Part shown: positions 1 through 64,000 of the stretch, piece after piece
How positions within the stretch are numbered: position 1 is the first letter of the stretch
Layout of the letters: each line of letters opens with the position of its first letter
From: Intrasporangiaceae bacterium URHB0013
Lineage (GTDB): Bacteria; Actinomycetota; Actinomycetes; Actinomycetales; Dermatophilaceae
Direction of reading: 5' to 3'
NCBI GenBank assembly: GCA_000620545.1
Contig: JIBA01000013.1
Coordinates: 124,001-188,000, forward strand
Length of the DNA: 64,000 nt
Notes under the pieces: generated by a model
The model's database searches: none
What the model was told of the DNA's origin: nothing
The model's input: the letters and a program-made list of their open reading frames with translations, nothing else
Position numbers and translations under genes: made by a program

Positions 1-178
1 CACATCGGCACGGGCACTCGGAGAGCGGGCACGAGCGGAAGGAGCGGTCCGATGTCGCGACGCGTCGCCCCTGGGCATCGTCTAGGCACCTGACTCTGTA
101 CTCCTGGCTCTTCGCCCCGCGGCGGCAAGCGTCACCAAAGTGGGACACATCCAGTAGGGCCGGCGGCGTCGTGCCGCG

Positions 179-1186
179 TCATCGGCGTACTCGCGGACAG
201 GGCGGTACGTAGCAACCCTCCCGTTCTGCCTGGACAGCAGCCAGAGTCCTCGTCGGCACCTCGAGCTTGTGCAGGATGTGCTCCACGTGGGCGGCCACGG
301 TCCGGGGGGCGACGGTGAGTCGCGTCGCGATCTGCTGGTTCGAGCGTCCTTCCACGATGAGCCCCAGCACCTCCATCTCGCGCGGCGTAAGGCCACGGCA
401 CTCCGCATCAGGTGCCAGCAGGACCGTGCCGAGCACGAAAGCCGGTGCGTCGGTTGCAGCGAGGACGGTGATTCGCACGTGATCGGCAAGGTCGGGTGCG
501 TCCTGCGACGGCCACATGAACGACCGGTAGACCTGTCCGGCCAACAGCGTCTGCCGGGCGATGCCCAGGACCAGCGAGTCGACGAGCGACGGGTGGTTCT
601 CAAGTCCCGGAAGCGGATAGGTGCTGCCGTCGCGGAGTAGGACGGCGCCCGCCGTTGCACCGCGCACGAGGCGCGCGGTCGCGAGCAGCGAACGCAGGGG
701 CGACACTGCTCGAGCGATGAGCGGAGCGAGCTGCCCGATACTGTCACGTAGGCGACCGGACGGTGGCTCTGTGCTCGAGTACAGCAGGCTGAGCATGCCG
801 AGGTACGGGCCCCCGGGCTCGATGAGTGGCACTGCCAGACCATCGCGGAAGCCGGCCGGGATCAGGCACTCCGCCCACGTGGGCAGCCCCTCTACGGGAA
901 CCGGCAGCTCCGTCACGGCGATGGGTGGCCGGTCCTGGTTGAGCTCGGCCAGCTGGATCTCCCGCGCCACCGTCGGACGGTCCAGGTACTCGAGGACGGG
1001 TCGTTCGAGCCCTGTGCTTCCGACGGTCGCGTAGACGTTCGACTCGGGGTCGGCCAGGCTCAGCCAGATGGCATCGACGGCCAGCCAACCGTCCAGGCTT
1101 TCCACGAGGCCGCGTGTCCGTTCCAGCAGTGGAACCGTGGAGGCGGCGATGTCGACGATCTCGGCGACGACCTCATCGTTCTGCAC
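179..1186 (-). CDS. LuxR-family transcriptional regulator with GAF-like sensor region
   Basis: Probable cytoplasmic DNA-binding regulator of 335 aa. The C-terminal 60 residues form a clear LuxR helix-turn-helix (begins LTPREMEVLGLIVEGRSN, ends near VPTRTLAAVQAE). The N-terminal two thirds look like a GAF-type sensor (segments WLSLADPESNVYATVG and GLAVPLIEPGGPYLGMLSLL). I chose the GTG at 1186 because a GGAGGAG box lies 5 nt upstream; an in-frame ATG at 1318 would add 44 residues of poor composition. It lies downstream of narK on the same strand but 419 nt away, so it is probably a separate unit. A role in nitrate or redox response is suggested only by location. Confidence 0.85.
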   Translation of the reverse strand: MQNDEVVAEIVDIAASTVPLLERTRGLVESLDGWLAVDAIWLSLADPESNVYATVGSTGLERPVLEYLDRPTVAREIQLAELNQDRPPIAVTELPVPVEGLPTWAECLIPAGFRDGLAVPLIEPGGPYLGMLSLLYSSTEPPSGRLRDSIGQLAPLIARAVSPLRSLLATARLVRGATAGAVLLRDGSTYPLPGLENHPSLVDSLVLGIARQTLLAGQVYRSFMWPSQDAPDLADHVRITVLAATDAPAFVLGTVLLAPDAECRGLTPREMEVLGLIVEGRSNQQIATRLTVAPRTVAAHVEHILHKLEVPTRTLAAVQAEREGCYVPPCPRVRR

Positions 1187-1605
1187 TGGGTCTCCTCCAG
1201 CGACTCGTAGCCTGAAGCGACGCGAGGACCGAACGATCGCAGGCGCAGGCTTGTGAGGGGCCGGAGACGTTCGCTTACCGAGGAACACGCCTTTCGTACC
1301 CAAGGAGGCGACGGCCAAGCCACTTGGCCCAGTTGCCCGCCGTGGGCGGACCGTACAGCAACTTCAAGCCGTGACCTGGGCATGGCATCTGGGCTTGACC
1401 GTCCCGTGGACAATCAGCGCCGAACGCGTGGCGGATTCTCCGAGTCGGTGCACGCAGGCCCGAGGTCACCCGTGCCATCCACCTGGACAGCCCCGTCTCC
1501 GACCGTCGACGCGGCGCGACCCTCGGTCGGAGGGTGGGGCGGCGAGGTTGGGTTCCGGGGGAGCGGGCTGCGACCTCGCTGCCGAGCGCCCCCCTACACA
1601 CAGGC
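1187..1605. other. Intergenic region between narK and the LuxR gene
   Basis: About 420 bases between two minus-strand genes. It should hold the promoter of the LuxR regulator and the 3' end of the nar transcript. I found no convincing small gene, tandem repeat or strong hairpin; open frames here have random-looking composition. Confidence 0.5.
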
Positions 1606-2850
1606 TCACACCGTGGCGGCCGCCGTTCGAGTCTGCTTGTCGCGGGCGTCCTTGACGCCGACGAGCGCGAACACCAGGGCGGCAACCGCCACGAGGCAGA
1701 GCAGCATCAAACCGAAGCCGTAGTGGTCGAAGATCTTGCCGTAGGTCGCCCCGAGCACGAGCGGCGGGAAGTACCCGCCGAGGCCGCCGGCCGCACCGAC
1801 GAGTCCCGTCACGCTGCCGACCCGCTCCGGGGGCGCGAGGCGCGCCACCCACGCGAAGACACCGCCCGTCCCGAGCCCGAGGAAGAACGCGATGGCGACG
1901 AACGCCGCGCCGGCGGGCACCTCGAGCGGCGGCTCGAACGCAAGGACGGCCGCGAGCACGGCGGTGCCGGCCATCGAGACGCCGACGACGGCGCGCGGGC
2001 CGACGCGGTCGGACAGGGATCCACCGATGGGACGGGCGAGGACGGCAGCGATCGCGAAGCCGGCCGTCCGCGTCCCGGCTGCGGTGAGGTCGAAGGAGTA
2101 GACGTCCTTCAGCAGGGTGGGGAGGTAGGTTGAGAAGGCGACGAAGCCGCCGAAGGCCACGGCATAGAGCAGCGACATCTGCCACGTCACGGGCAACCTG
2201 ATCGCTGCCTTGAGCTTCGGCACGACGGGGTCGGTGTTGGGCTTCCAGGCGGGGGAGTTGCGCATCGCCGTCCAGCACAGGGCGGCCGTCGCGACGAGCA
2301 TCAGCGCGATGATGATGTGGGTCATCGTGTAGCCGAACCACGTCACCATCCGCGGGGTCAGCGCGGACGACAGGGCGGTGCCGCCCATGCCGGCGCCGAA
2401 GACGCCGGTGGCGAAGCCGCGCCGGTCGGCCTGGTACCACGCGTTGACGAAGGGCACCCCGACGGCGAAGGTCGTGCCGGCGATGCCGAGGAAGAAGCCG
2501 AAGACCAGCATCAGCGGGAACGACTTCAGGTTGCCGGCCAGCGCCACCAGCAGGACGAAGGGGACGGTGACCAGTGTGAGGATCGGAAACATGACCCGGC
2601 CGCCGTAGCGGTCGGTCAGCGCGCCCACCGGGATGCGGCCCACCGCGCCGACGAGCACGGGCGTCGCGACGAGCAGCGCCTTCTGGCTGCTGCTGAGGCC
2701 CATCTCGCCGGTGTACCTCACGCCCAGCGGGCCGATGATGTTCCAGGCCCAGAAGGTGATCGCGAAGGCCCAGGTCGCCAGCGCGAGGTTCTTCCCCTGC
2801 CCGCTCAGGTCCGCGCTCGGCGAGGGCGCGGTCGGTGCGGTCCTGCTCAT
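1606..2850 (-). CDS. narK: NarK-type nitrate/nitrite transporter (MFS)
   Basis: Polytopic inner-membrane MFS protein of 414 aa that imports nitrate or exports nitrite for the reductase encoded upstream. About 12 hydrophobic segments are visible. NarK-family signatures include the first-helix region FAITFWAWNIIGPLG, an MFS loop RIPVGALTDRYGGR, and glycine-rich nitrate-signature stretches FGAGMGGTALSSALTPR and GLVGAAGGLGGYFPPLVLG. It follows narI by 103 nt on the same strand, so it is likely the last gene of the nar operon, possibly with its own promoter. Length is usual for NarK1/NarK2-type carriers; the direction of transport cannot be read from sequence. Confidence 0.93.
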   Translation of the reverse strand: MSRTAPTAPSPSADLSGQGKNLALATWAFAITFWAWNIIGPLGVRYTGEMGLSSSQKALLVATPVLVGAVGRIPVGALTDRYGGRVMFPILTLVTVPFVLLVALAGNLKSFPLMLVFGFFLGIAGTTFAVGVPFVNAWYQADRRGFATGVFGAGMGGTALSSALTPRMVTWFGYTMTHIIIALMLVATAALCWTAMRNSPAWKPNTDPVVPKLKAAIRLPVTWQMSLLYAVAFGGFVAFSTYLPTLLKDVYSFDLTAAGTRTAGFAIAAVLARPIGGSLSDRVGPRAVVGVSMAGTAVLAAVLAFEPPLEVPAGAAFVAIAFFLGLGTGGVFAWVARLAPPERVGSVTGLVGAAGGLGGYFPPLVLGATYGKIFDHYGFGLMLLCLVAVAALVFALVGVKDARDKQTRTAAATV

Positions 2851-2953
2851 GAAGTCCTCATCTGTGCGTTGTCGTTGTCAGGTCTGGTCGCTCGACGTCC
2901 GCGGCGCGTTTGCCGCATCGCACGGTCGGCCATCAGGTGCCGCACCGTGCGCC

Positions 2954-3703
2954 TCAGCGCTGTCGGTCGCGGTCGGCGGTGCCGATGCCGCTCCAGCCGG
3001 GGCGGGCTTGCCTCGCTCCGGAGACCTGGCGGTCCCGCGAGCGGTAGACGATGTAGGGACGGAAGAGGTAGTGCAGCGGAGCCGTGAAGGCGTGCACGAG
3101 CCGGGTGAAGGGCCACAGGGCGAAGAGCAGCATGCCGACGATGGCGTGGATGTGGAACTGGATGGGCGCTGCCGCCATCGCGGCGACGTCCGGACGGAGG
3201 AGGAAGACCGAGCGGAACCACGGCGACACCGTCTCGCGGTAGTTGTGCGCCTCACTGCCGGCACCCACGCTGACGAGCGTCGTCCAGAGCCCGAGCACGA
3301 TGGCAGCGACGAGGAGGACGTACATCAGCTTGTCGTTCTTCGTCGTCGCCATGAAGACCGGCCCGGTCGTGCGGCGGCGGTAGACGAGGATGATGATGCC
3401 GACGAGGGTGCAGACGCCGGCGATGCCGCCGAAGAGCAGCGCATTGAAGTGGTAGAGCCCCTCACTGACCCCCACCACCTCGGTCCACGACTCTGGGATG
3501 ACGAGCCCCCCGATGTGCCCGAAGAAGACCAGGAGGATGCCGAAATGGAAGAGCGGAGACCCGATGCGGAGCAGGCGCGACTCGTAGAGCTGCGACGAGC
3601 GGGTCGTCCAGCCGAACTTGTCGTAGCGGTAGCGCCAGATGGTGCCGCCGACGAGACTCGCGATACAGAGGTAGGGCAGCACGCCCCAGAGGAAGGTGCT
3701 CAC
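2954..3703 (-). CDS. narI: Respiratory nitrate reductase gamma subunit
   Basis: Membrane cytochrome b subunit (249 aa) that anchors NarGH and passes electrons from quinol through two b hemes. Five hydrophobic helices are visible. Conserved histidine segments (GSPLFHFGILLVFFGHIGG near the N terminus and IQFHIHAIVGMLLFALWPFTRLVH near the C terminus) supply the heme ligands. The GTG start overlaps the narJ stop as GTGA, so translation is coupled. The C terminus ends in a basic tail after YIVYRSRDRQ. An in-frame ATG further upstream lies inside narJ and is not credible. Confidence 0.96.
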   Translation of the reverse strand: MSTFLWGVLPYLCIASLVGGTIWRYRYDKFGWTTRSSQLYESRLLRIGSPLFHFGILLVFFGHIGGLVIPESWTEVVGVSEGLYHFNALLFGGIAGVCTLVGIIILVYRRRTTGPVFMATTKNDKLMYVLLVAAIVLGLWTTLVSVGAGSEAHNYRETVSPWFRSVFLLRPDVAAMAAAPIQFHIHAIVGMLLFALWPFTRLVHAFTAPLHYLFRPYIVYRSRDRQVSGARQARPGWSGIGTADRDRQR

Positions 3704-4398
3704 GACGACGCCTCCGCTGCCTCGCGCGAAACGGTTTGCAGCGGAATCAGCCTCGGGTCGTAGGGATCGAGTCCCACGCTCTCCGTGGGCTGCGCACCGC
3801 TCAACCCGACCATCTCCATGACGGCCGCGCGGTCGACGGGCGACGGCCCGGGGAGGGTGGCGCACACGGCCACGGCGGCTGCGGCATACGGACTCTGCTT
3901 CTCCTGCAGTGCGATCCGGAGAAGCTCGAGGCTGGCTCGGTAGTCCTGCAACAGCGCGGCACCTGCCTTCGGGTCAGCGCACGCCGCGAACTCGAGCACC
4001 ATGGGGAGGTAGTCGGGCAGCTCACCATGGGTGTCGACGAGAAAGCCGGTGCGCCGGTATGCCGCCTTGAACCGTCCCAGCACCTCGCCCCTTCGGCGGG
4101 TGTCACCGTCGGTCCAGTACGAGAGGTAGAGCGCGTGCTTGCGGCTGAGGTCGAAGGTGTCGACATAGGCCCGCTGCAGGTCGGCCAGCGGACGTGAGGC
4201 CAGGTGCGCGACGAGAGGCGTCAGCTCCCGAGCGCCCGGCGAGTCACCTTGCTCGGAAAGGGCTTGCGTGAGCATCGGCAGCGACGCGACGAGCTCGTCT
4301 CCCGGGTAGTCGAGGCAACGAGCGGCGACGAGGTGCACGACGCGGTCGTCGCGCCGGCGGTCGGCCTTGCGGTCGGTGAACCGTCTCAGCCCGATCAT
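3700..4398 (-). CDS. narJ: Nitrate reductase molybdenum cofactor assembly chaperone
   Basis: Cytoplasmic chaperone (232 aa) of the NarJ/TorD family that holds apo-NarGH during insertion of the molybdenum cofactor and is not part of the final enzyme. Family features are the start region VHLVAARCLDYPGDEL, the conserved YVDTFDLSRKHALYLSYW block and the HGELPDYLPMVLEF motif. Start and stop overlap narH (ATGA) and narI (GTGA), typical of the narGHJI order. Length is normal for actinobacterial NarJ. Confidence 0.95.
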   Translation of the reverse strand: MIGLRRFTDRKADRRRDDRVVHLVAARCLDYPGDELVASLPMLTQALSEQGDSPGARELTPLVAHLASRPLADLQRAYVDTFDLSRKHALYLSYWTDGDTRRRGEVLGRFKAAYRRTGFLVDTHGELPDYLPMVLEFAACADPKAGAALLQDYRASLELLRIALQEKQSPYAAAAVAVCATLPGPSPVDRAAVMEMVGLSGAQPTESVGLDPYDPRLIPLQTVSREAAEASS

Positions 4399-6113
4399 CG
4401 TTGGCCCTCCGTCGCCTCGGTCGTCGCGTTGCCCCCGGCGGACGCGTCGGGGAAGAGCCCGTCGGGCGCCCCGTTGCCGTCCCAGTTGAGCAGGTTGACC
4501 CGTCCTCGCAGCTCGCCGCCGGCAGTCGTCGACGTCGGTGTGTCGGACGTCTGGCGCTCCCTCAGCGCGTGGAACGTCTCGACCGCGACCGGTGCGGGCC
4601 GTCCGCTCGCCTCCCCGAACGGACCGGACTCGTACATCCCCGGCCCCTCCTCGAAGTCGAGCGAGCAGCCGATCTCCTCGAGCTCGTGCGCGCGCTCGAC
4701 GTGCGCCGTGGGGATGACGTAACGGTCGGCGTACTTCGCGATCGCCATGAGGCGGTACATCTCGTAGAGCGACTCCTCGCTCATCCCGACGGCCTCCGGG
4801 ATCGACGGGTCACCCTCTCGCCCGAGCGACACGTCGCGCATGTACGCGCGCATCGCGGCGAGCTTCTGGAGCACCCCCGTCACGATGTCGGTGCGACCGG
4901 CGGTGAAGAGCTCGGCGAGGTAGTCAACAGGAATGCGCAGTGCCTCGATGGCGCCGAAGAGCACGTCGCGGTCCTCGGCGTCGTGGCCCTGCGACGACAG
5001 GACGTCGACGATCGGCGAGAGCGGGGGCACGTACCAGACCATCGGCATCGTGCGGTACTCCGGGTGCAGCGGCAGCGCCACCCGGTAGGTCTTGGCGAGC
5101 GCGTAGACGGGCGAGCGCCGCGCCGCGTCCATCCAGTCGTCCGGTATGCCGTCGCGCCGCGCCGCCGAGATCACCTCGGGGTCCCTCGGGTCGAGGATCA
5201 GGTCGAGCTGCGCCTCGTAGAGGTCAGCTTCATCGGGAGTCGCCGCCGCGGCCGTGACGCGGTCGGCGTCGTAGAGGAAGAGGCCGAGGTAGCGCAGCCG
5301 GCCGACGCAGGTCTCGGAGCAGACCGTCGGCAGTCCGACCTCGATGCGCGGGTAGCAGAAGGTGCACTTCTCGGCTTTGCCGCTCTTGTGGTTGAAGTAG
5401 ATCTTCTTGTAGGGGCAGCCGGTGATGCACTGTCGCCAGCCGCGGCACCGGTCCTGGTCGACGAGGACGATGCCGTCCTCCTCGCGCTTGTAGATCGCGC
5501 CGGAGGGGCACGACGCCATGCAGGAGGGGTTGAGGCAGTGCTCGCAGATGCGGGGGAGGTAGAACATGAAGGTCTTCTCGAGCTCGAAGCGGACCTTCTC
5601 CTCCGACTCGCGGCGCACCGAGGCGTTGAGCTTGGCGACGATGGGGTCGAGGTGGCCCATCTCGCTCGTGCCACCGAGGTTGTCGTCCCAGTTCGCGGAC
5701 CAGGTGATCTTCGTGTTCTCGCCGGTGATGAGGGACTTGGGCCGGGCGACGGGGAAGTCGTCGCCGAGGGGTGCCTCGATGAGGGTCTGGTAGTCGTAGG
5801 TCCACGGCTCGTAGTAGTCGGCGAGCTTGGGCTGCACGGGGCTCGCGAAGATGCCGAGGAGCTTCTGCACGCGGCCTCCGGCCTTGAGCTTGAGGTTGCC
5901 GCGGTTGGTCAGGGTCCAGCCGCCCTTCCACGTGTCCTGGTCCTCGTAACGCCGCGGGTAGCCCTGGCCGGGCCGGGTCTCGACGTTGTTGAACCAGACG
6001 TACTCCGTGCCGGCGCGGTTGGTCCATGCCTGCTTGCACGTCACCGAGCAGGTGTGGCAGCCAATGCACTTGTCGAGGTTCATCACCATGCCCATCTGGG
6101 CCATGACTCGCAT
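4395..6113 (-). CDS. narH: Respiratory nitrate reductase beta subunit
   Basis: Iron-sulfur electron-transfer subunit (572 aa) on the cytoplasmic membrane face, linking NarI hemes to NarG. Four cysteine clusters are visible: CIGCHTCSVTC near residue 20, CEHCLNPSCMASCP, CRGWRQCITGCP (the tryptophan in place of cysteine is the mark of the [3Fe-4S] centre) and CTFCYPR with the following CSETC. The ATG at 6113 shares one base with the narG stop (TGATG); the longer upstream open frame lies inside narG. The C-terminal 70 residues beyond the core are Gly/Ser/Thr-rich and probably variable. Confidence 0.97.
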   Translation of the reverse strand: MRVMAQMGMVMNLDKCIGCHTCSVTCKQAWTNRAGTEYVWFNNVETRPGQGYPRRYEDQDTWKGGWTLTNRGNLKLKAGGRVQKLLGIFASPVQPKLADYYEPWTYDYQTLIEAPLGDDFPVARPKSLITGENTKITWSANWDDNLGGTSEMGHLDPIVAKLNASVRRESEEKVRFELEKTFMFYLPRICEHCLNPSCMASCPSGAIYKREEDGIVLVDQDRCRGWRQCITGCPYKKIYFNHKSGKAEKCTFCYPRIEVGLPTVCSETCVGRLRYLGLFLYDADRVTAAAATPDEADLYEAQLDLILDPRDPEVISAARRDGIPDDWMDAARRSPVYALAKTYRVALPLHPEYRTMPMVWYVPPLSPIVDVLSSQGHDAEDRDVLFGAIEALRIPVDYLAELFTAGRTDIVTGVLQKLAAMRAYMRDVSLGREGDPSIPEAVGMSEESLYEMYRLMAIAKYADRYVIPTAHVERAHELEEIGCSLDFEEGPGMYESGPFGEASGRPAPVAVETFHALRERQTSDTPTSTTAGGELRGRVNLLNWDGNGAPDGLFPDASAGGNATTEATEGQR

Positions 6114-9100
6114 CAGTACGCCACCTCCTGGGAACGCTTGCGCACGGTCGAGACCATGTCGCGCTGGTTCCCGGTCGGACCGAGGTAGTTGAAGGTGTAG
6201 GAGAGCTGTGCGTAGCCCCCGACGAGGTGGGTCGGCTTGACGAGCAGCCGGGTGACCGAGTTGTGGATCCCGCCGCGGCGACCGGTCGCCTCGGACTTCG
6301 GGACGTCGATCGTGCGCTCCTGCGCGTGGTGCACGTAGACCACGCCCTCCGGCATACGGTGGCTGACGATCGCCCGGCCGACGAGCACGCCGTTGTCGTT
6401 GAGGCACTCGACCCAGTCGTTGTCGGCGACGTCGATGGACCCTGCGTCCTGCGGGCTCATCCACACCGTCGGCCCGCCGCGCGAGAGCGACAGCATGAGC
6501 AGGTTGTCCTGGTACTCCGAGTGGATCGACCACTTCGAGTGCGGCGTCAGGTATCGCACGGTCACCTGCCGGCCACCGTCCGGCCCGAGCCTCGGCTCAC
6601 CGAAGAGCCGGTGCATGTCGAGCGGAGGCCGGTAGATCGGCAACGCCTCCCCCAGGTCCTGCATCCAGTCGTGGTCGAGGTAGAAGTGCATCCGACCGGT
6701 GAGGGTGTGGAAGGGCTTGAGGCGCTCGATGTTGACGGTGAAGGGGGCGTAGCGCCGTCCACCAGTTTCCGAACCCGACCACTCCGGTGACGTGATGACC
6801 GGCACCGGCTGCACCTGCGTGTCGGCGAAGGTGATCCGCTTCTCCTCGGAGCCCTCGGCGAGGTCGATGAGCTTCTTGCCCACACGCTCCTCGAGCGTGC
6901 GGAAGCCTTGGACGGCGAGGTGCCCGTTCGTCGTCCCCGAGAAGGTGAGGATGGCCTCGGCCAGCTTCGAGTCCGTGTCGATGGCCGGACGGCCGTCTCC
7001 CGCGCCGCCGAGCATGACGCCGTTCTTGGCGGCCAGGCGAGCGACCTCCTCCTCGACCCGGAAGGTCACGTTCTTGACGGTGAAGCCGAGCGAGTCGGCG
7101 AGTGGGCCCACCGTGGCGAGCTTCTCGCTGATCGCGGTGTAGTCGCGCTCGACGAGCTGGAAGACCGGCATCGTCCTGCCGGGCGTGCCCGGCTGCCCGG
7201 TCATGCGCCAGTCGATCGCGCGTCCACCCGGTTGCGCGGTCTCGCCCGGGGTGTCGTGCATGAGCGGCACGCTGACGAGGTCCTTGCGCACGCCGAGGTG
7301 GGTGCGCGCGAGGTCGGAGAGCTTCTCGGCGAGCAGGTGGAAGAGCTCGAAGTCGCTCTTGGCCTCCCAGGGCGGGTCGATCGCGGGGGTGAAGGCGTGC
7401 ACGAACGGGTGCATGTCGGTCGAGCTGAGGTCGTGCTTCTCGTACCACGTCGCCGCGGGCAGCACGATGTCGGACAGCAGTGTCGTCGACGTCATGCGGA
7501 AGTCGGCCGAGAGCAGCAGGTCGAGCTTGCCCTGGGGTGCCTCGTCGTGCCACCGCACCTCGGACGGCCTTGGTGCACGCGGGTTCTCGCTGCCCAAGAC
7601 GTTGTGGTGCGTGCCGAGCAGGTTGCGCAGGAAGTACTCGTTGCCCTTCGCCGAGGAGCCCATGAGGTTGCTGCGCCAGAGCACGAGCGTGCGCGGCCAG
7701 TTCTCCGGGGCGTCGACGTCCTCGATCGCCGAGGTCAGCGACCCCTCGTGCAGTGCACCCGCCACGTATGCCGCCGGGCTGGCCGCGGTGCCGGCGTCGA
7801 CGGCGGCCTGGGCGTCCTCGGCCACCTGGAGCGGGTTGGTGCCGAACTGCGGGTAGAACGGCATCCAGCCCATCCGGGCGGACTGTGCGATCGTGTCGGC
7901 CGTGTGCTTGCCGGCCAGATGGCCTCTGGCAAGAGGCGAGTTCAGCGAGTCTGCCGAGTAGCCGTCGTTGCGCCACTGGTCGGTATGCATGTACCAGTAC
8001 GACGTGCCCGTCATCGTGCGTGGCGGCCGGCCCCAGTCGAGGGCGTTGGCGAGGGAGATCCAGCCCGTGATTGGCCGGCACTTCTCCTGGCCGACGTAGT
8101 GTGCCCAGCCGCCACCGTTGCGGCCCATGCACCCGGTGAGGATGAGCAGCGAGAGGATCGCACGGTAGGTGGCGTCACCGTGGAACCACTGGCAGATGCC
8201 GGCCCCCATGATGATCATCGAGCGGCCTTGCGACTGCTCGGAGTTCGTCGCGAACTCCCGGGCGATGCGGATGCACTGGTCCGCGGGCACGCCGGTGATC
8301 TCGGCCTGCCAGGCGGGTGTGTAGGGGGCGGTCACGTCGTCGTAGCCGGTGGGCCAGCTGCCCGGCAGCCCGGGTCGCTCGACGCCGTACTGCGCGAGCA
8401 TGAGGTCGTAGACGGTGGTGACGAGGTGGCGCCCGACCCGGCGCGCGGGTACGCCGCGGCGAAGCACCGAGCCGGTGCCGTCGGGCGCGACGAAGGCCGG
8501 CAGCAGCACCTCGACCGGCTCGGCAGCGCCACCGGCCATCGTCAGAGCGGGGCTGACGCCGTCGAGGTCGAGGTTCCAACGCCCCTTGCCCGAGTCGGCG
8601 TAGCGAAAGCCCATCGAGCCGTTCGGCACGACCGGCTCACCCGTCGCACCGTCGAGCAGCACTGTCTTCCAGGCATCCTCGTCAGGCACGGGGGCGCCCG
8701 CGTCGGCGAGATCCGCGGCCATGAGGAACTTGCCCGGCACGAGGGGGGCGGTGCCCGCGCCACCCGGCGCGACGGGATACTCCTCCTCCGGAGGCTCGAG
8801 ACGGATGAGGAAGGGCAGGTCGCTGTAGGTCCGCACGTAGTCGGTGAAGAAGTCGACCTCGCGTTCGACGAAGAACTCCTTGAGGAGCACGTGGCCCATC
8901 GCCATGGCGAGCGCCGCGTCGGTGCCGGCCTGGGCGGGCATCCACTCGTCGGCGAACTTCGTGTTGTCGGCGTAGTCGGGGCTGACCGTGACGACCTTGG
9001 TGCCGCGGTAGCGGACCTCGGCCATCCAGTGCGCGTCGGGCGTGCGGGTGACGGGGACGTTGGAGCCCCACATCATGAGGTAGGTCGCGTCCCACCAGTC

Positions 9101-9898
9101 GCCGGACTCCGGCACGTCGGTCTGGTCGCCGAAGACCTGGGGGCTCGCGACGGGGAGGTCTGCGTACCAGTCGTAGAAGCTCGTCATGACGCCGCCGATG
9201 AGCTGGATGAAGCGGGTGCCGACGCAGTGCGACACCATCGACATCGCGGGGATCGGCGAGAAGCCCGCGACGCGGTCGGGGCCGTATTCCTTGATCGTGT
9301 GCACGTGGGCAGCTGCCGCGATCTCGACGGCCTCACCCCACGACGCGCGCACGAGCCCGCCCTTGCCGCGGGCGCTCTGGTACCGCCGGCGCTTTTCGGG
9401 GTCAGTCGTGAGCTCGTGCCAGGCGTCGACGGGGTCGCCGAGCCGCGCCTTGGCCTCGCGGTACATCTCCAGCAGGACGCCGCGCACGTAGGGGTAGCGC
9501 ACGCGGGTCGGCGAGTAGGTGTACCAGGAGAACGCCGCTCCGCGGGGGCAACCGCGCGGTTCGTACTCCGGACGATCGGGTCCGACGGAGGGGTAGTCCG
9601 TCTGCTGCGTCTCCCACGTGATGATCCCGTCCTTGACGTAGACCTTCCACGAGCAGGAGCCGGTGCAGTTGACGCCGTGGGTCGAGCGCACGACCTTGTC
9701 GTGGCTCCACCGGTCGCGGTAGAAGACGTCGCCGGCGCGGCCCCCCTCGCGGTAGACGGCTCTCCCGTCAGCGGACTCCTCCCACCGGGTGAAGAAGCGA
9801 CCCGCCTTGAGCAGCGCTGCCGACGCCGAGCCGTCGAGGCCAACAGCTCTTGGGGGACCAGTGGGACCCGTGGACGTGGTCGATGACCTTTCAGCCAC
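6113..9898 (-). CDS. narG: Respiratory nitrate reductase alpha subunit (molybdenum catalytic subunit)
   Basis: Catalytic subunit (1261 aa) reducing nitrate to nitrite with a bis-MGD molybdenum cofactor. The FS0 [4Fe-4S] motif is present with the NarG spacing: His74, Cys78, Cys82 and Cys117. The region SFYDWYADLPVASPQ carries the aspartate that ligates Mo in the E. coli enzyme. There is no Tat signal, as expected for membrane-bound, cytoplasm-facing Nar. The GTG start at 9898 has a GGGGGTG box 5 nt upstream. It is first of a tight narGHJI-narK operon; the hemerythrin gene ends 138 nt upstream on the same strand and may be cotranscribed. Confidence 0.97.
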   Translation of the reverse strand: MAERSSTTSTGPTGPPRAVGLDGSASAALLKAGRFFTRWEESADGRAVYREGGRAGDVFYRDRWSHDKVVRSTHGVNCTGSCSWKVYVKDGIITWETQQTDYPSVGPDRPEYEPRGCPRGAAFSWYTYSPTRVRYPYVRGVLLEMYREAKARLGDPVDAWHELTTDPEKRRRYQSARGKGGLVRASWGEAVEIAAAAHVHTIKEYGPDRVAGFSPIPAMSMVSHCVGTRFIQLIGGVMTSFYDWYADLPVASPQVFGDQTDVPESGDWWDATYLMMWGSNVPVTRTPDAHWMAEVRYRGTKVVTVSPDYADNTKFADEWMPAQAGTDAALAMAMGHVLLKEFFVEREVDFFTDYVRTYSDLPFLIRLEPPEEEYPVAPGGAGTAPLVPGKFLMAADLADAGAPVPDEDAWKTVLLDGATGEPVVPNGSMGFRYADSGKGRWNLDLDGVSPALTMAGGAAEPVEVLLPAFVAPDGTGSVLRRGVPARRVGRHLVTTVYDLMLAQYGVERPGLPGSWPTGYDDVTAPYTPAWQAEITGVPADQCIRIAREFATNSEQSQGRSMIIMGAGICQWFHGDATYRAILSLLILTGCMGRNGGGWAHYVGQEKCRPITGWISLANALDWGRPPRTMTGTSYWYMHTDQWRNDGYSADSLNSPLARGHLAGKHTADTIAQSARMGWMPFYPQFGTNPLQVAEDAQAAVDAGTAASPAAYVAGALHEGSLTSAIEDVDAPENWPRTLVLWRSNLMGSSAKGNEYFLRNLLGTHHNVLGSENPRAPRPSEVRWHDEAPQGKLDLLLSADFRMTSTTLLSDIVLPAATWYEKHDLSSTDMHPFVHAFTPAIDPPWEAKSDFELFHLLAEKLSDLARTHLGVRKDLVSVPLMHDTPGETAQPGGRAIDWRMTGQPGTPGRTMPVFQLVERDYTAISEKLATVGPLADSLGFTVKNVTFRVEEEVARLAAKNGVMLGGAGDGRPAIDTDSKLAEAILTFSGTTNGHLAVQGFRTLEERVGKKLIDLAEGSEEKRITFADTQVQPVPVITSPEWSGSETGGRRYAPFTVNIERLKPFHTLTGRMHFYLDHDWMQDLGEALPIYRPPLDMHRLFGEPRLGPDGGRQVTVRYLTPHSKWSIHSEYQDNLLMLSLSRGGPTVWMSPQDAGSIDVADNDWVECLNDNGVLVGRAIVSHRMPEGVVYVHHAQERTIDVPKSEATGRRGGIHNSVTRLLVKPTHLVGGYAQLSYTFNYLGPTGNQRDMVSTVRKRSQEVAY

Positions 9899-10036
9899 GA
9901 CGCACCCCCTTCCGTGCCTTCCTTCGCGGCCAGGTCACCTCGGGGGTTGCCATGTTCTGCACCTTGTCACGGCCGGGGCGCACGTGGCCAGACCTACGAC
10001 CCGCTGTAGTTGGTGTCTTCTCTGGCCGTTTCCTGG

Positions 10037-10483
10037 TCACCGGTGGGCTCCTGCTGCCGCCGGGGTGAGGAGCTCGACCTCGTCCCACTCGGGGCCGCCG
10101 AGGTGGATGGCAGCGGCCGGGAAGAGGCCGTTGTCCTCGCGGTCGATGTGGTCGCGTAGGGCGTCCTCGAAGCAGGTGAAGAGCGCTACCTCACCGTCGG
10201 CGACGGCAGCGAGCAGCTGATCGAGCTCGTGATGCTCGCCGCAGAGCCGGGCGATGTGGTCGGTGAACAGCTCGTCGCGGGCCATGACGGTGAAGAGGCC
10301 GGCCTCCTCGGCCACGACGTGCGGCGTCAGGTGGTCGTTGAGGTGGCGCGCAACTGCTCGCCGGCGGGGCTCGTCGTCGAGCGCGCTCCGCAGGGCGCTG
10401 AGGTGGTTGATGATGTGTTCGTGCTCGGCCATGAACCGGCCGACCACCTCCAGATCGGCACATCCGCAGTAGCTGCACATCAT
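10037..10483 (-). CDS. Hemerythrin-like (HHE) domain protein
   Basis: Small cytoplasmic protein of 148 aa with an HHE-type four-helix fold. Candidate di-iron ligands are spaced as in the family: HEHIINHL, HLNDHLTPHVVAEEAGLF, HHELDQLL and DHIDREDNGLF. The N terminus carries an extra CSYCGC cysteine motif. Two adjacent ATG codons (10483 and 10480) are possible starts. Placed between a DUF2249 gene (58 nt) and narG (138 nt) on the same strand, it probably belongs to a nitrogen-oxide stress set; related HHE proteins handle nitric oxide or repair Fe-S clusters. The exact role is not shown. Confidence 0.88.
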   Translation of the reverse strand: MMCSYCGCADLEVVGRFMAEHEHIINHLSALRSALDDEPRRRAVARHLNDHLTPHVVAEEAGLFTVMARDELFTDHIARLCGEHHELDQLLAAVADGEVALFTCFEDALRDHIDREDNGLFPAAAIHLGGPEWDEVELLTPAAAGAHR

Positions 10484-10541
10484 CCGTTCCCGTCGTCGGT
10501 CGTCGGTGGTGGTGGAAGTCGTGGTTTCTCCCCGTGGTCGC

Positions 10542-10841
10542 TCAGGCCTTGCGGGTGAGGCGCAGGGTCCAGGCCTGGGGGCCACGCACCAGATAGTCGA
10601 CCTCGATGGTGCCGCCTTCGCGATCCTCGATCTGGGCGAGCAACGGCTTCGGGTCATGGGGTGCCACGAGGCGCAGGGACCCACCGGCAGGCACGGCTCC
10701 GAGGGCGCCTAGGACGGTGGCGTGGCGGATCGTGTGCGGGATGGCGCGCACGTCGAGCTCCGGCTCGCTTTCGTCGGAGCACCCACAGGTGCAACCGGTC
10801 GAGCTGACGTCGGACACGGGAAGGGACTCGTGGATGCTCAC
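10542..10841 (-). CDS. DUF2249 domain protein
   Basis: Protein of 99 aa matching the DUF2249 pattern: LDVRAIPHTIRHATVLGAL followed by LRLVAPHDPKPLLAQ. The family is often encoded beside hemerythrin, nitrate and nitric oxide genes; its biochemical role is not established. A cysteine cluster CTCGC precedes the domain. The GTG at 10841 is preceded by an AGGAG box; the open frame extends further upstream but into the palindrome and the divergent regulator. It is likely the first gene of a hemerythrin-nar transcript. Confidence 0.85.
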   Translation of the reverse strand: MSIHESLPVSDVSSTGCTCGCSDESEPELDVRAIPHTIRHATVLGALGAVPAGGSLRLVAPHDPKPLLAQIEDREGGTIEVDYLVRGPQAWTLRLTRKA

Positions 10842-10869
10842 GATGGCTCCTGGGATGCGGCGAGGGCGA

Positions 10870-10900
10870 CTATTTATTACACTGCCCATGTGAAAAATAG
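10870..10900. promoter_or_regulatory. 31-bp imperfect palindrome, candidate operator
   Basis: The left arm reads CTATTTATTACA and the right arm TGTGAAAAATAG, centred on 10885, with 10 of 12 arm positions complementary. It is AT-rich in a region that is otherwise extremely GC-rich. It sits 29 nt upstream of the DUF2249 start and overlaps the GTG of the divergent HTH regulator, so a bound regulator could control both genes. Confidence 0.6.
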
Positions 10901-11687
10901 CCCACGTGACGGCGCTGCGCCACCCCGAGGCATCGAGCCGGCTTCCGAGCAGGTCCGGCCGTCCAGTCCCGAGCCGGTCGAGCGGCCTGGCCCGGCGCCG
11001 GGCCGGCAGCGTGGCCCGGAGGCCCTGCCCGAGGTTCCAGCGGCGCGCGAGCGCGTGCTCGATGCGCTGGCGGGCTACGAGCCGGAGGGACCGGCGACGA
11101 TCGGCGCGCTCGTCGAGACCCTCGGCGGGCACCCCAACACGACCCGCGCCCACCTCGCCCGGCTGGTCGACGACGGTCTTGTCGCGCGCACGACCATCGA
11201 GGCCGGCACGCGGGGACGGCCTGCGCTCGGCCACCACCTGACCGAGCGCGGACGGCTCGTGGTCGAGGCGCTGCGCACGTCACGGCCTGTCTCGACCGAC
11301 GAGCTCGTCACGGCCATGGCCGAGCACCTTGCTGGCACCGCTGATCCCGAGGTCCATGCACGCGCGATCGGACGTCGCTGGGCCGGCCAGCTGAGCGTGG
11401 CGCCGTCGCCGGAGACACGCGCGACACCGCCCATCGACCTCGTCGTCGGGCTTCTCACGACGGCGGGCTTCTCGCCGCAGGTGGAGCCGGACGGCGACGT
11501 CGCACTGCGCACGTGCCCGGTGCTCTGGTCGGCCCGCGCCCATCCCGGTGTTCTGTGCACGATGCACGAGGAGATGCTGCGCGCCACCCTGGAGCGGTCG
11601 GGCGCCGCCGACACGGAGGTGCGCCTCGTGCCCTTCGCCCGCGAGGGCGCCTGCCTCGTCCGGCTCTCGTCGCCCAGCGTCCGCTGA
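10890..11687 (+). CDS. SufR/COG2345-like HTH transcriptional regulator with conserved cysteines
   Basis: Regulator of 265 aa. After a 50-residue Pro/Arg-rich lead there is a winged helix (ATIGALVETLGGHPNTTRAH then LARLVDDGLV and a GTRGRPALGH wing). The C-terminal domain carries TCPVLWSARAHPGVLC and a later GACLV, matching the cysteine pattern of COG2345/SufR-type regulators that can bind an Fe-S cluster. Faces the DUF2249-hemerythrin-nar genes, with a palindrome across its GTG start, which suggests autoregulation and control of the divergent operon. No clear ribosome site precedes the GTG, so the start is uncertain and the message may be leaderless. Confidence 0.8.
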   Translation: MKNSPRDGAAPPRGIEPASEQVRPSSPEPVERPGPAPGRQRGPEALPEVPAARERVLDALAGYEPEGPATIGALVETLGGHPNTTRAHLARLVDDGLVARTTIEAGTRGRPALGHHLTERGRLVVEALRTSRPVSTDELVTAMAEHLAGTADPEVHARAIGRRWAGQLSVAPSPETRATPPIDLVVGLLTTAGFSPQVEPDGDVALRTCPVLWSARAHPGVLCTMHEEMLRATLERSGAADTEVRLVPFAREGACLVRLSSPSVR

Positions 11688-11881
11688 GCCCGAGCTGCTG
11701 CGGCGGCCACGGTGCCACCTGGGACCGGCGGGACGGCATACGGCCCTCTGACCGGAGTGGCGGTGGTCGCCGGAGGCCTTCTTGCTAGTTCATTTCTCTG
11801 GCCCTGGGCTTGGGCACCTATGCGGCTGAGCGCAACTGGCGACTCGGCGTAGGCTGGTACATGCGATGGCCCGATGCCGGT

Positions 11882-12325
11882 TCACATCTGGGCGAACCGA
11901 TCCAAGTCCCTTCGCCACATTCGGGCGATGACGGGGTTCATTGTGTGATGCAGGAGGAACATCGCGACCTTGTCTCGTGGACGCAGGGGGTGTGTGCTCC
12001 ACTCGACGTGCAGCCGGCTGCCACCGGACTCATTGGAGTCGATCTTCATGAATCCGTCGCCAGGATCTCCATGATTGGTCTCCAGCTCGGTCCACCTGAC
12101 CACACGGGGGTCGGACCAGTCGTACCGGACGACGACCCAGTACGGCGACCGGGGCGAGCCCTCCCGCGCCACCGCCCAGGTGTCACCCCGCTCACGGACC
12201 TCATAGACCCGGGGATCGAGGGTCTTCCATATCCTCGACCGACGGTCGGTGAAGTCCGTCATGGCCTCGAGCACCTGCTCAGGCGACGCCTTGGTGTCCA
12301 GGTCGAACCTCATCCAACGTCGCAC
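11882..12325 (-). CDS. SRPBCC (START-like) family protein
   Basis: Protein of up to 147 aa with the polyketide-cyclase/SRPBCC shape: an N-terminal strand and helix (FDLDTKASPEQVLEAMTDFT), central beta strands (YWVVVRYDWSDPRVVRWTEL) and a C-terminal amphipathic helix around VIARMWRRDLDRFAQM. Such proteins bind hydrophobic ligands; no substrate can be named. The GTG at 12325 has a GAGG box 4 nt upstream; an in-frame ATG at 12313 is the alternative start. It appears to be a single-gene unit. Confidence 0.8.
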   Translation of the reverse strand: MRRWMRFDLDTKASPEQVLEAMTDFTDRRSRIWKTLDPRVYEVRERGDTWAVAREGSPRSPYWVVVRYDWSDPRVVRWTELETNHGDPGDGFMKIDSNESGGSRLHVEWSTHPLRPRDKVAMFLLHHTMNPVIARMWRRDLDRFAQM

Positions 12326-12687
12326 CTGTCCTCAGATCCTGCGTCCGCCCCTGCTGAGCGACCACGTCAGGTCCATGGCCATCAGGGTAGGCATCTCGTC
12401 GGCGGCCGGGCAATCACCCGGGAGTGTCAGGGACTCCGCTCTGCCAGCGGGACACACCTCACCTGTACGAACCTGCGGAGCCCCGGCCGACGTCAACCCT
12501 GCGGCACATGCGGACGTTCGTCGGGTGGCGCGCCAGGGACAAATCATGGAGTACACGTCGAGCCGGCGGAGCATGGTCCGTCGGCGTTCCGCCTGACGGA
12601 GCAACATCCCGGCGGGACGTCGAATTCGCCTGCCGCCATTCGACGTGGTGATGGAAGCGCCATTACCAACTGTGAAGGAGAACGCCA
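12326..12687. other. Divergent intergenic region with no gene
   Basis: About 360 bases between the minus-strand SRPBCC gene and the plus-strand RibD-C gene. It should carry both promoters. Apart from a spaced inverted repeat near the right edge (listed separately) nothing specific was seen; open frames here have no protein-like character. Confidence 0.5.
12617..12646. promoter_or_regulatory. Spaced inverted repeat upstream of RibD-C gene
   Basis: Perfect 9-bp arms ACGTCGAAT and ATTCGACGT are separated by 12 nt and end 41 nt before the ATG. Spacing suits a dimeric operator or a hairpin in the leader. Function is inferred from position only. Confidence 0.4.
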
Positions 12688-13260
12688 ATGCGCACCCTGA
12701 TCTCGACGTCGTTCGTCTCGCTCGACGGAAAGCTCGACCCCACTGGCGGCGACCCCGGGCTGCACGACACCCAGTGGACCTTCAAGACCGTCGACTTCCT
12801 GCCGGAGGCCTACGAGCTCAAGGGCCGCGAACAAGAGGAGGCGGGCGCCCTGCTGCTGGGGCGCAGGAGCTACCAGCTGTTCGCACCAGTGTGGCCCGGC
12901 ATGGCGGAGTTCGCCCGCTACAAGACGCTGCCCAAGTACGTCGTCTCAACGACCCTCGAGGAGGATGACCTCGTCGATGACTGGGGCGAGACGACTCTGC
13001 TGCGCTCGGTCGACGAGGTCGCCACGCTCAAGGAGACCGACGGTGACCCGCTGCTCGTGCACGGGAGCGCGACGCTCAACCGGGCGCTGCAGGACGCTGG
13101 CCTGATCGACCGCTACCACCTGCTGGTGTTCCCGGTGCTGCTCGGCGCTGGCAAATCACTGTTCAGCGACGCGGACACCGCCGCCCAACGACTACGTGTC
13201 CTCGAGCACCAGCTCTACGCCAACGGCATCCAGAAGCAGGTCCTCGACGTTCTCCGCTGA
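12688..13260 (+). CDS. RibD C-terminal/dihydrofolate reductase-like family protein
   Basis: Cytoplasmic protein of 190 aa in the broad RibD_C superfamily. The start pattern MRTLISTSFVSLDGKLDP, the LLLGRRSYQLFAPVWP block and the segment PLLVHGSATLNRALQDAGLID followed by FPVLLGAGKSLF are family hallmarks of NADPH-dependent reductases. The actual substrate is unknown; these proteins are not true folate enzymes in most cases. AAGGAG lies 8 nt before the ATG. It is a single gene preceded by an inverted repeat. Confidence 0.88.
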   Translation: MRTLISTSFVSLDGKLDPTGGDPGLHDTQWTFKTVDFLPEAYELKGREQEEAGALLLGRRSYQLFAPVWPGMAEFARYKTLPKYVVSTTLEEDDLVDDWGETTLLRSVDEVATLKETDGDPLLVHGSATLNRALQDAGLIDRYHLLVFPVLLGAGKSLFSDADTAAQRLRVLEHQLYANGIQKQVLDVLR

Positions 13261-13419
13261 GCGTTCCAAGACCGTGCGCCCGGGCATGGGTGGAGGTCTG
13301 TCCCTCACCAGCTCAGTGCGCGACCCGGCGACAGCATTCGCGCCCCTCTCGGCAACCTGCTGCTGTCCCCACGCCCCCCTGGCTTCCCACGATGCGATGC
13401 GGCCCCGCGAGGGCGGGTC

Positions 13420-13923
13420 TCATGGCAGAGCCGGTGGATGGACGCCGTGCTCGCGCAGCTTCTTGCTCACCACATCAGCGTCCCCGTTGCGGTATTCGAG
13501 GGCTGCTGTCGTTGCTTCGGCGGCGTCGGGAGGAGGCTTCGCACCGTCGCGCCACGGGGACCCGGGGGCCTCTACACGGACGCGTGCGTCGACCCCGTCT
13601 GCGCCAAGCTCGTCGGCGATTCGAGCAACCTCCTCCACCGAGCCGCCCCAATCGACGCTCGTCTCCATCCGAGCCCAGCGTCTTCGATCGGCGACGACGA
13701 CCGCCGCCACCGGGATGACCGCGCCGGCGGCGCCAAGGGCGCGTGGCCAACCAAGAGCGGTCGTCGTTGCGATTCCCAGTGCGGCAACAACGAGGCACGC
13801 GCCCAATAGCCCCGACCATCCGACGACGTTCAGCCTCGCGCTCCGGAGCCATGAGCGGCGGCGGCCATGCCGCCGCCACCCCGACGGCTCGAGGTACTCG
13901 GCTGAGCGACCGGAGTGAACCAT
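13420..13923 (-). CDS. Hypothetical membrane protein with two transmembrane segments
   Basis: Protein of 167 aa without a recognised family. A basic N terminus (GWRRHGRRRSWLRSAR) precedes a hydrophobic hairpin, roughly residues 35-75 (GWSGLLGACLVVAALGI and LGAAGAVIPVAAVVVAD). The rest is a soluble domain of alternating acidic and hydrophobic character ending in LEYRNGDADVVSKKLREHG. Codon bias at third positions supports coding. The start is uncertain and neighbours give no functional hint. Confidence 0.55.
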   Translation of the reverse strand: MVHSGRSAEYLEPSGWRRHGRRRSWLRSARLNVVGWSGLLGACLVVAALGIATTTALGWPRALGAAGAVIPVAAVVVADRRRWARMETSVDWGGSVEEVARIADELGADGVDARVRVEAPGSPWRDGAKPPPDAAEATTAALEYRNGDADVVSKKLREHGVHPPALP

Positions 13924-14288
13924 GGTTCAGAGCGTGGCAGACCGTGCGCCAAGACGCGTGAACATCCAGGCCGCGCCGGCAAGGGCGGAACTCGACCCAT
14001 GCGGCATGTGGGGGCGCCCCGGCCAGGCTAGGTGATCGTGAGCTCGACACTCCGAGAGGTGAACTGGAGCGTGCTCGGGAGGAGGTCGATGCGGACGTAG
14101 TTCGGGTGGTCGAACCTAGCCGTCCTCAGCGCCGCAGACGAGTGCGTTCGCTCTGGTGGGTGGGGGAGTGCTTGTCTTCCGGCTTACTCACAGGTCCAGC
14201 CGCGTCGGGCGTCGAGCCGGAGACCCACCGTTGGTCGCGTCCCAGCGGATGATCCCCCTCGGCCTGCGGCCGACGCGCGCTGGGCGGT
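13924..14288. other. Intergenic region, no confident gene
   Basis: About 365 bases. On the minus strand a frame closing at 14031-14033 reads like the end of a beta-rich protein (NYVRIDLLPSTLQFTSRSVE) but has no plausible start or ribosome site, so it is at most a gene remnant. No repeats or hairpins stand out. Confidence 0.4.
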
Positions 14289-15116
14289 CTACTCGCCGTG
14301 CAGGTCGGCGATCGCGGACTCCCACTCATACAGTGCCCGCTCGAGCGGACCACGCGGGTAGGACGGCAGCCAGTGCACGACACGCTGAAAGCCCGCCTGC
14401 TCGTACTGCTCCAACACGCGCGGGTTGGCCGGCACGCCCATCACCATGAGGTCGACGTGGCGGTCGGCACGCGCGCGCAGGTCTCGCGCCCGCTCAAGGA
14501 CGGCCGGAGCGTGGTTCGGGAACCACGCGTCGCCGAAGGCGAGCACTCGCTCGTGCACCGTCGGCCCCAGACCTCCGACGAGCACGGGTGGGTGCGGCCG
14601 CTGGGCGGGCTTGGGCCACGACCAAATCCGGTCGAAACTCACGTGCTCGCCGTGGTAGGTCGCCTCGTCCTGGGTCCAGATCTGCTTCATTGCCTCGACG
14701 CGCTCACGCAACACCGCCATCCGCCTTCGCGGGTCGGTGCCGTGGTTCTCCATCTCCTCACGGTTCCAGCCGGCTCCCACACCGAACTCCAGCCGCCCAC
14801 CAGAGAGCACGTCGATGCTCGCGACCTGCTTGGCGGTGATGATCGGGTCACGCTGGGCGACCAGACAGACGCCGCTGCCGACCCGCAGGCGCGAGGTCGC
14901 GAGGGCCGCGGCGGTGAGGGCCACGAACAAGTCGTGGGTATGCCAGTACTTCCGCGGCAAGTCGGCCCCGTTCGCGTACGGCGTCGTCCGGGCCGCCGGG
15001 ATGTGCGTGTGCTCGGCGAAGAACAAGGACTCCTGCCCCACCTCCTCCACCAGGGCAGCGAGGGCACCCGGCTCCATGGCGTCGTGGGTGGCGAAGTAAC
15101 CGACTCCGAACTCCAT
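14289..15116 (-). CDS. LLM-class (luciferase-like) F420-type oxidoreductase
   Basis: Cytoplasmic oxidoreductase of 275 aa in the luciferase-like TIM-barrel family, in Actinobacteria usually using coenzyme F420 or FMN. Markers are MEFGVGYFATHDAMEP at the start, FFAEHTHIP, the core VGSGVCLVAQRDPIITAKQ, and VLSGGRLEFGVGAGWNREE, which is nearly diagnostic. The substrate cannot be inferred. I start it at the ATG at 15116, where homology-like sequence begins; an upstream in-frame ATG at 15242 adds low-quality sequence. No operon partner is evident. Confidence 0.92.
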   Translation of the reverse strand: MEFGVGYFATHDAMEPGALAALVEEVGQESLFFAEHTHIPAARTTPYANGADLPRKYWHTHDLFVALTAAALATSRLRVGSGVCLVAQRDPIITAKQVASIDVLSGGRLEFGVGAGWNREEMENHGTDPRRRMAVLRERVEAMKQIWTQDEATYHGEHVSFDRIWSWPKPAQRPHPPVLVGGLGPTVHERVLAFGDAWFPNHAPAVLERARDLRARADRHVDLMVMGVPANPRVLEQYEQAGFQRVVHWLPSYPRGPLERALYEWESAIADLHGE

Positions 15117-15281
15117 GCCCTTCACGGTACGCAGGAAGGCACCGGTCCGCGCCCGGCGACCCGAGCGCCCGGATCTCGGCACGACCGATTGGAGCCATTT
15201 CCGGACCGTCTCCAGCAGTGGGAGATGAAGTGGGGGAGCCATGGGAGACGCCGGGCCCGGCCTCCGGGTCCCCGGTCGGGC

Positions 15282-16493
15282 CTAGCCGGCGCCGATCCGG
15301 CCGGCGATGATGCTCGTGACGATGACCGAAGTGATCGTGACCGTCGAGAACCCAGCGATGATCATCTTGGGCAGGATCTCGTGCTCGATGGCGGTGACCT
15401 CCTCGGGGCTCTCGCCCGCGCCCTTGGCGGCCTCCTGCGACAGGATCATCGTGCCCGGGAAGCCGTACAGCGAGGTGAGCCCGATGGCGACCGACATCGG
15501 GATGCTGTAGCCGAGCAGCTTGCCGACCAGGGCGGAGGTGCCGGCGATGCCCACAACACCGAACACGAAGACCAGCACGAGCGGCCAGGCCAGGGCCTTC
15601 AGGTCGGCGACCTCGACGGTGGCCAGTGGCCCGAAGACCAGGATCATGATGGCGAGCATCATCAGGCCGAGGGAGTCGATGCCGGCCAGCACCGAGGGCT
15701 TGAAGACGCCAAAGGTGCGCAGAAGGATGCCGAAGACCAGCGCCACGACGAAGGTGTTGAGGATGCCGTCGGTGAGGTTGTTCAGGCCGAGCGCAGCGAG
15801 CACCACGACACCCACCACGAACAGGGTGCCAGGGGTGTTGCGGAACAACGCAGGGAGTCTCCCCTCCGACGACGCCGCCTGCTGCTCCGCCACCTCCGCC
15901 ACGTCCAGGTTTCCCGCGCGGTACTCGCCCTTGAGCCGGGCGGCCTCCCGGCGAAGGATGATCGAGGTCAGCGGGAACCCGATCAGCCCCTGCAGGGCCG
16001 CGATGAGCACGGGGAAGATCGCGATCGCGGTGAGCCCCACCCCGAGCGCGGCCTCCTGGACGATGATCACCGAGATCGTGCCACCGCTCAGGGCGCCGGT
16101 CCCGGCCACGACGAAGTCGAGGGCCTGGGCGTAACCGTCGGCGGCGCTGCCGGCTATGCTGCGGCCGAAGATCAGGGCCGCGAGCCACAGCGCAAGCCCG
16201 ATACCCAGGACGGTGGAGGCCCCGATCAGGAAGGTCTTCCACTGCTTGATGAAGTCGTCGAGGCTGATCATCGTGCCCAGGTGCACGATGATGAAGCCGA
16301 CGACGACGCCGGCCAGCGCGAGCAGCGAGGAGCTGGCCAGCAGGTCGTCGGGGAAGATGCCGGTGAGGAAACCGACGAGGAAGATCAGCGAGGCCACGAA
16401 CAGCGAGGACAGTAGCGACTTCGTCTTCCTCGCGACGTACTCGCTGACGGTCCAGACGGCCATGACGACGACGAATGCGAGCACCGGGTTCAC
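15282..16493 (-). CDS. Unrecognised polytopic membrane protein, transporter-like
   Basis: Protein of 403 aa with about ten hydrophobic helices and a charged central loop (REAARLKGEYRAGNLDVAEV). Half-helix glycine motifs (VAGTGALSGGTISVIIVQEA and LTSLYGFPGTMILSQEA) recall Na+- or anion-coupled symporters with inverted repeats, but I cannot assign a family. The two similar motifs may mark two pseudo-symmetric halves. The GTG at 16493 has GGAGG 7 nt upstream. A broken SLC13 transporter lies directly upstream on the same strand. Confidence 0.75.
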   Translation of the reverse strand: MNPVLAFVVVMAVWTVSEYVARKTKSLLSSLFVASLIFLVGFLTGIFPDDLLASSSLLALAGVVVGFIIVHLGTMISLDDFIKQWKTFLIGASTVLGIGLALWLAALIFGRSIAGSAADGYAQALDFVVAGTGALSGGTISVIIVQEAALGVGLTAIAIFPVLIAALQGLIGFPLTSIILRREAARLKGEYRAGNLDVAEVAEQQAASSEGRLPALFRNTPGTLFVVGVVVLAALGLNNLTDGILNTFVVALVFGILLRTFGVFKPSVLAGIDSLGLMMLAIMILVFGPLATVEVADLKALAWPLVLVFVFGVVGIAGTSALVGKLLGYSIPMSVAIGLTSLYGFPGTMILSQEAAKGAGESPEEVTAIEHEILPKMIIAGFSTVTITSVIVTSIIAGRIGAG

Positions 16494-16575
16494 GAGGCCT
16501 CCACTGGTCCTGGTCCGATGATCCAACCACGCGGCCGCGGGCGCACCCTGGGACTTCCACGACCGGAGCCATGGG

Positions 16576-17106
16576 CTAGAACCGCCACACCAACGGCACC
16601 CAGAACACCGCCACCGCGAGGAAGAGCAGCAGCAGTGGCAGGCCCAGCTTCCAGTAGTCACCGAAGCGGTAACCTCCCGGCTCGAGCACCATCGTGTTCC
16701 GGGGCGTGGCCACCGGCGTCAGGAACGACGCCGCCCCGGAGATGCCCACCGCCATCAGGAACGGCAGCGGTGAGGCGCCCACATCGGCCGCCACCACTGC
16801 CGCGATCGAGCACCCCGCTGAGCACCACGGCGCAGGCCGCCAGGAGGCCGGCAACCGCCGGCGGCACGACGCCGGTTGCCAGCAGCAGCACCATCACGAC
16901 CAGGATGACGATCGCCCGACGCGCACCGCGCCCGAGCGGCACGCCCCGGCGCAGCGCGGCAGGGTCGTCGACGACAAGCACCTCCGCCCCACCGGTGGTG
17001 TGCTCCTCCAGGCTCCTGACCCGACCGGTCCCTTGCCTCGGGTCCCGGACGGGCTGCAAAGCATCGATCACCAACGGCACGAGCGGGCGGCGGGTTGAGT
17101 CAGCCC
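16576..17106 (-). pseudogene. Broken SLC13-family (DASS) transporter
   Basis: Two pieces of one transporter family sit in different frames. The upstream piece (to about 16816) has the end of a TrkA-C-like loop (AEVLVVDDPAALRRG) and a helix (RAIVILVVMVLLLATGVVPP). The downstream piece ends the protein with the SLC13 signature SFLTPVATPRNTMVLEPGGY, then FGDYWKLGLPLLLLF. The conserved middle of roughly 250 residues is missing, so this is a deletion plus frameshift remnant rather than a simple frameshift. It has no function as it stands. Confidence 0.75.
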
Positions 17107-17376
17107 CGATGAGCCACACGGAGTGAGCCGTATCTCGGACCGCTTCACGGTGTGGCGGGATGTCGGCCTGTCCTGCGGTCCGACTTGGCAGCTCTCCTGA
17201 TCGCACCTTGTGCTAAGTGATCAAGTGCGTCACGACGGCCAGAACCCCACCGCAACACAGACGGACTTGCTGGGAGGAGATTGTTCTTGGACTGCGTCAC
17301 CCCTCCAGGGTGATCCGGTCGGCAGGTGTTGCGGCCACGCTTGGACGACCACGTCAGACGAGCGTCAGGAGAACGC

Positions 17377-18822
17377 ATGGCCACCGCGGGCAGTACAGGT
17401 ACGAGTCTGACGTCGGAGCAGATGAGGGATGACGTCATCCCGGGGTTGTCCTCGCCCGACACGATCGACTCGCCGTTCGGGCAGATGGCGTTCTTCGACG
17501 GACTGCCGCGACCGGAGACCGTGTCCACCGTCTACGACGCCCTTGATCTCATGCGTGGCATCGAGGTGTTCCTCAACGCCGTACCGGGCGCATCCCTGGT
17601 GGCGATGCGTCGTGGCATGCGCGCAGCCGGTATCACGTCCCCACGCGTGATCGGCTTCACGGATCCGCGAGCGAACTCTGGGGCCCTGTTCCTCACCCCG
17701 AACACGGAGACCACGTATGGGCTTGCCTTCCTGAACCTCAGGGACTGGGGCCCGACCGTCATCGAAGCGCCGCCGCAGTCGTTGTGCGTGGTGGACGACT
17801 TCTGGTTCCGCTACGTCGCCGACATGGGCATCGCGGGCCCCGACCGCGGCGAGGGTGGCAAGTACCTGTTCCTGCCCCCTGGGTACGAAGGTGAGATCCC
17901 GGACGGCTACTTCACCTACCGTTGCCCGACGTATTCCAACTGGGTCCTTCTCAGGGCGCTCGGCGGCGTGCCGGCGATCAGGCAGACCAAGATCTATCCA
18001 CTTCGCGAGGTGACCGCGCCGGAGGCCAACGAGTTCATCAACATCGCCGAGCAGGCCTTCAACACGGTGCACAGCAATGACTTCTCCTTCTACGAGGAGG
18101 TCGATGAGCTCCTCCAGGAGGAACCAGTCAGCGCTCTCGACGCAGAGCGTGCCGGGCAGCTCGCGGCCATCGGTCTGGTCGCAGGACAGCCCTTTGCACC
18201 GGACGACAGGATGCGTCGCATCCTCAGTCAAGCAGCCGAGATCGGGGCCGGTATGGCCCGCACGGTCGCCTACGAGCCCCGCGATCCCGAAGCCGTTCTC
18301 TACGGCTCCTGGAGACGGGGATTCGTCGGAGGCAGCTACGAGTTCCTCCGCAACGGAGCGCGAATGCTCGACGCCCGGACCCAGTTCCACTACCTCGCCA
18401 CCGTCGTGACCCCCGCGATGGCTCACGCCCAGGTCGGTGCCGGATCGGCCTATGCGTACACCATCCACGACAGTCAAGGGGCGCTCCTGGACGGGGCACG
18501 GACCTACCGCCTCCACGTCGACGCAGACGTCCCTGCGAAGAACTTCTGGGCCGTGGATGTCTATGACACACAGACCCGGTCGCTCCTCCGGGTGCCATCG
18601 ACGAAATGGCCGGCACTGGCAAGCAACACCGGCGCCCTCCAACCCAACGACGACGGATCCCACGATCTGTACTTCGGCCCCGTGCCTCCCAAAGGCCGCG
18701 AGACGAACTGGGTCGAGACCCTCCCCGGCAAGGCGTGGTTCCAGCTGTTCCGCCTCTACGGCCCACTGCAGCCCTGGTTCGACCAAACCTGGCGCCTCAA
18801 CGAGTTCGAGCCCCTCGACTGA
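17377..18822 (+). CDS. DUF1254/DUF1214 domain protein
   Basis: Protein of 481 aa with the paired DUF1254 (N-terminal, around YDALDLMRGIEVFLNAVPG and TPNTETTYGLAFLNLRDWGP) and DUF1214 (C-terminal, around NFWAVDVYDTQTRSLL and the closing WFQLFRLYGPLQPWFDQTW) domains. Function of this widespread family is unknown. No signal peptide is visible, whereas many relatives are exported. The ATG at 17377 has AGGAG 7 nt upstream. It is a monocistronic unit with a 200-bp leader region. Confidence 0.88.
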   Translation: MATAGSTGTSLTSEQMRDDVIPGLSSPDTIDSPFGQMAFFDGLPRPETVSTVYDALDLMRGIEVFLNAVPGASLVAMRRGMRAAGITSPRVIGFTDPRANSGALFLTPNTETTYGLAFLNLRDWGPTVIEAPPQSLCVVDDFWFRYVADMGIAGPDRGEGGKYLFLPPGYEGEIPDGYFTYRCPTYSNWVLLRALGGVPAIRQTKIYPLREVTAPEANEFINIAEQAFNTVHSNDFSFYEEVDELLQEEPVSALDAERAGQLAAIGLVAGQPFAPDDRMRRILSQAAEIGAGMARTVAYEPRDPEAVLYGSWRRGFVGGSYEFLRNGARMLDARTQFHYLATVVTPAMAHAQVGAGSAYAYTIHDSQGALLDGARTYRLHVDADVPAKNFWAVDVYDTQTRSLLRVPSTKWPALASNTGALQPNDDGSHDLYFGPVPPKGRETNWVETLPGKAWFQLFRLYGPLQPWFDQTWRLNEFEPLD

Positions 18823-19047
18823 GAGTCGACGGGCCGCGGGTCGGCGCACGCGACAGCCACGCCTCGAAGGATGCCCGGCAGGAAGCCAGGCGAGGTAGGT
18901 CCTTCAGACAGGTCCGTGACGCCGACTCGCTGAGTGCGGCCTGCGTGACGCGCGGCGTCGCCGTGTTGTAAGCGTGCGCGATCAGGTGCCGCACGTGCTG
19001 GGCGTGCAGTCGGCCATCCTGTCGGTGGGCGATGACACGATGGCCGT

Positions 19048-19638
19048 ATGTCCGAGGAGTCGCCCGAGGAGCTGGCCGGTCAGCCGGTGATCTCGTTCGC
19101 TGCTGTCCCAGACTGCGAGGTGTGGTTCGCCGAGCACCACGCCGACCACCGCGGCTTCTGGCTGAAGATCGGGAAGGTGGGCGCAGCGAGGACGGTCAAC
19201 TACGCGGAGGCCCTCGACGTCGCTCTCTGCTACGGCTGGATCGACGGGCAGAAGAGGGCATACGACGAGACCTACTGGTTGCAGCGCTTCACCCCGCGCG
19301 GGCCGCGGAGCAAGTGGTCACAGATCAACCGGGACAAGGCCGAGGCGCTGATCACGACCGGTCGCATGCGCCCCGCCGGGCAGGCGCAGGTCGACGCGGC
19401 GAAGGCGGACGGACGGTGGGCGGCGGCGTATGCCGGCCAGAAGAGCGCGACCGTCCCCGACGACCTGGCTGCCGCGCTGGAGGCCGACCCGCAAGCCAAG
19501 GCGTTCTTCGAGACCCTTAGCGGCGCCAATCGCTTTGCGATCCTCTACCGCGTGCACGACGCCAAGAAGCCGGAGACCCGGGCCGCCCGCATCGCGAAGT
19601 TCGTCGAGATGTGCCACCACCACGAGACCGTCCACTGA
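19048..19638 (+). CDS. YdeI/OmdA-type family protein
   Basis: Cytoplasmic protein of 196 aa of the YdeI (OmdA-associated) family. The markers are WFAEHHADHRGFWLKIGK, the conserved ALDVALCYGWIDGQKRAYDE and LQRFTPRGPRSKWSQINRDK, and a C-terminal helical region AKAFFETLSGANRFAILYRV. Members have been linked to stress and peptide resistance in other bacteria, but the mechanism is unknown. No strong ribosome site is seen. It is a single gene. Confidence 0.9.
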   Translation: MSEESPEELAGQPVISFAAVPDCEVWFAEHHADHRGFWLKIGKVGAARTVNYAEALDVALCYGWIDGQKRAYDETYWLQRFTPRGPRSKWSQINRDKAEALITTGRMRPAGQAQVDAAKADGRWAAAYAGQKSATVPDDLAAALEADPQAKAFFETLSGANRFAILYRVHDAKKPETRAARIAKFVEMCHHHETVH

Positions 19639-19686
19639 CGGCTGCGCACAGAGGCCGAACGCGTGGCTGCCCATCGTGGGGCGGCG

Positions 19687-20259
19687 TCAGTCGACGGCCG
19701 TGACCGGGTCCCCGGCCTTGTCGCCGGCGGCCGCCTGCACGACCGGGTCAGTGGGCGACGGTGTCGCGCCCGAAGAGCCATGCCGACCCAGCGCCACAGC
19801 GGTCGCTGAGGCGGCGACGCCCAGCGCGAGTCCGCCGAGGGCCCAGCCCGGTCCCCACTCCTTGCGTCCCAACCCTGCGTCGACCGAGACGTCACCCGGG
19901 CCGGCGTCGATGAGTGCGGTCAGGGCGGCGATGAGGACAGCGTTGTACTCCCACCCGCCCTCTGCGACCCATGGCCCGTTCGGCTTGTGGACCTTGTAGA
20001 TCGCTGTGGCCATAGTGCCGATCAGGCTCGCGGCCGCTGCCGGGGTGGCTGCGCCGAGCATGACGAGGGCACCGCCGGCGCTTTCGCTGATGCCGGCGGC
20101 GAGTGCGTTGGCGCGTGTGGGTCGCATGTCCAGCGCACCCATCATCTGCTCGGTGGCCTCGAGCCCCGGCCCGCCGAACCAGCCAAAGAGCTTCTGCGTC
20201 CCGTGCCCGACGAAGAGTCCACCGATCACCACGCGCGCGGCGAGTCTTCCGATGTCCAT
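19687..20259 (-). CDS. DoxX-family membrane protein
   Basis: Integral membrane protein of 190 aa with four helices. The DoxX pattern is clear: ARVVIGGLFVGHGTQKLFGW, then GISESAGGALVMLG, ATAIYKVHKPNG and NAVLIAALTALIDAGPGDVS. The C-terminal tail after the last helix is Ala/Gly/Thr-rich. DoxX proteins take part in thiol or redox homeostasis in some actinobacteria. The GGAGGAGG box lies 5 nt before the ATG. It is divergent from the repeat protein gene that follows. Confidence 0.9.
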   Translation of the reverse strand: MDIGRLAARVVIGGLFVGHGTQKLFGWFGGPGLEATEQMMGALDMRPTRANALAAGISESAGGALVMLGAATPAAAASLIGTMATAIYKVHKPNGPWVAEGGWEYNAVLIAALTALIDAGPGDVSVDAGLGRKEWGPGWALGGLALGVAASATAVALGRHGSSGATPSPTDPVVQAAAGDKAGDPVTAVD

Positions 20260-20480
20260 GAGGCCTCCTCCATGGTCGATGCTGGAGGCGTACCCAGTTG
20301 GGGGGAGCCCTCACGTGGAGCGCTCGGCCAACTGCGAGGCGTCCGCGGGTCCTGCCGGCTCCTGCCGCGTCCGCACCCCGCGCGCGGCGCCGCTGCCAGA
20401 TGTCCGTTCGCCCACCCGACAGTCGGGGTATGACCGGAACCGATGTCCGAACCGTCTTGCCGCCAGAATGGAGATCCGCG

Positions 20481-21359
20481 ATGAGTGACACCCAGCCCAC
20501 CGGCCTGTCAGCCGAAGAGCTCGCCGCTGAGAGCACGACTGCCCTGCCGGACAAGGAGGTCGTCTCGATCCTCGACCTGAACGCCGACATCAACCTCGCG
20601 ATCGACGCCGCCGCCCCCATCGACCTGGCCGTGGCAGCGAACGCCAACGTGGCCGCACCGATCGACGCGGCGGTCAGCGCAAACATCCTGTCCTCAGACT
20701 CGACCGCGCAGGCTCTCAGCGATCAAGGCGTGATCATCAACCAGGGCATCGACGCCGACGCCACTGCGCACGCGGTGCAGGACAGCAATCTCGACCAGGG
20801 CAACGACGTGGTCGATGCGGGCAGCGCGACTGGTGCGGGCGACGCGAGTGGTGCCGCCGGGAGCACTGCCGCGGCGGCTGACGCGGACTCCACCGGCGTC
20901 GGCGGGACCGTGGGCGACACGACCGGAACGGCGGGTGACGCTGCGGGCGCCGTCGTGGGTGACACAACCGGCGGCCTGGGTGGCGCAGTCGGCGACACGA
21001 CCGGAACGGTCGGTGACGCCGTCGACGGGGCCACGGACGACGTCGGCGGTGCGGTCGACGGTGTCGACGGCACCGTGGGCGACACGGCAGGCAGCGTGAC
21101 CAGTGGCGGCCTGCTGGATGGTGACCTGCTGAACGTCGACGTCAACGTCGACGCGGACGCGGACGTCGCGGCGCCCATCAACGGCGCCGTGGCGGCGAAC
21201 GCGAACGTCGCAGCTCCGATCGACGCCGCGGTCGGCGCCAATGTCGGTTCCGTCGGCAGCGACGCGATCGCGGTCTCGCAGCAGGACGCGATCATCAACC
21301 AGGACATCACCGGTTCCGCCGAGGCGACGTCGGACCAGACCTCCGACATCAAGCAGTAG
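20481..21359 (+). CDS. Acidic repeat protein with RiPP-leader-like N terminus
   Basis: Unrecognised protein of 292 aa with a striking composition: no cysteine, only two lysines (25 and 291), rich in Ala, Asp, Gly, Val and Thr. Residues 1-31 resemble a RiPP leader (GLSAEELAAESTTALPDKEV). Residues 33-106 and 217-292 are a duplicated domain sharing VAANANVAAPIDAAV and an IINQ motif. Between them (139-205) is a GDTTGT-type Gly/Asp linker. There is no Sec signal peptide. The ATG has GGAG 7 nt upstream. The next gene, an M50 protease with a PqqD-like domain, begins 6 nt after the stop, so the protein is a likely substrate or partner. Confidence 0.8.
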   Translation: MSDTQPTGLSAEELAAESTTALPDKEVVSILDLNADINLAIDAAAPIDLAVAANANVAAPIDAAVSANILSSDSTAQALSDQGVIINQGIDADATAHAVQDSNLDQGNDVVDAGSATGAGDASGAAGSTAAAADADSTGVGGTVGDTTGTAGDAAGAVVGDTTGGLGGAVGDTTGTVGDAVDGATDDVGGAVDGVDGTVGDTAGSVTSGGLLDGDLLNVDVNVDADADVAAPINGAVAANANVAAPIDAAVGANVGSVGSDAIAVSQQDAIINQDITGSAEATSDQTSDIKQ

Positions 21360-21365
21360 GGGCAC

Positions 21366-23843
21366 ATGACGGTCCTGCCCGGGGCTTGGACAGGACGCGG
21401 CGACGAGGTGATGTCGTCCCGTCCTGTCGCCTCCGCGTCCGGAGCGGCCGTCCGTGCGGATGGCGTCGAGCTCATGGGCGAGATGGTGGGGTCCGGCTAC
21501 CGAGAGCCGCCGGCTCTCGCCCGCCGGGGCGACGGCCAGACGTTCCAGCTGACGCCGCTGGTCTACCTCGTGCTGGCCACGGTCGACGGCAGGCGCTCGT
21601 ACGACGAGGTCGGTGAGCGGGTCAGCGCCGTGTACGGCCGGACCGTCACCGGTGACAACGTGCGCACCCTGGTGGACCAACAGTTGCGCCCGCTGGGGTT
21701 GCTGGCCAAGGAGGACGGCTCTCAGCCGGACGTCAAGAAGTCCAACCCTCTGCTGGCTCTGAGATTCAAGTACGCCGTCAGCGACCCCGAGCAGACGCGG
21801 CGGGTGACCTCACCCTTCGCGCGGCTCTTCCACCCCGTCGTCGTGGCGCTGGTGATGGCGGCGTTCGTGGCCGTGAGCTGGTGGGTGCTCTTCCACAAGG
21901 GCCTTGCCTCCGCAACGCATCAGGCATTCGATAAACCCGGCCTCCTGCTGCTCGTCGTGGCGGTCACCATCCTGTCGGCCGGCTTCCACGAGTTCGGCCA
22001 CGCCGCCGCAGCTCGGCGTGGAGGTGCGACGCCCGGCGTGATGGGCGCCGGGGTCTACCTCGTCTGGCCGGCGTTCTACACCGACGTCACCGACTCCTAC
22101 CGGCTGGGCCGGGTGGGCCGGGTCCGCACCGACCTCGGCGGCCTGTACTTCAACGCCATCATCGCCGTCGGGATCGCCGGGGCGTGGTGGGCCACACAGT
22201 GGGACGCGCTGCTGCTCGTCGTGGCGACGCAGATCCTCCAGATGGTCCGGCAGCTGACGCCGCTCGTCCGCTTCGACGGCTACCACGTGCTCGCCGACGT
22301 CACCGGCGTCCCTGACCTCTTTCACCGGATCAAGCCCACCCTGCTCGGCGTCTTGCCGTGGCGGTGGAAGCACCCCGAGACGCGCATCCTCAAGCCCTGG
22401 GCGCGCGCGGTCGTGACCCTGTGGGTGCTGGTGGTGGTCCCTGTGCTCGCCTTCTCGATCTTCACGATGGTCATCGCCCTTCCGCGGCTTCTCGGCACCG
22501 CGTGGGCCAGCATGGGCAAGCAGTCCACTCTTCTGGCTCGGGCCTGGTCCGATGCTGCCCTGGTCGAGGTCGCAGCCCGGGGCATCGCCATCCTCGCCGT
22601 GGCGTTCCCCATCCTGGCGACCGCCGTCCTACTCACCCGTCTGCTGCGCCAGATCGTCAGCGCGTCGCTGCGGCGCACCGAGGGCAAGCCCGTGCGCCGG
22701 GGCTTGGTCGGCCTCGGCGCCGCAGCCCTCGTCGCCGGGTTGGCCCTGGCCTGGTGGCCGAACGCCGATACGTACCGCCCGATCCAGCCCTACGAGGGCG
22801 GCACGCTCACGCAGGCAGCTCACGCCATCCCAGTTCCGGCGGTGGTCCGCCCGGCGTCGAGCGGTCTCGTCGAGGGCCAGCGCGGGAGCCTGCTCACCGG
22901 CTGGGCCGACTCTGATGCCCGGCCCACCCGTGAGAAGCCGGAGCTGGCCCTCGTGCTGGTTCCTCGTGCGACCGGCACCTCGACCGGCTCCTCCACCGGC
23001 ACCGAGGCAGCAGATCCCGGCGGCGACGTCAATGGAGGAACCGGGGCGAACGTGCCGCAGTCCTGGGTCTTCCCGTTCAACAAGCCGCTCTCACCGGGGA
23101 CCGGCGACAACCAGGCGATGGCGGTCAACACGACCGACAACACGACTCAGTACGACGTCGCGTTCGCCCTCATCTGGATCGACGACGACTCGCCGGCGCT
23201 CAACACCAACGAGGCCTACGCGTTCTCCAGCTGCACCAACTGTGCCGCGGTCGCGGTTGGCTTCCAGATCGTGCTGGTCACCGGTGACAATCACGTTGCG
23301 GTGCCGCAGAACATCTCGGCTGCGGTCAACTACGACTGCATCAACTGCCTTTCCTACGCGCTCGCGACCCAGCTTTTCGTCACCCTCGAGGGGCCGCTCA
23401 GCGACGCAGGCAACCGGGAGATCGCCGCTTTGTGGAAGCAGATTGCCGATTTCGGCACGCACATCGCCGAGGTGCCACTCAGCGAGATCGCGGAGCGACT
23501 CGCGGCCTACGAGCAGGAGATCCTCCAGATCATCGAGAAGGAGCAGGGTCCGCTCACATCGGGCGACCCGGCGACCCTGCCTTCGGGCTCCCCGTCGGCG
23601 ACGGTCCAGGGCAGCGACGGCGGCTCCCCGACGTCCGACGCCACCAGCCCGGGCGAGAGCGTCTCTCCGAGCACCGGCACGGCGGGGGAGAGCGGCGCAA
23701 CAGATCCGGGCAGCACGAGCGAACCGTCACCGACAGGGACGCCCGTCCCCAGCTCCGGCGACGTCAGCTCGGACGAAACCACGCCCGAGCCCTCACCCAG
23801 CGACAGCGTGGCCCCCACCGCCAGCGGCGAGGCGTCCCCCTAG
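21366..23843 (+). CDS. M50 membrane metalloprotease with PqqD-like and exported C-terminal domains
   Basis: Protein of 825 aa. Residues 45-115 look like a PqqD-like winged helix (LTPLVYLVLATVDGRRSYDE). Hydrophobic helices follow. The zinc motif HEFGH is at 208-212 and the second M50 motif VRFDGYHVLAD at 301-311, so the catalytic site appears intact. More helices lie at about 350-375, 405-425 and 448-464. The C-terminal half is exported by prediction and contains two CxxC pairs (623-626 and 658-661), then a coiled segment and a Ser/Thr/Pro-rich tail from about 735. It resembles peptide-maturation M50 proteins; the substrate is inferred to be the upstream repeat protein. An ATG at 21411 is an alternative start. 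Confidence 0.85.
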   Translation: MTVLPGAWTGRGDEVMSSRPVASASGAAVRADGVELMGEMVGSGYREPPALARRGDGQTFQLTPLVYLVLATVDGRRSYDEVGERVSAVYGRTVTGDNVRTLVDQQLRPLGLLAKEDGSQPDVKKSNPLLALRFKYAVSDPEQTRRVTSPFARLFHPVVVALVMAAFVAVSWWVLFHKGLASATHQAFDKPGLLLLVVAVTILSAGFHEFGHAAAARRGGATPGVMGAGVYLVWPAFYTDVTDSYRLGRVGRVRTDLGGLYFNAIIAVGIAGAWWATQWDALLLVVATQILQMVRQLTPLVRFDGYHVLADVTGVPDLFHRIKPTLLGVLPWRWKHPETRILKPWARAVVTLWVLVVVPVLAFSIFTMVIALPRLLGTAWASMGKQSTLLARAWSDAALVEVAARGIAILAVAFPILATAVLLTRLLRQIVSASLRRTEGKPVRRGLVGLGAAALVAGLALAWWPNADTYRPIQPYEGGTLTQAAHAIPVPAVVRPASSGLVEGQRGSLLTGWADSDARPTREKPELALVLVPRATGTSTGSSTGTEAADPGGDVNGGTGANVPQSWVFPFNKPLSPGTGDNQAMAVNTTDNTTQYDVAFALIWIDDDSPALNTNEAYAFSSCTNCAAVAVGFQIVLVTGDNHVAVPQNISAAVNYDCINCLSYALATQLFVTLEGPLSDAGNREIAALWKQIADFGTHIAEVPLSEIAERLAAYEQEILQIIEKEQGPLTSGDPATLPSGSPSATVQGSDGGSPTSDATSPGESVSPSTGTAGESGATDPGSTSEPSPTGTPVPSSGDVSSDETTPEPSPSDSVAPTASGEASP

Positions 23844-23981
23844 GACGACAGTGCCTGCCAGCGGCAGCCTGATGCCGGGGCGTTCACTCGCCGAGCGCCC
23901 AGACGCGCCCGACCAGGCCAACCGCCGGCATACGTCCGTGGGCACCATGATGAGCGCGTTGGCTTCGGATCGGAGGAGATG

Positions 23982-24518
23982 ATGAGACGACCGACACTGT
24001 TCCTGACAGTGGGTCTTCCCGGTACCGGCAAGACCACTGCCGCGCGGCGCATCGAGGTCGAGCAGAGCGCACTTCGTCTCACGAAGGACGAATGGGTCAA
24101 GGCCCTCTACGGGCAGGAGAATCCGCCGTCGGCCCAGGACGTGATCGAAGGGCGGCTCGTCCAGATCGGGCTGCGCGTCCTCGAGCTCGGCAACAACGTC
24201 GTGATCGACTACGGCCTCTGGGGCCGAGACGAGCGCTCCGCCTTGCGTCAGGCGGCAGCGGACCGCGGCGCCAGGGTGGAGATGCGCTACTTCGAGCTCG
24301 GCCCGGCCGAGCAACGGAGTCGACTGGATCAGCGCCAGGCCGAGGCCTCGCACACGACCTGGCGCATGTCCGATGAGGAACTCGTCCAGTGGGCTGCACA
24401 GATCGACATCCCGACGCCGGGGGAGCTGGACGGCAGCGAACCCGTTGATGAGCCACCGCCCGGGTTCGCAACCTGGGCCGAGTGGCGCGCTCATCGCTGG
24501 CCGCCGTCTGTCTCCTGA
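23982..24518 (+). CDS. P-loop AAA/Zeta-like kinase family protein
   Basis: Cytoplasmic ATP-binding protein of 178 aa. A Walker A motif GLPGTGKTT lies near residue 13, followed by a Walker-B-like strand NNVVIDYGLW and a lid-like arginine region (RYFELGPAEQRSRLDQRQ). It belongs to the AAA_33 group of small predicted kinases and is not a known pathway enzyme. The second of two tandem ATGs (23982) is chosen because GGAGG sits 5 nt upstream. The C-terminal tail from PTPGELDGSEP is Pro-rich. Confidence 0.85.
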   Translation: MRRPTLFLTVGLPGTGKTTAARRIEVEQSALRLTKDEWVKALYGQENPPSAQDVIEGRLVQIGLRVLELGNNVVIDYGLWGRDERSALRQAAADRGARVEMRYFELGPAEQRSRLDQRQAEASHTTWRMSDEELVQWAAQIDIPTPGELDGSEPVDEPPPGFATWAEWRAHRWPPSVS

Positions 24519-24609
24519 GGCCGGCTCCCGTGCGCTTCGAGGGCGTGCTGGAGCGAGGCCCACAGCGGTAGCGCCTCACCGTTGGCGTGACCGGCCGAGG
24601 CCGAGCGCT

Positions 24610-25845
24610 TCAGGGGCCGATCGCGTACGAGTGCGGTTGCAGCGAATGGGCGCCCGCAGTGGCGGGTTCGTCGCCGGCGTTCAAGGCCAGGGTGAGATGG
24701 TCGGTCTCGGTCGTCAGGTGGATGGTCATCGTGGTGTTGGTGACATCAGAAGTCGTGAGCGCGGCATCGACCAGCCAGGGATGGTTGCGGCGAACTCGCA
24801 CCAGGTCCTGGTAGACGGTCAGGGTCGCGGCACCGAAGGGCAACAGCTCGGCGGGCGACTTCGGGAACGGCGGCCGGACCGCGTTGTCGCCGCCCGGCTG
24901 GTCGAGCTTCTCACCGGTGAAGGCCTGTTCGTCTCCGGCGTAGATCGTGGGGATACCGGGCACGAGCATGAGCACGGCAACAGCCAGTGGCAGGTTGCGC
25001 GGCTCCCGCAACAGCGTCGCGATCCGGCTCTGGTCGTGGTTGCCAAGGAACGTCTGGGACCGGAACCTCGCCGAGAAGTCGGCGTGCCTGCTCAGCGCCC
25101 AGGCGAGCTCGTGAAGGTTGTGGTCGTTGAGCGAGCTCCAGATCGCCTTCCACAGCTCGTACTGGGTGACCGAGTCGACATTGCTCTGGGCGACGAACTC
25201 CGTGTAGCCGCCGTTGATCAACTCTGCGACGATCCAGGCGTCCGGGTGGGCTGCCTTGACACGGTTGACGATCGGCCGCCACGCTGCCCCGCCGGCAGCG
25301 AAGGCAGCATCGAGCCGCCATCCGTCGACGCCACGGTCCAGCCAGAAGCACATGACATCCACGATGTAGTCGACCACGGGTGGGTGGGCGAAGTTGAGCT
25401 CGACAAGGTCGAGGTTGCCCTCGAAGCCGATCGTGTAACCGTCATTCCACGTCACCCACTGGCCGGCCTCGGAGTCCGGGCCGTCGGCAAGGGCTCGTCG
25501 CACGATCTCGTGATCCTCGCTGACATGGTTGAACACGCCGTCCAGGCAGATCCGGATGCCACGCTCCTGAGCGGCACGGACGAGGGCGTCGAAGTCTGCC
25601 AAGCCGCCGAGCCGCGGGTCGATGCGAAGGTAGTCGAGGGTGTCGTATCCGTGGGACGTGGAGGCGAACACCGGCGCCAGCATGAGTCCGTTGGCGCCCA
25701 GCTCGATGAGGTAGTCGAACCAGCCGGTGAGGTGCCCGAGGCGGTGGCAGATCTTGCCAGCGGACACGTCAGCGACGCGAGGTTCGGCGCCGACGAACCC
25801 CAACGGGTAGCAGTGCCACCAGACCACCGAAGAAACCCAACCCAT
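24610..25845 (-). CDS. GH13 alpha-amylase family glycoside hydrolase
   Basis: Cytoplasmic (no signal peptide) GH13 protein of 411 aa, acting on alpha-1,4/1,6-glucans or small maltooligosaccharides. Conserved regions are DGVFNH (102-107), GWRLDAAF with the nucleophile Asp179, the acid/base Glu208 in AELI, and FLGNHD with Asp271. It is short for the family, with a minimal beta domain and only a brief C-terminal domain, so it may be a neopullulanase-like or trehalose-type enzyme. A signalling or glycogen role is not shown by neighbours. Confidence 0.9.
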   Translation of the reverse strand: MGWVSSVVWWHCYPLGFVGAEPRVADVSAGKICHRLGHLTGWFDYLIELGANGLMLAPVFASTSHGYDTLDYLRIDPRLGGLADFDALVRAAQERGIRICLDGVFNHVSEDHEIVRRALADGPDSEAGQWVTWNDGYTIGFEGNLDLVELNFAHPPVVDYIVDVMCFWLDRGVDGWRLDAAFAAGGAAWRPIVNRVKAAHPDAWIVAELINGGYTEFVAQSNVDSVTQYELWKAIWSSLNDHNLHELAWALSRHADFSARFRSQTFLGNHDQSRIATLLREPRNLPLAVAVLMLVPGIPTIYAGDEQAFTGEKLDQPGGDNAVRPPFPKSPAELLPFGAATLTVYQDLVRVRRNHPWLVDAALTTSDVTNTTMTIHLTTETDHLTLALNAGDEPATAGAHSLQPHSYAIGP

Positions 25846-25940
25846 TGACGTCCCCTACCCTCATCAGCACGACGGGTCACCCCAGTATCCCGAGGGTGCC
25901 AGACCCAACGCGGCCGCGTCGCTTCGGTACCGTGCTGAGC

Positions 25941-26378
25941 ATGCCCATCAAGCTCGAGAACGTCGGTATCGCCGTGGACGACCTGGAGGCGACGATCGCC
26001 TTCTTCACCGACCTCGGACTGACCGTCCTGGGTCGGGACACGGTCAGCGGCGAGTGGGCCGACACCGCGGTGGGCCTCGACGGCAACCATGCCCACATCG
26101 CGATGCTCCAGACGCCGGACGGGCTCGGTCGCCTCGAGCTCTTCCAGTACATCCACCCCGCCGCCATCGAGACGACGCCCACCCGGCCCAACGAGATCGG
26201 CATGCACCGAGTCGCCTTCTCGGTCGACGACATCGACGATGCCCTCGAGATCGCCGCGAAGCACGGATGCCACCCGCTGCGCGGAGTGGCCACGTACGAG
26301 GACGTCTACAAGCTCACCTACGTCCGCGGACCCAGCGGCATCATCGTGATGCTCGCCCAGGAGCTCAACGCGAGGTGA
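25941..26378 (+). CDS. VOC (glyoxalase-like) family protein
   Basis: Small metalloenzyme-fold protein of 145 aa. Paired beta-alpha-beta-beta-beta modules are visible: LENVGIAVDDLEATIAFFTD and IGMHRVAFSVDDIDDALEIA, ending in YVRGPSGIIVMLAQEL. Candidate metal ligands are the histidine and glutamate residues at these strands (HIAM, LELFQY, MHRVAF). The substrate is unknown. I start at the ATG at 25941, where homologous sequence begins. Confidence 0.88.
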   Translation: MPIKLENVGIAVDDLEATIAFFTDLGLTVLGRDTVSGEWADTAVGLDGNHAHIAMLQTPDGLGRLELFQYIHPAAIETTPTRPNEIGMHRVAFSVDDIDDALEIAAKHGCHPLRGVATYEDVYKLTYVRGPSGIIVMLAQELNAR

Positions 26379-26466
26379 GCTGTGGCACCCGCGACGGAAA
26401 GCGCAGCGACGTGAGAGGCGGCCCGGAGCGAGTGGCTCGCGTCTTCACGCGGAGCGCTGGACCAGC

Positions 26467-27054
26467 TCAGTCTCGCGTCCTCGGGGTCACCGTGCGCACC
26501 ATCACGCAGTTGCCCTGGCCCTTGGGCCGGTCGTAGGTGAAGCCCTCGCGCTCGTACATCGTGCGAGTGCCGTTGTAAAGGAAGGACGAGTTCTTCTTCC
26601 GGACCCCGCCGGTGTCGTGGGGGTAGCCCTCCACCACGCCTCCTCCGGCCTCGGCGATGAGCTCGACGGCTCCGCGCAGGGCGATCGCCGCCAGGCCCTG
26701 ACCGCGGACGCCGCGCTCGACGAGGATGCACGTGACCCGGTAGTCGGGAAGTCGTCCGGTGGTGGCGAGGTACTCCTTGCGGTGCTGGATGTTGGGCAGC
26801 TCCTCGGGTGACCCGTACTCCGCCCAGGCGACGGCGCGGTCGCCGTCGTAGACCAGCGCGGCGTGCGCGATCCCGTCGGCCACCAGACGCTGTTTGAGCG
26901 CCCGGTTCCCCTCGGCACTCTGGCCCCGCTCCGCGCAGTCGGGATGGAAATGCGTGCACCAGCAGCTGGCGAACATGCCCTTGTTCCGCTCGACGAGAGC
27001 GGCGAAATCGTCGAACGTCTCCGGCGTGAGCGCCTTGATCGTGAAGTCGGACAT
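26467..27054 (-). CDS. GNAT-family N-acetyltransferase
   Basis: Cytoplasmic acyltransferase of 195 aa. The acetyl-CoA motif region is CILVERGVRGQGLAAIALRG, followed by an ordered C-terminal half with YNGTRTMYEREGFTY. The N terminus has the FASCWCTHFHPDC pattern seen in a subset of uncharacterised GNATs. The substrate is unknown. It is monocistronic and no ribosome site is strong. Confidence 0.9.
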   Translation of the reverse strand: MSDFTIKALTPETFDDFAALVERNKGMFASCWCTHFHPDCAERGQSAEGNRALKQRLVADGIAHAALVYDGDRAVAWAEYGSPEELPNIQHRKEYLATTGRLPDYRVTCILVERGVRGQGLAAIALRGAVELIAEAGGGVVEGYPHDTGGVRKKNSSFLYNGTRTMYEREGFTYDRPKGQGNCVMVRTVTPRTRD

Positions 27055-27309
27055 GCCGGCAACGTACTCCCGATCACGGACGATCGGCGTCCTGTAGCTG
27101 GCGCGAGTCAGGGCTGCGCCTGCGATCCAAAGCCCCGCACCGATCGCGGTGGGGGCATGCGTGCGCTCAGCGCGCTAGTGATCGACGGTTGGGGGTGTGT
27201 GTCGGCGACGTGTATCGGCTCCAGGGGCCCGCGTTGTAGGTAGGGGCCCGCGCGAGGTGTGGGAGTTTTCCCGATGTGAGCGGGGGCGGGCACAGCGAAC
27301 TCTGGAGGT

Positions 27310-27327
27310 GGTGGCACTGAGGCCACC
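27310..27327 (+). promoter_or_regulatory. Leader hairpin with A1/G4 hexaloop
   Basis: A 6-bp stem GGTGGC/GCCACC closes a six-nucleotide loop ACTGAG, 23 nt before the ATG of the small secreted protein. The loop has A at position 1 and G at position 4, the pattern recognised by ANTAR proteins, but only one hairpin is seen where ANTAR targets normally have two. Confidence 0.3.
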
Positions 27328-27350
27328 GCACCAGATCAAGGAGAACGTTC

Positions 27351-27581
27351 ATGACCGCTCGCCTGACCGCCGCGGGCCTGCTCGTGGCCGCCATGCTCAC
27401 CGTCGCCCCGGCCGCACATGGATCGCCGATCCGTGAGGACCCGGGGACCGGCACCGCCTGGGACACCAGGGTCGCGTCGCTCCTGCAGGAGCTCCGCACC
27501 GACTATGCCGCCACCCATCGGAGTGGAGCGCACAACGAGATCGTCCTTGTGCTCAACGCCCCCGCTGCCGCGTTCCTCTGA
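27351..27581 (+). CDS. Small secreted protein
   Basis: Protein of 76 aa with a clear Sec signal peptide: basic start MTAR, hydrophobic core LTAAGLLVAAMLTVAPAA, cleavage near AHG-SP. The mature part is about 52 residues with no cysteines and ends in VLVLNAPAAAFL. No family is recognised. AAGGAG lies 8 nt before the ATG and a hairpin lies in the leader. The downstream terminator-like hairpin separates it from the MalT-like regulator. Confidence 0.7.
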   Translation: MTARLTAAGLLVAAMLTVAPAAHGSPIREDPGTGTAWDTRVASLLQELRTDYAATHRSGAHNEIVLVLNAPAAAFL

Positions 27582-27590
27582 ACGCCCTGG

Positions 27591-27619
27591 CCCCTCCCGC
27601 CTACCCTTGGCAGGAGGGG
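27591..27619 (+). terminator. Terminator-like hairpin
   Basis: An 11-bp stem (CCCCTCCCGCC / GGCAGGAGGGG, one mismatch) with a 7-nt loop starts 10 nt after the small secreted protein stop. There is no U tract, as is common for actinobacterial terminators. It could also affect the downstream regulator message. Confidence 0.5.
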
Positions 27620-27651
27620 TGTACGGCCTCAGGACCGTCGGAGAGTGACCA

Positions 27652-30507
27652 GTGGCGCGAGCGTTCGACCTCCAGGAGCCCATCGGCAGGGACCAGGAGC
27701 TTGCCGAGACCGACGGGCTGCTCCTCGACGTGGCGGGCAGCGCCGACTCTCCGAATAGGCACGCCAGGGCTCTGCTGCTCGGCGGAGACGCCGGCATAGG
27801 CAAGACCACCCTCGTGCATGCGGTGGGCTCACGTGCATCGGCTGTGGGGCTGGGCTTCGGCGTGGGTCACTGTCTCGACCTGGCGACCGGCCCGCCGTTC
27901 GGGCCCGTGCTCGAAGCGCTTCGTGCACTGGTGCGCTCCGGCGACGCGGGCCGAAGCGACAAACCGGCATCGGCGGCTTGGCTCGCGGACGCCGACCCGG
28001 GAGCCGCCCGTTCACTGGAGGAGCTCCTGGCGGCCACGGAGTCGCTGGCCGAGGCTGCTCCTTTCGTGCTCGTCCTCGAGGACGTGCACTGGGCCGACAC
28101 GTCGGTGCGCAGCTGGGCGATCGCTCTGGTTCGGACCTGCCGCGCGCCGCTGCTGCTGGGACTGACCTTCCGTTCAGAGGAGCTGGGTCGCGACCACCCG
28201 CTCCGGCCGGTCCTCGTGGACCTGGCTCGGACCCCAGGGACGCTGCGCCTCGAACTGCACGGACTCGGTGCCGGTCCAGTCACCGAGCTCGCTCGCCGGC
28301 GCACCGGCCGTTACCTGGAGCGAGGGGTCATCGAGTCGCTGCTCACGCGGACCGACGGCAACCCGCTCTTCGTGGAAGAGCTGCTCGAAGCGGAGGGCAG
28401 CATTCCGGTGCTCTTGCACGACCTGCTGGTGCGGCACGTCGACCGACTCCCGATCGTGCCAAGGCGTCTGGCCCACCTTGCGTCTGCCGGCGGCACCGTT
28501 GTCGACGTCGACCTGCTGCAGGACGCCAGCGAGCTGAGCCCCGACGTGTACACGGCGGCGCTGCAGGCACTGCTGGACGCGAACGTTCTCGTACGCAGGG
28601 GCGATGTCTTCTCCTTCCGTCACGCGCTGCTCCGAGAGGCGGTCGACGCTGACCTGCTGCCTTCGCAGCGCGCACAACTGCACGCGGCCTACGCCCGCGC
28701 TCTTCGCCCCCGCGTCGAGGCAGGTGACTCGGCACAGCGGCTGCAGTACGGCGCCGGCCTCGCGCTTCACGCGTATGCCGCCCACGACCTGACTCTGGCC
28801 TTCGACGCCTCGGTGTGGGCGGGACTGGCGGGGAAGCAGTACGGGGCGGCGGCCGCGGCCGACCACTTCGAACGAGCGTTGGAGCTGTGGGACCGGGTGC
28901 CCGACCCCGGCGGCCGCTCCGGGCTGGCCCGCACGGACCTGCCAACGTTGGCCGCGAGGGTGCTCTATGACGACGACCCCGACCGGGTGCACGCCCTGCT
29001 GCGCCAGGCGGTGACCCTACTCAGGCCGGGGAGCGACCCCCTGGCGGCTTGTCGGGTGTACACCGCGATCGTCAGCGAGTACAGCCAGGTATCGGGGGTC
29101 CTCTCCCAGGACGAGGCGCTGGACAAGGCACTGAACCTGGCCGGGAACACACCCAGCCGGGAACTCGCAGAGGCTCTGGTGGCAGGCTGTTTCCACCAGG
29201 CACACAAGAACGTCGGTCCAGAACTTGGCCTCGCGCAGAGGTGCTTGGAGGTCGCTCTGTCGGTGGGAGCGGGCGACGTGGTCCCGGATGCTCGGTGGGC
29301 GGTGTTCAACGCGCTGTGGCGGCTCGGTCGGTGCGAGGAGGGCCTCGAGGTGTACCGATTGGCGCTGCGAGACGCTGAACAGGCCGACCAGACGGGTGCG
29401 GCACTGAACATCGCGGCCGAGATCGCCTTCTATCTGCTGTTGCTCGGGCGAATCGACGAAGGACTGGCACTCGCGCGACGCACCAGGGCGTCCGCCGAGC
29501 AAGCTGGCCTGCCCCGGTTCGTGGCGTTCGCCGCCGAGCAGGAGGCGGAGTGGCTGATCCGAGACGGCCAGCTGGCGGCGGCCGAGAAGCTCTTCAAGGA
29601 GGCATGCCTGCCGGGAGGGTCGGCGTTTCGGCAGGACTGGTTGCGCGCCTGGCTGATGCTCGCGCACGGTGAGGGCGCGGCCGCCCTGGCCCTCGAGCGG
29701 GAAGCGGCCGCTGCCCACCTCGAGGACCGGCTGACCCTTGACCACACGCCACGACTCATCGAGGCCTGCGAGCAGGTGGGCGACCTTGTCGGCATGCTCT
29801 CGACCACGACGAAGATGGTCCTCGAGCTCGCCGTCAATGATTCCCCCCTCGTTCAAGCCCAGCTCGCCAGCTACGGACTGCGAGCGCTGATACTGGCCGG
29901 GGGAGCCCGGCTCCCTGCATCGGCGGAGCTCGTGCAGGCGAGCCATGCAGCTCTCGCCTCCGCTCGAGCGCAGGAGTCGTCGCAATGGGAAGCGAGCTGG
30001 TATGGCATGCATTTGAGCTTCGCCGTGGCCCACAATGCCACGCTCGACGAGCGACCTGCGGTCGAGGAATGGCGGCGTGCAAGCGACCTGGCCCTGCGAC
30101 ACGGCCGGTACACGGCGCTTCGTCCGCGACTCGAGCTGGCACGAGCCCTGCTCGACCACGGCCCCCGCGCGGAGGGCAAGGAGCTCCTCATCGCGACCTG
30201 GCACGATGCCCGCACCATCGGAGCTGGCTGGATCGAGCGGCAGGCCGCGCTGGTCGCCCGTCGGTTGCGAGTGGCGCTGCCGCTCCACAGCGGCGGGCCA
30301 GGCCCACTCAACCGGCTCACGCCTCGAGAACGCGAAGTCCTCGAACTCGTCGCGACGGGGGCGACCGACCGTGCCATCGCAGCAGCTCTCTTCATCAGCG
30401 AGAAGACCGCCAGCGCACACGTCGGACGGGTCCTCACCAAGCTCGGCGTTGCCAACCGTGGACAGGCGGCCGCCGTCGCCCGTTCCGCAAACCAGCCCTC
30501 GACGTAA
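27652..30507 (+). CDS. MalT/LAL-type LuxR regulator with ATPase domain
   Basis: Large regulator of 951 aa. The N-terminal AAA/NB-ARC-like ATPase has Walker A LLGGDAGIGKTT (about 42-53) and Walker B FVLVLEDVHWADTS (about 136-149). The middle is a helical, TPR-like repeat region of several hundred residues. The C terminus has a LuxR HTH (LTPREREVLELVATGATDRA). LAL regulators sense a ligand or protein partner and activate transcription. The GTG at 27652 has a GGAGAG box 7 nt upstream. The target genes are not evident. Confidence 0.9.
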   Translation: MARAFDLQEPIGRDQELAETDGLLLDVAGSADSPNRHARALLLGGDAGIGKTTLVHAVGSRASAVGLGFGVGHCLDLATGPPFGPVLEALRALVRSGDAGRSDKPASAAWLADADPGAARSLEELLAATESLAEAAPFVLVLEDVHWADTSVRSWAIALVRTCRAPLLLGLTFRSEELGRDHPLRPVLVDLARTPGTLRLELHGLGAGPVTELARRRTGRYLERGVIESLLTRTDGNPLFVEELLEAEGSIPVLLHDLLVRHVDRLPIVPRRLAHLASAGGTVVDVDLLQDASELSPDVYTAALQALLDANVLVRRGDVFSFRHALLREAVDADLLPSQRAQLHAAYARALRPRVEAGDSAQRLQYGAGLALHAYAAHDLTLAFDASVWAGLAGKQYGAAAAADHFERALELWDRVPDPGGRSGLARTDLPTLAARVLYDDDPDRVHALLRQAVTLLRPGSDPLAACRVYTAIVSEYSQVSGVLSQDEALDKALNLAGNTPSRELAEALVAGCFHQAHKNVGPELGLAQRCLEVALSVGAGDVVPDARWAVFNALWRLGRCEEGLEVYRLALRDAEQADQTGAALNIAAEIAFYLLLLGRIDEGLALARRTRASAEQAGLPRFVAFAAEQEAEWLIRDGQLAAAEKLFKEACLPGGSAFRQDWLRAWLMLAHGEGAAALALEREAAAAHLEDRLTLDHTPRLIEACEQVGDLVGMLSTTTKMVLELAVNDSPLVQAQLASYGLRALILAGGARLPASAELVQASHAALASARAQESSQWEASWYGMHLSFAVAHNATLDERPAVEEWRRASDLALRHGRYTALRPRLELARALLDHGPRAEGKELLIATWHDARTIGAGWIERQAALVARRLRVALPLHSGGPGPLNRLTPREREVLELVATGATDRAIAAALFISEKTASAHVGRVLTKLGVANRGQAAAVARSANQPST

Positions 30508-30519
30508 CTGGCGATCCAC

Positions 30520-31776
30520 CTACGTCTGAGGGAGCGTGACGATGTCGACCTCGTTGCCCTCCGGGTCGACGAGGGTTCGACGACTCGGGGCGGTCTCGGC
30601 GACGACCCGTCCTCCGGCAGCCACCGCCGCGTCGACGCGGGCTCGGGCATGGTCGTTCGGGACGAGGAGGTCGACGTGGACGCGGTTGCGATGCTGCCGC
30701 CGCTCTGGGTCCGACGCGTCCATCGCTTGGAAGAACACGACCGGATCGAGTCGGCGCGGATCGTAGATGTCGGTCACGAACGCGCGTGGGTCGTACGCGT
30801 ATCCGAGCACGGACGCCCAGAAGGCTCGCACCGCGGGAACGTCGACCGCGTCGATGCCGAGCTGGACAAAACGTGGACGCGTCAGATCAGCTGAAAGACC
30901 CAGCTCGCGCGCTGCGGCCTGGACCCGGGCGGCGAGGGAGACGAACCGGGTCGTGGCGGAGCCCTCCTCGTCCTCCCACTGGTCCTTGCCACTGTCGATG
31001 GTGACGCCATCGGGCCGCACGTCGACCATCAACGGCACTCCCGCGTCGTCAGCCAGGCCAGCGACCGTCGACACCAACGCACTCGCCCGCAGTGGGGAGT
31101 CGACGGGGTAGTACGCCATGGCGCCGAACAACACCTGCCAGTCCGCGGTCTCCGGCCCCTCCGAGAGCCTGTCACCGGGAACCACGTCGACCTCGTTCCC
31201 GTCGGCGTCGGCCAGCGCGAGCCCGTACGCGCCGAACGGCTCTTGTCCGACGGCGGCCCGGGCTGCCTCCACCGCGTCCGGCGGGCGAACGACGTCGACG
31301 TGGATCCGGTCGCGGTGCGGCCCGTGCCTGCTCCCGTGGAAGGACAGTGCGGGACTCCGTCGCGACGGGTCCGCGAGCCCGTGGACATCGATGGGCTCGT
31401 AGCCGAGCACGGTGCGCCAGAAGGACACCAGAGACGTCGGGTCCCCGGTGTCGAACACGAGCGCAACGGCCTGGAGAGCGGCCGGGACGGCGGCCATGCC
31501 CAGATCCCGGGCTGCGGCGGAGAGCGAACGTGCCAGCTCCACGTCGGCACGGGTGAGATCTCGCTCCGGGCCGATCCGCACGCGCACCCCTCCGGGGCGC
31601 AGGTCCGCGTGCGGCATACCGGTGGCGGCCGTCAGCTCGGCGATGCGGCGCACGAGTGCCGCACCCGCGGTCATCGACGGCGCGTCGAACCAGGCGCTCG
31701 CGCCGGTGTCCAGGACGCGCCAGACCCGGACGCCGTCCGCCATCTGGAACTCGGTCGCTGTGGCCCGATGCATCAC
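30520..31776 (-). CDS. Doubled PCD-like/VOC fusion protein
   Basis: Protein of 418 aa made of two copies of a two-domain unit. Residues 10-95 resemble pterin-4a-carbinolamine dehydratase (LVRRIAELTAATG, then DVELARSLSAAARDLG) but lack the catalytic HH. Residues 97-205 are a VOC/glyoxalase domain (FDTGDPTSLVSFWRTVLGYE, ADADGNEVDVV). Residues 210-300 and 302-418 repeat this, with a VOC domain ending in VDPEGNEVDIVTLPQT. The first half-site motif is MPHADL and the second is degenerate. Function is unknown. Convergent with the MalT-like gene, 12 nt apart. Confidence 0.85.
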   Translation of the reverse strand: MMHRATATEFQMADGVRVWRVLDTGASAWFDAPSMTAGAALVRRIAELTAATGMPHADLRPGGVRVRIGPERDLTRADVELARSLSAAARDLGMAAVPAALQAVALVFDTGDPTSLVSFWRTVLGYEPIDVHGLADPSRRSPALSFHGSRHGPHRDRIHVDVVRPPDAVEAARAAVGQEPFGAYGLALADADGNEVDVVPGDRLSEGPETADWQVLFGAMAYYPVDSPLRASALVSTVAGLADDAGVPLMVDVRPDGVTIDSGKDQWEDEEGSATTRFVSLAARVQAAARELGLSADLTRPRFVQLGIDAVDVPAVRAFWASVLGYAYDPRAFVTDIYDPRRLDPVVFFQAMDASDPERRQHRNRVHVDLLVPNDHARARVDAAVAAGGRVVAETAPSRRTLVDPEGNEVDIVTLPQT

Positions 31777-31831
31777 ATCCCCTTTCAGCGCCGGACGTCC
31801 GTCCCCTTCACGGCCCGATCGTAGGCGTCAC

Positions 31832-31852
31832 CCCGGACGATGTTCGTCCGGG
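31832..31852. other. 8-bp perfect hairpin
   Basis: CCCGGACG and CGTCCGGG flank a 5-nt loop. It lies 56 nt upstream of the PCD/VOC start and 180 nt downstream of cydB on the same strand, so it may be an operator or a late terminator. Confidence 0.35.
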
Positions 31853-32031
31853 ATGGTGCTCCATGGTTCGGTCATGCGGGCAACCGACTCGGCAGGATCC
31901 GACGCGCCCATCGCGGCGTGTCAGGCGGTTCCAACCGCGCCGAGCGTGTGAGGCACAGCACGATTCTGAGCCACCGTCTCCGGACGCAGGCACGTCACCC
32001 TCCGATGGTCGAGGCGCCTGTCCTCGGCCGT

Positions 32032-33069
32032 TCAGTCGTGCGTCGAGCGGATCGGAGTCGGCTCCGGCATGCCCTCCTCCGGCAGCAGGCTCTTCTGGTC
32101 CAGGACGTACAGCAGGGCAAAGGCGGGCACGATCAGCACCGCGGCCAAGCCGGTGGCGACGAACACGGCGCCCATCGTTCCCGTGGGTGCGGCGGCGTCG
32201 GCGACGGTCAGACTGGTGGGCAGCAGGTAGTCCCACTGCGCGACTCCCCAGGCCGCGACGACACTGACCACGGCGCCGACGGCGGCGAGCCGGGCCCCAC
32301 GGCGAGCGTGGCGGGCGAGCAGCACCAGCGCACCGAGCCCGAGTGCGGCAGAGAGGATCACGAAGACCAGACCCCGGGACTTGAGGCCGTCGAAGAGGTA
32401 GGTGGCGTCGTTGCTCAGGACGAAGATCCCGGCGAACGCGACGAGACCGGCGGCGACGGCCGCGGCGACGGCACGCCGCCGGAAGTAGGCGACCATCGTG
32501 TCATCGGAGAGCCGACCCGCGTCGGAGACGAGGAAGCAGGCGGCCAGGTAGGCCGACGTGCACAGGGCGAGCACACCGCATACGACCGACGTGGGGTTGA
32601 CCCAGCTGCTCCACGGGTCACCGGCCACTCCGCCTGCAGGGACGCGATCGGAGGCGACGCTGCCGACGACCGCACCGAGGCAGTACGGCACCAGAACCGA
32701 CCCGAGGGCGAACGCCGCACCGAAGTTGCGCTGGTCGCGGGTGCGGATGACCGCCTTGCGGAACGCGAAGCTGGCACCGCGCAGCACGATGCCCAGAGCG
32801 GCCAGGGTCAGGGGGACGAACAGGGTCAGGGTGATCGAGGCGTACGCCTGCGGGAAGCAGGTCCACAGCACGACGAAGACGAAGATCAGCCAGACGTGGT
32901 TCGCCTCCCACACCGGGGCGATGGAGTGGTCGATGACCTCACGGGGCCGCTGGCCGCGTCGTGCTCCGCCGGCGACGAGGTCCCAGAAGCCGGCTCCGAA
33001 GTCCGCTCCTCCGAAGACCGCGTAGACGGTGATGGCGGCGAACAGGATGACAGCGGCCGCGGTGCTCAT
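32032..33069 (-). CDS. cydB: Cytochrome bd oxidase subunit II
   Basis: Membrane subunit (345 aa) of cytochrome bd quinol oxidase. About eight or nine helices; the family start pattern FGGADFGAGFWDLVAGG and the block EVIDHSIAPVWEANHVWLIF with VVLWTCFPQAYA are diagnostic. It overlaps the cydA stop with ATGA. The companion cydDC exporter genes are not in the window. The oxidase has high oxygen affinity and would reduce oxygen from menaquinol under low oxygen or respiratory stress. Confidence 0.96.
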   Translation of the reverse strand: MSTAAAVILFAAITVYAVFGGADFGAGFWDLVAGGARRGQRPREVIDHSIAPVWEANHVWLIFVFVVLWTCFPQAYASITLTLFVPLTLAALGIVLRGASFAFRKAVIRTRDQRNFGAAFALGSVLVPYCLGAVVGSVASDRVPAGGVAGDPWSSWVNPTSVVCGVLALCTSAYLAACFLVSDAGRLSDDTMVAYFRRRAVAAAVAAGLVAFAGIFVLSNDATYLFDGLKSRGLVFVILSAALGLGALVLLARHARRGARLAAVGAVVSVVAAWGVAQWDYLLPTSLTVADAAAPTGTMGAVFVATGLAAVLIVPAFALLYVLDQKSLLPEEGMPEPTPIRSTHD

Positions 33070-34559
33070 CCGACCGGCTCCTCGCTCGGCCGGGCCGGCT
33101 CGTCACCCAGCAGTGCCCCCTCCTCGCCCGACAGGGACGGCTCCTCGCTGGGTCCGTAGGGAACCTCCTCGTCGCCGGCCCCGTCGCCGCGGCGGAACCG
33201 GCGGCTCATCATCCGGAGGACGAGGATCGTGGTGACGCCCAGGCCCAGGTACAGGATGGTGACGCCGACGAAGGTGACCCAGATGCCGGTGTTGGCCGTG
33301 GCGGCGTCGACCACCTTCATCTTCTCGTAGACGATCCACGGCTGCCGTCCGACCTCGCTCACCGTCCAGCCCGCCTCGAGGGTGATCACCGACAGCACGC
33401 CCGCCGAGGCGGCAGCCCGCAGGAACCACTTGCTCCGTGGCATGTCTCTTCGGAAGATCCAGCTCGCCCAGTACCACAGGGTCAGCAGGAACAGCAGGGT
33501 GCCGAGCCCCACCATGATGTCCCACGCCAGGTGGGTGACGTTCACCTCGGTGGTGGTCGGCCGGTCAGCGACGGGGATCGTGTTGAGGCCCTGGATGCTG
33601 GTTGCGGTGCCCGTGCCGGGGTCGGAGAGGATCGACGCGAGCCCGGGGATCTTGATCCCTCCGACCACCTGGTAGTCGGGGTTCAGGTGCCCGAAGAGCA
33701 CTTCGGGGACGTCGGTGCTCGTCTCGGGCACCAGCTCGATCGAGGCGAACTTGCCTGGCTGCTCGATGAACACCCATCGCGCCAAGGCGTCGCCGACCCC
33801 CATCTGCACCGGCGTCGCGATCGCGGCGACGGAGAAGGCGATCAGGAAGGCAACGCGGTGGTACCTGTCGCGGCGTCCGCGCAGCATGCCCGTCGCGTAC
33901 ACCGAGGCGACCAGGAAGCCGCCCACCAGGTATGCCGCCACCACCATGTGCGCGGCCATCAACGGCATCGCGCTGTTGAAGATGACTCCGATCGGGTCGA
34001 CGTCGACGACCTTCCCGGTGGAGTCCAGCGTGACCCCCTCAGGTGCGTTCATCCACGCGTTCGCCGCCACCACCGAGATGCTGCCGAACACCCCCGCGAC
34101 CGCGATCGGGATGCCGGTCCAGAAGTGGGTCCACGGCTTCAGCCGCCGCCAGCCGAAGATGTAGATCGAGATGAAGACCGCCTCGGTGAAGAAGAAGATC
34201 CCCTCGAAGGCGAAGGGCACGCCGAAGGCGGCGCCCCACTGGCCCATGAACTTCGGCCACAGCAAACCGAACTCGAACGACAGCACCGTGCCGGTGACCG
34301 CCCCGACGGCGAAGGTCACCGCCATGTACTTGGACCAGCGCTGGGCCAGCAGCATCGCGTCGGCGTCGCGATGCTTGATGCCCCGGTAGTTGGCGATCAG
34401 CGCCATCACCGACCAGGACACCCCCAGGGGCACGAGGATGATGTGGAACGCGAGGGTGAACGCCATCTGGGAACGGGCCCACGGCACCGGGTCCACGGCG
34501 AGGGCCACGTTGGCCACGCTGGCCACGCTGGCCACGCTGGCCACGGCGTCAGTCAGCAT
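33066..34559 (-). CDS. cydA: Cytochrome bd oxidase subunit I
   Basis: Membrane subunit (497 aa) carrying hemes b558, b595 and d. The conserved N-terminal helix FTLAFHIILVPLGVSW has the heme histidine at residue 39, and the helix VTGTVLSFEFGLLWPKFM supplies the conserved glutamate region. The quinol loop is short, as is usual for actinobacterial CydA. The first 25 residues are an extra extension with repeated VAS triplets encoded by a 9-bp tandem repeat. It lies 27 nt after the glutamate-synthase-like gene and overlaps cydB, giving an operon. Confidence 0.96.
   Translation of the reverse strand: MLTDAVASVASVASVANVALAVDPVPWARSQMAFTLAFHIILVPLGVSWSVMALIANYRGIKHRDADAMLLAQRWSKYMAVTFAVGAVTGTVLSFEFGLLWPKFMGQWGAAFGVPFAFEGIFFFTEAVFISIYIFGWRRLKPWTHFWTGIPIAVAGVFGSISVVAANAWMNAPEGVTLDSTGKVVDVDPIGVIFNSAMPLMAAHMVVAAYLVGGFLVASVYATGMLRGRRDRYHRVAFLIAFSVAAIATPVQMGVGDALARWVFIEQPGKFASIELVPETSTDVPEVLFGHLNPDYQVVGGIKIPGLASILSDPGTGTATSIQGLNTIPVADRPTTTEVNVTHLAWDIMVGLGTLLFLLTLWYWASWIFRRDMPRSKWFLRAAASAGVLSVITLEAGWTVSEVGRQPWIVYEKMKVVDAATANTGIWVTFVGVTILYLGLGVTTILVLRMMSRRFRRGDGAGDEEVPYGPSEEPSLSGEEGALLGDEPARPSEEPVG
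34511..34546 (-). repeat. Four 9-bp tandem repeats in the start of cydA
   Basis: The unit TGGCCACGC occurs at 34511, 34520 and 34529, with an imperfect fourth copy at 34538 and a diverged one before. It keeps the reading frame and encodes the Val-Ala-Ser repeats. Confidence 0.85.
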
Positions 34560-34586
34560 GGTCGTCCCCTGTCCCTTGCGGTCGCG

Positions 34587-36377
34587 TCACTGGTCGTTGA
34601 GGGGTGTCCGGGTGAGGTCATCGCCGAGGCCGGGCTCGCCGGTCGAGGTCGGCCGGCTCTCCGTCGGCCGCACGGCAGGGGCGACCTGGACGGCTGCCAC
34701 GTGTGCCGGCGCTCGGCTTCCGTCCACGTGTGCGGCTGGCTCGCCGACACGCGCGCGCAGATCGGCGGCCGACCAGGGACGGAAAGACTCCGCCGACGCC
34801 TCGTCCCAGAAGCCCTGGAAACGCGGCGCCGCCGTCCCGTCGATGAGCGCGCCGGGCGTCACGAAGTCATAGAACTCGCTGAAGGCCAGCGCCTGGAACT
34901 CGCTCACCCGTCGGACGGCGTGGTACGGACGCAGCTCGTTGCTGTGGTCCAGCCCCATGGCGGCGACCATCTCGGCGAGGGCGTGCACCGTGTTGCGGTG
35001 ATAGTTGTGCACGCGCGTCGCCTTGTCCGGCACGATCAAGGCCCGCTGCAGCTTGGCGTCCTGTGTGGTGACCCCGACGGGACACTTGTTGGTGTGGCAG
35101 CGCTGCGACTGGATGCAGCCGACCGCGAACATGAACGCGCGGGCCGAGTTGCACCAGTCCGCCCCCAGGGCCATCGAGCGGGCCATCGCCGATGCCGTCA
35201 CCATCTTGCCGCTGGCGCCGATCTTGACTCGGTCCCGGATGCCGGCGCCGACCAGCGTGTTCTGGACGACGAGCAGGCCCTCGTTCAGGGGCGCGCCGAG
35301 GGAGTCGGAGAACTCCAGGGGGGCCGCACCCGTGCCGCCCTCGCCACCGTCGACGACGATGAAGTCGGCGTAGATGCCGGTCTGGAGCATCGCCTTGACG
35401 ATTGCGGCGAACTCCCGGGGGTCCCCGACACAAAGCTTGAACCCGACCGGCTTCCCGCCGCTCAGCTCGCGCAGCTGGGCAATGAAGGCCACCATCTCCA
35501 GGGGCGTGGAAAAAGCCTTGTGGTACGTCGGCGAGAACACGTCCTGCCCCTGCGGGACCATCCGGGCCTCGGCGATCTCCGCGGTCACCTTCGCCGCCGG
35601 CAGGATGCCGCCGTGGCCCGGCTTGGCTCCCTGGGAGACCTTGATCTCGATCATCTTGACCTGGGGGAGGCTCGCGTTGGCGCGGAACGCCTCCGGGTCG
35701 AAGTCTCCGTTGGCGTCGCGACAGCCGAAGTAGCCGGTGCCGATCTGCCAGATGAGGTCGCCGCCGGCCTCCTTGTGGTACTTGGAGAGCCCGCCCTCGC
35801 CGGTGTCATGGGCGAAGCCCCCTGCCTTGGCTCCCTGGTTCATCGCCCGGACGGCTGCCTGGCCGAGGGCGCCGAAGCTCATGGCTGAGATGTTGAGCAC
35901 CGACGCCGAATAGGGCTGGGTGCACTGTGGCCCACCGATGATCACCCGCAGGTCAGCCTCGGGGTCCGCGACGATCGGCCTCGGGGAGATGGAGTGGTTC
36001 AGCCAGCTGTAGCCGGCTTCATAGACGTCGTGCTCGGTGCCGAACGGCTTCTTGTCTCCCACGCCCTTCGCCCGTTGGTAGATCACCGAGCGGGTGTCGC
36101 GGTCGAACGGGCGTCCGTCGGTGTCGTTCTCGACGAGGTACTGGTGAAGCTCCGGGCCCATGCCCTCCAGGAGGAACCGCATCCGACCCGCCAGAGGGTA
36201 GTTGCGCAGGATGCTGTGCCTCGGCTGGAAGAAGTCGTAGACGCCCAGCAGCGCCAGCGGCACGAAGAGGATCTCCAGGAGCCACCACCACGGGCTGACG
36301 AGCACCGCCAGCGGGATCACGAGCAGGGCGAGGACGATGACCGCCCACAGGGCTTTGGTGCGGATGCTTTCAATCAT
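34587..36377 (-). CDS. Membrane-anchored FMN/Fe-S glutamate-synthase-like protein
   Basis: Protein of 596 aa. Residues 8-47 hold two hydrophobic segments (LWAVIVLALLVIPLAVLV and LLEILFVPLALLGVYDFF). The rest matches the FMN-binding central domain of glutamate synthase: SAMSFGALGQAAVRAMNQGAK, GGILPAAKVT, the active-site-like DGGEGGTGAAPLEFSDS, and the [3Fe-4S] motif CIQSQRCHTNKCPVGV. There is no amidotransferase domain, so it is not a complete glutamate synthase. Known relatives have unclear electron-transfer roles. The C-terminal 60 residues are Pro/Ala-rich. AAGGAG precedes the ATG; it lies between an unknown gene and cydAB. Confidence 0.9.
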   Translation of the reverse strand: MIESIRTKALWAVIVLALLVIPLAVLVSPWWWLLEILFVPLALLGVYDFFQPRHSILRNYPLAGRMRFLLEGMGPELHQYLVENDTDGRPFDRDTRSVIYQRAKGVGDKKPFGTEHDVYEAGYSWLNHSISPRPIVADPEADLRVIIGGPQCTQPYSASVLNISAMSFGALGQAAVRAMNQGAKAGGFAHDTGEGGLSKYHKEAGGDLIWQIGTGYFGCRDANGDFDPEAFRANASLPQVKMIEIKVSQGAKPGHGGILPAAKVTAEIAEARMVPQGQDVFSPTYHKAFSTPLEMVAFIAQLRELSGGKPVGFKLCVGDPREFAAIVKAMLQTGIYADFIVVDGGEGGTGAAPLEFSDSLGAPLNEGLLVVQNTLVGAGIRDRVKIGASGKMVTASAMARSMALGADWCNSARAFMFAVGCIQSQRCHTNKCPVGVTTQDAKLQRALIVPDKATRVHNYHRNTVHALAEMVAAMGLDHSNELRPYHAVRRVSEFQALAFSEFYDFVTPGALIDGTAAPRFQGFWDEASAESFRPWSAADLRARVGEPAAHVDGSRAPAHVAAVQVAPAVRPTESRPTSTGEPGLGDDLTRTPLNDQ

Positions 36378-36433
36378 GGGGGTTCTCCTTGCTGGAACAG
36401 AGGTGGACCGGGCGTCCTGACAGGGGAGCCCGC

Positions 36434-37711
36434 TCAGTCGAAGACGTGGCCGTGCTCGTAGCGCTCGTCGGCACCCGCGGCTGCGGTGAGGGACGCGACG
36501 TTGTCACGCGTGAAGAACCCTTCGAAGTTGTGGCAGCGCTCGATGTACTCGGTGATCAGCAGCGAGTACGGCGAGCTCTTCGAGAAGATCTGCTTGAGGT
36601 TGGGATCGTCCTTGCACTCCCCGACGACCTTGGCGAGGAACGGAGTTCCCATCTCGGCCAGCTGGCGCACGACGTAGTCGACGTTCTTCTCGTCGGCGAC
36701 GTGCCCGTCGATGACGGCCATGGCCAGGTGATGCATCCGTCTGCCGAAGTTGCGCACGAAATCCTCGGTGGGCATGGGGAGGTTGTCGAACGAGTTCACG
36801 ATCGAGGGGGTGTTGTTGGCCGTGAACACCCGGGCGGGGGACTTCTTCTCGTCACCGATGTCCGGGTGCCGGGTGACGTTGGTCGACGAGTTCATCTCGT
36901 GGATGTTGTAGGCGCCCCAGAAGTAGTACGGCACCACGGTGAGGTACTCGAGCAGGGCGTGCTCCCGGTCGCCGGCGAGGATGCGGGTTGCGGCGTGGTC
37001 GACCCCGAGCACCAGTCCCTTGACGCCGTGCTCGCTCTGCAGCGCATCGGCCCGGTCGAGCTTGCCGCGCTCGTCGGCGGTGAGGTTGATCGACTCACCC
37101 AGCCCGAGCGCGTCGAGGTCGTCCAGGTCGACGTCGACGTAGCCGACGCGGTTGTAGGTGAAGTCGGACATGAACGTGAACGTGAGGTTCTTGTTGGTGT
37201 AGAACGCGTTGACTGTGTCACCGGGGTAGGCGAAGCGGATGTTCTGCGGCTCCAGGGCGTCGCGGACCGCCTGCGTCGACTGTGCCTGGTAGACCTCGCC
37301 GATGTAGCGGGCGTTCGGCTTCCGGCGGGCCAGCGGGTAGAGCATGTTCCAGCGGGTGATGTTGTCCACGTAGTCGGCGGTGAGGGGCTCGAGGACGATG
37401 AGCCGCGGGTACTCCGGCTGGGACTGCAGGACGTACACCTTGTGCGTGTCGGTGAGGCGAGCAGTCTGGAAGCGGTAGGGGCCCATGGCGGCGAGCTCGG
37501 CCATGTAGTCCACGCCGTCGCCGTGCTCCACCTGCACGACCAGCGCCGCCATCGGGCCGACGAGCTGGTCCAGGCCGGACTTCTCGCGTCGTTCGTAGAC
37601 CCGCGGGAGGTACTCCTCGAAGAACTCCGAGTTCTTCTTGTCGCCCATCGGTACGTAGGTGGCGAGGTCGAGCTTGTCGCCCATCGCTTCGTGGGTGGCG
37701 AGATCGGTCAT
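36434..37711 (-). CDS. Conserved-looking 425-aa protein of unknown function
   Basis: I do not recognise this protein. It is soluble, 425 aa, acidic and well ordered in composition. The N terminus has a short duplication, DLATHEAMGDKL then DLATYVPMGDKK. Central motifs are DYVDNITRWNMLYPLARRKPN, FAYPGDTVNAFYTNKNLTFT, YYFWGAYNIHEMNSSTN and RRMHHLAMAVIDGHVADEKN. The histidine-rich NFGRRMHHLAMAV and HDD-like pieces could bind a ligand or metal. It starts the unknown-gltS-cydAB operon, 56 nt before the FMN protein. AGGGAC lies 8 nt before the ATG; longer upstream frames are poorly coding. Confidence 0.85.
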   Translation of the reverse strand: MTDLATHEAMGDKLDLATYVPMGDKKNSEFFEEYLPRVYERREKSGLDQLVGPMAALVVQVEHGDGVDYMAELAAMGPYRFQTARLTDTHKVYVLQSQPEYPRLIVLEPLTADYVDNITRWNMLYPLARRKPNARYIGEVYQAQSTQAVRDALEPQNIRFAYPGDTVNAFYTNKNLTFTFMSDFTYNRVGYVDVDLDDLDALGLGESINLTADERGKLDRADALQSEHGVKGLVLGVDHAATRILAGDREHALLEYLTVVPYYFWGAYNIHEMNSSTNVTRHPDIGDEKKSPARVFTANNTPSIVNSFDNLPMPTEDFVRNFGRRMHHLAMAVIDGHVADEKNVDYVVRQLAEMGTPFLAKVVGECKDDPNLKQIFSKSSPYSLLITEYIERCHNFEGFFTRDNVASLTAAAGADERYEHGHVFD

Positions 37712-38144
37712 GATTGGTGGTCCCTTCGCTGACGACTGACTCTTGCTCTTGCTGTTGCCCCGTACGCTCCTGGCGAGATGCGCGGTGTCCGTTCGTGATG
37801 GCACCCAGACCGAGGGTCGCGACGACCGACACTCGGGAGTGCGTCCTGGACGGAGGCCCAGCGGCCCGAAGCCAGATGACGTCTCATGAGCGCCTGATTT
37901 CGTCGTGGAGGACGGATGCCGGGTGTGGCTACCGCGCGGTCGCGGCACATCGCTGGTGAGATCCGCCGCAACGCTCGTGGTGCGCAATGCGGTAAACGAG
38001 CCTCCCGGCCTCGGTCACCACGTGAACGCTAGAACCGTGCGTGCTGACCGCGCATCACCTCTCTCGGGTGATGCTCGCCGCCACGTGGTGTGGTCGGGTG
38101 TTGACGTCGGGTCCCAATGTGCTCAGCCGGGAGGAAGCAACACC
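37712..38144. promoter_or_regulatory. Divergent control region of the redox island
   Basis: A 433-bp gap between two operons transcribed apart: unknown-gltS-cydAB to the left and maeA-poxB-ndh to the right. It holds several symmetrical elements: CACCACGTG at 38016, CACGTGGTG at 38082, and the hairpin/operator at 38052-38074. No protein gene is convincing. Joint control by a redox or oxygen regulator is an inference from layout. Confidence 0.55.
38052..38074. promoter_or_regulatory. 8-bp inverted repeat, candidate operator
   Basis: GCATCACC and GGTGATGC are perfect arms around a 7-nt spacer, 71 nt before the malic enzyme ATG. The position fits a repressor site near the promoter. Confidence 0.4.
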
Positions 38145-39857
38145 ATGACGTCCACCAACTTCACCGTCGGCAACGGACCAGACGGAGCCCGCCACGTGCA
38201 GATCCATGCGCGGGGGCTCGCCGTCCTCGACGACCCGGAGGTCAACCGTGGCACGGCCTTCACGATGGCTGAGCGAGACGAGCTGGGCCTGCACGGCCTG
38301 CTGCCGTCGGCCACGGAGACGATCGTCCAGCAGACGGATCGCTGTTACGAGCAGTTCAAGGCCAAGGGGTCCGACGTCGAGAAGTGGGTCTTCCTGTCAC
38401 AGCTGCACGACAGCAACGAGGTGCTCTTCTACCGGCTGGTGGGGGAGCACGTGCACGAGATGCTGCCGATCGTCTACACGCCCACGGTGGGCGCGGCCAT
38501 CGAGCAGTTCAGCCACCTGTTCCGCCGCCCGCGCGGGGTGTTCCTCACCATCGAGGACGTCGACGGCATCGACAGAGCCATCGAAGCCACCGGACTGGGC
38601 CCTGACGACATCGACCTGGTGGTCGCCTCCGACGCCGAAGCCATCCTCGGCATCGGCGACTGGGGCGTCGGGGGGATCGACATCTCGATCGGGAAGCTGG
38701 CCGTCTACACGGTTGCCGCCGGCATCGACCCCCGTCGCGTCCTCGCGGTGGGCCTCGACGTGGGCACCAACCGCGAGTCGCTGCTCAACGACCCCCGCTA
38801 CCTCGGACTGCGTCGCTCCCGAGTGCGCGGGGCGGAGTACGACGCGTTCATCGACGCCTACGTGGCCAGCGCCTCCGCCCGTTTCCCGAGGGCGATCCTG
38901 CACTGGGAGGACTTCTCCGGTCCGAGCGCACGCGGGATCCTCGCCCGGTACGGCGACACCCTGTGCACCTTCGACGACGACATCCAGGGCACTGCCGCGG
39001 TGGGCCTCGCCTGCGTGCTGGCCGGGGTCCGCGTCTCGGGCGGGAGGTTGGTCGACCAGCGGATCGTGGTCTTCGGTGCCGGCTCGGCCGGCGTCGGGAT
39101 CGCCGACCTCATCGCGCTGGCGATGACGGAGGACGGCCTCAGCGTCGAGGAGGCGGCCGGTCGGATCTACCTGCTCGACCGTCCGGGTCTGCTCACCACC
39201 GACATGACGGACCTCTACGACTACCAGCGGCCGTACGCCAAGGACCCTGCCGCGGTCGCCGAGTGGCGCACGGCGGACGGCCGGCTGGGGTTGCAGGAGG
39301 TCGTCGACAACCTCCACCCGACGATGCTCGTCGGCACGTCGGGGGTCACCGGTGCCTTCGACGAGAAGGTCATCCGCTCGATGCACGAGCACTGCGAGCG
39401 ACCGATCATCCTGCCGATGTCCAACCCCACCGTGCTCGCCGAGCAGACGCCGGAGAACCTGCTGGCCTGGACCGACTGGGCGGCCCTGGTCGCGACGGGT
39501 AGCCCCTTCGGCCCGGTCGAGCGAGACGGCACGACCTACCGCATCGGCCAGGCCAACAACGCGCTGATGTTCCCGGGCCTCGGCCTCGGGGTGATCGTCT
39601 GTCGGGCCGCCACGATGCCGCCCTCGCTGTTCATCGCGGCGGCGCGGGCCCTCGCCAAGCTGGCCGATCCCACGGATCCCGCGAAGGGTTTGCTGCCGGA
39701 CATCTCACGGCTTCGTGAGGTCTCAGCCACCGTGGCCGTTGACGTCATCACCACCGCGATCGCGGCCGGCATCGCGCAGGTCAAGGTCGACGACCCGATA
39801 GAGGCGGTCCACGAGGCCATGTGGCAGCCCGACTACCTCCCGATCACGCCGCGGTAG
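38145..39857 (+). CDS. maeA: NAD-type malic enzyme
   Basis: Cytoplasmic enzyme (570 aa) converting malate to pyruvate and CO2. It matches the long NAD-malic enzyme class: LPIVYTPTVGAAIEQFS, RRPRGVFLTIEDVDGID, AVGLDVGTNRESLLNDPRY, the metal-site FDDDIQGTAAVGLACVLAG, and the nucleotide fold VVFGAGSAGVGIADLI. The ATG has GGAGG 9 nt upstream. It leads an operon with poxB (31 nt) and ndh, so the pyruvate made can be oxidised at once by PoxB. Cofactor preference (NAD versus NADP) cannot be settled from sequence. Confidence 0.93.
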   Translation: MTSTNFTVGNGPDGARHVQIHARGLAVLDDPEVNRGTAFTMAERDELGLHGLLPSATETIVQQTDRCYEQFKAKGSDVEKWVFLSQLHDSNEVLFYRLVGEHVHEMLPIVYTPTVGAAIEQFSHLFRRPRGVFLTIEDVDGIDRAIEATGLGPDDIDLVVASDAEAILGIGDWGVGGIDISIGKLAVYTVAAGIDPRRVLAVGLDVGTNRESLLNDPRYLGLRRSRVRGAEYDAFIDAYVASASARFPRAILHWEDFSGPSARGILARYGDTLCTFDDDIQGTAAVGLACVLAGVRVSGGRLVDQRIVVFGAGSAGVGIADLIALAMTEDGLSVEEAAGRIYLLDRPGLLTTDMTDLYDYQRPYAKDPAAVAEWRTADGRLGLQEVVDNLHPTMLVGTSGVTGAFDEKVIRSMHEHCERPIILPMSNPTVLAEQTPENLLAWTDWAALVATGSPFGPVERDGTTYRIGQANNALMFPGLGLGVIVCRAATMPPSLFIAAARALAKLADPTDPAKGLLPDISRLREVSATVAVDVITTAIAAGIAQVKVDDPIEAVHEAMWQPDYLPITPR

Positions 39858-39887
39858 CAGGCCCGGGACCGAGACAGGAGCACGAGC

Positions 39888-41630
39888 ATGGCGCAGACGG
39901 TGGCAGAGATCCTCGTCGACCAGATGGTCGAGGTCGGGATCCGGAAGGTGTACGGCATCGTGGGTGACTCGGCGAACCCCATCGTCGACGCCCTCCGCAG
40001 GCATGAGTCGGACATCGAGTTCATCCATGTCCGCAACGAGGAGGCCGGAGCCTTCGCGGCCGGTGCCGATGCGCAGATCTCCGGCCGTCCGACCGCGGTC
40101 CTCGGGTCCTCTGGACCGGGGAGCCTGCACCTGGTCAACGGCCTCTACGACTGCCAGCGCAACGCAGCTCCCGTGTTCGCGATCGCCACCCACATCCCGA
40201 GCACGGAGATCGGCAGCGGGTACTTCCAGGAGACCAACCCCGAGGCGATCTTCTCCGGTTGCACGAACTACGTCGCGCTCATCTCCACGCCCGGCCAGAT
40301 GCCACGCGTGTCCGAGCTCGCGCTGCAGGCCGCCATCCTCGAGCGCGGCGTCGGCATGGTGATCCTGCCGGGTGATGTGGCGGCTCAGACCGTGGACCAC
40401 CCGATGCTGGGCCACCCGGTGCTCACCGACCGCCCGCTGATCCGGCCCAGTGACGAGGCACTCGAGAAGGCAGTGAGGCTGATCGCGGGGGCCAAGAAGA
40501 TCGCGATCCACGGCGGCGAAGGCACCCGCACGGCGCGCGAGGAGGTGCTGAGCCTCTCGGAGACCCTCCTGGCCCCCATCTCCTTCGCCTACCGCGGCAA
40601 GGACGTGCTCGAGGCCGACAACCCGTCCGGGGTCGGGATGACAGGGCTGCTCGGCTGGGGTGGGGCGACGGAGGCGCTGGCCGAGTGCGACCTGCTCCTG
40701 ATGCTCGGCACCGACTTCCCGTACCACGCGTTCCTGCCGTCGGGTAAGGCGATCATCCAGGTCGACGACAAGCCGCTGCACCTCGGCCGCCGGGCCGCCG
40801 TCGACCTGGGTCTGGTGGGAGACGTCGGCGAGACGCTGCGCGCGTTGATTCCCCTCCTGGAGAAGCGGACCGACTCGCACTTCCTCGACGAGGTGGTCAA
40901 GCACCACCACAAGATGGTCAAGGGGATCCAGACGTACGTCACCCACGAGGGCGGCGGCGAAGGGCTGCGCCCCGAGATGGTGGCCACCGCGCTGAGCGAC
41001 CTCGCGGAGGACGACGCCGTCTTCACGGTCGACACGGGGATGTGCAACGTGTGGGGCGCCCGCTACCTCCAGATGAAGGCCGGTCGCCGGATCCTCGCGT
41101 CGTTCAGCCACGGGTCGATGGCCAACGCGCTCCCACAGGCCCTGGGCGCGAAGGTCGGGTCTCCCGGTCGCCAGGTCATCGCGCTGTGCGGGGACGGTGG
41201 TCTGTCGATGCTGATGGGTGAGCTGCTGACGGCCGCCGGACTCGACATCCCGGTCAAGCTGATGGTCTTCAACAACTCCACGCTGGGCATGGTCAGGGCC
41301 GAGATGATGGTGGTCGGGTACCAGCCGTGGGGGACCGACGTGAAGAACCCCGACTTCGGTGCGGTCGCCTCGGCCGTGGGGCTGCACGGCGAGCGGGTCG
41401 AGCACGCCGCCGGCATCCGCCCGGCCATCGAACGGGCGTTCGCGCATCCCGGCCCGGCGCTCATCGACTTCGTGACCGACCCGCGGGCTCTGGCCGTCCC
41501 GCCGCACACGACCGTCGAGGAGGTGCGAGGCTTCGCCCTGACCACCGGCAAGCTCGTCTTCAGCGGTGACTTCGCGGAGGCCTGGGGTCAGGCCCGGTCC
41601 AACATCCGCGACGTCGGCCAAGCACTGTGA
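39888..41630 (+). CDS. poxB: Pyruvate:quinone oxidoreductase (PoxB-type)
   Basis: Thiamine diphosphate and FAD enzyme (580 aa) oxidising pyruvate to acetate and CO2 while reducing menaquinone at the membrane. Motifs: RKVYGIVGDSANPIVDALRR, the ThDP glutamate region HVRNEEAGAFAAGADAQISG, GPGSLHLVNGLYDC, and the ThDP/Mg motif CGDGGLSMLMGE through VFNNSTLGM. Length and ends match PoxB; acetolactate synthase is less likely because the C-terminal tail (VRGFALTTGKLVFSGDFAEAW) is of the lipid-binding type. It is the middle gene of the operon. Confidence 0.92.
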   Translation: MAQTVAEILVDQMVEVGIRKVYGIVGDSANPIVDALRRHESDIEFIHVRNEEAGAFAAGADAQISGRPTAVLGSSGPGSLHLVNGLYDCQRNAAPVFAIATHIPSTEIGSGYFQETNPEAIFSGCTNYVALISTPGQMPRVSELALQAAILERGVGMVILPGDVAAQTVDHPMLGHPVLTDRPLIRPSDEALEKAVRLIAGAKKIAIHGGEGTRTAREEVLSLSETLLAPISFAYRGKDVLEADNPSGVGMTGLLGWGGATEALAECDLLLMLGTDFPYHAFLPSGKAIIQVDDKPLHLGRRAAVDLGLVGDVGETLRALIPLLEKRTDSHFLDEVVKHHHKMVKGIQTYVTHEGGGEGLRPEMVATALSDLAEDDAVFTVDTGMCNVWGARYLQMKAGRRILASFSHGSMANALPQALGAKVGSPGRQVIALCGDGGLSMLMGELLTAAGLDIPVKLMVFNNSTLGMVRAEMMVVGYQPWGTDVKNPDFGAVASAVGLHGERVEHAAGIRPAIERAFAHPGPALIDFVTDPRALAVPPHTTVEEVRGFALTTGKLVFSGDFAEAWGQARSNIRDVGQAL

Positions 41631-41690
41631 CCCCGCCCAGGACCATGACGCCCACTCGGACGGGAAGCTCCACGCCACCGGAGGCGACAG

Positions 41691-43004
41691 ATGGCTGAAC
41701 GGGTCCTCGTCCTCGGAGGTGGCCTCGCCGGGGTCGCCTGCGCACTGGAGCTGGGCGACAAGGGGGTCGACGTGACCCTGGTCGACCGGAACGACTATCA
41801 CCAGTTCCAGCCTCTGCTCTACCAGGTCGCCAGCTCCCAGCTGCCCGCCGAGGACATCGCCCGCCCGCATCGCGCCATCTTCCGCGAGCACGCCACGGTC
41901 GAGGTCGTCAACGCAGGCGTTTCCAGGGCCGACCTGTCCACCCGCAGCCTCACGCTCGAGGACGGCAGCACGCTGCAGGGCTCGCACCTGGTGCTGGCCG
42001 CGGGTGCCCGGCCCAACTTCTTCGGCGTGCCCGGCGCGGCCGAGCACGCCTTTCCCCTGTACTCGGTGGCGGACGCCGAACGCCTCCGTCTCCACCTCCA
42101 GCGGCTCCTGGAGGACGCCATCGACCAGGGGTCCGCGATGCAGCCCGGACAGCTCGACGTCGTCGTGGTCGGAGGTGGCCCGACCGGGGTCGAGACCACC
42201 GGGGCCCTGGCCGAGCTGATGCTGGCGCTGCGCAAGAGCGGACGTCTCACGCGACCGGGTCAGATCACCCTCGTCGACCGGGGTGACGCACTGCTGGCAC
42301 AGTTCTCCAGCAAGGCACACTCGTATGCCGCCGCCCGGCTGGCCAAGGCGGGCGCCGTCGTCAGGTTGGGGGTCGGCGTCGCGGCCGTCAAGCCAGATGG
42401 TGTCGTGTTCGACGACGGGACGCAGATCAGCACCCCGACCGTCATCTGGGGCGGCGGTGAGTCCGGAGCGACGGTGGCGCAGTCCGCCGGCCCGGCCCCG
42501 GGACGAGGTGGGCGCATCGACGTGCTGCCGGACCTCTCGGTGGCCGGTTACCCGGGGTGCTACGTCGTGGGCGACGTGGCTAACATCCCCGACCCCACGT
42601 CGCCGGGGGCGTCACTGCCGCAGCTGGGCTCGGTGGCGCAGCAGTCGGGGAAGTGGGCTGCTGAGAACATCGTCCGGGCCCGGAACGGGACGCCGACATC
42701 GCCGTTCGTCTACAAGGACAAGGGGATCATGGCGATGATCGGTCGCAACGCGGCCGTCGCCGAGGTCGGCAAGCACCGTCACCAGGTGGAGGGCCCTCTC
42801 GCGTTCGCTGCCTGGCTCGGGGTCCACGCGATGCTCCTGAGCGGTGTGCACAGCAAGACCGACGCCTTCATCACCTGGGCCTGGGACTACTTCGACCGCG
42901 ATCACGCGGCCACCATCGAGGCTTCGGCGAACCCTCATCGGGTGGCGTGGGCCGACCACGGCGAGGACGTACCCCACATCGTGCTGGAACGAGTCAGCCC
43001 CTGA
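41691..43004 (+). CDS. ndh: Type II NADH dehydrogenase (NDH-2)
   Basis: Membrane-associated FAD enzyme (437 aa) that passes electrons from NADH to menaquinone without pumping protons. Two Rossmann motifs are seen: VLVLGGGLAGVACALEL at the start and VVVVGGGPTGVETTGALAE near residue 160. The quinone-side motif NDYHQFQPLLYQVASSQL and the late FAD motif GCYVVGDVANIPD are typical of NDH-2. The gene is 60 nt after poxB and completes a malate-to-quinone module beside cytochrome bd. Confidence 0.92.
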   Translation: MAERVLVLGGGLAGVACALELGDKGVDVTLVDRNDYHQFQPLLYQVASSQLPAEDIARPHRAIFREHATVEVVNAGVSRADLSTRSLTLEDGSTLQGSHLVLAAGARPNFFGVPGAAEHAFPLYSVADAERLRLHLQRLLEDAIDQGSAMQPGQLDVVVVGGGPTGVETTGALAELMLALRKSGRLTRPGQITLVDRGDALLAQFSSKAHSYAAARLAKAGAVVRLGVGVAAVKPDGVVFDDGTQISTPTVIWGGGESGATVAQSAGPAPGRGGRIDVLPDLSVAGYPGCYVVGDVANIPDPTSPGASLPQLGSVAQQSGKWAAENIVRARNGTPTSPFVYKDKGIMAMIGRNAAVAEVGKHRHQVEGPLAFAAWLGVHAMLLSGVHSKTDAFITWAWDYFDRDHAATIEASANPHRVAWADHGEDVPHIVLERVSP

Positions 43005-43025
43005 ACGTCGGACGACTCCTGCGTG

Positions 43026-43235
43026 TCACTCGTCTGACGGGCGCTCCTCCTCCTGGGACTCGAGCACTTCGGCGTCTGAGTGCTCGGGCCGTTGCGCGGA
43101 CGGCTCGCCGGAGTCGTCCCGAGCTTCCGACCCGTCGGGTCTGCCCTCGTCCGGCGCCGTCATCGTCGCGTCGGTGTCAGGGTCGGCGTCAGGGTCGTAG
43201 TCGGCGGTGCTGTCCCGAGTCGTGTCGTCGCTCAT
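43026..43235 (-). CDS. Small acidic hypothetical protein
   Basis: Protein of 69 aa, highly acidic, with many Asp, Glu, Ser and Pro residues (DYDPDADPDTDATMTAPDEG) and almost no hydrophobics, so probably disordered. No family is recognised. The ATG at 43235 is the sensible start; a longer frame to 43271 is possible. Third-position GC supports coding, but with such composition the evidence is modest. Confidence 0.5.
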   Translation of the reverse strand: MSDDTTRDSTADYDPDADPDTDATMTAPDEGRPDGSEARDDSGEPSAQRPEHSDAEVLESQEEERPSDE

Positions 43236-43271
43236 GCCGGGGGCATACCCGACGCCGCCACCCTCAACCAT

Positions 43272-43287
43272 GGCGCGCCGGCGCGCC
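43272..43287. repeat. 16-bp GC palindrome
   Basis: GGCGCGCC occurs twice in direct tandem, giving a perfect self-complementary 16-mer. It lies between the acidic protein and the terminator-like hairpin. Confidence 0.6.
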
Positions 43288-43315
43288 GGCGAACGGCACG
43301 CGTGATCGCTCGTCA

Positions 43316-43341
43316 GGCCTGCGTCGACGGCGACGCAGGCC
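43316..43341 (-). terminator. Strong terminator-like hairpin
   Basis: A perfect 11-bp stem (GGCCTGCGTCG / CGACGCAGGCC) closes a 4-nt loop, 30 nt after the DUF6766 stop on the minus strand. It has no U run. It probably ends the lipoprotein-peptide-DUF6766 transcript. Confidence 0.65.
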
Positions 43342-43370
43342 GGCTCGATGACGCGCGCCGCCAGCAGGCC

Positions 43371-44045
43371 TCAGCCCTCCACGCCGGTGGACGTGTGCGG
43401 TTGACCGACCGGCTTGGACTCCGGGGACCCGCGCTCGCGCAGGTAGATGCTCAGCACGACCATGCTTGCCACCGCGAGGAACTCGGACTGCCAGTTCTGG
43501 AAGGTGCGGTTCCAGAAGTCCGGCGCCGCGAGGTACTCGCCCCAGCCCAGCGGTGCCTTGAGGTCCTTGATCTGGTCGGCGTTGTAGGCCGACCTGCCGG
43601 CGATGAACTGGGCCAGCCACGACAACAGGAAGATCGCGCCCATCGTGAGCCCGAGTGACCGTGAGAAGAGCTGGAGGCGCCATCCACGGACCTTGGCCCA
43701 GGCGGGGGAGTCCTCCTGCGCGTGGGAGCCGACCTTCTGCTTCTCGTCGGACTCGCGTCCAGCCTGGTCCAGGGGCTTGGACTCCGGTGAGCCCTTCTGC
43801 ACCAGCCAGACGGTCAACAGGATGTAGAGCAGGAACTGCAGGTACTCGGACTGCCAGTTCTCGGCAACGTCCACCGCGAACTGGGAGGACGTCACGTACT
43901 GGAGCAGGCTCATCAGGGGCAACCCGGAGTCACCCGCCTGCTCGTTGTAGAAGGCCACACCGGTCAGGGCCTGGCCGACCAGCGCAGCGATGAGCAGCAC
44001 GACGAACGCGATGGTCAGACCCTGCTCACGCAGCCCCTTGCTCAT
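43371..44045 (-). CDS. DUF6766-type membrane protein with internal duplication
   Basis: Integral membrane protein of 224 aa with four helices in two similar halves. Each half has a helix, an NWQSEYLQF/NWQSEFLAV motif, another helix, and a GSPESKP tail. The halves are joined by a charged loop (QAGRESDEKQKVGSHAQED). This resembles DUF6766; the function is unknown. The ATG overlaps the stop of the 27-aa peptide gene as ATGA, so translation is coupled. Confidence 0.85.
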   Translation of the reverse strand: MSKGLREQGLTIAFVVLLIAALVGQALTGVAFYNEQAGDSGLPLMSLLQYVTSSQFAVDVAENWQSEYLQFLLYILLTVWLVQKGSPESKPLDQAGRESDEKQKVGSHAQEDSPAWAKVRGWRLQLFSRSLGLTMGAIFLLSWLAQFIAGRSAYNADQIKDLKAPLGWGEYLAAPDFWNRTFQNWQSEFLAVASMVVLSIYLRERGSPESKPVGQPHTSTGVEG

Positions 44046-44125
44046 CGCTGAGCCAGCCCGATGGCGATGCACGCGGCCAGGCCGGTGGCGATGAAGAGCA
44101 GGATGCCGACGAAGACGACTCGCAT
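44042..44125 (-). CDS. 27-aa single-span membrane peptide
   Basis: Short gene below usual length limits. It encodes MRVVFVGILLFIATGLAA followed by CIAIGLAQR, one full transmembrane helix with a positive N terminus. It starts 3 nt after the lipoprotein stop, has an AGGGGG box 10 nt before the ATG, and its TGA overlaps the DUF6766 ATG. Such tight packing on both sides makes real translation likely. It may be a subunit or stabiliser of the DUF6766 protein. Confidence 0.65.
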   Translation of the reverse strand: MRVVFVGILLFIATGLAACIAIGLAQR

Positions 44126-44128
44126 GGC

Positions 44129-44578
44129 TCAGGCCCCCTTGATGTCGCACGAGTACGGACGGTCGGGCTCCTCCGGCGTGCAGCCCGCTGCGGTGACGCG
44201 CCACCCGGTGTCGAAGAGCGCGAGGAACATCGTGTCGTCCTCCAGGCGCACCATCGCGTCCAAGCCGTAGACCTCGACGTCTAGCACGGGCCCCGCCTGG
44301 GGCAGGCCTGCCTCCGCCAACGACTCCGCGCACGGACCGGAGGTGTCCTCGAGCTCCTCCCGGGTGTCCGGTGCAAGCAGCCCACAGGCCGACGAGGGGT
44401 CCTCCTGGGCTGCGTCAGCAAACGTGGTTGCGACCTGTCGCGCCGCATTCTCCTGGGCAGACCCCGCGCCGGAGCACCCTGCCAGTGCCACGGAGAGACC
44501 CAAAGCGGCGAGGCCCGCCGCGAGCGTCCGCGTCCCGGTCACCGCCGGCGTATGCCGTGAGCGTCCTCTGGAGGTCAT
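44129..44578 (-). CDS. Secreted lipoprotein of unknown function
   Basis: Protein of 149 aa with a lipoprotein signal: basic start, hydrophobic stretch AAGLAALGLSVALAGCSG with lipobox LAGC (Cys at about 35). The mature part has further cysteines (SACGLL, GPCAES, AAGCTPE, YSCDI) that could form disulfides, and a strand-rich end VRLEDDTMFLALFDTGWRV. It is first of a three-gene unit with the 27-aa peptide and DUF6766. No family is recognised. Confidence 0.75.
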   Translation of the reverse strand: MTSRGRSRHTPAVTGTRTLAAGLAALGLSVALAGCSGAGSAQENAARQVATTFADAAQEDPSSACGLLAPDTREELEDTSGPCAESLAEAGLPQAGPVLDVEVYGLDAMVRLEDDTMFLALFDTGWRVTAAGCTPEEPDRPYSCDIKGA

Positions 44579-44679
44579 GACATCGGCCTGCCCCCGCAGG
44601 CCGGGCGCGCGGTGGCGCGTCCGCTGCCCTGAGACGCCACGCCTCGCACCGTGACCGACGTCCAGCCCGAGCCGGCGCT

Positions 44680-45249
44680 TCACGACCGCGGGAGGACGGT
44701 CAGGACGCGCTCGATGTGGACGCGGAACTCTTGGATGAAGTTCTGGAGGAAGGCCTCCGTCTCCGAGTCGGTGACCTGGCCCTCGTCGGAGATCAGCCCG
44801 GGCCGGACCTGGATGTAGGCCTCGGGTGCCGTCATCTGCCGGGCGTTGCAGAAGCTCAGCACGGCACGCAGGCTCTGCTGCGCGACGGCGGTCCCGATGG
44901 AACCCGGGGAGGCGCCGATCACAGCTGCCGGCATGTGGTCGAACGAGTTGTGCCCCCATGGCCTCGACGCCCAGTCGATCGCGTTCTTCAGCGCACCAGG
45001 GATGGACCGGTTGTACTCCGGAGTCACGAAGAGGACGGCGTCGGCCGCGGCCAACGAGTCCTTGACGGCGCGTGCCTCCGCTGGGTAGTCGCTGTCGAAG
45101 TCGGGGCTGTAGAGGGGCAGCTTCCCGATGGGAATCTCGGTGAACTCGAGGTCACCCGGGGCCAGACCGATGAGAGCCCGGCTGAGGGTGCGGTTGATCG
45201 ATGTCGACGACAAGCTCCCGACGAAGTAGGCCACCTGGTACGTCCTCAC
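44680..45249 (-). CDS. NADPH-dependent FMN reductase family protein
   Basis: Flavodoxin-fold oxidoreductase of 189 aa. The FMN phosphate loop is VGSLSSTSINRTLSRAL and the second flavin motif is FVTPEYNRSIPGALKNAIDW, both hallmarks of the family (azoreductase/chromate-reductase type). The GTG at 45249 has AAGGAG 6 nt upstream. It is divergent from a GAF-ANTAR gene, suggesting a link to redox or stress response, but no substrate can be named. Confidence 0.92.
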   Translation of the reverse strand: MRTYQVAYFVGSLSSTSINRTLSRALIGLAPGDLEFTEIPIGKLPLYSPDFDSDYPAEARAVKDSLAAADAVLFVTPEYNRSIPGALKNAIDWASRPWGHNSFDHMPAAVIGASPGSIGTAVAQQSLRAVLSFCNARQMTAPEAYIQVRPGLISDEGQVTDSETEAFLQNFIQEFRVHIERVLTVLPRS

Positions 45250-45625
45250 ATCTCGCTCCTTCCACGAGTGGTGCTCATTGGGTGCATCCACCTCCTACCC
45301 GACGGAAACGGCGTCAACCGCGCGTCTCGCGACGGGTGGCCGGGTAGCCATTCCGACACGAAGCGAAGCACGTCATCGCGCAGGGCTGGTCCCGGGCCGC
45401 GATGAGCGCGTGCACCAGGCGAGCCGTACCCGCACGGCACGTCCGTCCGTCACCGCGCACGCAGCGGCGGGGCGGGGGCGGGTGGGCTGTCGGCGCCTCG
45501 ACCGGGTCTCGATCCGAAAAACAGGGACTTCTCGGCCGCACAAGCGGGGGGGAGAGGAGCATCATGGGCAGAAAGATCGTGGTGCAAGGTGCGCCACAGG
45601 AGTAACGCCGAAAGGTGCGCCCGAG
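45250..45625. other. Divergent region upstream of a GAF-ANTAR gene, with a 13-codon leader frame
   Basis: A 376-bp region between the FMN reductase and a GAF-ANTAR gene. A short open frame at 45564-45605 encodes MGRKIVVQGAPQE and has GAGGAG 4 nt upstream of its ATG. It ends 20 nt before the regulator start, so a leader peptide is possible. The rest shows no clear signal. Confidence 0.4.
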
Positions 45626-46411
45626 ATGGACGAGTTCTTCCGTTCCGGCCAGCTGCCGGCCCTTCGCTGCGTCGCGGAGGCGTTCGCGGAGCTCGGTGCC
45701 AAGATCCAGTCGGCCGGTTCCTCGACCGTCCTGGAGGCCGTCACGGACGTGACGCTCGAGCGACTGGGTGGTGCCGCTTCGGTGAGCATCACGGGCGCCC
45801 GCAGCGCACACTTCTGGACCGCCGCTGCCACGGACGACCGAGCCCGACGAGCGGACTCCATCCAGTACGAGCTCCGTTCCGGGCCGTGCCTCGACGCGAT
45901 CCGCAAGGACACGCTCTACTGGCCGTGCGACCTACGCAGCGACCCGCGGTGGCCGGAGTACGGTCGGCGGGTTGCCGAGGAGATGGGTTTCCTCAGCATG
46001 CTCTCGTACCGCATGGTCCTGGCCACGGACAACGAGGTCGCCGGGCTCAACATCTACGCCGAGAAGGTCGACGCCTTCACCGAGATGGACGTCATGCTCG
46101 GTCTCCTGCTGGCCACGCACGGGGCACAGGCGGCGGCGGCGGCCGAGCACCGGGAACACGTCGGCCACCTGGAACGAGCCTTGACGTCCAACCGCCTCAT
46201 CGGCACGGCGGTGGGCATCGTCATGGCCAGGTACGTCGTGACCCAAGAGCAGGCGTTCGACCTGCTGCGCATCGCGAGCCAGAACACCAACCGCAAGCTG
46301 GTCGACATCGCACGCGAGGTCACCGAGACCGGCACCCTCGAGGTCGCCCCGGCCCCACGCATCCCGTCGCGACGCGCGTCCGCGGTCGGACGCCCAACCG
46401 GGACTGGATGA
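45626..46411 (+). CDS. GAF-ANTAR RNA-binding regulator (canonical ANTAR)
   Basis: Cytoplasmic protein of 261 aa: a GAF domain (about 15-170; GPCLDAIRKDTLYWPCDL) and an ANTAR domain at about 185-240 (SNRLIGTAVGIVMARYVV, then [17 protein letters not shown]). ANTAR domains bind paired hexaloop hairpins and act as antiterminators. Its ANTAR is almost identical in pattern to that at 53829. The start ATG has AAAGGTG upstream. The signal sensed by GAF is unknown. Confidence 0.9.
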   Translation: MDEFFRSGQLPALRCVAEAFAELGAKIQSAGSSTVLEAVTDVTLERLGGAASVSITGARSAHFWTAAATDDRARRADSIQYELRSGPCLDAIRKDTLYWPCDLRSDPRWPEYGRRVAEEMGFLSMLSYRMVLATDNEVAGLNIYAEKVDAFTEMDVMLGLLLATHGAQAAAAAEHREHVGHLERALTSNRLIGTAVGIVMARYVVTQEQAFDLLRIASQNTNRKLVDIAREVTETGTLEVAPAPRIPSRRASAVGRPTGTG

Positions 46412-46480
46412 CGGCCTTTCGAACGACGGCGGCCTCGGTGGGTGCGGCGGCGACGGGAATGGACCGAGTCGCCCGTGGGG

Positions 46481-47914
46481 TCAGGCCCCCTTGACCACCC
46501 GGAAGGACGTGAGCTCGGGGTCCGAGGCGTCCGGGATCGTCATGCCGGCCGCGAGGCCGGCCCGTAGGTAGTCCACGACGGCCTGGTTGAATCGCTCGCC
46601 CGGCAGCACCGCTGGAACGCCGGGGGGATACGGGCTGACCATCTCCGCGCTGATCCGACCCGCCGGCTCGGCCACCTGCTCCGTCTCCGCGAAGTAGGCG
46701 TCACGCGGGGACATGGCCTGCTCCAGGTTGAGCTCCTCGAGCGGCGGGATGTCGGGAGCCCGTCGGTCGTCCTCCGGGGGGTTGCTCGCAAGGCTCACCA
46801 TCGCCTGCGCCAGGCGGTCCATCGCCGCCTCCTCATCCGCGTAGGTCAGGGAGAAGACGAGGTGGCGGGCGTCGCCGAGCTGGGCCGCGATCTGGTGCTC
46901 GTTCTCGAGCCACTCCTTCGCCGTGTAGCCGGTGATGCCCAGCGCAGACACGTCCACGCAGAGCTTCAGCGGGTCCCACTCGGCGACCCCCGGCGTCTGC
47001 TGGAACTCCTCGCCGATAACGCTGAGACCGTCGACGTCCCCCAGTCGCTTGCGCATCTCCGCGGCCTGCCGGAGCGCCCCGTCGATGAGCTCCTTGCCGT
47101 TGAGGGCCAGGTGGCGCCGCCAGCCGTCGATCGAGCCGTACATCAAGGGGGAGGGGCTCGTCGTCGTGATGAGGTCGAGGCGCAGCCGGAGGTCCACCGT
47201 GTTCACGAGGTCCCCACCCACGAGGATCATCGAGGCCTGGCACAGGCCGCCGTCCGCCTTGTGCAGGCTCTGGACGGCAAGATCCGCGCCGGCCTTGACC
47301 GCAGCGGTCGGAGGGTCGGGATGGAAGCCGAAGTGGCCGCCCCAGGCCTCGTCGACGAAGAGGGGCAGCCCGCGTTCGTGGCAGAGGTCGGCCACCCCGG
47401 CGACGTCGGCACCCGTGCCGTACTCGGTGGGTGTGATCAGCACGACCGCGTCGATGTCGGAGTGCTCTGCCAGGACGCGGGCCACGGTCTCGGTGGTGGC
47501 GGGGTGCGCGATCTGTCGCTCGGGGTCCCACGACGGCCGCAACCAGACGGGATCCGCACCCGCGAGGATCAGGCTCGCAACGACCGACTTGTGCACGTTC
47601 CGGTCGACGAGCACCTTCTTGCCGGGACCCGTGATCGTCAGCAGGGCCGTGTGGATCGAGATGCTGGAGCCGCAGGTCGTGAAAACCGCGTCGCGGGCGC
47701 CGACGGCGGCCGCATACAGCTGCTCGGCCTCTCCCACCGAGGACTTGGCCATGATGACGTCTGCCTCGAACGCGCCGCGCGACAAGACGCTCGCCGTCCG
47801 CTCGTCGGTGCCCCGCCCGAAACGGTGCCCCGGGAGCGAGAACGGATAGATCCCCTCCTCGCGGATGTGGGAGATGGCGTCGAGCACGGGCGTCGAGTCC
47901 TGGTCCAGGTTCAC
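46481..47914 (-). CDS. Orn/Lys/Arg decarboxylase-family PLP enzyme
   Basis: Cytoplasmic fold-type I PLP enzyme of 477 aa. It has the family pattern: FSLPGHRFGRGTD near the start, the PLP loop VDRNVHKSVVASLILAGADP, FVDEAWGGHFGFHP with the PLP aspartate, and the Schiff-base lysine in SLHKADGGL (Lys219). It is shorter than inducible E. coli forms and resembles SpeA-type actinobacterial and firmicute members. The substrate (arginine, lysine or ornithine) is not settled. The GTG at 47914 avoids overlap with the upstream GAF-ANTAR gene; an alternative at 48052 overlaps it. Confidence 0.9.
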   Translation of the reverse strand: MNLDQDSTPVLDAISHIREEGIYPFSLPGHRFGRGTDERTASVLSRGAFEADVIMAKSSVGEAEQLYAAAVGARDAVFTTCGSSISIHTALLTITGPGKKVLVDRNVHKSVVASLILAGADPVWLRPSWDPERQIAHPATTETVARVLAEHSDIDAVVLITPTEYGTGADVAGVADLCHERGLPLFVDEAWGGHFGFHPDPPTAAVKAGADLAVQSLHKADGGLCQASMILVGGDLVNTVDLRLRLDLITTTSPSPLMYGSIDGWRRHLALNGKELIDGALRQAAEMRKRLGDVDGLSVIGEEFQQTPGVAEWDPLKLCVDVSALGITGYTAKEWLENEHQIAAQLGDARHLVFSLTYADEEAAMDRLAQAMVSLASNPPEDDRRAPDIPPLEELNLEQAMSPRDAYFAETEQVAEPAGRISAEMVSPYPPGVPAVLPGERFNQAVVDYLRAGLAAGMTIPDASDPELTSFRVVKGA

Positions 47915-47996
47915 GCTGTCCCAGTACCCCCCCGAACGCCGGACACACAACCACGTGTCAGCTCTGCCCAGTGCGGGTCGTCCAGCACCCGGTGCG

Positions 47997-48737
47997 CTAC
48001 TCGACCGGCCCCGACCCACCGTGCCCGGCTGCGTGGTCACCGAGGTGCTCACGGATGACGGCCTGGGCCAGCGTCACCATCTCGATGCCGGCACGAGCTG
48101 CCGCCTCCTCGAGGTTCGTCTCGGCCTGGTCGGGGCTGACGCCCCGAGCCGCCACGAGGATGCCGACCGCCAGGTCGATGGTGTGCATCTGCTCCAGGCG
48201 AGCGGGGGCCTTGGCCGCCTCCAGGCGAGTGGTGAAGCCGAGGTCCGCGTTGGCGATGGCGCCCGGGGCCCAGGCACCGAACAGCTCTGCCAGGTCGTGC
48301 GCTCGGCCCTCGAAGGTGTCGGGCAGGCGGCCATAGAGGTTGACCCCACCGATGACCGTGTCCCCGTCGAGGACAGGCAGGGACAGCGTGCTCCGAATGC
48401 CCTCGGCGGCTCCGACCTGGGCGAAGAGCTGCCACCGCCCCTCGTCGAGCATCTCGGCGTGGTCGACCTCCACGACTCGGGCATCGGCCGCCGCCTCCAC
48501 GCACGGTCCGCCGTCGAGGTACTGCACCGCGTCGAGCAAGGCCACCTCCTGCGCGGTGGCGACGTAGGTCAGCGTCACGCCTTGGGCCACGAGCCCGAGG
48601 CTGAAACCCAGGACGTCCGGTGCCAGGTCATGGACCCGCCGGGCCGTTTCGGCGAGCTCGGCGCCGAGACGGTCGTCGTCGTATCTGCCAAGCGCTGCCA
48701 GGGCCTGAAGGGTCTCCGGGACTGGTTCCACGGGCAC
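47997..48737 (-). CDS. GAF-ANTAR regulator, divergent ANTAR (group B)
   Basis: Protein of 246 aa. The GAF part runs LGFSLGLVAQGVTLTYVATA to GVNLYGRLPDTFEGRAHDLA. The C-terminal ANTAR-like helices (DLAVGILVAARGVSPDQAE, then EEAAARAGIEMVTLAQAVI) are diverged from the canonical form. It shares the opening PVPET with the proteins at 54779 and 57962, so the three are paralogues. It is upstream of the decarboxylase on the same strand by 82 nt and may be cotranscribed. Confidence 0.85.
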   Translation of the reverse strand: MPVEPVPETLQALAALGRYDDDRLGAELAETARRVHDLAPDVLGFSLGLVAQGVTLTYVATAQEVALLDAVQYLDGGPCVEAAADARVVEVDHAEMLDEGRWQLFAQVGAAEGIRSTLSLPVLDGDTVIGGVNLYGRLPDTFEGRAHDLAELFGAWAPGAIANADLGFTTRLEAAKAPARLEQMHTIDLAVGILVAARGVSPDQAETNLEEAAARAGIEMVTLAQAVIREHLGDHAAGHGGSGPVE

Positions 48738-48810
48738 TGGTTACCCAAAGGGGGGGGCGCCACACACGACGGACGGCAAGACCGCCTTCGCGGCGCCACC
48801 TGCGCTCAGC

Positions 48811-49011
48811 TCAGAGGCGGGCGCGGTGGCGCCGGAGCTGGGCGATGACCTGCCTCTCACGGCGGGCGAGCTCGAGCAGGTCGGGGTTGAGCGAGCTGGT
48901 ACCGCTGGCGTCCGGCGGGACGACGGTCGGCGTGCGGCGGACCTGGTCCTCGAGCTCGGCCAGCTCGGCGATCAGCTCGCGGATGGTCTTGCGCGGTTGT
49001 GCGGGGTGCAC
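48811..49011 (-). CDS. Small helical hypothetical protein
   Basis: Protein of 66 aa predicted to be an antiparallel helical pair: ELIAELAELEDQVRR and LLELARRERQVIAQLRRHRARL joined by a Pro/Ser loop. It resembles small DUF2630-like proteins in shape, but the match is not firm. The GTG at 49011 has GGAGG 4 nt upstream; a longer frame to 49050 crosses an inverted repeat. It probably forms a dimer or binds a partner. Confidence 0.65.
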   Translation of the reverse strand: MHPAQPRKTIRELIAELAELEDQVRRTPTVVPPDASGTSSLNPDLLELARRERQVIAQLRRHRARL

Positions 49012-49029
49012 GGTGCCTCCATGGGACCG

Positions 49030-49055
49030 CCACCGTGACCGGTCCGTCACGGTGG
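49030..49055. promoter_or_regulatory. 10-bp perfect inverted repeat
   Basis: CCACCGTGAC and GTCACGGTGG surround a 6-nt centre, 18 nt upstream of the GTG of the small helical protein. A regulator dimer site or leader hairpin is possible. Confidence 0.45.
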
Positions 49056-49151
49056 ATTCCTGCCCACCGTGGTTGGAGGCCGACGACGACGTACCCGTTG
49101 GCCGGGACGTGAAACGTGTCCTGCATCACACGGCGCCCCGCAGTCCTTCAG

Positions 49152-49230
49152 CGTGCCGGACGGCGCGTCACCGTGCCGGACGGCCCGTCAGGGTGACGGA
49201 CGCCCGACACGGTGTCGCACGTCCCGTCAC
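49152..49230. repeat. Four near-tandem 20-bp repeats
   Basis: Units start at 49152, 49172, 49192 and 49211. The first two differ at two positions (CGTGCCGGACGGC then G or C, then CGTCA); the later two are diverged. The last overlaps the stop of the alcohol dehydrogenase gene. Confidence 0.7.
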
Positions 49231-50402
49231 GGCGTCAGCACGACCTTCTCGCAGTTCTCCTGCTTGTTCTTGAAGATGTCGAAAGCGTGGGGCGCCTCCT
49301 CCAGCGAGAGCCGGTGCGTGATGACGCGCGTCGGGTCGAGCTCCCCGGCCTCGATGCGCCGGAGGAGGGGCTCGAGGTAGCGGTGCACGTGGGCCTGGCC
49401 GGTCCGCAGCGTCAGGGAGCGGTTCATCCACGCGCCCGCGGGGAACTTGTCGATGAAGCCTCCGTAGACGCCGATCACCGACACGGTGCCACCGCTGCGG
49501 CAGGAGAGGATCGCCTGCCGGAGGGCATGCGGTCGGTCGGTCTCGGACCGCACCGCCTGCTTCACCCGGTCGTACGTCTGCAGCGACGCGCTGCCGTGTG
49601 TGGCCTCGAGGCCGACGGCGTCGATGCACTTGTCGGGTCCACGTCCACCGGTCAGCTCGAGCAGGCGCGTGCGCACATCCGTGTCGTCGAAGTTGATCGT
49701 CGTGTGGCCCGCCGCCGCCGCCATCTCGAGCCGGTACGGCTCGCGGTCGATCGCGATGACCTCGTGGGCGCCGAGCACGCGCGCGCTGTCCATAGCGAAC
49801 TGACCGACCGGCCCGGCGCCCCACACGGCGACCACGTCGCTGCTCCTGATGTCGCACATCTCGGCGCCCATCCAGCCGGTCGGCAGGATGTCGGACAGGA
49901 AGAGCACCTGCTCGTCCGTGAGGTCGGACTCGATCTTGAGGGGGCCCACGTCGGCAAACGGCACCCGGACGTACTCGGCCTGCCCACCGGCATACCCGCC
50001 GGTCAGGTGGGAGTAGCCGAAGATGCCGGCCACGGGGTGACCGAACATCTTCTCGGCGATGGCGGCGTTGGGGTTGCTGTTCTCGCAGCACGAGTACATC
50101 TCGGCCGCGCAGGCGTTGCAGGAGCCGCAGGCGATGGGGAAGGGCACCACGACCCGATCGCCCACGCGCAGGGTGTCGCCGGAGATGCCAGAGCCGACCT
50201 CCACGACCTCGCCCATGAACTCGTGCCCGAGGACGTCCCCGTCCTGCATCGACGGCACATAGCCGTCGACGAGGTGCAGGTCGGACCCGCAGACGGCGGT
50301 CGACGTGACGCGGACGATGGCGTCGCGGCGGCTGAGGAGGGAGGGGTCGGGGACGTCGCGGACCTCGACCGAGTTGCGACCCGCGAAGCAGTTGGCCCTC
50401 AT
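49227..50402 (-). CDS. Zinc-dependent alcohol dehydrogenase (formaldehyde-dehydrogenase-like)
   Basis: Cytoplasmic MDR-family dehydrogenase of 391 aa. Catalytic-zinc motif CGSDLHLVDGYVPSMQ and GHEFMGEVVEVG; structural-zinc cysteines in CGSCNACAAEMYSC; nucleotide-binding loop VWGAGPVGQFAMDSARVLGA. An extended mid-region (DRPHALRQAILSCRSGG) is typical of glutathione-independent formaldehyde dehydrogenase-like members. The ATG overlaps the upstream SRPBCC stop as ATGA, so the two are cotranslated. Confidence 0.93.
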   Translation of the reverse strand: MRANCFAGRNSVEVRDVPDPSLLSRRDAIVRVTSTAVCGSDLHLVDGYVPSMQDGDVLGHEFMGEVVEVGSGISGDTLRVGDRVVVPFPIACGSCNACAAEMYSCCENSNPNAAIAEKMFGHPVAGIFGYSHLTGGYAGGQAEYVRVPFADVGPLKIESDLTDEQVLFLSDILPTGWMGAEMCDIRSSDVVAVWGAGPVGQFAMDSARVLGAHEVIAIDREPYRLEMAAAAGHTTINFDDTDVRTRLLELTGGRGPDKCIDAVGLEATHGSASLQTYDRVKQAVRSETDRPHALRQAILSCRSGGTVSVIGVYGGFIDKFPAGAWMNRSLTLRTGQAHVHRYLEPLLRRIEAGELDPTRVITHRLSLEEAPHAFDIFKNKQENCEKVVLTP

Positions 50403-50941
50403 GACGCGAACACCTCAGCCCGCTCGTCGGCACTCAACGGCTGTGCGGCTCGCTGCGGGAACTCGTGACGCGCCCGCTTGCCCCACGGGGCCCCGTCGGA
50501 GCGCACCACCTCACCGGTCTCCATCACCTGCTTGAACCTGCGCAGGTCGTCGTCGAGCTGCTGGTGGGGTTCCTCACCGAAGTACTTCGCGGCCGCCTTG
50601 CCGATCGCGCCGCCGGGCAGGTGGTAGGCCAGCACGACGTGCACCTCCGTGCCCTGCCCGCCCGGTGCAGGGACGAACCAGACCTTGCCCTGGTTGGGCA
50701 CGAGGCTCTCGCCCACCGAACGCCAGGCGATGCTCGAACCCGGCACGTCCTCGGTGGTCTCCGCGTCCCACTCCACCACCTGTCCGAACGGTGCCGTGGC
50801 CGTCCAGTGGGTGGCGTTCGGTCCCGTCTCGACCACGCTGTCGAGGTGGGTCATGAAGCGCGGAAGGTTCGCGAAGTCGTGCCAGAAGTCGTACACGTCC
50901 GACGGTTCGCGTCGGACCGTGGTCGTTGCGAGCATGTCCAT
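50399..50941 (-). CDS. SRPBCC family protein
   Basis: Protein of 180 aa with the SRPBCC layout: TTVRREPSDVYDFWHDFANLPRFM, then strands EWDAETTEDVPGSSIAWR and VHVVLAYHLPGG, and a C-terminal helix QLDDDLRRFKQVMETGE. This resembles the YbaY/coenzyme-Q-binding-like and cyclase-like actinobacterial proteins near alcohol dehydrogenases. The ATG at 50941 has GGAGGAG 7 nt upstream. It is coupled to the dehydrogenase. Confidence 0.87.
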   Translation of the reverse strand: MDMLATTTVRREPSDVYDFWHDFANLPRFMTHLDSVVETGPNATHWTATAPFGQVVEWDAETTEDVPGSSIAWRSVGESLVPNQGKVWFVPAPGGQGTEVHVVLAYHLPGGAIGKAAAKYFGEEPHQQLDDDLRRFKQVMETGEVVRSDGAPWGKRARHEFPQRAAQPLSADERAEVFAS

Positions 50942-51040
50942 GAAGCTCTCCTCCTCGTTGGTGTGGGTCAGCCGGACGGACGACAAGGCGCCGGCACCTC
51001 CATGGGGCTGCCTCTACCCAGCCGCGCCCGCTTCACTCGC

Positions 51041-51071
51041 CGACCGAGCGACCGAGCGACCGAGCGATCGA
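51041..51071. repeat. 8-bp tandem repeats
   Basis: CGACCGAG occurs three times in tandem from 51041, followed by a variant CGATCGAC. It lies in the gap upstream of the SRPBCC gene and may slip. Confidence 0.75.
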
Positions 51072-51114
51072 CCTGCCGGGACCGCAAGCCGTGCCGGCAC
51101 TCGCGGCGGGCAGG

Positions 51115-52008
51115 TCAGGTGAGCGGTTGGCCACCGGTCACGCCGAGCACCTCACCAGTGACGTAGCTGGACTCCTGCGAGGCGAGGAACACGTAGGCCG
51201 GAGCGAGCTCCGCCGGCTGTCCGGCTCGTCCCATGGGCGTCTGCTCGCCGAACGATCCCACCGACCCCTCGGGCATCGTGGCCGGGATGAGTGGTGTCCA
51301 GATGGGGCCCGGCGCGACGGCGTTCACGCGGATCCCCTTCTCTGCCAGGCTCTGCGCGAGACCCTGGGTGAACGCCACGATGCCCGCCTTCGTCGTCGCG
51401 TAGTCCAGGAGCTGTGGCGACGGCTGCCGCGACTGGATGGAGGAGGTGTTGATGATGGTCGACCCCGGGCGCAGGTGGGGGAGGGCGCGTCGGCAGAGCC
51501 AGAACATCGCGTAGAGGTTGGTCTTCATGACGCGGTCGAGCTGCTCGGTCGTGATGTCCTCGAGCCCGCCCTCCTGGGCCATCTGGTATGCCGCGTTGTT
51601 GACGAGGATGTCCAGGCCACCGAGCTTCTCGAGGGCCTCGTCGACCACACGGTTGCACTCCTGCTCCTGGGTGAGGTCGGTGAGGACGACGACGGCCCGG
51701 CGGCCGGCCTCCGTGACGAGACGAGCGGTCTCGTCGGCGTCCTCCTGCTCCTCGGGGAGGCACGCGACCAGCACGTCGGCCCCCTCCCGCGCGTAGGCGA
51801 TCGCGACGGCCCGGCCGATGCCGGAGTCACCGCCGGTGATGACGGCGCGCTTGCCCTCGAGCCGCCCGGATCCTCGGTAGGTCTCCTCACCGTGGTCCGG
51901 CTCGTCGCCCATGTCCTGCGTGAGCCCGGGGTGTTCGATGCTCTCGTTCTCGCTGTCCGGCTGCTCGTACTGGTCGCTCGGGTCCTGGGGGGTGTTCTGG
52001 TCAGACAT
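51115..52008 (-). CDS. SDR-family oxidoreductase (YghA-like)
   Basis: Short-chain dehydrogenase of 297 aa. The long acidic N-terminal lead (about 45 residues, [20 protein letters not shown]) precedes the glycine motif [26 protein letters not shown], the serine in [10 protein letters not shown] and the YATTK catalytic pair ([14 protein letters not shown]) are present. This pattern is that of the NADP-dependent YghA/YhdF type group, often stress-induced; the substrate is unknown. It is divergent from recQ, sharing a 108-bp control region. Confidence 0.92.
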
Positions 52009-52116
52009 GCATCCGGCTTCCTGGCTCGAGGTGGCTGCTCTGGTGGGCCCCGCCTACCCAGCAGCCGCGGTCCCAAGCGGCGTTGTTCGCACCGCGGGCC
52101 CGGGTACGTCTGCGCC

Positions 52117-53832
52117 GTGCCGACCGAGACAGACGACGGGCCGCGGGACGCCGGCCGAGACATCGAGCGCGACACGGCAGCCGGCCGTCAGGTGCGCGCC
52201 GGGCTGCGTGACGCCGCCCGAACGTTCTTCGGATGGGAGGAGCTGCATGCCCTGCAGCTCGAGGCCATGGAGCAGGTGATGACGGGCCGCGACGTCCTCG
52301 CCGTGCTGCCCACCGGCTTCGGGAAGTCGGCGGTCTACCAGGTCCCGACCGTCCTGCTGGACGGGGTGACCGTCGTGGTGTCTCCGCTGCTCGCACTGCA
52401 ACGTGACCAGGTCGAGGGGCTCAGGGACTCCGGCGCGCCCGGCGCCGTGGTCCTCAACTCCCAGCAACGCGTACGCGAGCGTGCGGCAGTGTGGGACAGC
52501 CTGCGCAGCGGGGACGCTCGCTACGTCTTCCTCTCACCCGAGCAGCTGGCCAACGAGGAGGTGGTCAGGCAGCTGGCCGAGCTGAGGGTGACCCTGTTCG
52601 TCGTCGACGAGGCCCACTGCGTCTCCTCGTGGGGTCACGACTTCCGGCCGGACTACCTGCGACTTGCCTCGGTCATCGACGGGCTGTCGAGACCGCCCGT
52701 GGTGGCGCTCACGGCGACGGCCGCGCCACCTGTTCGCGACGACATCCTCGCGCGCCTCGGCATCGAGGAGGCCGCGCAGGTCGTCGACAGCTTCGACCGA
52801 CCCAACCTGCACCTCGAGGTCGTCCTCAGCGCGACGGAGGACGGCAAGCGAGAGGCGCTGCTGGACCACGTCACGGACGCGTGTGCCGCAGGCGAGCGGG
52901 GCCTCGTCTACACCGCCAGCCGTCGTGCGGCGGAGGAGTGCGCGGGCGCGCTCGCGGAGCGCGGAGTCCGCAGTGCGGCATACCACGCGGGGATGCGCAG
53001 GGCGGAGCGGACGCGGGTGCACGACGCCTTCCTGACGGATGCCGTCGACGTCGTCGTCGCGACCTCCGCGTTCGGGATGGGCATCGACAAGCCCGACGTG
53101 CGTTTCGTCGTTCACGCCTCGGTACCCGACTCCATCGACTCCTACTACCAGCAGGTGGGTCGAGCCGGGCGGGACGGCGCCCCGGCGCTGGCCCGCCTGC
53201 ACTACCGCCCCGAGGACGTCCACCTCCAACGGTTCCTCACGGCTACCGGTGCACCCGAGACCGACCTGAGGGACGTTGCCGGGGTGCTGCTCTCGGCGGG
53301 CGTGCCGCTGCGTCCCGCCGAGATCGGCCGCCGTTCCAGCGTCCCGCGTGCACGGCGGGCTCGGGCCCTCAACCTCCTCGAGCAGGCCGGCATCGTGCTG
53401 CCCACCGGACGGGGCATGGTCGAGTGGTCCGACCCGGATGTTGACGTGGATGGCGCGGTCTCCGCAGGGACCGAGGTCGCAGAGAGTCACCAGCGACTCA
53501 TCCGCTCGCGGGTCGAGATGATGCGGGCGTACGCCGACACCACCCAGTGCCGGCGGCAGGTGCTGCTCGGCTACTTCGGCGAGAGCCTGAACCAACCCTG
53601 CCGCAACTGCGACACGTGTGCCCGGGGCACGGCCAATGGACGATCTCCCGAGGACGGGCCGCTCCGGCCCGGCGCCGAGGCGAGCCACGAGCAGTGGGGC
53701 CACGGCGTCGTCATGTCCGTCGAGGACGACCGGATCACAGTGCTGTTCGACGACGTCGGCTACCGGACACTCAGCAAGGAGAGTGTCGGACCCCCCGCGG
53801 AGGGCGGGGTGCTCACCGTCGAGGGCAGCTAG
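52117..53832 (+). CDS. recQ: ATP-dependent DNA helicase RecQ
   Basis: Cytoplasmic 3'-5' DNA helicase of 571 aa. Motifs in order: Walker [19 protein letters not shown] in [27 protein letters not shown], motif V/VI in [14 protein letters not shown] and [10 protein letters not shown], and the zinc domain cysteines ending in [10 protein letters not shown]. There is no HRDC domain; a short C-terminal domain ([19 protein letters not shown]) is RQC-tail-like. The GTG at 52117 starts the homologous region. Its stop overlaps the convergent GAF-ANTAR stop. Confidence 0.93.
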
Positions 53833-54572
53833 CTCCGGCCGTGGGGCGTGACGTCGACGGCGCCCGTGTCGATGACGTCCAGGGCGACGTCGTGCAGCTT
53901 GCGGTTCGTGTTCTGGCTCGCGATGCGCAGGAGGTCGAACGCCTGGTCCCTCGTCAGCTTGTGCTGACCCATGAGCACGCCGACAGCCGTGCCGATGTCG
54001 CGGTTGGAGCTGAGCGCCCGCTCCAGGTTGTTCGCGTGCTCCCGCAGGTGCGCCGCCGTGACGGCCTGTGCGGCGTGGGTGGTGAGCAGCAGACCCTCAG
54101 CCAGGTCACGTTCGTTGAAGGCGTCCACCTCGTCGGCGTAGAGGTTCATGCCGGCGATGACCCCCGTGGACTCGAGGTTCATCCGGTAGGACAGCATGCT
54201 GTGCAGTCCCAGCTCGGCCACGACCCGCCGGCCGTAGTCCGGCCAGCGGTCGTCGGTGCCGAGGTCCTTCGGCTGGTAGATCGTCTGCTCGACGATGGCG
54301 TCGATGCAGGGCCCCGAGCCGAGGTCGTACTGGATGCGGTCGGCCCGTAGCGCGACGTCGTCCGTGGAGGCAGCGGTGACGAAGCGGTCGTGCTTGACCA
54401 CGGTGATGCTCGCCGCTCTGGCAGCAGGCACCCGTTCGACCGCCAGCTTCGTCACTGCCCCGAAGGCGTCCGGCTGAGGTGAGCGGGAGATCTGGTCACC
54501 CAGCCGCTCGAAGTCCTCGGCCACGCGATGCAGGTGGTCGGCAACGTCAGGGCTGCTCGTCGTGTCGTTCAT
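53829..54572 (-). CDS. GAF-ANTAR RNA-binding regulator (canonical ANTAR)
   Basis: Protein of 247 aa with a GAF domain ([18 protein letters not shown]) and a canonical ANTAR ([18 protein letters not shown], then [17 protein letters not shown]). It is the close partner of the protein at 45626. The ATG at 54572 is the start of the homologous region. It is convergent with recQ and divergent from another GAF-ANTAR gene, so promoters of two regulators face each other. Confidence 0.9.
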
Positions 54573-54667
54573 CGGGGTCGGCTCCGTCTGTCCCGCGTCC
54601 GCCGCAGGCGGTCGAGACGATTTGAGGGGGCGGCAGCCTCGGTTCGAGTCACCACCACAGCGGGCGT

Positions 54668-54685
54668 GGTCGGCTTCCACCGACC
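54668..54685. other. 6-bp stem with six-nucleotide loop
   Basis: GGTCGG and CCGACC close a CTTCCA loop, in the gap between two divergent GAF-ANTAR genes. The loop lacks the A1/G4 pattern of ANTAR targets on either strand, so its meaning is unclear. Confidence 0.3.
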
Positions 54686-54778
54686 CGTCGTGAACCTACC
54701 CACGCCGCTGCCCATGCAACGCGTTCGAGCGCAGGAATGCCGCGATGCGAGGCGTCACCCGCTGGGTACGAGGTGAGC

Positions 54779-55480
54779 GTGGATCCCCTTCCCGAGACCG
54801 AGGCGGCGCTTCGGCTGCTCACGAACCAGGACAGCGACCTGGCCGACAGCATGCGTCAAGCGGCGGCCGAGCTGGCCGCGGCTGCTCCCAGCGCGCTGGG
54901 CTTCAGCCTCGGCGTGATCGCCGACGGCATCACCTTGACCTACGTCACCTCGGAGCCCTCTGCTCGGGTCCTCGACGCCGTCCAGTACCTCGGTGGGGGA
55001 CCGTGCGAGGACGCTGTCAGGCAGGGGAAGCCGCTCGAGTTCGGACGCGCGGATCCCTTGGACGAACAGTCGTGGGGACTCTTCGCACAGGCAGGAGCCG
55101 CTCGTGGCGTGCACAGCACCCTGTCGCTGCCGATCCTGCGCGAGGGGACGGTCGTCGCGGGAGTCAACCTGTACGGCGCCAGGCGGGACACCTTCCAGGG
55201 GCGACATGACGCCATCGCAGAGATCTTCGGCGCCTGGGCTCCGGGCGCCGTGTCGAACGCCGACCTGTCGTTCAGCTCCCGGCTTGAGGCCGTCAAGGCG
55301 CCGGGGCGGATCGAGGACATCACCGTGGTGGAGATGGCGGTCGGGGTGTTCGTGGCACGATTCGGGGTGTCTCCTGACGCGGCTCGGGACAAGCTCTTCG
55401 AATCCGCAGCCCGGGCCGGGATCCCTGCGCGGACGCTGGCCAAGCTCATCGTCGACGAGCTCGAGAAGCGCGGATCCTGA
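54779..55480 (+). CDS. GAF-ANTAR regulator, divergent ANTAR (group B)
   Basis: Protein of 233 aa. GAF region: LGFSLGVIADGITLTYVTSE, VNLYGARRDTFQGRHDAIAE. ANTAR-like C terminus: VEMAVGVFVARFGVSPDAA and ESAARAGIPARTLAKLIVDE. It starts VDPLPET like its paralogues. GTG at 54779 is chosen from an ACGAGG box and alignment with the paralogues; a GTG at 54773 is also possible. It is divergent from the canonical GAF-ANTAR gene. Confidence 0.83.
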   Translation: MDPLPETEAALRLLTNQDSDLADSMRQAAAELAAAAPSALGFSLGVIADGITLTYVTSEPSARVLDAVQYLGGGPCEDAVRQGKPLEFGRADPLDEQSWGLFAQAGAARGVHSTLSLPILREGTVVAGVNLYGARRDTFQGRHDAIAEIFGAWAPGAVSNADLSFSSRLEAVKAPGRIEDITVVEMAVGVFVARFGVSPDAARDKLFESAARAGIPARTLAKLIVDELEKRGS

Positions 55481-55614
55481 CCTCCCTCGGCCGCAGCCGT
55501 CGGTGTCGGCTTGGTCGGCGGCGCCTGGGAGTCGGTGATCGTGGTGGGTACAGGGAGCGAGGACGGCCCGGTGCGTCCGCTCGGACGCCCGGCTCGAGGT
55601 CCGTGGAGGCATGA

Positions 55615-56679
55615 ATGAAGATCCTGGTCACCGGAGCGTCCGGCAACCTCGGCTCCGCGTTGCTCCGAGCCCTCGAGGGCCGCGATCACACCGTTCATGG
55701 CATCGCGCGTCGGGTGCCGCACGGCGGCACCAGCCAAGGCCCCCGCTGGACCGCTCTGGACCTCACCGACCCCGGCAGCCTTCCGAGCCTGCGCGACCTC
55801 GTCGAGGAGGCTGACGCGGTCGTCAACCTGGCCTGGGCCCTGCAGCCCATGCGAGACGCGGCCTACCTGCGGCGCGCGTCGGTGGGCATCCTCGAGAAGG
55901 TCGCCGGCCTCGCCCTCGCCAGTGAGGGGACGCACCTGGTCCACATGTCGTCAGTGGCGGTCTACTCTCCCCGCCGCTCGCCCGACCTCGTCGACGAGAG
56001 CTGGGCCCGTGAGGGCGTCCCCGGGGCGACGTACAGCCGGCTCAAGGTCGAGGCGGAGCGGCTGCTGTGGTCGGCGACCGACGACAGCGGCGGCCACGAG
56101 CGCGTTGCGGTCCTCAGGCCCTGCCTCGTCGCGCAGCGCCTGGCCGGTGGGCCGATGCTGCGGTGCGGCGCCCCCGCCCTGCTGCCCGGCGGCCTCCTCC
56201 GACGGTTGCCGGTAGCGCCCGTGGACGAGCGTTTCGGCATCCAGATGGTCCATGCGGACGACGTCGCCGACGCCGTGGTGAGGGTCGTCGAGAAGCGTGC
56301 CTCAGGTGCCTTCAACCTCGCATCCGAGCCGGTGCTCAGCGGTCTCGACGTGGCGGAGGCCCTGGGTGCCAGACCCGTTCCGGTGCGGCTGGAGCTCGCG
56401 AGGGCCGCCGTGGATCTGGGCTGGCGGCTCCACCTGCATCCCTTGGACCCCGGCTGGGTGGACATGGCACTTCAGGCGCCGTGGGTCGACACCCGCCGAG
56501 CGTGCGACGTGCTCGGCTGGCGACCGCGGCACGATGCCCACACGGTGCTGCGCGAGCTCGTTGCCGGTATGGCGGCCGGTTCCGGATCCGGCACGTCGGC
56601 CCTCCGCCCGCGTCGCATCAGGGACGGGTTGGAGGGCAGCCTCGTCCGTGGCACCGTCGCCAGGCGCCGAATGACCTGA
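55615..56679 (+). CDS. NAD-dependent epimerase/dehydratase family protein
   Basis: Extended SDR protein of 354 aa. The Rossmann motif MKILVTGASGNLGSALLRAL opens it; VVNLAWALQP, HMSSVAVYSPRRS and the catalytic tyrosine in GATYSRLKVEAERLL follow. These resemble the nucleotide-sugar epimerase/NAD(P)H-binding class; the substrate is unknown. The C-terminal 80 residues include PLDPGWVDMALQAPWVDTRRACDVLGWRP. It is upstream of a glycosyltransferase by 100 nt, so both may build a surface glycan. Confidence 0.88.
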   Translation: MKILVTGASGNLGSALLRALEGRDHTVHGIARRVPHGGTSQGPRWTALDLTDPGSLPSLRDLVEEADAVVNLAWALQPMRDAAYLRRASVGILEKVAGLALASEGTHLVHMSSVAVYSPRRSPDLVDESWAREGVPGATYSRLKVEAERLLWSATDDSGGHERVAVLRPCLVAQRLAGGPMLRCGAPALLPGGLLRRLPVAPVDERFGIQMVHADDVADAVVRVVEKRASGAFNLASEPVLSGLDVAEALGARPVPVRLELARAAVDLGWRLHLHPLDPGWVDMALQAPWVDTRRACDVLGWRPRHDAHTVLRELVAGMAAGSGSGTSALRPRRIRDGLEGSLVRGTVARRRMT

Positions 56680-56778
56680 GGTCGGGCGCACGGCACCTCG
56701 GCACAGTGGGCTCTGTTGCAGCGCATGGTGTTTCACCTGAGCCTGACCGGGAACGTATGCCCTGTGAGGGCAGCGGAG

Positions 56779-57960
56779 ATGAGTCGAGGACGGATCGACG
56801 CCGAGGTGGTGATCCCGCTCAAGTGGCCAGCCGGGGACGCCCAGTCGTACCGGGTCGAGGAGATGGCCTGGTACCTCCGAGGTCTGGGGCAGACGGTCAC
56901 CTCGATCACGGTCGTCGACGGCAGCGACGCCGAGGCGTTCGACGTCCACCACAGGGCCTGGGCCTGCTACGCCCGGGTGATCCGTCCCGACCCCGGGGTG
57001 CGGACGAACATCTCCTCTCGTGACCGCTCTGGGGGCACCACGGGTGGTGCGGATTCTGCCGAACCCTTGAACGGCAAGGTGATCGGGGCTCTGACCGGGA
57101 TCCGCGAGGCACGACATGAGCACGTGGTCCTCGCGGACGACGACGTCCGTCACACGCGCGACACCATCACGCGCGTCGTCTCGGCCCTGGGGGAGGCGGA
57201 TCTGGTCCGGCCGGTCAACGTCTACGACGCGTGGCCGTGGCAGGCCCGGTGGGACGGCGCCAGGTCCCTCGTCAACCATGCTGTGGCCACCGACTGGCCG
57301 GGCACCTTCGGCCTGCGCCGGTCCATGCTGCTGACACACGGTGGATGGTGCCCCGACGTCCTCTTCGAGAACCTCGAGCTGTGGCGCACGGTGCAGGCGG
57401 GGGGCGGCCGGGTGCTGGCGCAACCGCAGATCAAGGTGCCACGCCGACCACCGACCGTCAGCCAGTTCTGGTCGCAGCGCGTCCGGCAGGCCTACGACGA
57501 CTTCGCCCAGCCGGGTCGACTCGCCGTCGAGCTCGCGATCCTGCCGACCGCGCTCGGTGTGGCCAGAACGCGACCACTCGCCCTCGCGGCCCTCGCCGCC
57601 GGTTCCGTCGCGCTCGCCCAGCGCGGCCGGTCGCGCCTCGGGAACGACCGGGTCCCGCCCAGCGTGCCGCTGTGGGCGCCCCTGTGGCTCCTCGAGCGAG
57701 GAGTGTGCGTGTGGATAGCGGTCGCGAGCCGGCTCCGAGGTGGTGCGCGGTACCACGGCCGACGCCTGCGTCGCGCCGCCCACACGGCGAGGCAGCTGGA
57801 GCGGGCACTCGCAGGCCCACCACGTGACGAGCCCCATGCTGCAGCCCAGCCCCGAGGCACCGGGCCGTCGAACGCGACTCCGCTGCCGGCGGAGGGCCGC
57901 CTCGCACCGGTACAGGCCACGCGGAGCGACGCGCCCGCTCGTGGATGGGTACGGGCGTGA
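56779..57960 (+). CDS. GT2-like glycosyltransferase with C-terminal membrane segment
   Basis: Protein of 393 aa. The N-terminal GT-A fold has DAEVVIPLKWPAG and the nucleotide-sugar DxD-like motif EHVVLADDDVRHT; later come DWPGTFGLRRSMLLTHGGW and FENLELWRTVQAGGGRVL. Hydrophobic segments at about 265-300 suggest a membrane anchor, then a basic end. The acceptor is unknown. The ATG at 56779 is used because the sequence before it has little character. The next GAF-ANTAR gene starts 1 nt after the stop. Confidence 0.82.
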   Translation: MSRGRIDAEVVIPLKWPAGDAQSYRVEEMAWYLRGLGQTVTSITVVDGSDAEAFDVHHRAWACYARVIRPDPGVRTNISSRDRSGGTTGGADSAEPLNGKVIGALTGIREARHEHVVLADDDVRHTRDTITRVVSALGEADLVRPVNVYDAWPWQARWDGARSLVNHAVATDWPGTFGLRRSMLLTHGGWCPDVLFENLELWRTVQAGGGRVLAQPQIKVPRRPPTVSQFWSQRVRQAYDDFAQPGRLAVELAILPTALGVARTRPLALAALAAGSVALAQRGRSRLGNDRVPPSVPLWAPLWLLERGVCVWIAVASRLRGGARYHGRRLRRAAHTARQLERALAGPPRDEPHAAAQPRGTGPSNATPLPAEGRLAPVQATRSDAPARGWVRA

Positions 57961-57961
57961 C

Positions 57962-58660
57962 GTGGAACCCATACCGGAGACGAGGGAGGCACTGCGTCGA
58001 CTCTCGGAAGCGGGAGACGAGCAGCTGGGACACGACCTCGGGGAGGCAGCCTCGGCGCTCAGTGTGCGCGTGCCCGGCCTCGTCGGGTTCAGCATCAGCA
58101 TCGTCGAGCACGGCATCACGTTCACCTACCTGACCTCCGCCCCGGCGCTGGCAGGGCTCGACGCCGTGCAGTACCTCGACGGCGGGCCCTGTGAGGACGC
58201 CCTCGACACCGGAGAGGTCATCGAGACCGACCACACCACGTTGATGGACGAGGGGCGGTGGGCACTGTTCGCCAGGGCGAGCGACTCCTCGGGTGTGCGC
58301 AGCACCCTCTCGCTGCCCATCCTCGACGGGGACCGGGTCGTGGGCGGCGTGAACGTCTACGGGGCCGACCCCGACACCTTCGAGGGGCGGCACGAGGAGC
58401 TCGCCGGGCTCTTCGGTGCGTGGGCGCCGGGTGCGGTCACGAACGCGGACCTCTCGTTCAGCAGTCGGCTCGAGGCAGCCCGCGCCGTGTCCAGGCTCGA
58501 GGACATGACGGTCGTCGACCTCGCTGTCGGAGTCCTCGTCGCGGCGCACGGCATACCCCCGGACGAGGCCAAGCAGCGACTGGAACGGGCCGCCGCGCGG
58601 GCCGGGCTCACCACTGTCGAGGTCGCCCGCCTGCTCGTCGACAGCGGGACACGTCTCTGA
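57962..58660 (+). CDS. GAF-ANTAR regulator, divergent ANTAR (group B)
   Basis: Protein of 232 aa starting VEPIPETREALRRL. GAF: LVGFSISIVEHGITFTYLTS, GGPCEDALDTGEVIETDHTT, VNVYGADPDTFEGRHEELAG. ANTAR-like end: VVDLAVGVLVAAHGIPPDEA and ERAAARAGLTTVEVARLLVD. It starts 1 nt after the glycosyltransferase stop, which argues for translational coupling. It is upstream of the ctaD operon by 172 nt. Confidence 0.87.
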   Translation: MEPIPETREALRRLSEAGDEQLGHDLGEAASALSVRVPGLVGFSISIVEHGITFTYLTSAPALAGLDAVQYLDGGPCEDALDTGEVIETDHTTLMDEGRWALFARASDSSGVRSTLSLPILDGDRVVGGVNVYGADPDTFEGRHEELAGLFGAWAPGAVTNADLSFSSRLEAARAVSRLEDMTVVDLAVGVLVAAHGIPPDEAKQRLERAAARAGLTTVEVARLLVDSGTRL

Positions 58661-58752
58661 CCGGTCCGAGCGTTTGATCCGCGCGAGAGAGGGAACGGTG
58701 AGGTGATCCCGCACGACAGGCCCCGGCCAGCGACACGAGGGGGCGACCGCCC

Positions 58753-58836
58753 ATGACCCGCTCCAGACCACCACGCCTGACCGCAGTCACGGCTGTCACC
58801 AGGACGACGACGACCGAAGCGGAGCCGTCGTCATGA
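58753..58836 (+). CDS. Possible 27-aa leader peptide before ctaD
   Basis: A short frame encodes a peptide with a basic and Thr-rich sequence ([20 protein letters not shown]). A GAGGGGG box precedes its ATG by 9 nt, and its TGA overlaps the ctaD ATG as ATGA. Reuse of ribosomes onto ctaD is therefore plausible. There is no conservation evidence, so it could be a chance frame. Confidence 0.35.
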
Positions 58837-60617
58837 CGGCGGGGACCCGCACCCGGCCGACGCAGGCGCGACCCGAGCCGGCCGAGCTCGGGCCTCGGCC
58901 AGGGCGAACACCCGGGCAGCGCGTCGTCAGCGTGCTGACCACGACCGACCACAAGGTGATCGGCAACCTCTACCTCGTGACGTCCTTCGCGTTCTTCCTG
59001 CTCGGCGGGGCGATGGCCCTGCTCATCCGCAGCGAGCTGATGACGCCCGGCCTGCAGGTGCTCGACAACCCCCAGCAGTACAACCAGCTCGTCACGATGC
59101 ACGGCACGATCATGTTGCTGCTCTTCGCGACCCCGCTCTTCGCCGGGTTCGCCAACGCGATCATGCCGCTGCAGATCGGTGCGCCGGACGTCGCCTTCCC
59201 GCGGCTCAACATGTTCGCCTACTGGCTCTTCCTCTTCGGGGGACTCATCGCGTGCGCCGGGCTCCTGACGCCCGAGGGCCCCGCGAGCTTCGGGTGGTAT
59301 GCCTACGCCCCCCTCTCGGACGTGGCCTACAGCCCCGAGATGGGCGGCAACCTGTGGGTGTTCGGGCTCATCCTCACCGGTTTCGGGACCATTCTCGGCG
59401 CCGTCAACTTCATCACCACCATCGTGTGCATGCGCGCCCCGGGCATGACGATGTTCCGCATGCCGATCTTCACGTGGACCGTGCTGATCACCTCGCTGCT
59501 CGCGATCCTGGTCTTCCCGATCCTGGCGGCCGCGCTCTTCGCCCTCGGTGGGGACCGTCGCTTCGGCATGCACATCTTCGACCCGGAGAACAACGGGGCC
59601 ATGCTGTGGCAGCACCTGTTCTGGTTCTTCGGCCACCCCGAGGTCTACATCATCGCCCTGCCGTTCTTCGGCATCATCAGCGAGGTCCTGCCGGTCTTCT
59701 CGCGCAAGCCGCTCTTCGGCTACAAGTCGATGGTGTTCGCCGTCATCGCGATCGCCGCCCTGTCGGCGAGCGTCTGGGCCCACCACATGTACGCGACCGG
59801 GCAGGTGCTGCTGCCCTTCTTCGCGGTCATGACGATGCTCATCGCCGTGCCCACGGGGATCAAGTTCTTCAACTGGATCGGCACGATGTGGGGCGGCCAG
59901 GTCGTCATGCAGTCACCCATGCTGTGGGCGATGGGCTTCCTCGTCACCTTCCTCTTCGGTGGTCTGACCGGGATCATCCTGTCCAGCCCCGCCCTCGACT
60001 TCCATCTCAACGACAGCTACTTCGTCGTCGCCCACTTCCACTACACGGTCTTCGGAACGGTCGTCTTCGCCATGTTCGCGGGCTTTGCCTTCTGGTGGCC
60101 CAAGCTCACCGGGCGGATGCTCGACGAGACGCTCTCGAAGGTCCAGTTCTGGATGCTCTTCATCGGCTTCCACACGACGTTCCTCATCCAGCACTGGCTG
60201 GGTGTCGAGGGGATGGCCAGGCGCTACGCCGACTACCTACCCGAGGAGGGGTTCCAGACGATGAACATCGTGTCGAGCCTCGGGGCGTTCCTGCTCGGCG
60301 CCTCGACGATCCCGTTCGCCTGGAACGTCTGGAAGTCGTGGCGCTACGGAAAGCGGGTCCACACGGATGATCCCTGGGGTTACGGGATGTCACTCGAGTG
60401 GGCCACGTCCTGTCCGCCGCCGCGGCACAACTTCGCATCCCTCCCGAGGATCAGGTCGGAGCGCCCGGCGTTCGACCTGCACCACCCTGAGTCCCTTCCC
60501 CGGCAGTGGCGGCCGCAGGAGCCGCCATCCGGTGACAGCCCGTCGGCGGCGGCGCACGACCCGGCTGTGGGTTCCGTCCGGGGCCGCGGCAGGAGCGGAG
60601 GCGGAGCCCGTGGGTGA
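58833..60617 (+). CDS. ctaD: Cytochrome c oxidase subunit I
   Basis: Catalytic heme-copper subunit (594 aa) of an aa3-type oxidase with about twelve helices. Heme/copper motifs: [17 protein letters not shown], the CuB and crosslink region [28 protein letters not shown], and the heme histidines in [15 protein letters not shown]. The C-terminal 60 residues are Pro/Arg-rich and outside the family core. It is orphan here: no ctaC, ctaE, ctaF or qcr genes neighbour it. It overlaps the MBL gene by 8 nt. Confidence 0.95.
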
Positions 60618-61491
60618 CCGGTCCAGGTCTCTCGACCGTCCCCCTTCCGCGGTCCGGGAGGCGGTCGGGCGGTCGACGACGACCGCAGCCCTCACCTTCG
60701 TCGGGACGGCGACGACGATCCTCGAGCTCGGTTCGTTCACCCTGCTCACCGACCCGAACTTCCTGCACCGGGGCCAGCGCGCCTACCTCGGGAAAGGGCT
60801 GTGGTCGCGGCGGCTCACCGACCCAGCCATTGACATCGAGGACGTGCCGCCCCTCGACGCGATCGTGCTCTCACACCTGCACGGCGACCACTTCGACCGT
60901 GTCGCGCGGCGCGGGCTCAGCCGCGACGCTCCGGTGCTGACGACCCCGGCCGCCGCACAGCGCCTTCGTAGCTGGGGCTTCGAGACGGCGCCGATGAGCG
61001 ACTGGGAGCAGGTGGAGCTGGGTGACGCCCGTGAGTCGCTCGTCATCACCGCAGTCCCCGGCATCCACGCGCGTGGGGTGATGCGCACGCTGCTGCCACC
61101 AGTCATGGGTTCCGTCATCGAGCACCGGGTCGGCGGCGTGCTCCGCCACCGGCTGTACGTGAGCGGGGACACCCTGACGGGCCGTCATGTCGACGAGGTG
61201 CACCGGCGCTTTCCCGCGATCGACACCGGCGTCGTGCACCTCGGTGGCACTCGCGTGCTCTTCCACACCGTCACGATGGACGCCGAGCAGGGTGTCGACT
61301 TCATCGGCCGCGTGCAGCCACGGCAGGTGATCCCCGTCCACCATGCCGACTACGGCGTCTTCCGTTCACCTGTGACGGACTTCGTCGTCGCGGCCGGTCG
61401 GGCCGGACATCGCGACGTCCACGTGGTGAAGCCAGGCGAACGCGTCGACCTCGAGCCCCGATCGGCGCAGTCGGGTACAGGACCGGCATGA
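60610..61491 (+). CDS. MBL-fold metallo-hydrolase (UlaG/YtnP-like group)
   Basis: Hydrolase of 293 aa in the metallo-beta-lactamase fold: the HxHxDH motif as SHLHGDHFD, later metal ligands in [16 protein letters not shown] and [12 protein letters not shown]. This matches the L-ascorbate-6-phosphate lactonase-like (UlaG) group of MBL proteins. The substrate is unknown. The GTG at 60610 overlaps the ctaD stop by 8 nt and has a GGAGGCGGAG box upstream. It is followed by a HAD gene with ATGA overlap. Confidence 0.9.
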
Positions 61492-62144
61492 TCGACACCG
61501 TCATCCTCGATGTCGACGGCACGCTCGTCGACAGCAACTACCACCACGCCCTGGCCTGGTCCCGCGCCTTCGCCGGGCACGGGCTCAATCCTCCACTCTG
61601 GCGCATCCACCGGGCGATCGGCATGGGCGGCGACAAGCTCGTGGCCGAGGTCGCGGGTCAGCAGGCCGAGGAGGACCACGGCGATGCGCTCCGCGAGCGG
61701 TGGACCGACGAGTTCGACCAGCTCATCGAGCAGATCCGGCCGTTCGCGGGCACCAGGACGCTGCTCGAGACTCTCAAGGAGCGGGGCCTGCACGTCGTGC
61801 TGGCCAGCTCGGGGCAGCCGCAGCACGTCGAGGCCTTCCTGGACCTCTTCGACGGGAAGTCCGTGGCCGACGGCTGGACGACGGCCGAGGACGCGAAGGA
61901 GAGCAAGCCTGCGGCCGACCTGCTCGAGGCGGCCCTCGCGCGGGTCGACGGTTCGCGGGGCCTGATGGTCGGCGATGCCACCTGGGACGCTCGGGCGGCC
62001 GCAGCGGCAGGAATGCCATCGCTCGGGGTGCGCACGGGTGGTTTCGCCGACGCCGAGCTGCGCGAGGCCGGAGCCTTTGCCGTCTTCGACGGCCCGGAGG
62101 CCCTGACGGACGCGGTCACCCAGGGCCTGCTGGACCGGTTCTGA
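61488..62144 (+). CDS. HAD-family hydrolase (phosphoglycolate phosphatase-like)
   Basis: Phosphatase of 218 aa with the four HAD motifs: nucleophile DVDGTLVDSN, a cap region with HRAIGMGGDKLV, motif II threonine/serine in LASSGQPQHVE, motif III lysine KESKPAADL, and motif IV GDATWDARAA. It belongs to the beta-phosphoglucomutase/phosphoglycolate phosphatase-like group; the substrate is not fixed. It is last of the ctaD-MBL-HAD operon. Confidence 0.93.
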   Translation: MIDTVILDVDGTLVDSNYHHALAWSRAFAGHGLNPPLWRIHRAIGMGGDKLVAEVAGQQAEEDHGDALRERWTDEFDQLIEQIRPFAGTRTLLETLKERGLHVVLASSGQPQHVEAFLDLFDGKSVADGWTTAEDAKESKPAADLLEAALARVDGSRGLMVGDATWDARAAAAAGMPSLGVRTGGFADAELREAGAFAVFDGPEALTDAVTQGLLDRF

Positions 62145-62150
62145 ACGCAC

Positions 62151-62186
62151 GTGCGCCGGGCCCCCGACCTCGAGGACCCGGCGCAC
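62151..62186 (+). terminator. Terminator-like hairpin
   Basis: GTGCGCCGGG and CCCGGCGCAC are perfect 10-bp arms around a 16-nt loop, 7 nt after the HAD stop. It sits between convergent genes and could serve both strands. There is no U tract. Confidence 0.65.
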
Positions 62187-62218
62187 CCGTTGCTGACGTC
62201 GTCAGTAGGGCCCGTGGC

Positions 62219-62722
62219 TCATCGCATGGTCCCGCCGCTGGCGCCGGTCCGGCGCGACGACGAGTAGGTGTCGTCAGTCGTGACGGCGTGACGGCCCCGC
62301 GACAGCGCGACACCGAGCAGCACCATGCCGAGACCGAGGAGCAGGTGCAGCCAGTTGTCGGCCGAGTTGAGCGGCACGAAGTTGGCGGCCGAGTCCTCGT
62401 CGACGACGAGGCCGTAGACCCACAGCACCAGGTAGACGATGCCGCCGCCGATGAGATAGGCCCGCGAGGAGGAGAACCGGCGCGATGCCGCGATCCCCAA
62501 GACGCCGAAGAGGAGGTGCACGATGTTGTGCAGGACCGACACCTCGAAGATGCCGAGCAGCATGGCGTCCGACTCGTGGCCGGCGGCCGCGAGCTGGTCG
62601 TAGTCGGAGGTCACGCCCGGGATGAAGCCGAGGACACCGACGAGGAGGAAGCCGACGCCGACGACGAGGGCGGCTGTCTGCAAGGTGGTGCGGCGACGTG
62701 CGCCGGAATCGTGAGCGCTCAT
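62219..62722 (-). CDS. DUF4383 membrane protein
   Basis: Integral membrane protein of 167 aa with four helices, of the DUF4383 family common in actinobacteria. The segments VVGVGFLLVGVLGFIPGVTSD, SVLHNIVHLLFGVLGIA, YLIGGGIVYLVLWVYGL and ADNWLHLLLGLGMVLLGVAL match it; the paired histidines in HNIVHL and WLHLLLG are conserved. The function is unknown. AAAGGAG lies 7 nt before the ATG. It is divergent from a GAF-ANTAR gene across a tandem repeat array. Confidence 0.9.
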   Translation of the reverse strand: MSAHDSGARRRTTLQTAALVVGVGFLLVGVLGFIPGVTSDYDQLAAAGHESDAMLLGIFEVSVLHNIVHLLFGVLGIAASRRFSSSRAYLIGGGIVYLVLWVYGLVVDEDSAANFVPLNSADNWLHLLLGLGMVLLGVALSRGRHAVTTDDTYSSSRRTGASGGTMR

Positions 62723-62778
62723 GAGCGGTCTCCTTTGGTGCGAAGGGTGATCGTGACGGGTGCGTTCCCAGATCGCGC

Positions 62779-62842
62779 CGCCCGAAACATCCCGCGCCCG
62801 AAACGTCCCGCGCCCGACACATCCCGCGCCTGACGAATCCCG
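62779..62842. repeat. Four 16-bp tandem repeats in a divergent promoter region
   Basis: The unit CGCCCGAAACATCCCG occurs at 62779, 62795 (one change), 62811 (one change) and 62827 (more diverged). It lies 57 nt from the DUF4383 start and 84 nt from the GAF-ANTAR start, so it may be an operator array. Confidence 0.8.
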
Positions 62843-62925
62843 GGCGTGCTGCGGCCGGCTGGGGGCCGCCAGGCGTAGGGTTGGGGTGCGACGTCGTGGT
62901 GACGCCCGGCGACGGAGGAGGACTG

Positions 62926-63648
62926 GTGGACGACAGGACCTCCCTGCTAGCCAAGCTCGCCCAGGAGATGGCGCGGCAGACGGCGAGCGACCCCATGGCG
63001 CACCGCCTCTGCCGGTCGGCCACGAGCTTGCTCGGCGCCGACGGGGCCGCGATCACCTTGGCCTACACGGGCGCCCACCGCGTCACGCTGTGCGTCACGG
63101 ACGAGCGGGCCGCGCGCCTCGAGGACCTCCAGGACCTCCTGGGTGAGGGGCCGGGACCCACGGCCTACCGGACCGGTCGACGAGTGCACGTGCTGGTCGG
63201 CGACGGCGACCACCGTTGGCCCCGGTTCGATGCGTCGGCCCACCAGGCCCTCGGCTCCATCAACGTGCACGCCATCCCGATCCGCCCGGACCACGCGACG
63301 CTGGGCGTGTTCACCTGTCACCTCCAGCCCGGCCAGAAGCTGCTGCTCAGCATGGGAACGGCCCAGTTCCTCGCGGACGCGGTGGGGGTCGCGCTGCTGC
63401 GGGACCCGCTGGCCCAGTCGGTCGGTGGCCAGGATGGTGACGGTCCGTGGTCCAGCAGGTCCCGCATCCACCAGGCGACCGGCATGGTGGTGGCCCAGCT
63501 CGGCATCCAGCCCGGTGACGCCCTGGCCCTCCTGCGAGCACATGCCTTCGCCCAGGACGCCACGCTGGACGAGATCGCCACCTCCGTGACCGACCGCGTG
63601 CTTGACTTCAGTCAGATGGACCACGGCAACGGGAGCACCGACTCATGA
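62926..63648 (+). CDS. GAF-ANTAR RNA-binding regulator (third type)
   Basis: Protein of 240 aa: a GAF region (LLGADGAAITLAYTGAHR, then PIRPDHATLGVFTCHLQ) and an ANTAR domain at the end (RIHQATGMVVAQLGIQPGDA, with LDEIATSVTDRVLDF). It is distinct from the two groups elsewhere in the window. The GTG at 62926 has a GGAGGAGG box 5 nt upstream. Its TGA overlaps the ATG of the next GAF gene as ATGA, giving a two-gene unit. Confidence 0.88.
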   Translation: MDDRTSLLAKLAQEMARQTASDPMAHRLCRSATSLLGADGAAITLAYTGAHRVTLCVTDERAARLEDLQDLLGEGPGPTAYRTGRRVHVLVGDGDHRWPRFDASAHQALGSINVHAIPIRPDHATLGVFTCHLQPGQKLLLSMGTAQFLADAVGVALLRDPLAQSVGGQDGDGPWSSRSRIHQATGMVVAQLGIQPGDALALLRAHAFAQDATLDEIATSVTDRVLDFSQMDHGNGSTDS

Positions 63649-64000
63649 GCGTCACCTCCACGCAGGCCTTCGCCAAGGTCGTCTCCGCCCTGGTCCGTGA
63701 CGACCTCGACGTCGTCACGGTCCTCGCCGACCTCATGGCCGACGCCTGCGAGAGCCTCGCCGCGGACGCCGTCGGGCTGCTCGTGACGGGTGATCTCGTC
63801 GAGCCGGAGGTCCTGTCGGCGACGACGCATGCCGTCGGCGACCTCGAGCTCTACCAGCTGCAGGCCGGACGTGGTCCGTGCGTCGACGCCGTGCGCACGA
63901 AGGCGCTGGCGCGCGCCACCGGCGTCCAGGAGATCGAGACACGCTGGGGTGACGTGGGCCGGGCCATCACCCGAGCCGGCTACGCCGGCGTCTCCGCCTA
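63645..64000 (+). CDS. GAF-domain protein, truncated by window end
   Basis: Only the first 118 codons are in the window. They show a GAF-domain start: AFAKVVSALVRDDLDVVTVL, the segment VGLLVTGDLVEPEVLSATTH, and LYQLQAGRGPCVDAVR, which match the GAF halves of the ANTAR proteins here. A C-terminal ANTAR domain is likely but not seen. It is coupled (ATGA) to the gene at 62926. Confidence 0.85.
   Translation, partial: MSVTSTQAFAKVVSALVRDDLDVVTVLADLMADACESLAADAVGLLVTGDLVEPEVLSATTHAVGDLELYQLQAGRGPCVDAVRTKALARATGVQEIETRWGDVGRAITRAGYAGVSA

Follow-up and report, generated by a model that had tools for sequence, protein, structure and literature searches.

What would a leader-bearing repeat protein and the membrane protease encoded directly behind it do together? 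This question is raised by two genes of Intrasporangiaceae bacterium URHB0013, found in a window of 64,000 nucleotides that is the whole stretch of DNA analyzed here and to which the coordinates below refer. The first gene (20481..21359, + strand) encodes the putative substrate, P0001 (292 aa), as identified from the ORF list and its homologues, and the second (21366..23843, + strand) encodes P0002 (825 aa), a site-2 (M50) protease with a candidate RRE/PqqD-like domain and a long C-terminal extension. The initial annotation had described two ORFs separated by 6 nt, which the coordinates bear out (gap at 21360-21365); an in-frame ATG at 21411, instead of 21366, is an alternative start for the protease. 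The two genes form a real unit; the sequences show the conserved pair, the leader, the intact catalytic motifs, a conserved partner domain and a periodicity in the repeat protein. We assign a probability of roughly 60% to the explanation as a whole, that they are a leader-dependent maturation and export pair.

The pairing that the initial annotation proposed to look for in other genomes is indeed found there. A strong protease homologue (E value cut-off 1e-100, with weak M50 matches in G038, G047, G059 and at a second place in G022 uncounted) is present in 12 of the 60 genomes sampled, and the substrate family was found in 11 of these 12, but in none of the 48 others (hypergeometric P = 3.5e-11, a value that ignores phylogeny; genomes of the same genus are not independent). 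The substrate profile used, A9, was made from 17 rows of alignment A6, which holds 21 leader ORFs and leaves out a second leader ORF of locus L037 (within 6083-6583). Because rows of A9 come from 10 of the 11 positive genomes (the exception is G030), the positives are partly circular, while the 0 of 48 negatives are unaffected. In 15 of the 16 loci, a same-strand leader ORF lies upstream of the protease; a contig end cuts the remaining locus, and its genome has three substrate matches at the end of another contig.

Beyond the substrate and the protease/CxxC proteins, no gene family was common to more than three of the 20 loci, as judged with a crude gene caller that missed the three substrates of L033 and covered only positions 8000-36000 of the window. 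No modifying enzyme recurs in the neighborhoods of the pair; the initial annotation had remarked that no radical-SAM or cyclodehydratase enzyme is nearby. Another gene family is common to loci L037, L039 and L040. We found no confirmed relatives in viral contigs, none of the protease in phages and none of the substrate in plasmids, and the Pfam and NCBIfam copies searched gave no name for the recurring families of the system. In open-licence PMC text, none of the matches listed described the pair, judged by title or start of abstract, and the string LPDREAMS had no match.

The leader region of P0001, LSAEELAAESTTALPDKEVVSILDL (residues 9-33; 20505..20579, + strand), is supported by leave-one-locus-out leader HMMs, whose columns were taken from an alignment of the full set of rows. 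Among 976 ORFs of the window, the P0001 leader ranks first (E = 6e-10), and across loci the leader-only profile places the leader ORF at rank 1 in 15 of 15, with E ≤ 1.5e-5 in 13 of them. Residues L22 and P23 are invariant and the motif LPx[KR] is present in all 21 substrates. Thus, the leader-like N terminus noted initially is a conserved leader, and a conserved N-terminal leader on the precursor is a feature by which RiPPs are recognized. In four loci of weakly matching M50 proteins, the leader HMM gave nothing better than E = 0.5. The motif regular expression alone is not discriminating, since the loose pattern also matched chance ORFs in two of the four control loci (L040 and L041).

The N terminus of P0001, MSDTQPTGLSAEELAAESTTALPDKEVVSILDLNAD, has no basic/hydrophobic Sec-like signal when judged by eye, and the protein contains 0 Cys, 2 Lys, 0 Arg and 46 Asp plus Glu, so that the lack of a Sec signal and of Cys and the near-absence of Lys all hold as first described. 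The claimed repeats are also there: AxAxxxQxxxIxQ is present at residues 76, 94, 262 and 280, in two pairs with a spacing of 18, while 0.06 matches to a relaxed pattern are expected per shuffled copy. In module 1 (20580..20798, + strand), the Asn/Pro-containing, moderately hydrophobic stretch APIDLAVAANANVAAPIDAAVSANIL comes before two units of 18 residues, whose last residues are 88 and 106. A Gly/Asp/Thr-rich linker of variable length (20799..21116, + strand; alignment A2) then leads to module 2 (21117..21356, + strand), with a corresponding Asn/Pro stretch and two 18-residue units that run to the final residue, Q292. The A9 profile, which contains P0001 itself, matches P0001 at E = 7e-29, and its second match (G000:C11:145135-145308) was counted as evidence for module 2. 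The stretch after the leader has a mean hydropathy of 1.27 over 19 residues, low for a transmembrane helix, and reaches at most 1.5 in two short forms.

The substrates are either peptides of 66-89 aa, which occur in 1-3 tandem copies, or two-module proteins of 214-506 aa, the type seen in the window; 16 of the 21 are free of Cys and the majority of cores are strongly acidic. The periodic unit is present in 17 of the 21 (39 matches in total, compared to 0.57 expected) and absent from four, including both substrates of Streptomyces changanensis. These 18-residue Ala/Gln/Ile units are likely to stack as beta-arches within an assembly outside the cell or in its wall. With the CsgA-type repeats of curli, the substrate units share a short length, a content of Gln and Ala and a period of about 18-22 residues. 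We rejected membership in the curlin family, as curlin is not among the Pfam matches, and no beta-repeat family was matched in Pfam, repeat models included. The AlphaFold model of the substrate, from a two-sequence alignment, is weak (mean pLDDT 47) and is helical, not beta.

The core of the protease (residues 147-465; 21804..22760, + strand) was assigned from hydrophobic segments and motifs. Both motifs named in the initial annotation are present and intact, HEFGH at residues 208-212 (21987-22001, + strand) and RFDGYHVLAD at residues 302-311 (22269-22298, + strand), and none of the 16 protease homologues departs from H208, E209, H212 or D304. The protein thus combines HExxH, a distal Asp motif and multi-pass hydrophobic segments, as a site-2 (M50) protease does. 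The Pfam M50 model gave no match to P0002, and the best-matching models come from RiPP systems. The daptide RRE-peptidase model (NCBIfam NF041824) covers residues 50-324 with 105.1 bits (E = 4e-30; cut-off 300), and the daptide_HExxH model is matched by all 16 proteases; the epipeptide-protease model NF058609 covers only the protease core (residues 164-315) with 28.7 bits (cut-off 225). A PDB profile search with the whole protease found no match, nor did Foldseek at E = 0.001 or better with a low-confidence AlphaFold model (two-sequence alignment, mean pLDDT 38).

RREs have been described chiefly in pathways to peptide natural products. The proposal of a PqqD-like domain in this protease finds only indirect support. 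Direct matches failed: P0002 has no match to the Pfam PqqD model, and when the whole genome was searched with PF05402, no match fell on the N-terminal domain of the protease. The indirect evidence, which suggests an RRE/PqqD-type domain at about residues 30-115 (21453..21710, + strand), consists of the NF041824 match from residue 50, an hhalign value of 97.6% for P0002 against a Pfam-positive PqqD-M50 protein, spanning both domains (11.9% for the N-terminal domain alone), and a PDB profile search with the N-terminal domain in which PqqD 3g2b is the top match, at only E = 0.11. In the low-confidence model, two single-residue bridges are followed by helices at 64-72, 79-90 and 96-110.

Behind the core lies a CxxC..CxxC domain (residues 570-729; 23073..23552, + strand), with CTNC at 623-626 and CINC at 658-661, and then a Ser/Thr/Pro-rich tail recognized from sequence and alignment (23553..23840, + strand). 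The domain is homologous to separate downstream proteins: across 16 loci the CxxC partner is fused to the protease in 8, separate and downstream in 5 and not found in 3. At least two of the separate proteins have signal-peptide-like N termini by eye, and the domain is probably exported. Its best match in a PDB profile search is a designed coiled coil (E = 0.003), the remaining matches being weaker.

From these features we infer binding, cleavage and its site, export, lack of modification and assembly of the repeat protein. The acidic leader, with its core motif LP-x-[KR], would bind the PqqD/RRE-type domain where the membrane protease faces the cytosol; the Asn/Pro-containing stretch would enter the intramembrane zinc site and be cleaved there, releasing the repeat part outside the cell, chemically unmodified. 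Once outside, the repeat part may be received, folded or anchored by the CxxC..CxxC domain, which in this lineage is part of the protease and in others presumably a separate exported protein. We therefore read the label 'RiPP-like' as suiting the recognition logic, given the cognate pair, leader, indirectly supported RRE/PqqD-type domain and intact protease, but not the chemistry, since no modifying enzyme recurs; apparently, the outcome is leader-directed cleavage and export of an unmodified extracellular protein.

Is this a true RiPP pathway instead, in which enzymes encoded elsewhere modify the core before leader removal yields a bioactive peptide or modified protein? The leader and RRE-protease logic, the small tandem precursors typical of RiPPs and the RiPP-specific protease models would all agree with such a pathway, which we nonetheless consider unlikely: the only enzyme family that three of the 16 strong loci have in common consists of generic zinc alcohol dehydrogenases (L034, L042 and L043, 0.5 to 5 kb away), most substrates lack Cys and those of the window type are 214-506 aa long. 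In daptide biosynthesis (PMC10036551), leader removal is attributed to MpaP, a site-2 protease that depends on an RRE, and precursors have an ELExMEAP leader motif and a C-terminal Thr. P0002 resembles MpaP/DapP in its order of putative RRE and intramembrane protease, alignable over residues 50-324, but falls well below the model cut-off and has the extra CxxC domain. Moreover, no substrate has an ELExMEAP-like motif, only one of 21, not P0001, ends in Thr, and no decarboxylase, aminotransferase or methyltransferase recurs in the 20 loci (by family recurrence, not gene-by-gene annotation). In the TMcin system (PMC13252029), TmcP is likewise a site-2-clan protease that removes a leader at the membrane. 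TmcP, however, is of the DUF3267 family, acts on a substrate with a true transmembrane helix and is accompanied by disulfide and ABC-transporter genes; the words RRE and PqqD are absent from that text.

We give less credence to an EpeX/EpeP-like bacteriocin or cell-envelope-stress system, whose long forms would be several precursors fused together. According to PMC10885120, EpeX is believed to be both cut and exported by EpeP, and EpeP/YydH/LiaK is an M50 site-2 protease as P0002 is; small tandem leader peptides beside a protease that also matches NF058609 would fit. That match is far below its cut-off, however, most cores are acidic, and no radical-SAM epimerase, exporter or family suited to immunity recurs. 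Site-2 proteases commonly cut membrane regulators, and P0002 might be a signalling protease of regulated intramembrane proteolysis with a regulator as its substrate; this is very improbable here, as the Pfam and NCBIfam searches placed P0001 in no DNA-binding, sigma or anti-sigma family, P0001 has no clear transmembrane helix, and the CxxC partner domain appears extracellular. The acidic, low-complexity linker and poor structure prediction might mean that the repeat protein is merely co-transcribed with an unrelated protease, but this is already disfavored by the co-occurrence counts (11 of 12 genomes against 0 of 48) and by the leader profile, which picks out the substrate ORF even where the cores differ, and we attach almost no probability to it.

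For the favored maturation and export pair, the fact that further high-GC bacteria have the pairing, and that no chemical-modification enzyme recurs with it, hints at an undescribed way to export surface proteins. Repeat proteins as long as about 500 residues appear to be handled there by leader reading on an intramembrane protease. If this is confirmed, a leader together with an RRE would act as a signal for protein export or maturation, site-2 proteases would have a wider range of substrates, and recurring families without a Pfam or NCBIfam name would gain a function. A tentative and rather doubtful extension is an actinobacterial export and assembly route in which the RRE-fused protease both receives the leader and lets unmodified beta-arch repeat proteins out of the cell, passing them on to an extracellular CxxC..CxxC subunit that nucleates a surface fiber, with proteobacterial (PqqD-)M50-HlyD proteins beside giant LEPR-XLL/LExR-type repeat proteins as its outer-membrane version. 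Homology of the leader to LEPR-XLL was rejected because the leader HMM has no match to those N termini, and the link is by the partner protein only. That partner, a Pontibrevibacter plasmid protein (L045) of PqqD-M50-HlyD type, shares the PqqD(-like) plus M50 order with P0002 (hhalign 97.6%), but has an HlyD-like C terminus in place of CxxC; two genes away, a very large protein is encoded that bears an N-terminal LEPR-XLL motif itself.

The predicted substrate gene (20481-21359, + strand, 292 aa) is followed after 6 nt by the predicted protease gene (21366-23843, + strand, 825 aa), and the protease carries intact HEFGH (residues 208-212) and RFDGYHVLAD (residues 302-311) motifs; both the spacing and the motifs are as the initial annotation had described them. 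The protease may instead start at the ATG at 21411 rather than at 21366, a start favored because its N-terminal length is then nearer that of the Mycolicibacterium homologue (L002). The substrate was also correctly described as lacking Cys, nearly lacking Lys and having no Sec signal: it is acidic (46 Asp+Glu, 2 Lys, no Arg, no Cys), and no Sec-like N terminus is seen by eye. The protease is the single match in its own genome at E 0.001. The immediate neighbors of the pair, a DoxX-family protein gene (19687-20259, - strand) and an AAA_33/zeta-like kinase gene (23979-24518, + strand), are not common to the other compared loci.

To follow the pair across genomes, we searched three sets (same genus, family and class; 60 distinct genomes together) for the protease. 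It is present in 3 of 9 same-genus genomes, including its own, in 1 of 13 same-family genomes, which is its own, and in 13 of 40 same-class genomes at E 0.001, again including its own (10 of 40 at E < 1e-100); overall, 12 of the 60 genomes have a strong homologue. The substrate family profile matches 11 genomes (3/21 and 8/39), all of which lie within those 12, while none of the remaining 48 has a match; thus, homologues of the two genes do occur together, as the proposal of a paired system had implied. The twelfth protease genome (G058) has two ORFs with divergent leaders upstream of the protease, which take the top two places in the leader HMM ranking, if weakly (E 0.032 and 0.14). We then compared 16 loci, drawn from the genome set (G053 supplies two), Mycolicibacterium sp. 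BiH015 and two Streptomyces plasmids. In 15 of them, a same-strand leader ORF lies upstream of the protease; the eight loci with long substrates have gaps of -4 to 39 nt. In the sixteenth (L032), only a short distance separates the protease start from a contig end, and the L032 genome has three substrate matches that lie within 740 bases of the end of a different contig and point beyond it. Judged by this linkage and co-occurrence, the substrate and protease genes are one unit. A lone 71-aa frame (G030:C98:27672-27755), off the protease contig, matches the substrate profile in its leader part only (E 1e-4) and is a possible substrate in trans.

The leader-like N terminus noted in the repeat protein is a family feature. 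LPx[KR] occurs in 21/21 substrates, with L22 and P23 invariant. A leader-only profile of 27 columns, rebuilt without the tested locus and run on all six-frame ORFs, ranked the upstream ORF first in 15/15 loci (E ≤1.5e-5 in 13), including Streptomyces loci with cores unlike that of the window protein; the window ORF scored E 6e-10 among 976 ORFs. In four control loci with weak M50 matches, the full leader HMM had no match better than E 0.5, while a loose motif pattern matched chance ORFs in two of the four. By these comparisons, the leader is a module. Mean pairwise identity is 40% for leader columns and 39% for aligned core columns, which argues against a sharp contrast between leader and core.

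The substrates occur in two forms. Short substrates of 66-89 aa are present in one to three tandem copies (three in L033 and L034; two in L036, L037 and L006; one in L035 and L005; one of the two from L037 was used), while long substrates of 214-506 aa, with two modules and a variable linker, are found in the window, L002, L042, L043 and L028-L031. The repeated domains reported for the window protein are these two modules with their AxAxxxQxxxIxQ units. In relaxed form, this unit occurs 39 times in 21 substrates compared to 0.57 in shuffled copies, a test that does not allow for common descent of the substrates; it is found in 17/21 substrates (absent from L035, L037 and both of L006), and paired units in long forms are 18 or 19 residues apart. 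The leader and the units are separated by a conserved stretch, which reads NxNVAAPIDAAVxANIL in long forms; its mean hydropathy is about 1.3 for the window protein, and two short forms have a value of 1.5. In the L043 substrate (6846-8366), residues 296-340 of the long linker score 24.5 bits with Pfam DUF3659 (E 3e-5), narrowly missing its cut-off of 24.8 bits.

The catalytic residues are invariant in 16/16 protease homologues, all of which match NF041824, the NCBIfam model for daptide proteases (best E 4e-33). The window protease reaches 105 bits, the model cut-off being 300; a Pfam search with it gave no convincing match, M50 included. The PqqD-like identity of its N terminus, proposed in the initial annotation, is supported but not proven. 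In its favor, the NF041824 match starts at residue 50, within the N-terminal domain, and this protease family is described as RRE-fused in an excerpt of PMC10036551; hhalign of the protease alignment with a Pontibrevibacter plasmid protein (L045) gave 97.6% for a match running from column 58 across the protease, and residues 38-101 of the Pontibrevibacter protein score 24.1 bits with Pfam PqqD, above the 23.4-bit cut-off. An ApyI RiPP-binding model matches residues 57-113 (E 0.014), and the best PDB profile match is PqqD 3g2b (E 0.11, alone not significant). On the other side, a PF05402 search did not find the window protease, and hhalign of the two N-terminal domains alone gave 11.9%; the AlphaFold model covering this domain is too low in confidence, and Pfam PqqD does not match any of four other M50-HlyD proteins. 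The PF05402 search did find a separate PqqD-like domain elsewhere in the same genome (G000:C14:47431-47598, 30 bits), adjoining, by eye, a capsule/chain-length-type tyrosine-kinase-like ORF.

A CxxC..CxxC domain (residues 570-729 of the window protease, with CTNC and CINC) is in the same chain as the protease in all eight long-form loci and in none of the seven short-form loci; it is a separate downstream ORF in five loci (L032, L033, L034, L036 and L005) and was not found in three of the 16 (L035, L037 and L006). Invariance in 13/13 domains is seen for 12 alignment columns, which include the four Cys, N46 and Q100 (domain numbering). The separate copies of L032 and L033 have, by eye, signal-peptide-like starts, which makes a location outside the membrane probable for the domain. 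Searches of Pfam, NCBIfam and structures gave no convincing relative; the sole PDB match, at E 0.003, pairs the C-terminal helical part with a designed coiled coil. The L036 protease homologue (6617-8902) instead has a MinD/ParA-like ATPase C-terminal half (by its sequence, the one of 16 proteases matching Pfam CbiA, E 5e-10, and NCBIfam minD_bact, E 3e-9), and its CxxC domain is the next, overlapping ORF.

Linkage, leader, catalytic integrity, partner domain and periodicity are seen in the sequence, and we infer all biochemical steps of the simplest reading, in which the leader would dock on the RRE of the protease, intramembrane cleavage would occur within the Asn/Pro-containing stretch, and the cleaved protein would be released outside the cell and received by the CxxC domain. 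Site-2 substrates often need helix-breaking residues. The pair looks like an RRE-protease leader system for structural-looking proteins. In excerpts of the respective papers, daptide leader removal is assigned to the RRE-dependent MpaP (PMC10036551), EpeX cleavage and export are thought to be due to EpeP (PMC10885120), and a leader is removed at the membrane by TmcP, also a protease of the site-2 clan (PMC13252029). The pair itself is neither a daptide nor an epipeptide system, as judged by the defining features of those systems. No modifying enzyme recurs beside the pair among the predicted neighbors, compared all-against-all, of 20 loci (the 16 and the four weak-M50 loci): with crude gene prediction that could miss small genes, no family besides protease/CxxC and substrate is in more than three. 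Generic zinc alcohol dehydrogenases, encoded 0.5 to 5 kb from the pair, make up the only family common to three strong loci (L034, L042 and L043).

In proteobacteria, relatives of the protease have an HlyD-like C terminus; among 62 matched records, six proteobacterial ones were viewed by hand (the Cupriavidus record without annotation). The Pontibrevibacter relative lies two genes after a 31.8-kb gene for an LEPR-XLL protein, and an M50-HlyD gene follows a giant gene in an E. coli plasmid (13.4 kb), Azospirillum TSA2s (13.0 kb) and Variovorax (48.7 kb). TolC, adaptor and HlyD genes lie in the interval, and the gene listings for these three stretches include no ABC ATPase, although the plasmid gene table is incomplete. 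LExR motifs are near the start of the E. coli and Variovorax giants and absent at the annotated start of the Azospirillum one. Azospirillum ramasamyi has upstream TolC, adaptor and HlyD genes and no giant gene in the stretch viewed, and Hymenobacter and Rhodococcus records have no same-strand giant neighbor. The four plasmid loci with M50-HlyD genes (PqqD-M50-HlyD in L045) near 13-49 kb repeat-protein genes (L045, L049, L054 and L055) are possibly a proteobacterial counterpart export system, a link to the window pair that is a lead rather than a demonstration. On a Rhodococcus plasmid, the gene for a distant protease relative (L051:2261-4783) comes immediately after a radical-SAM gene, making this a candidate conventional RiPP locus.
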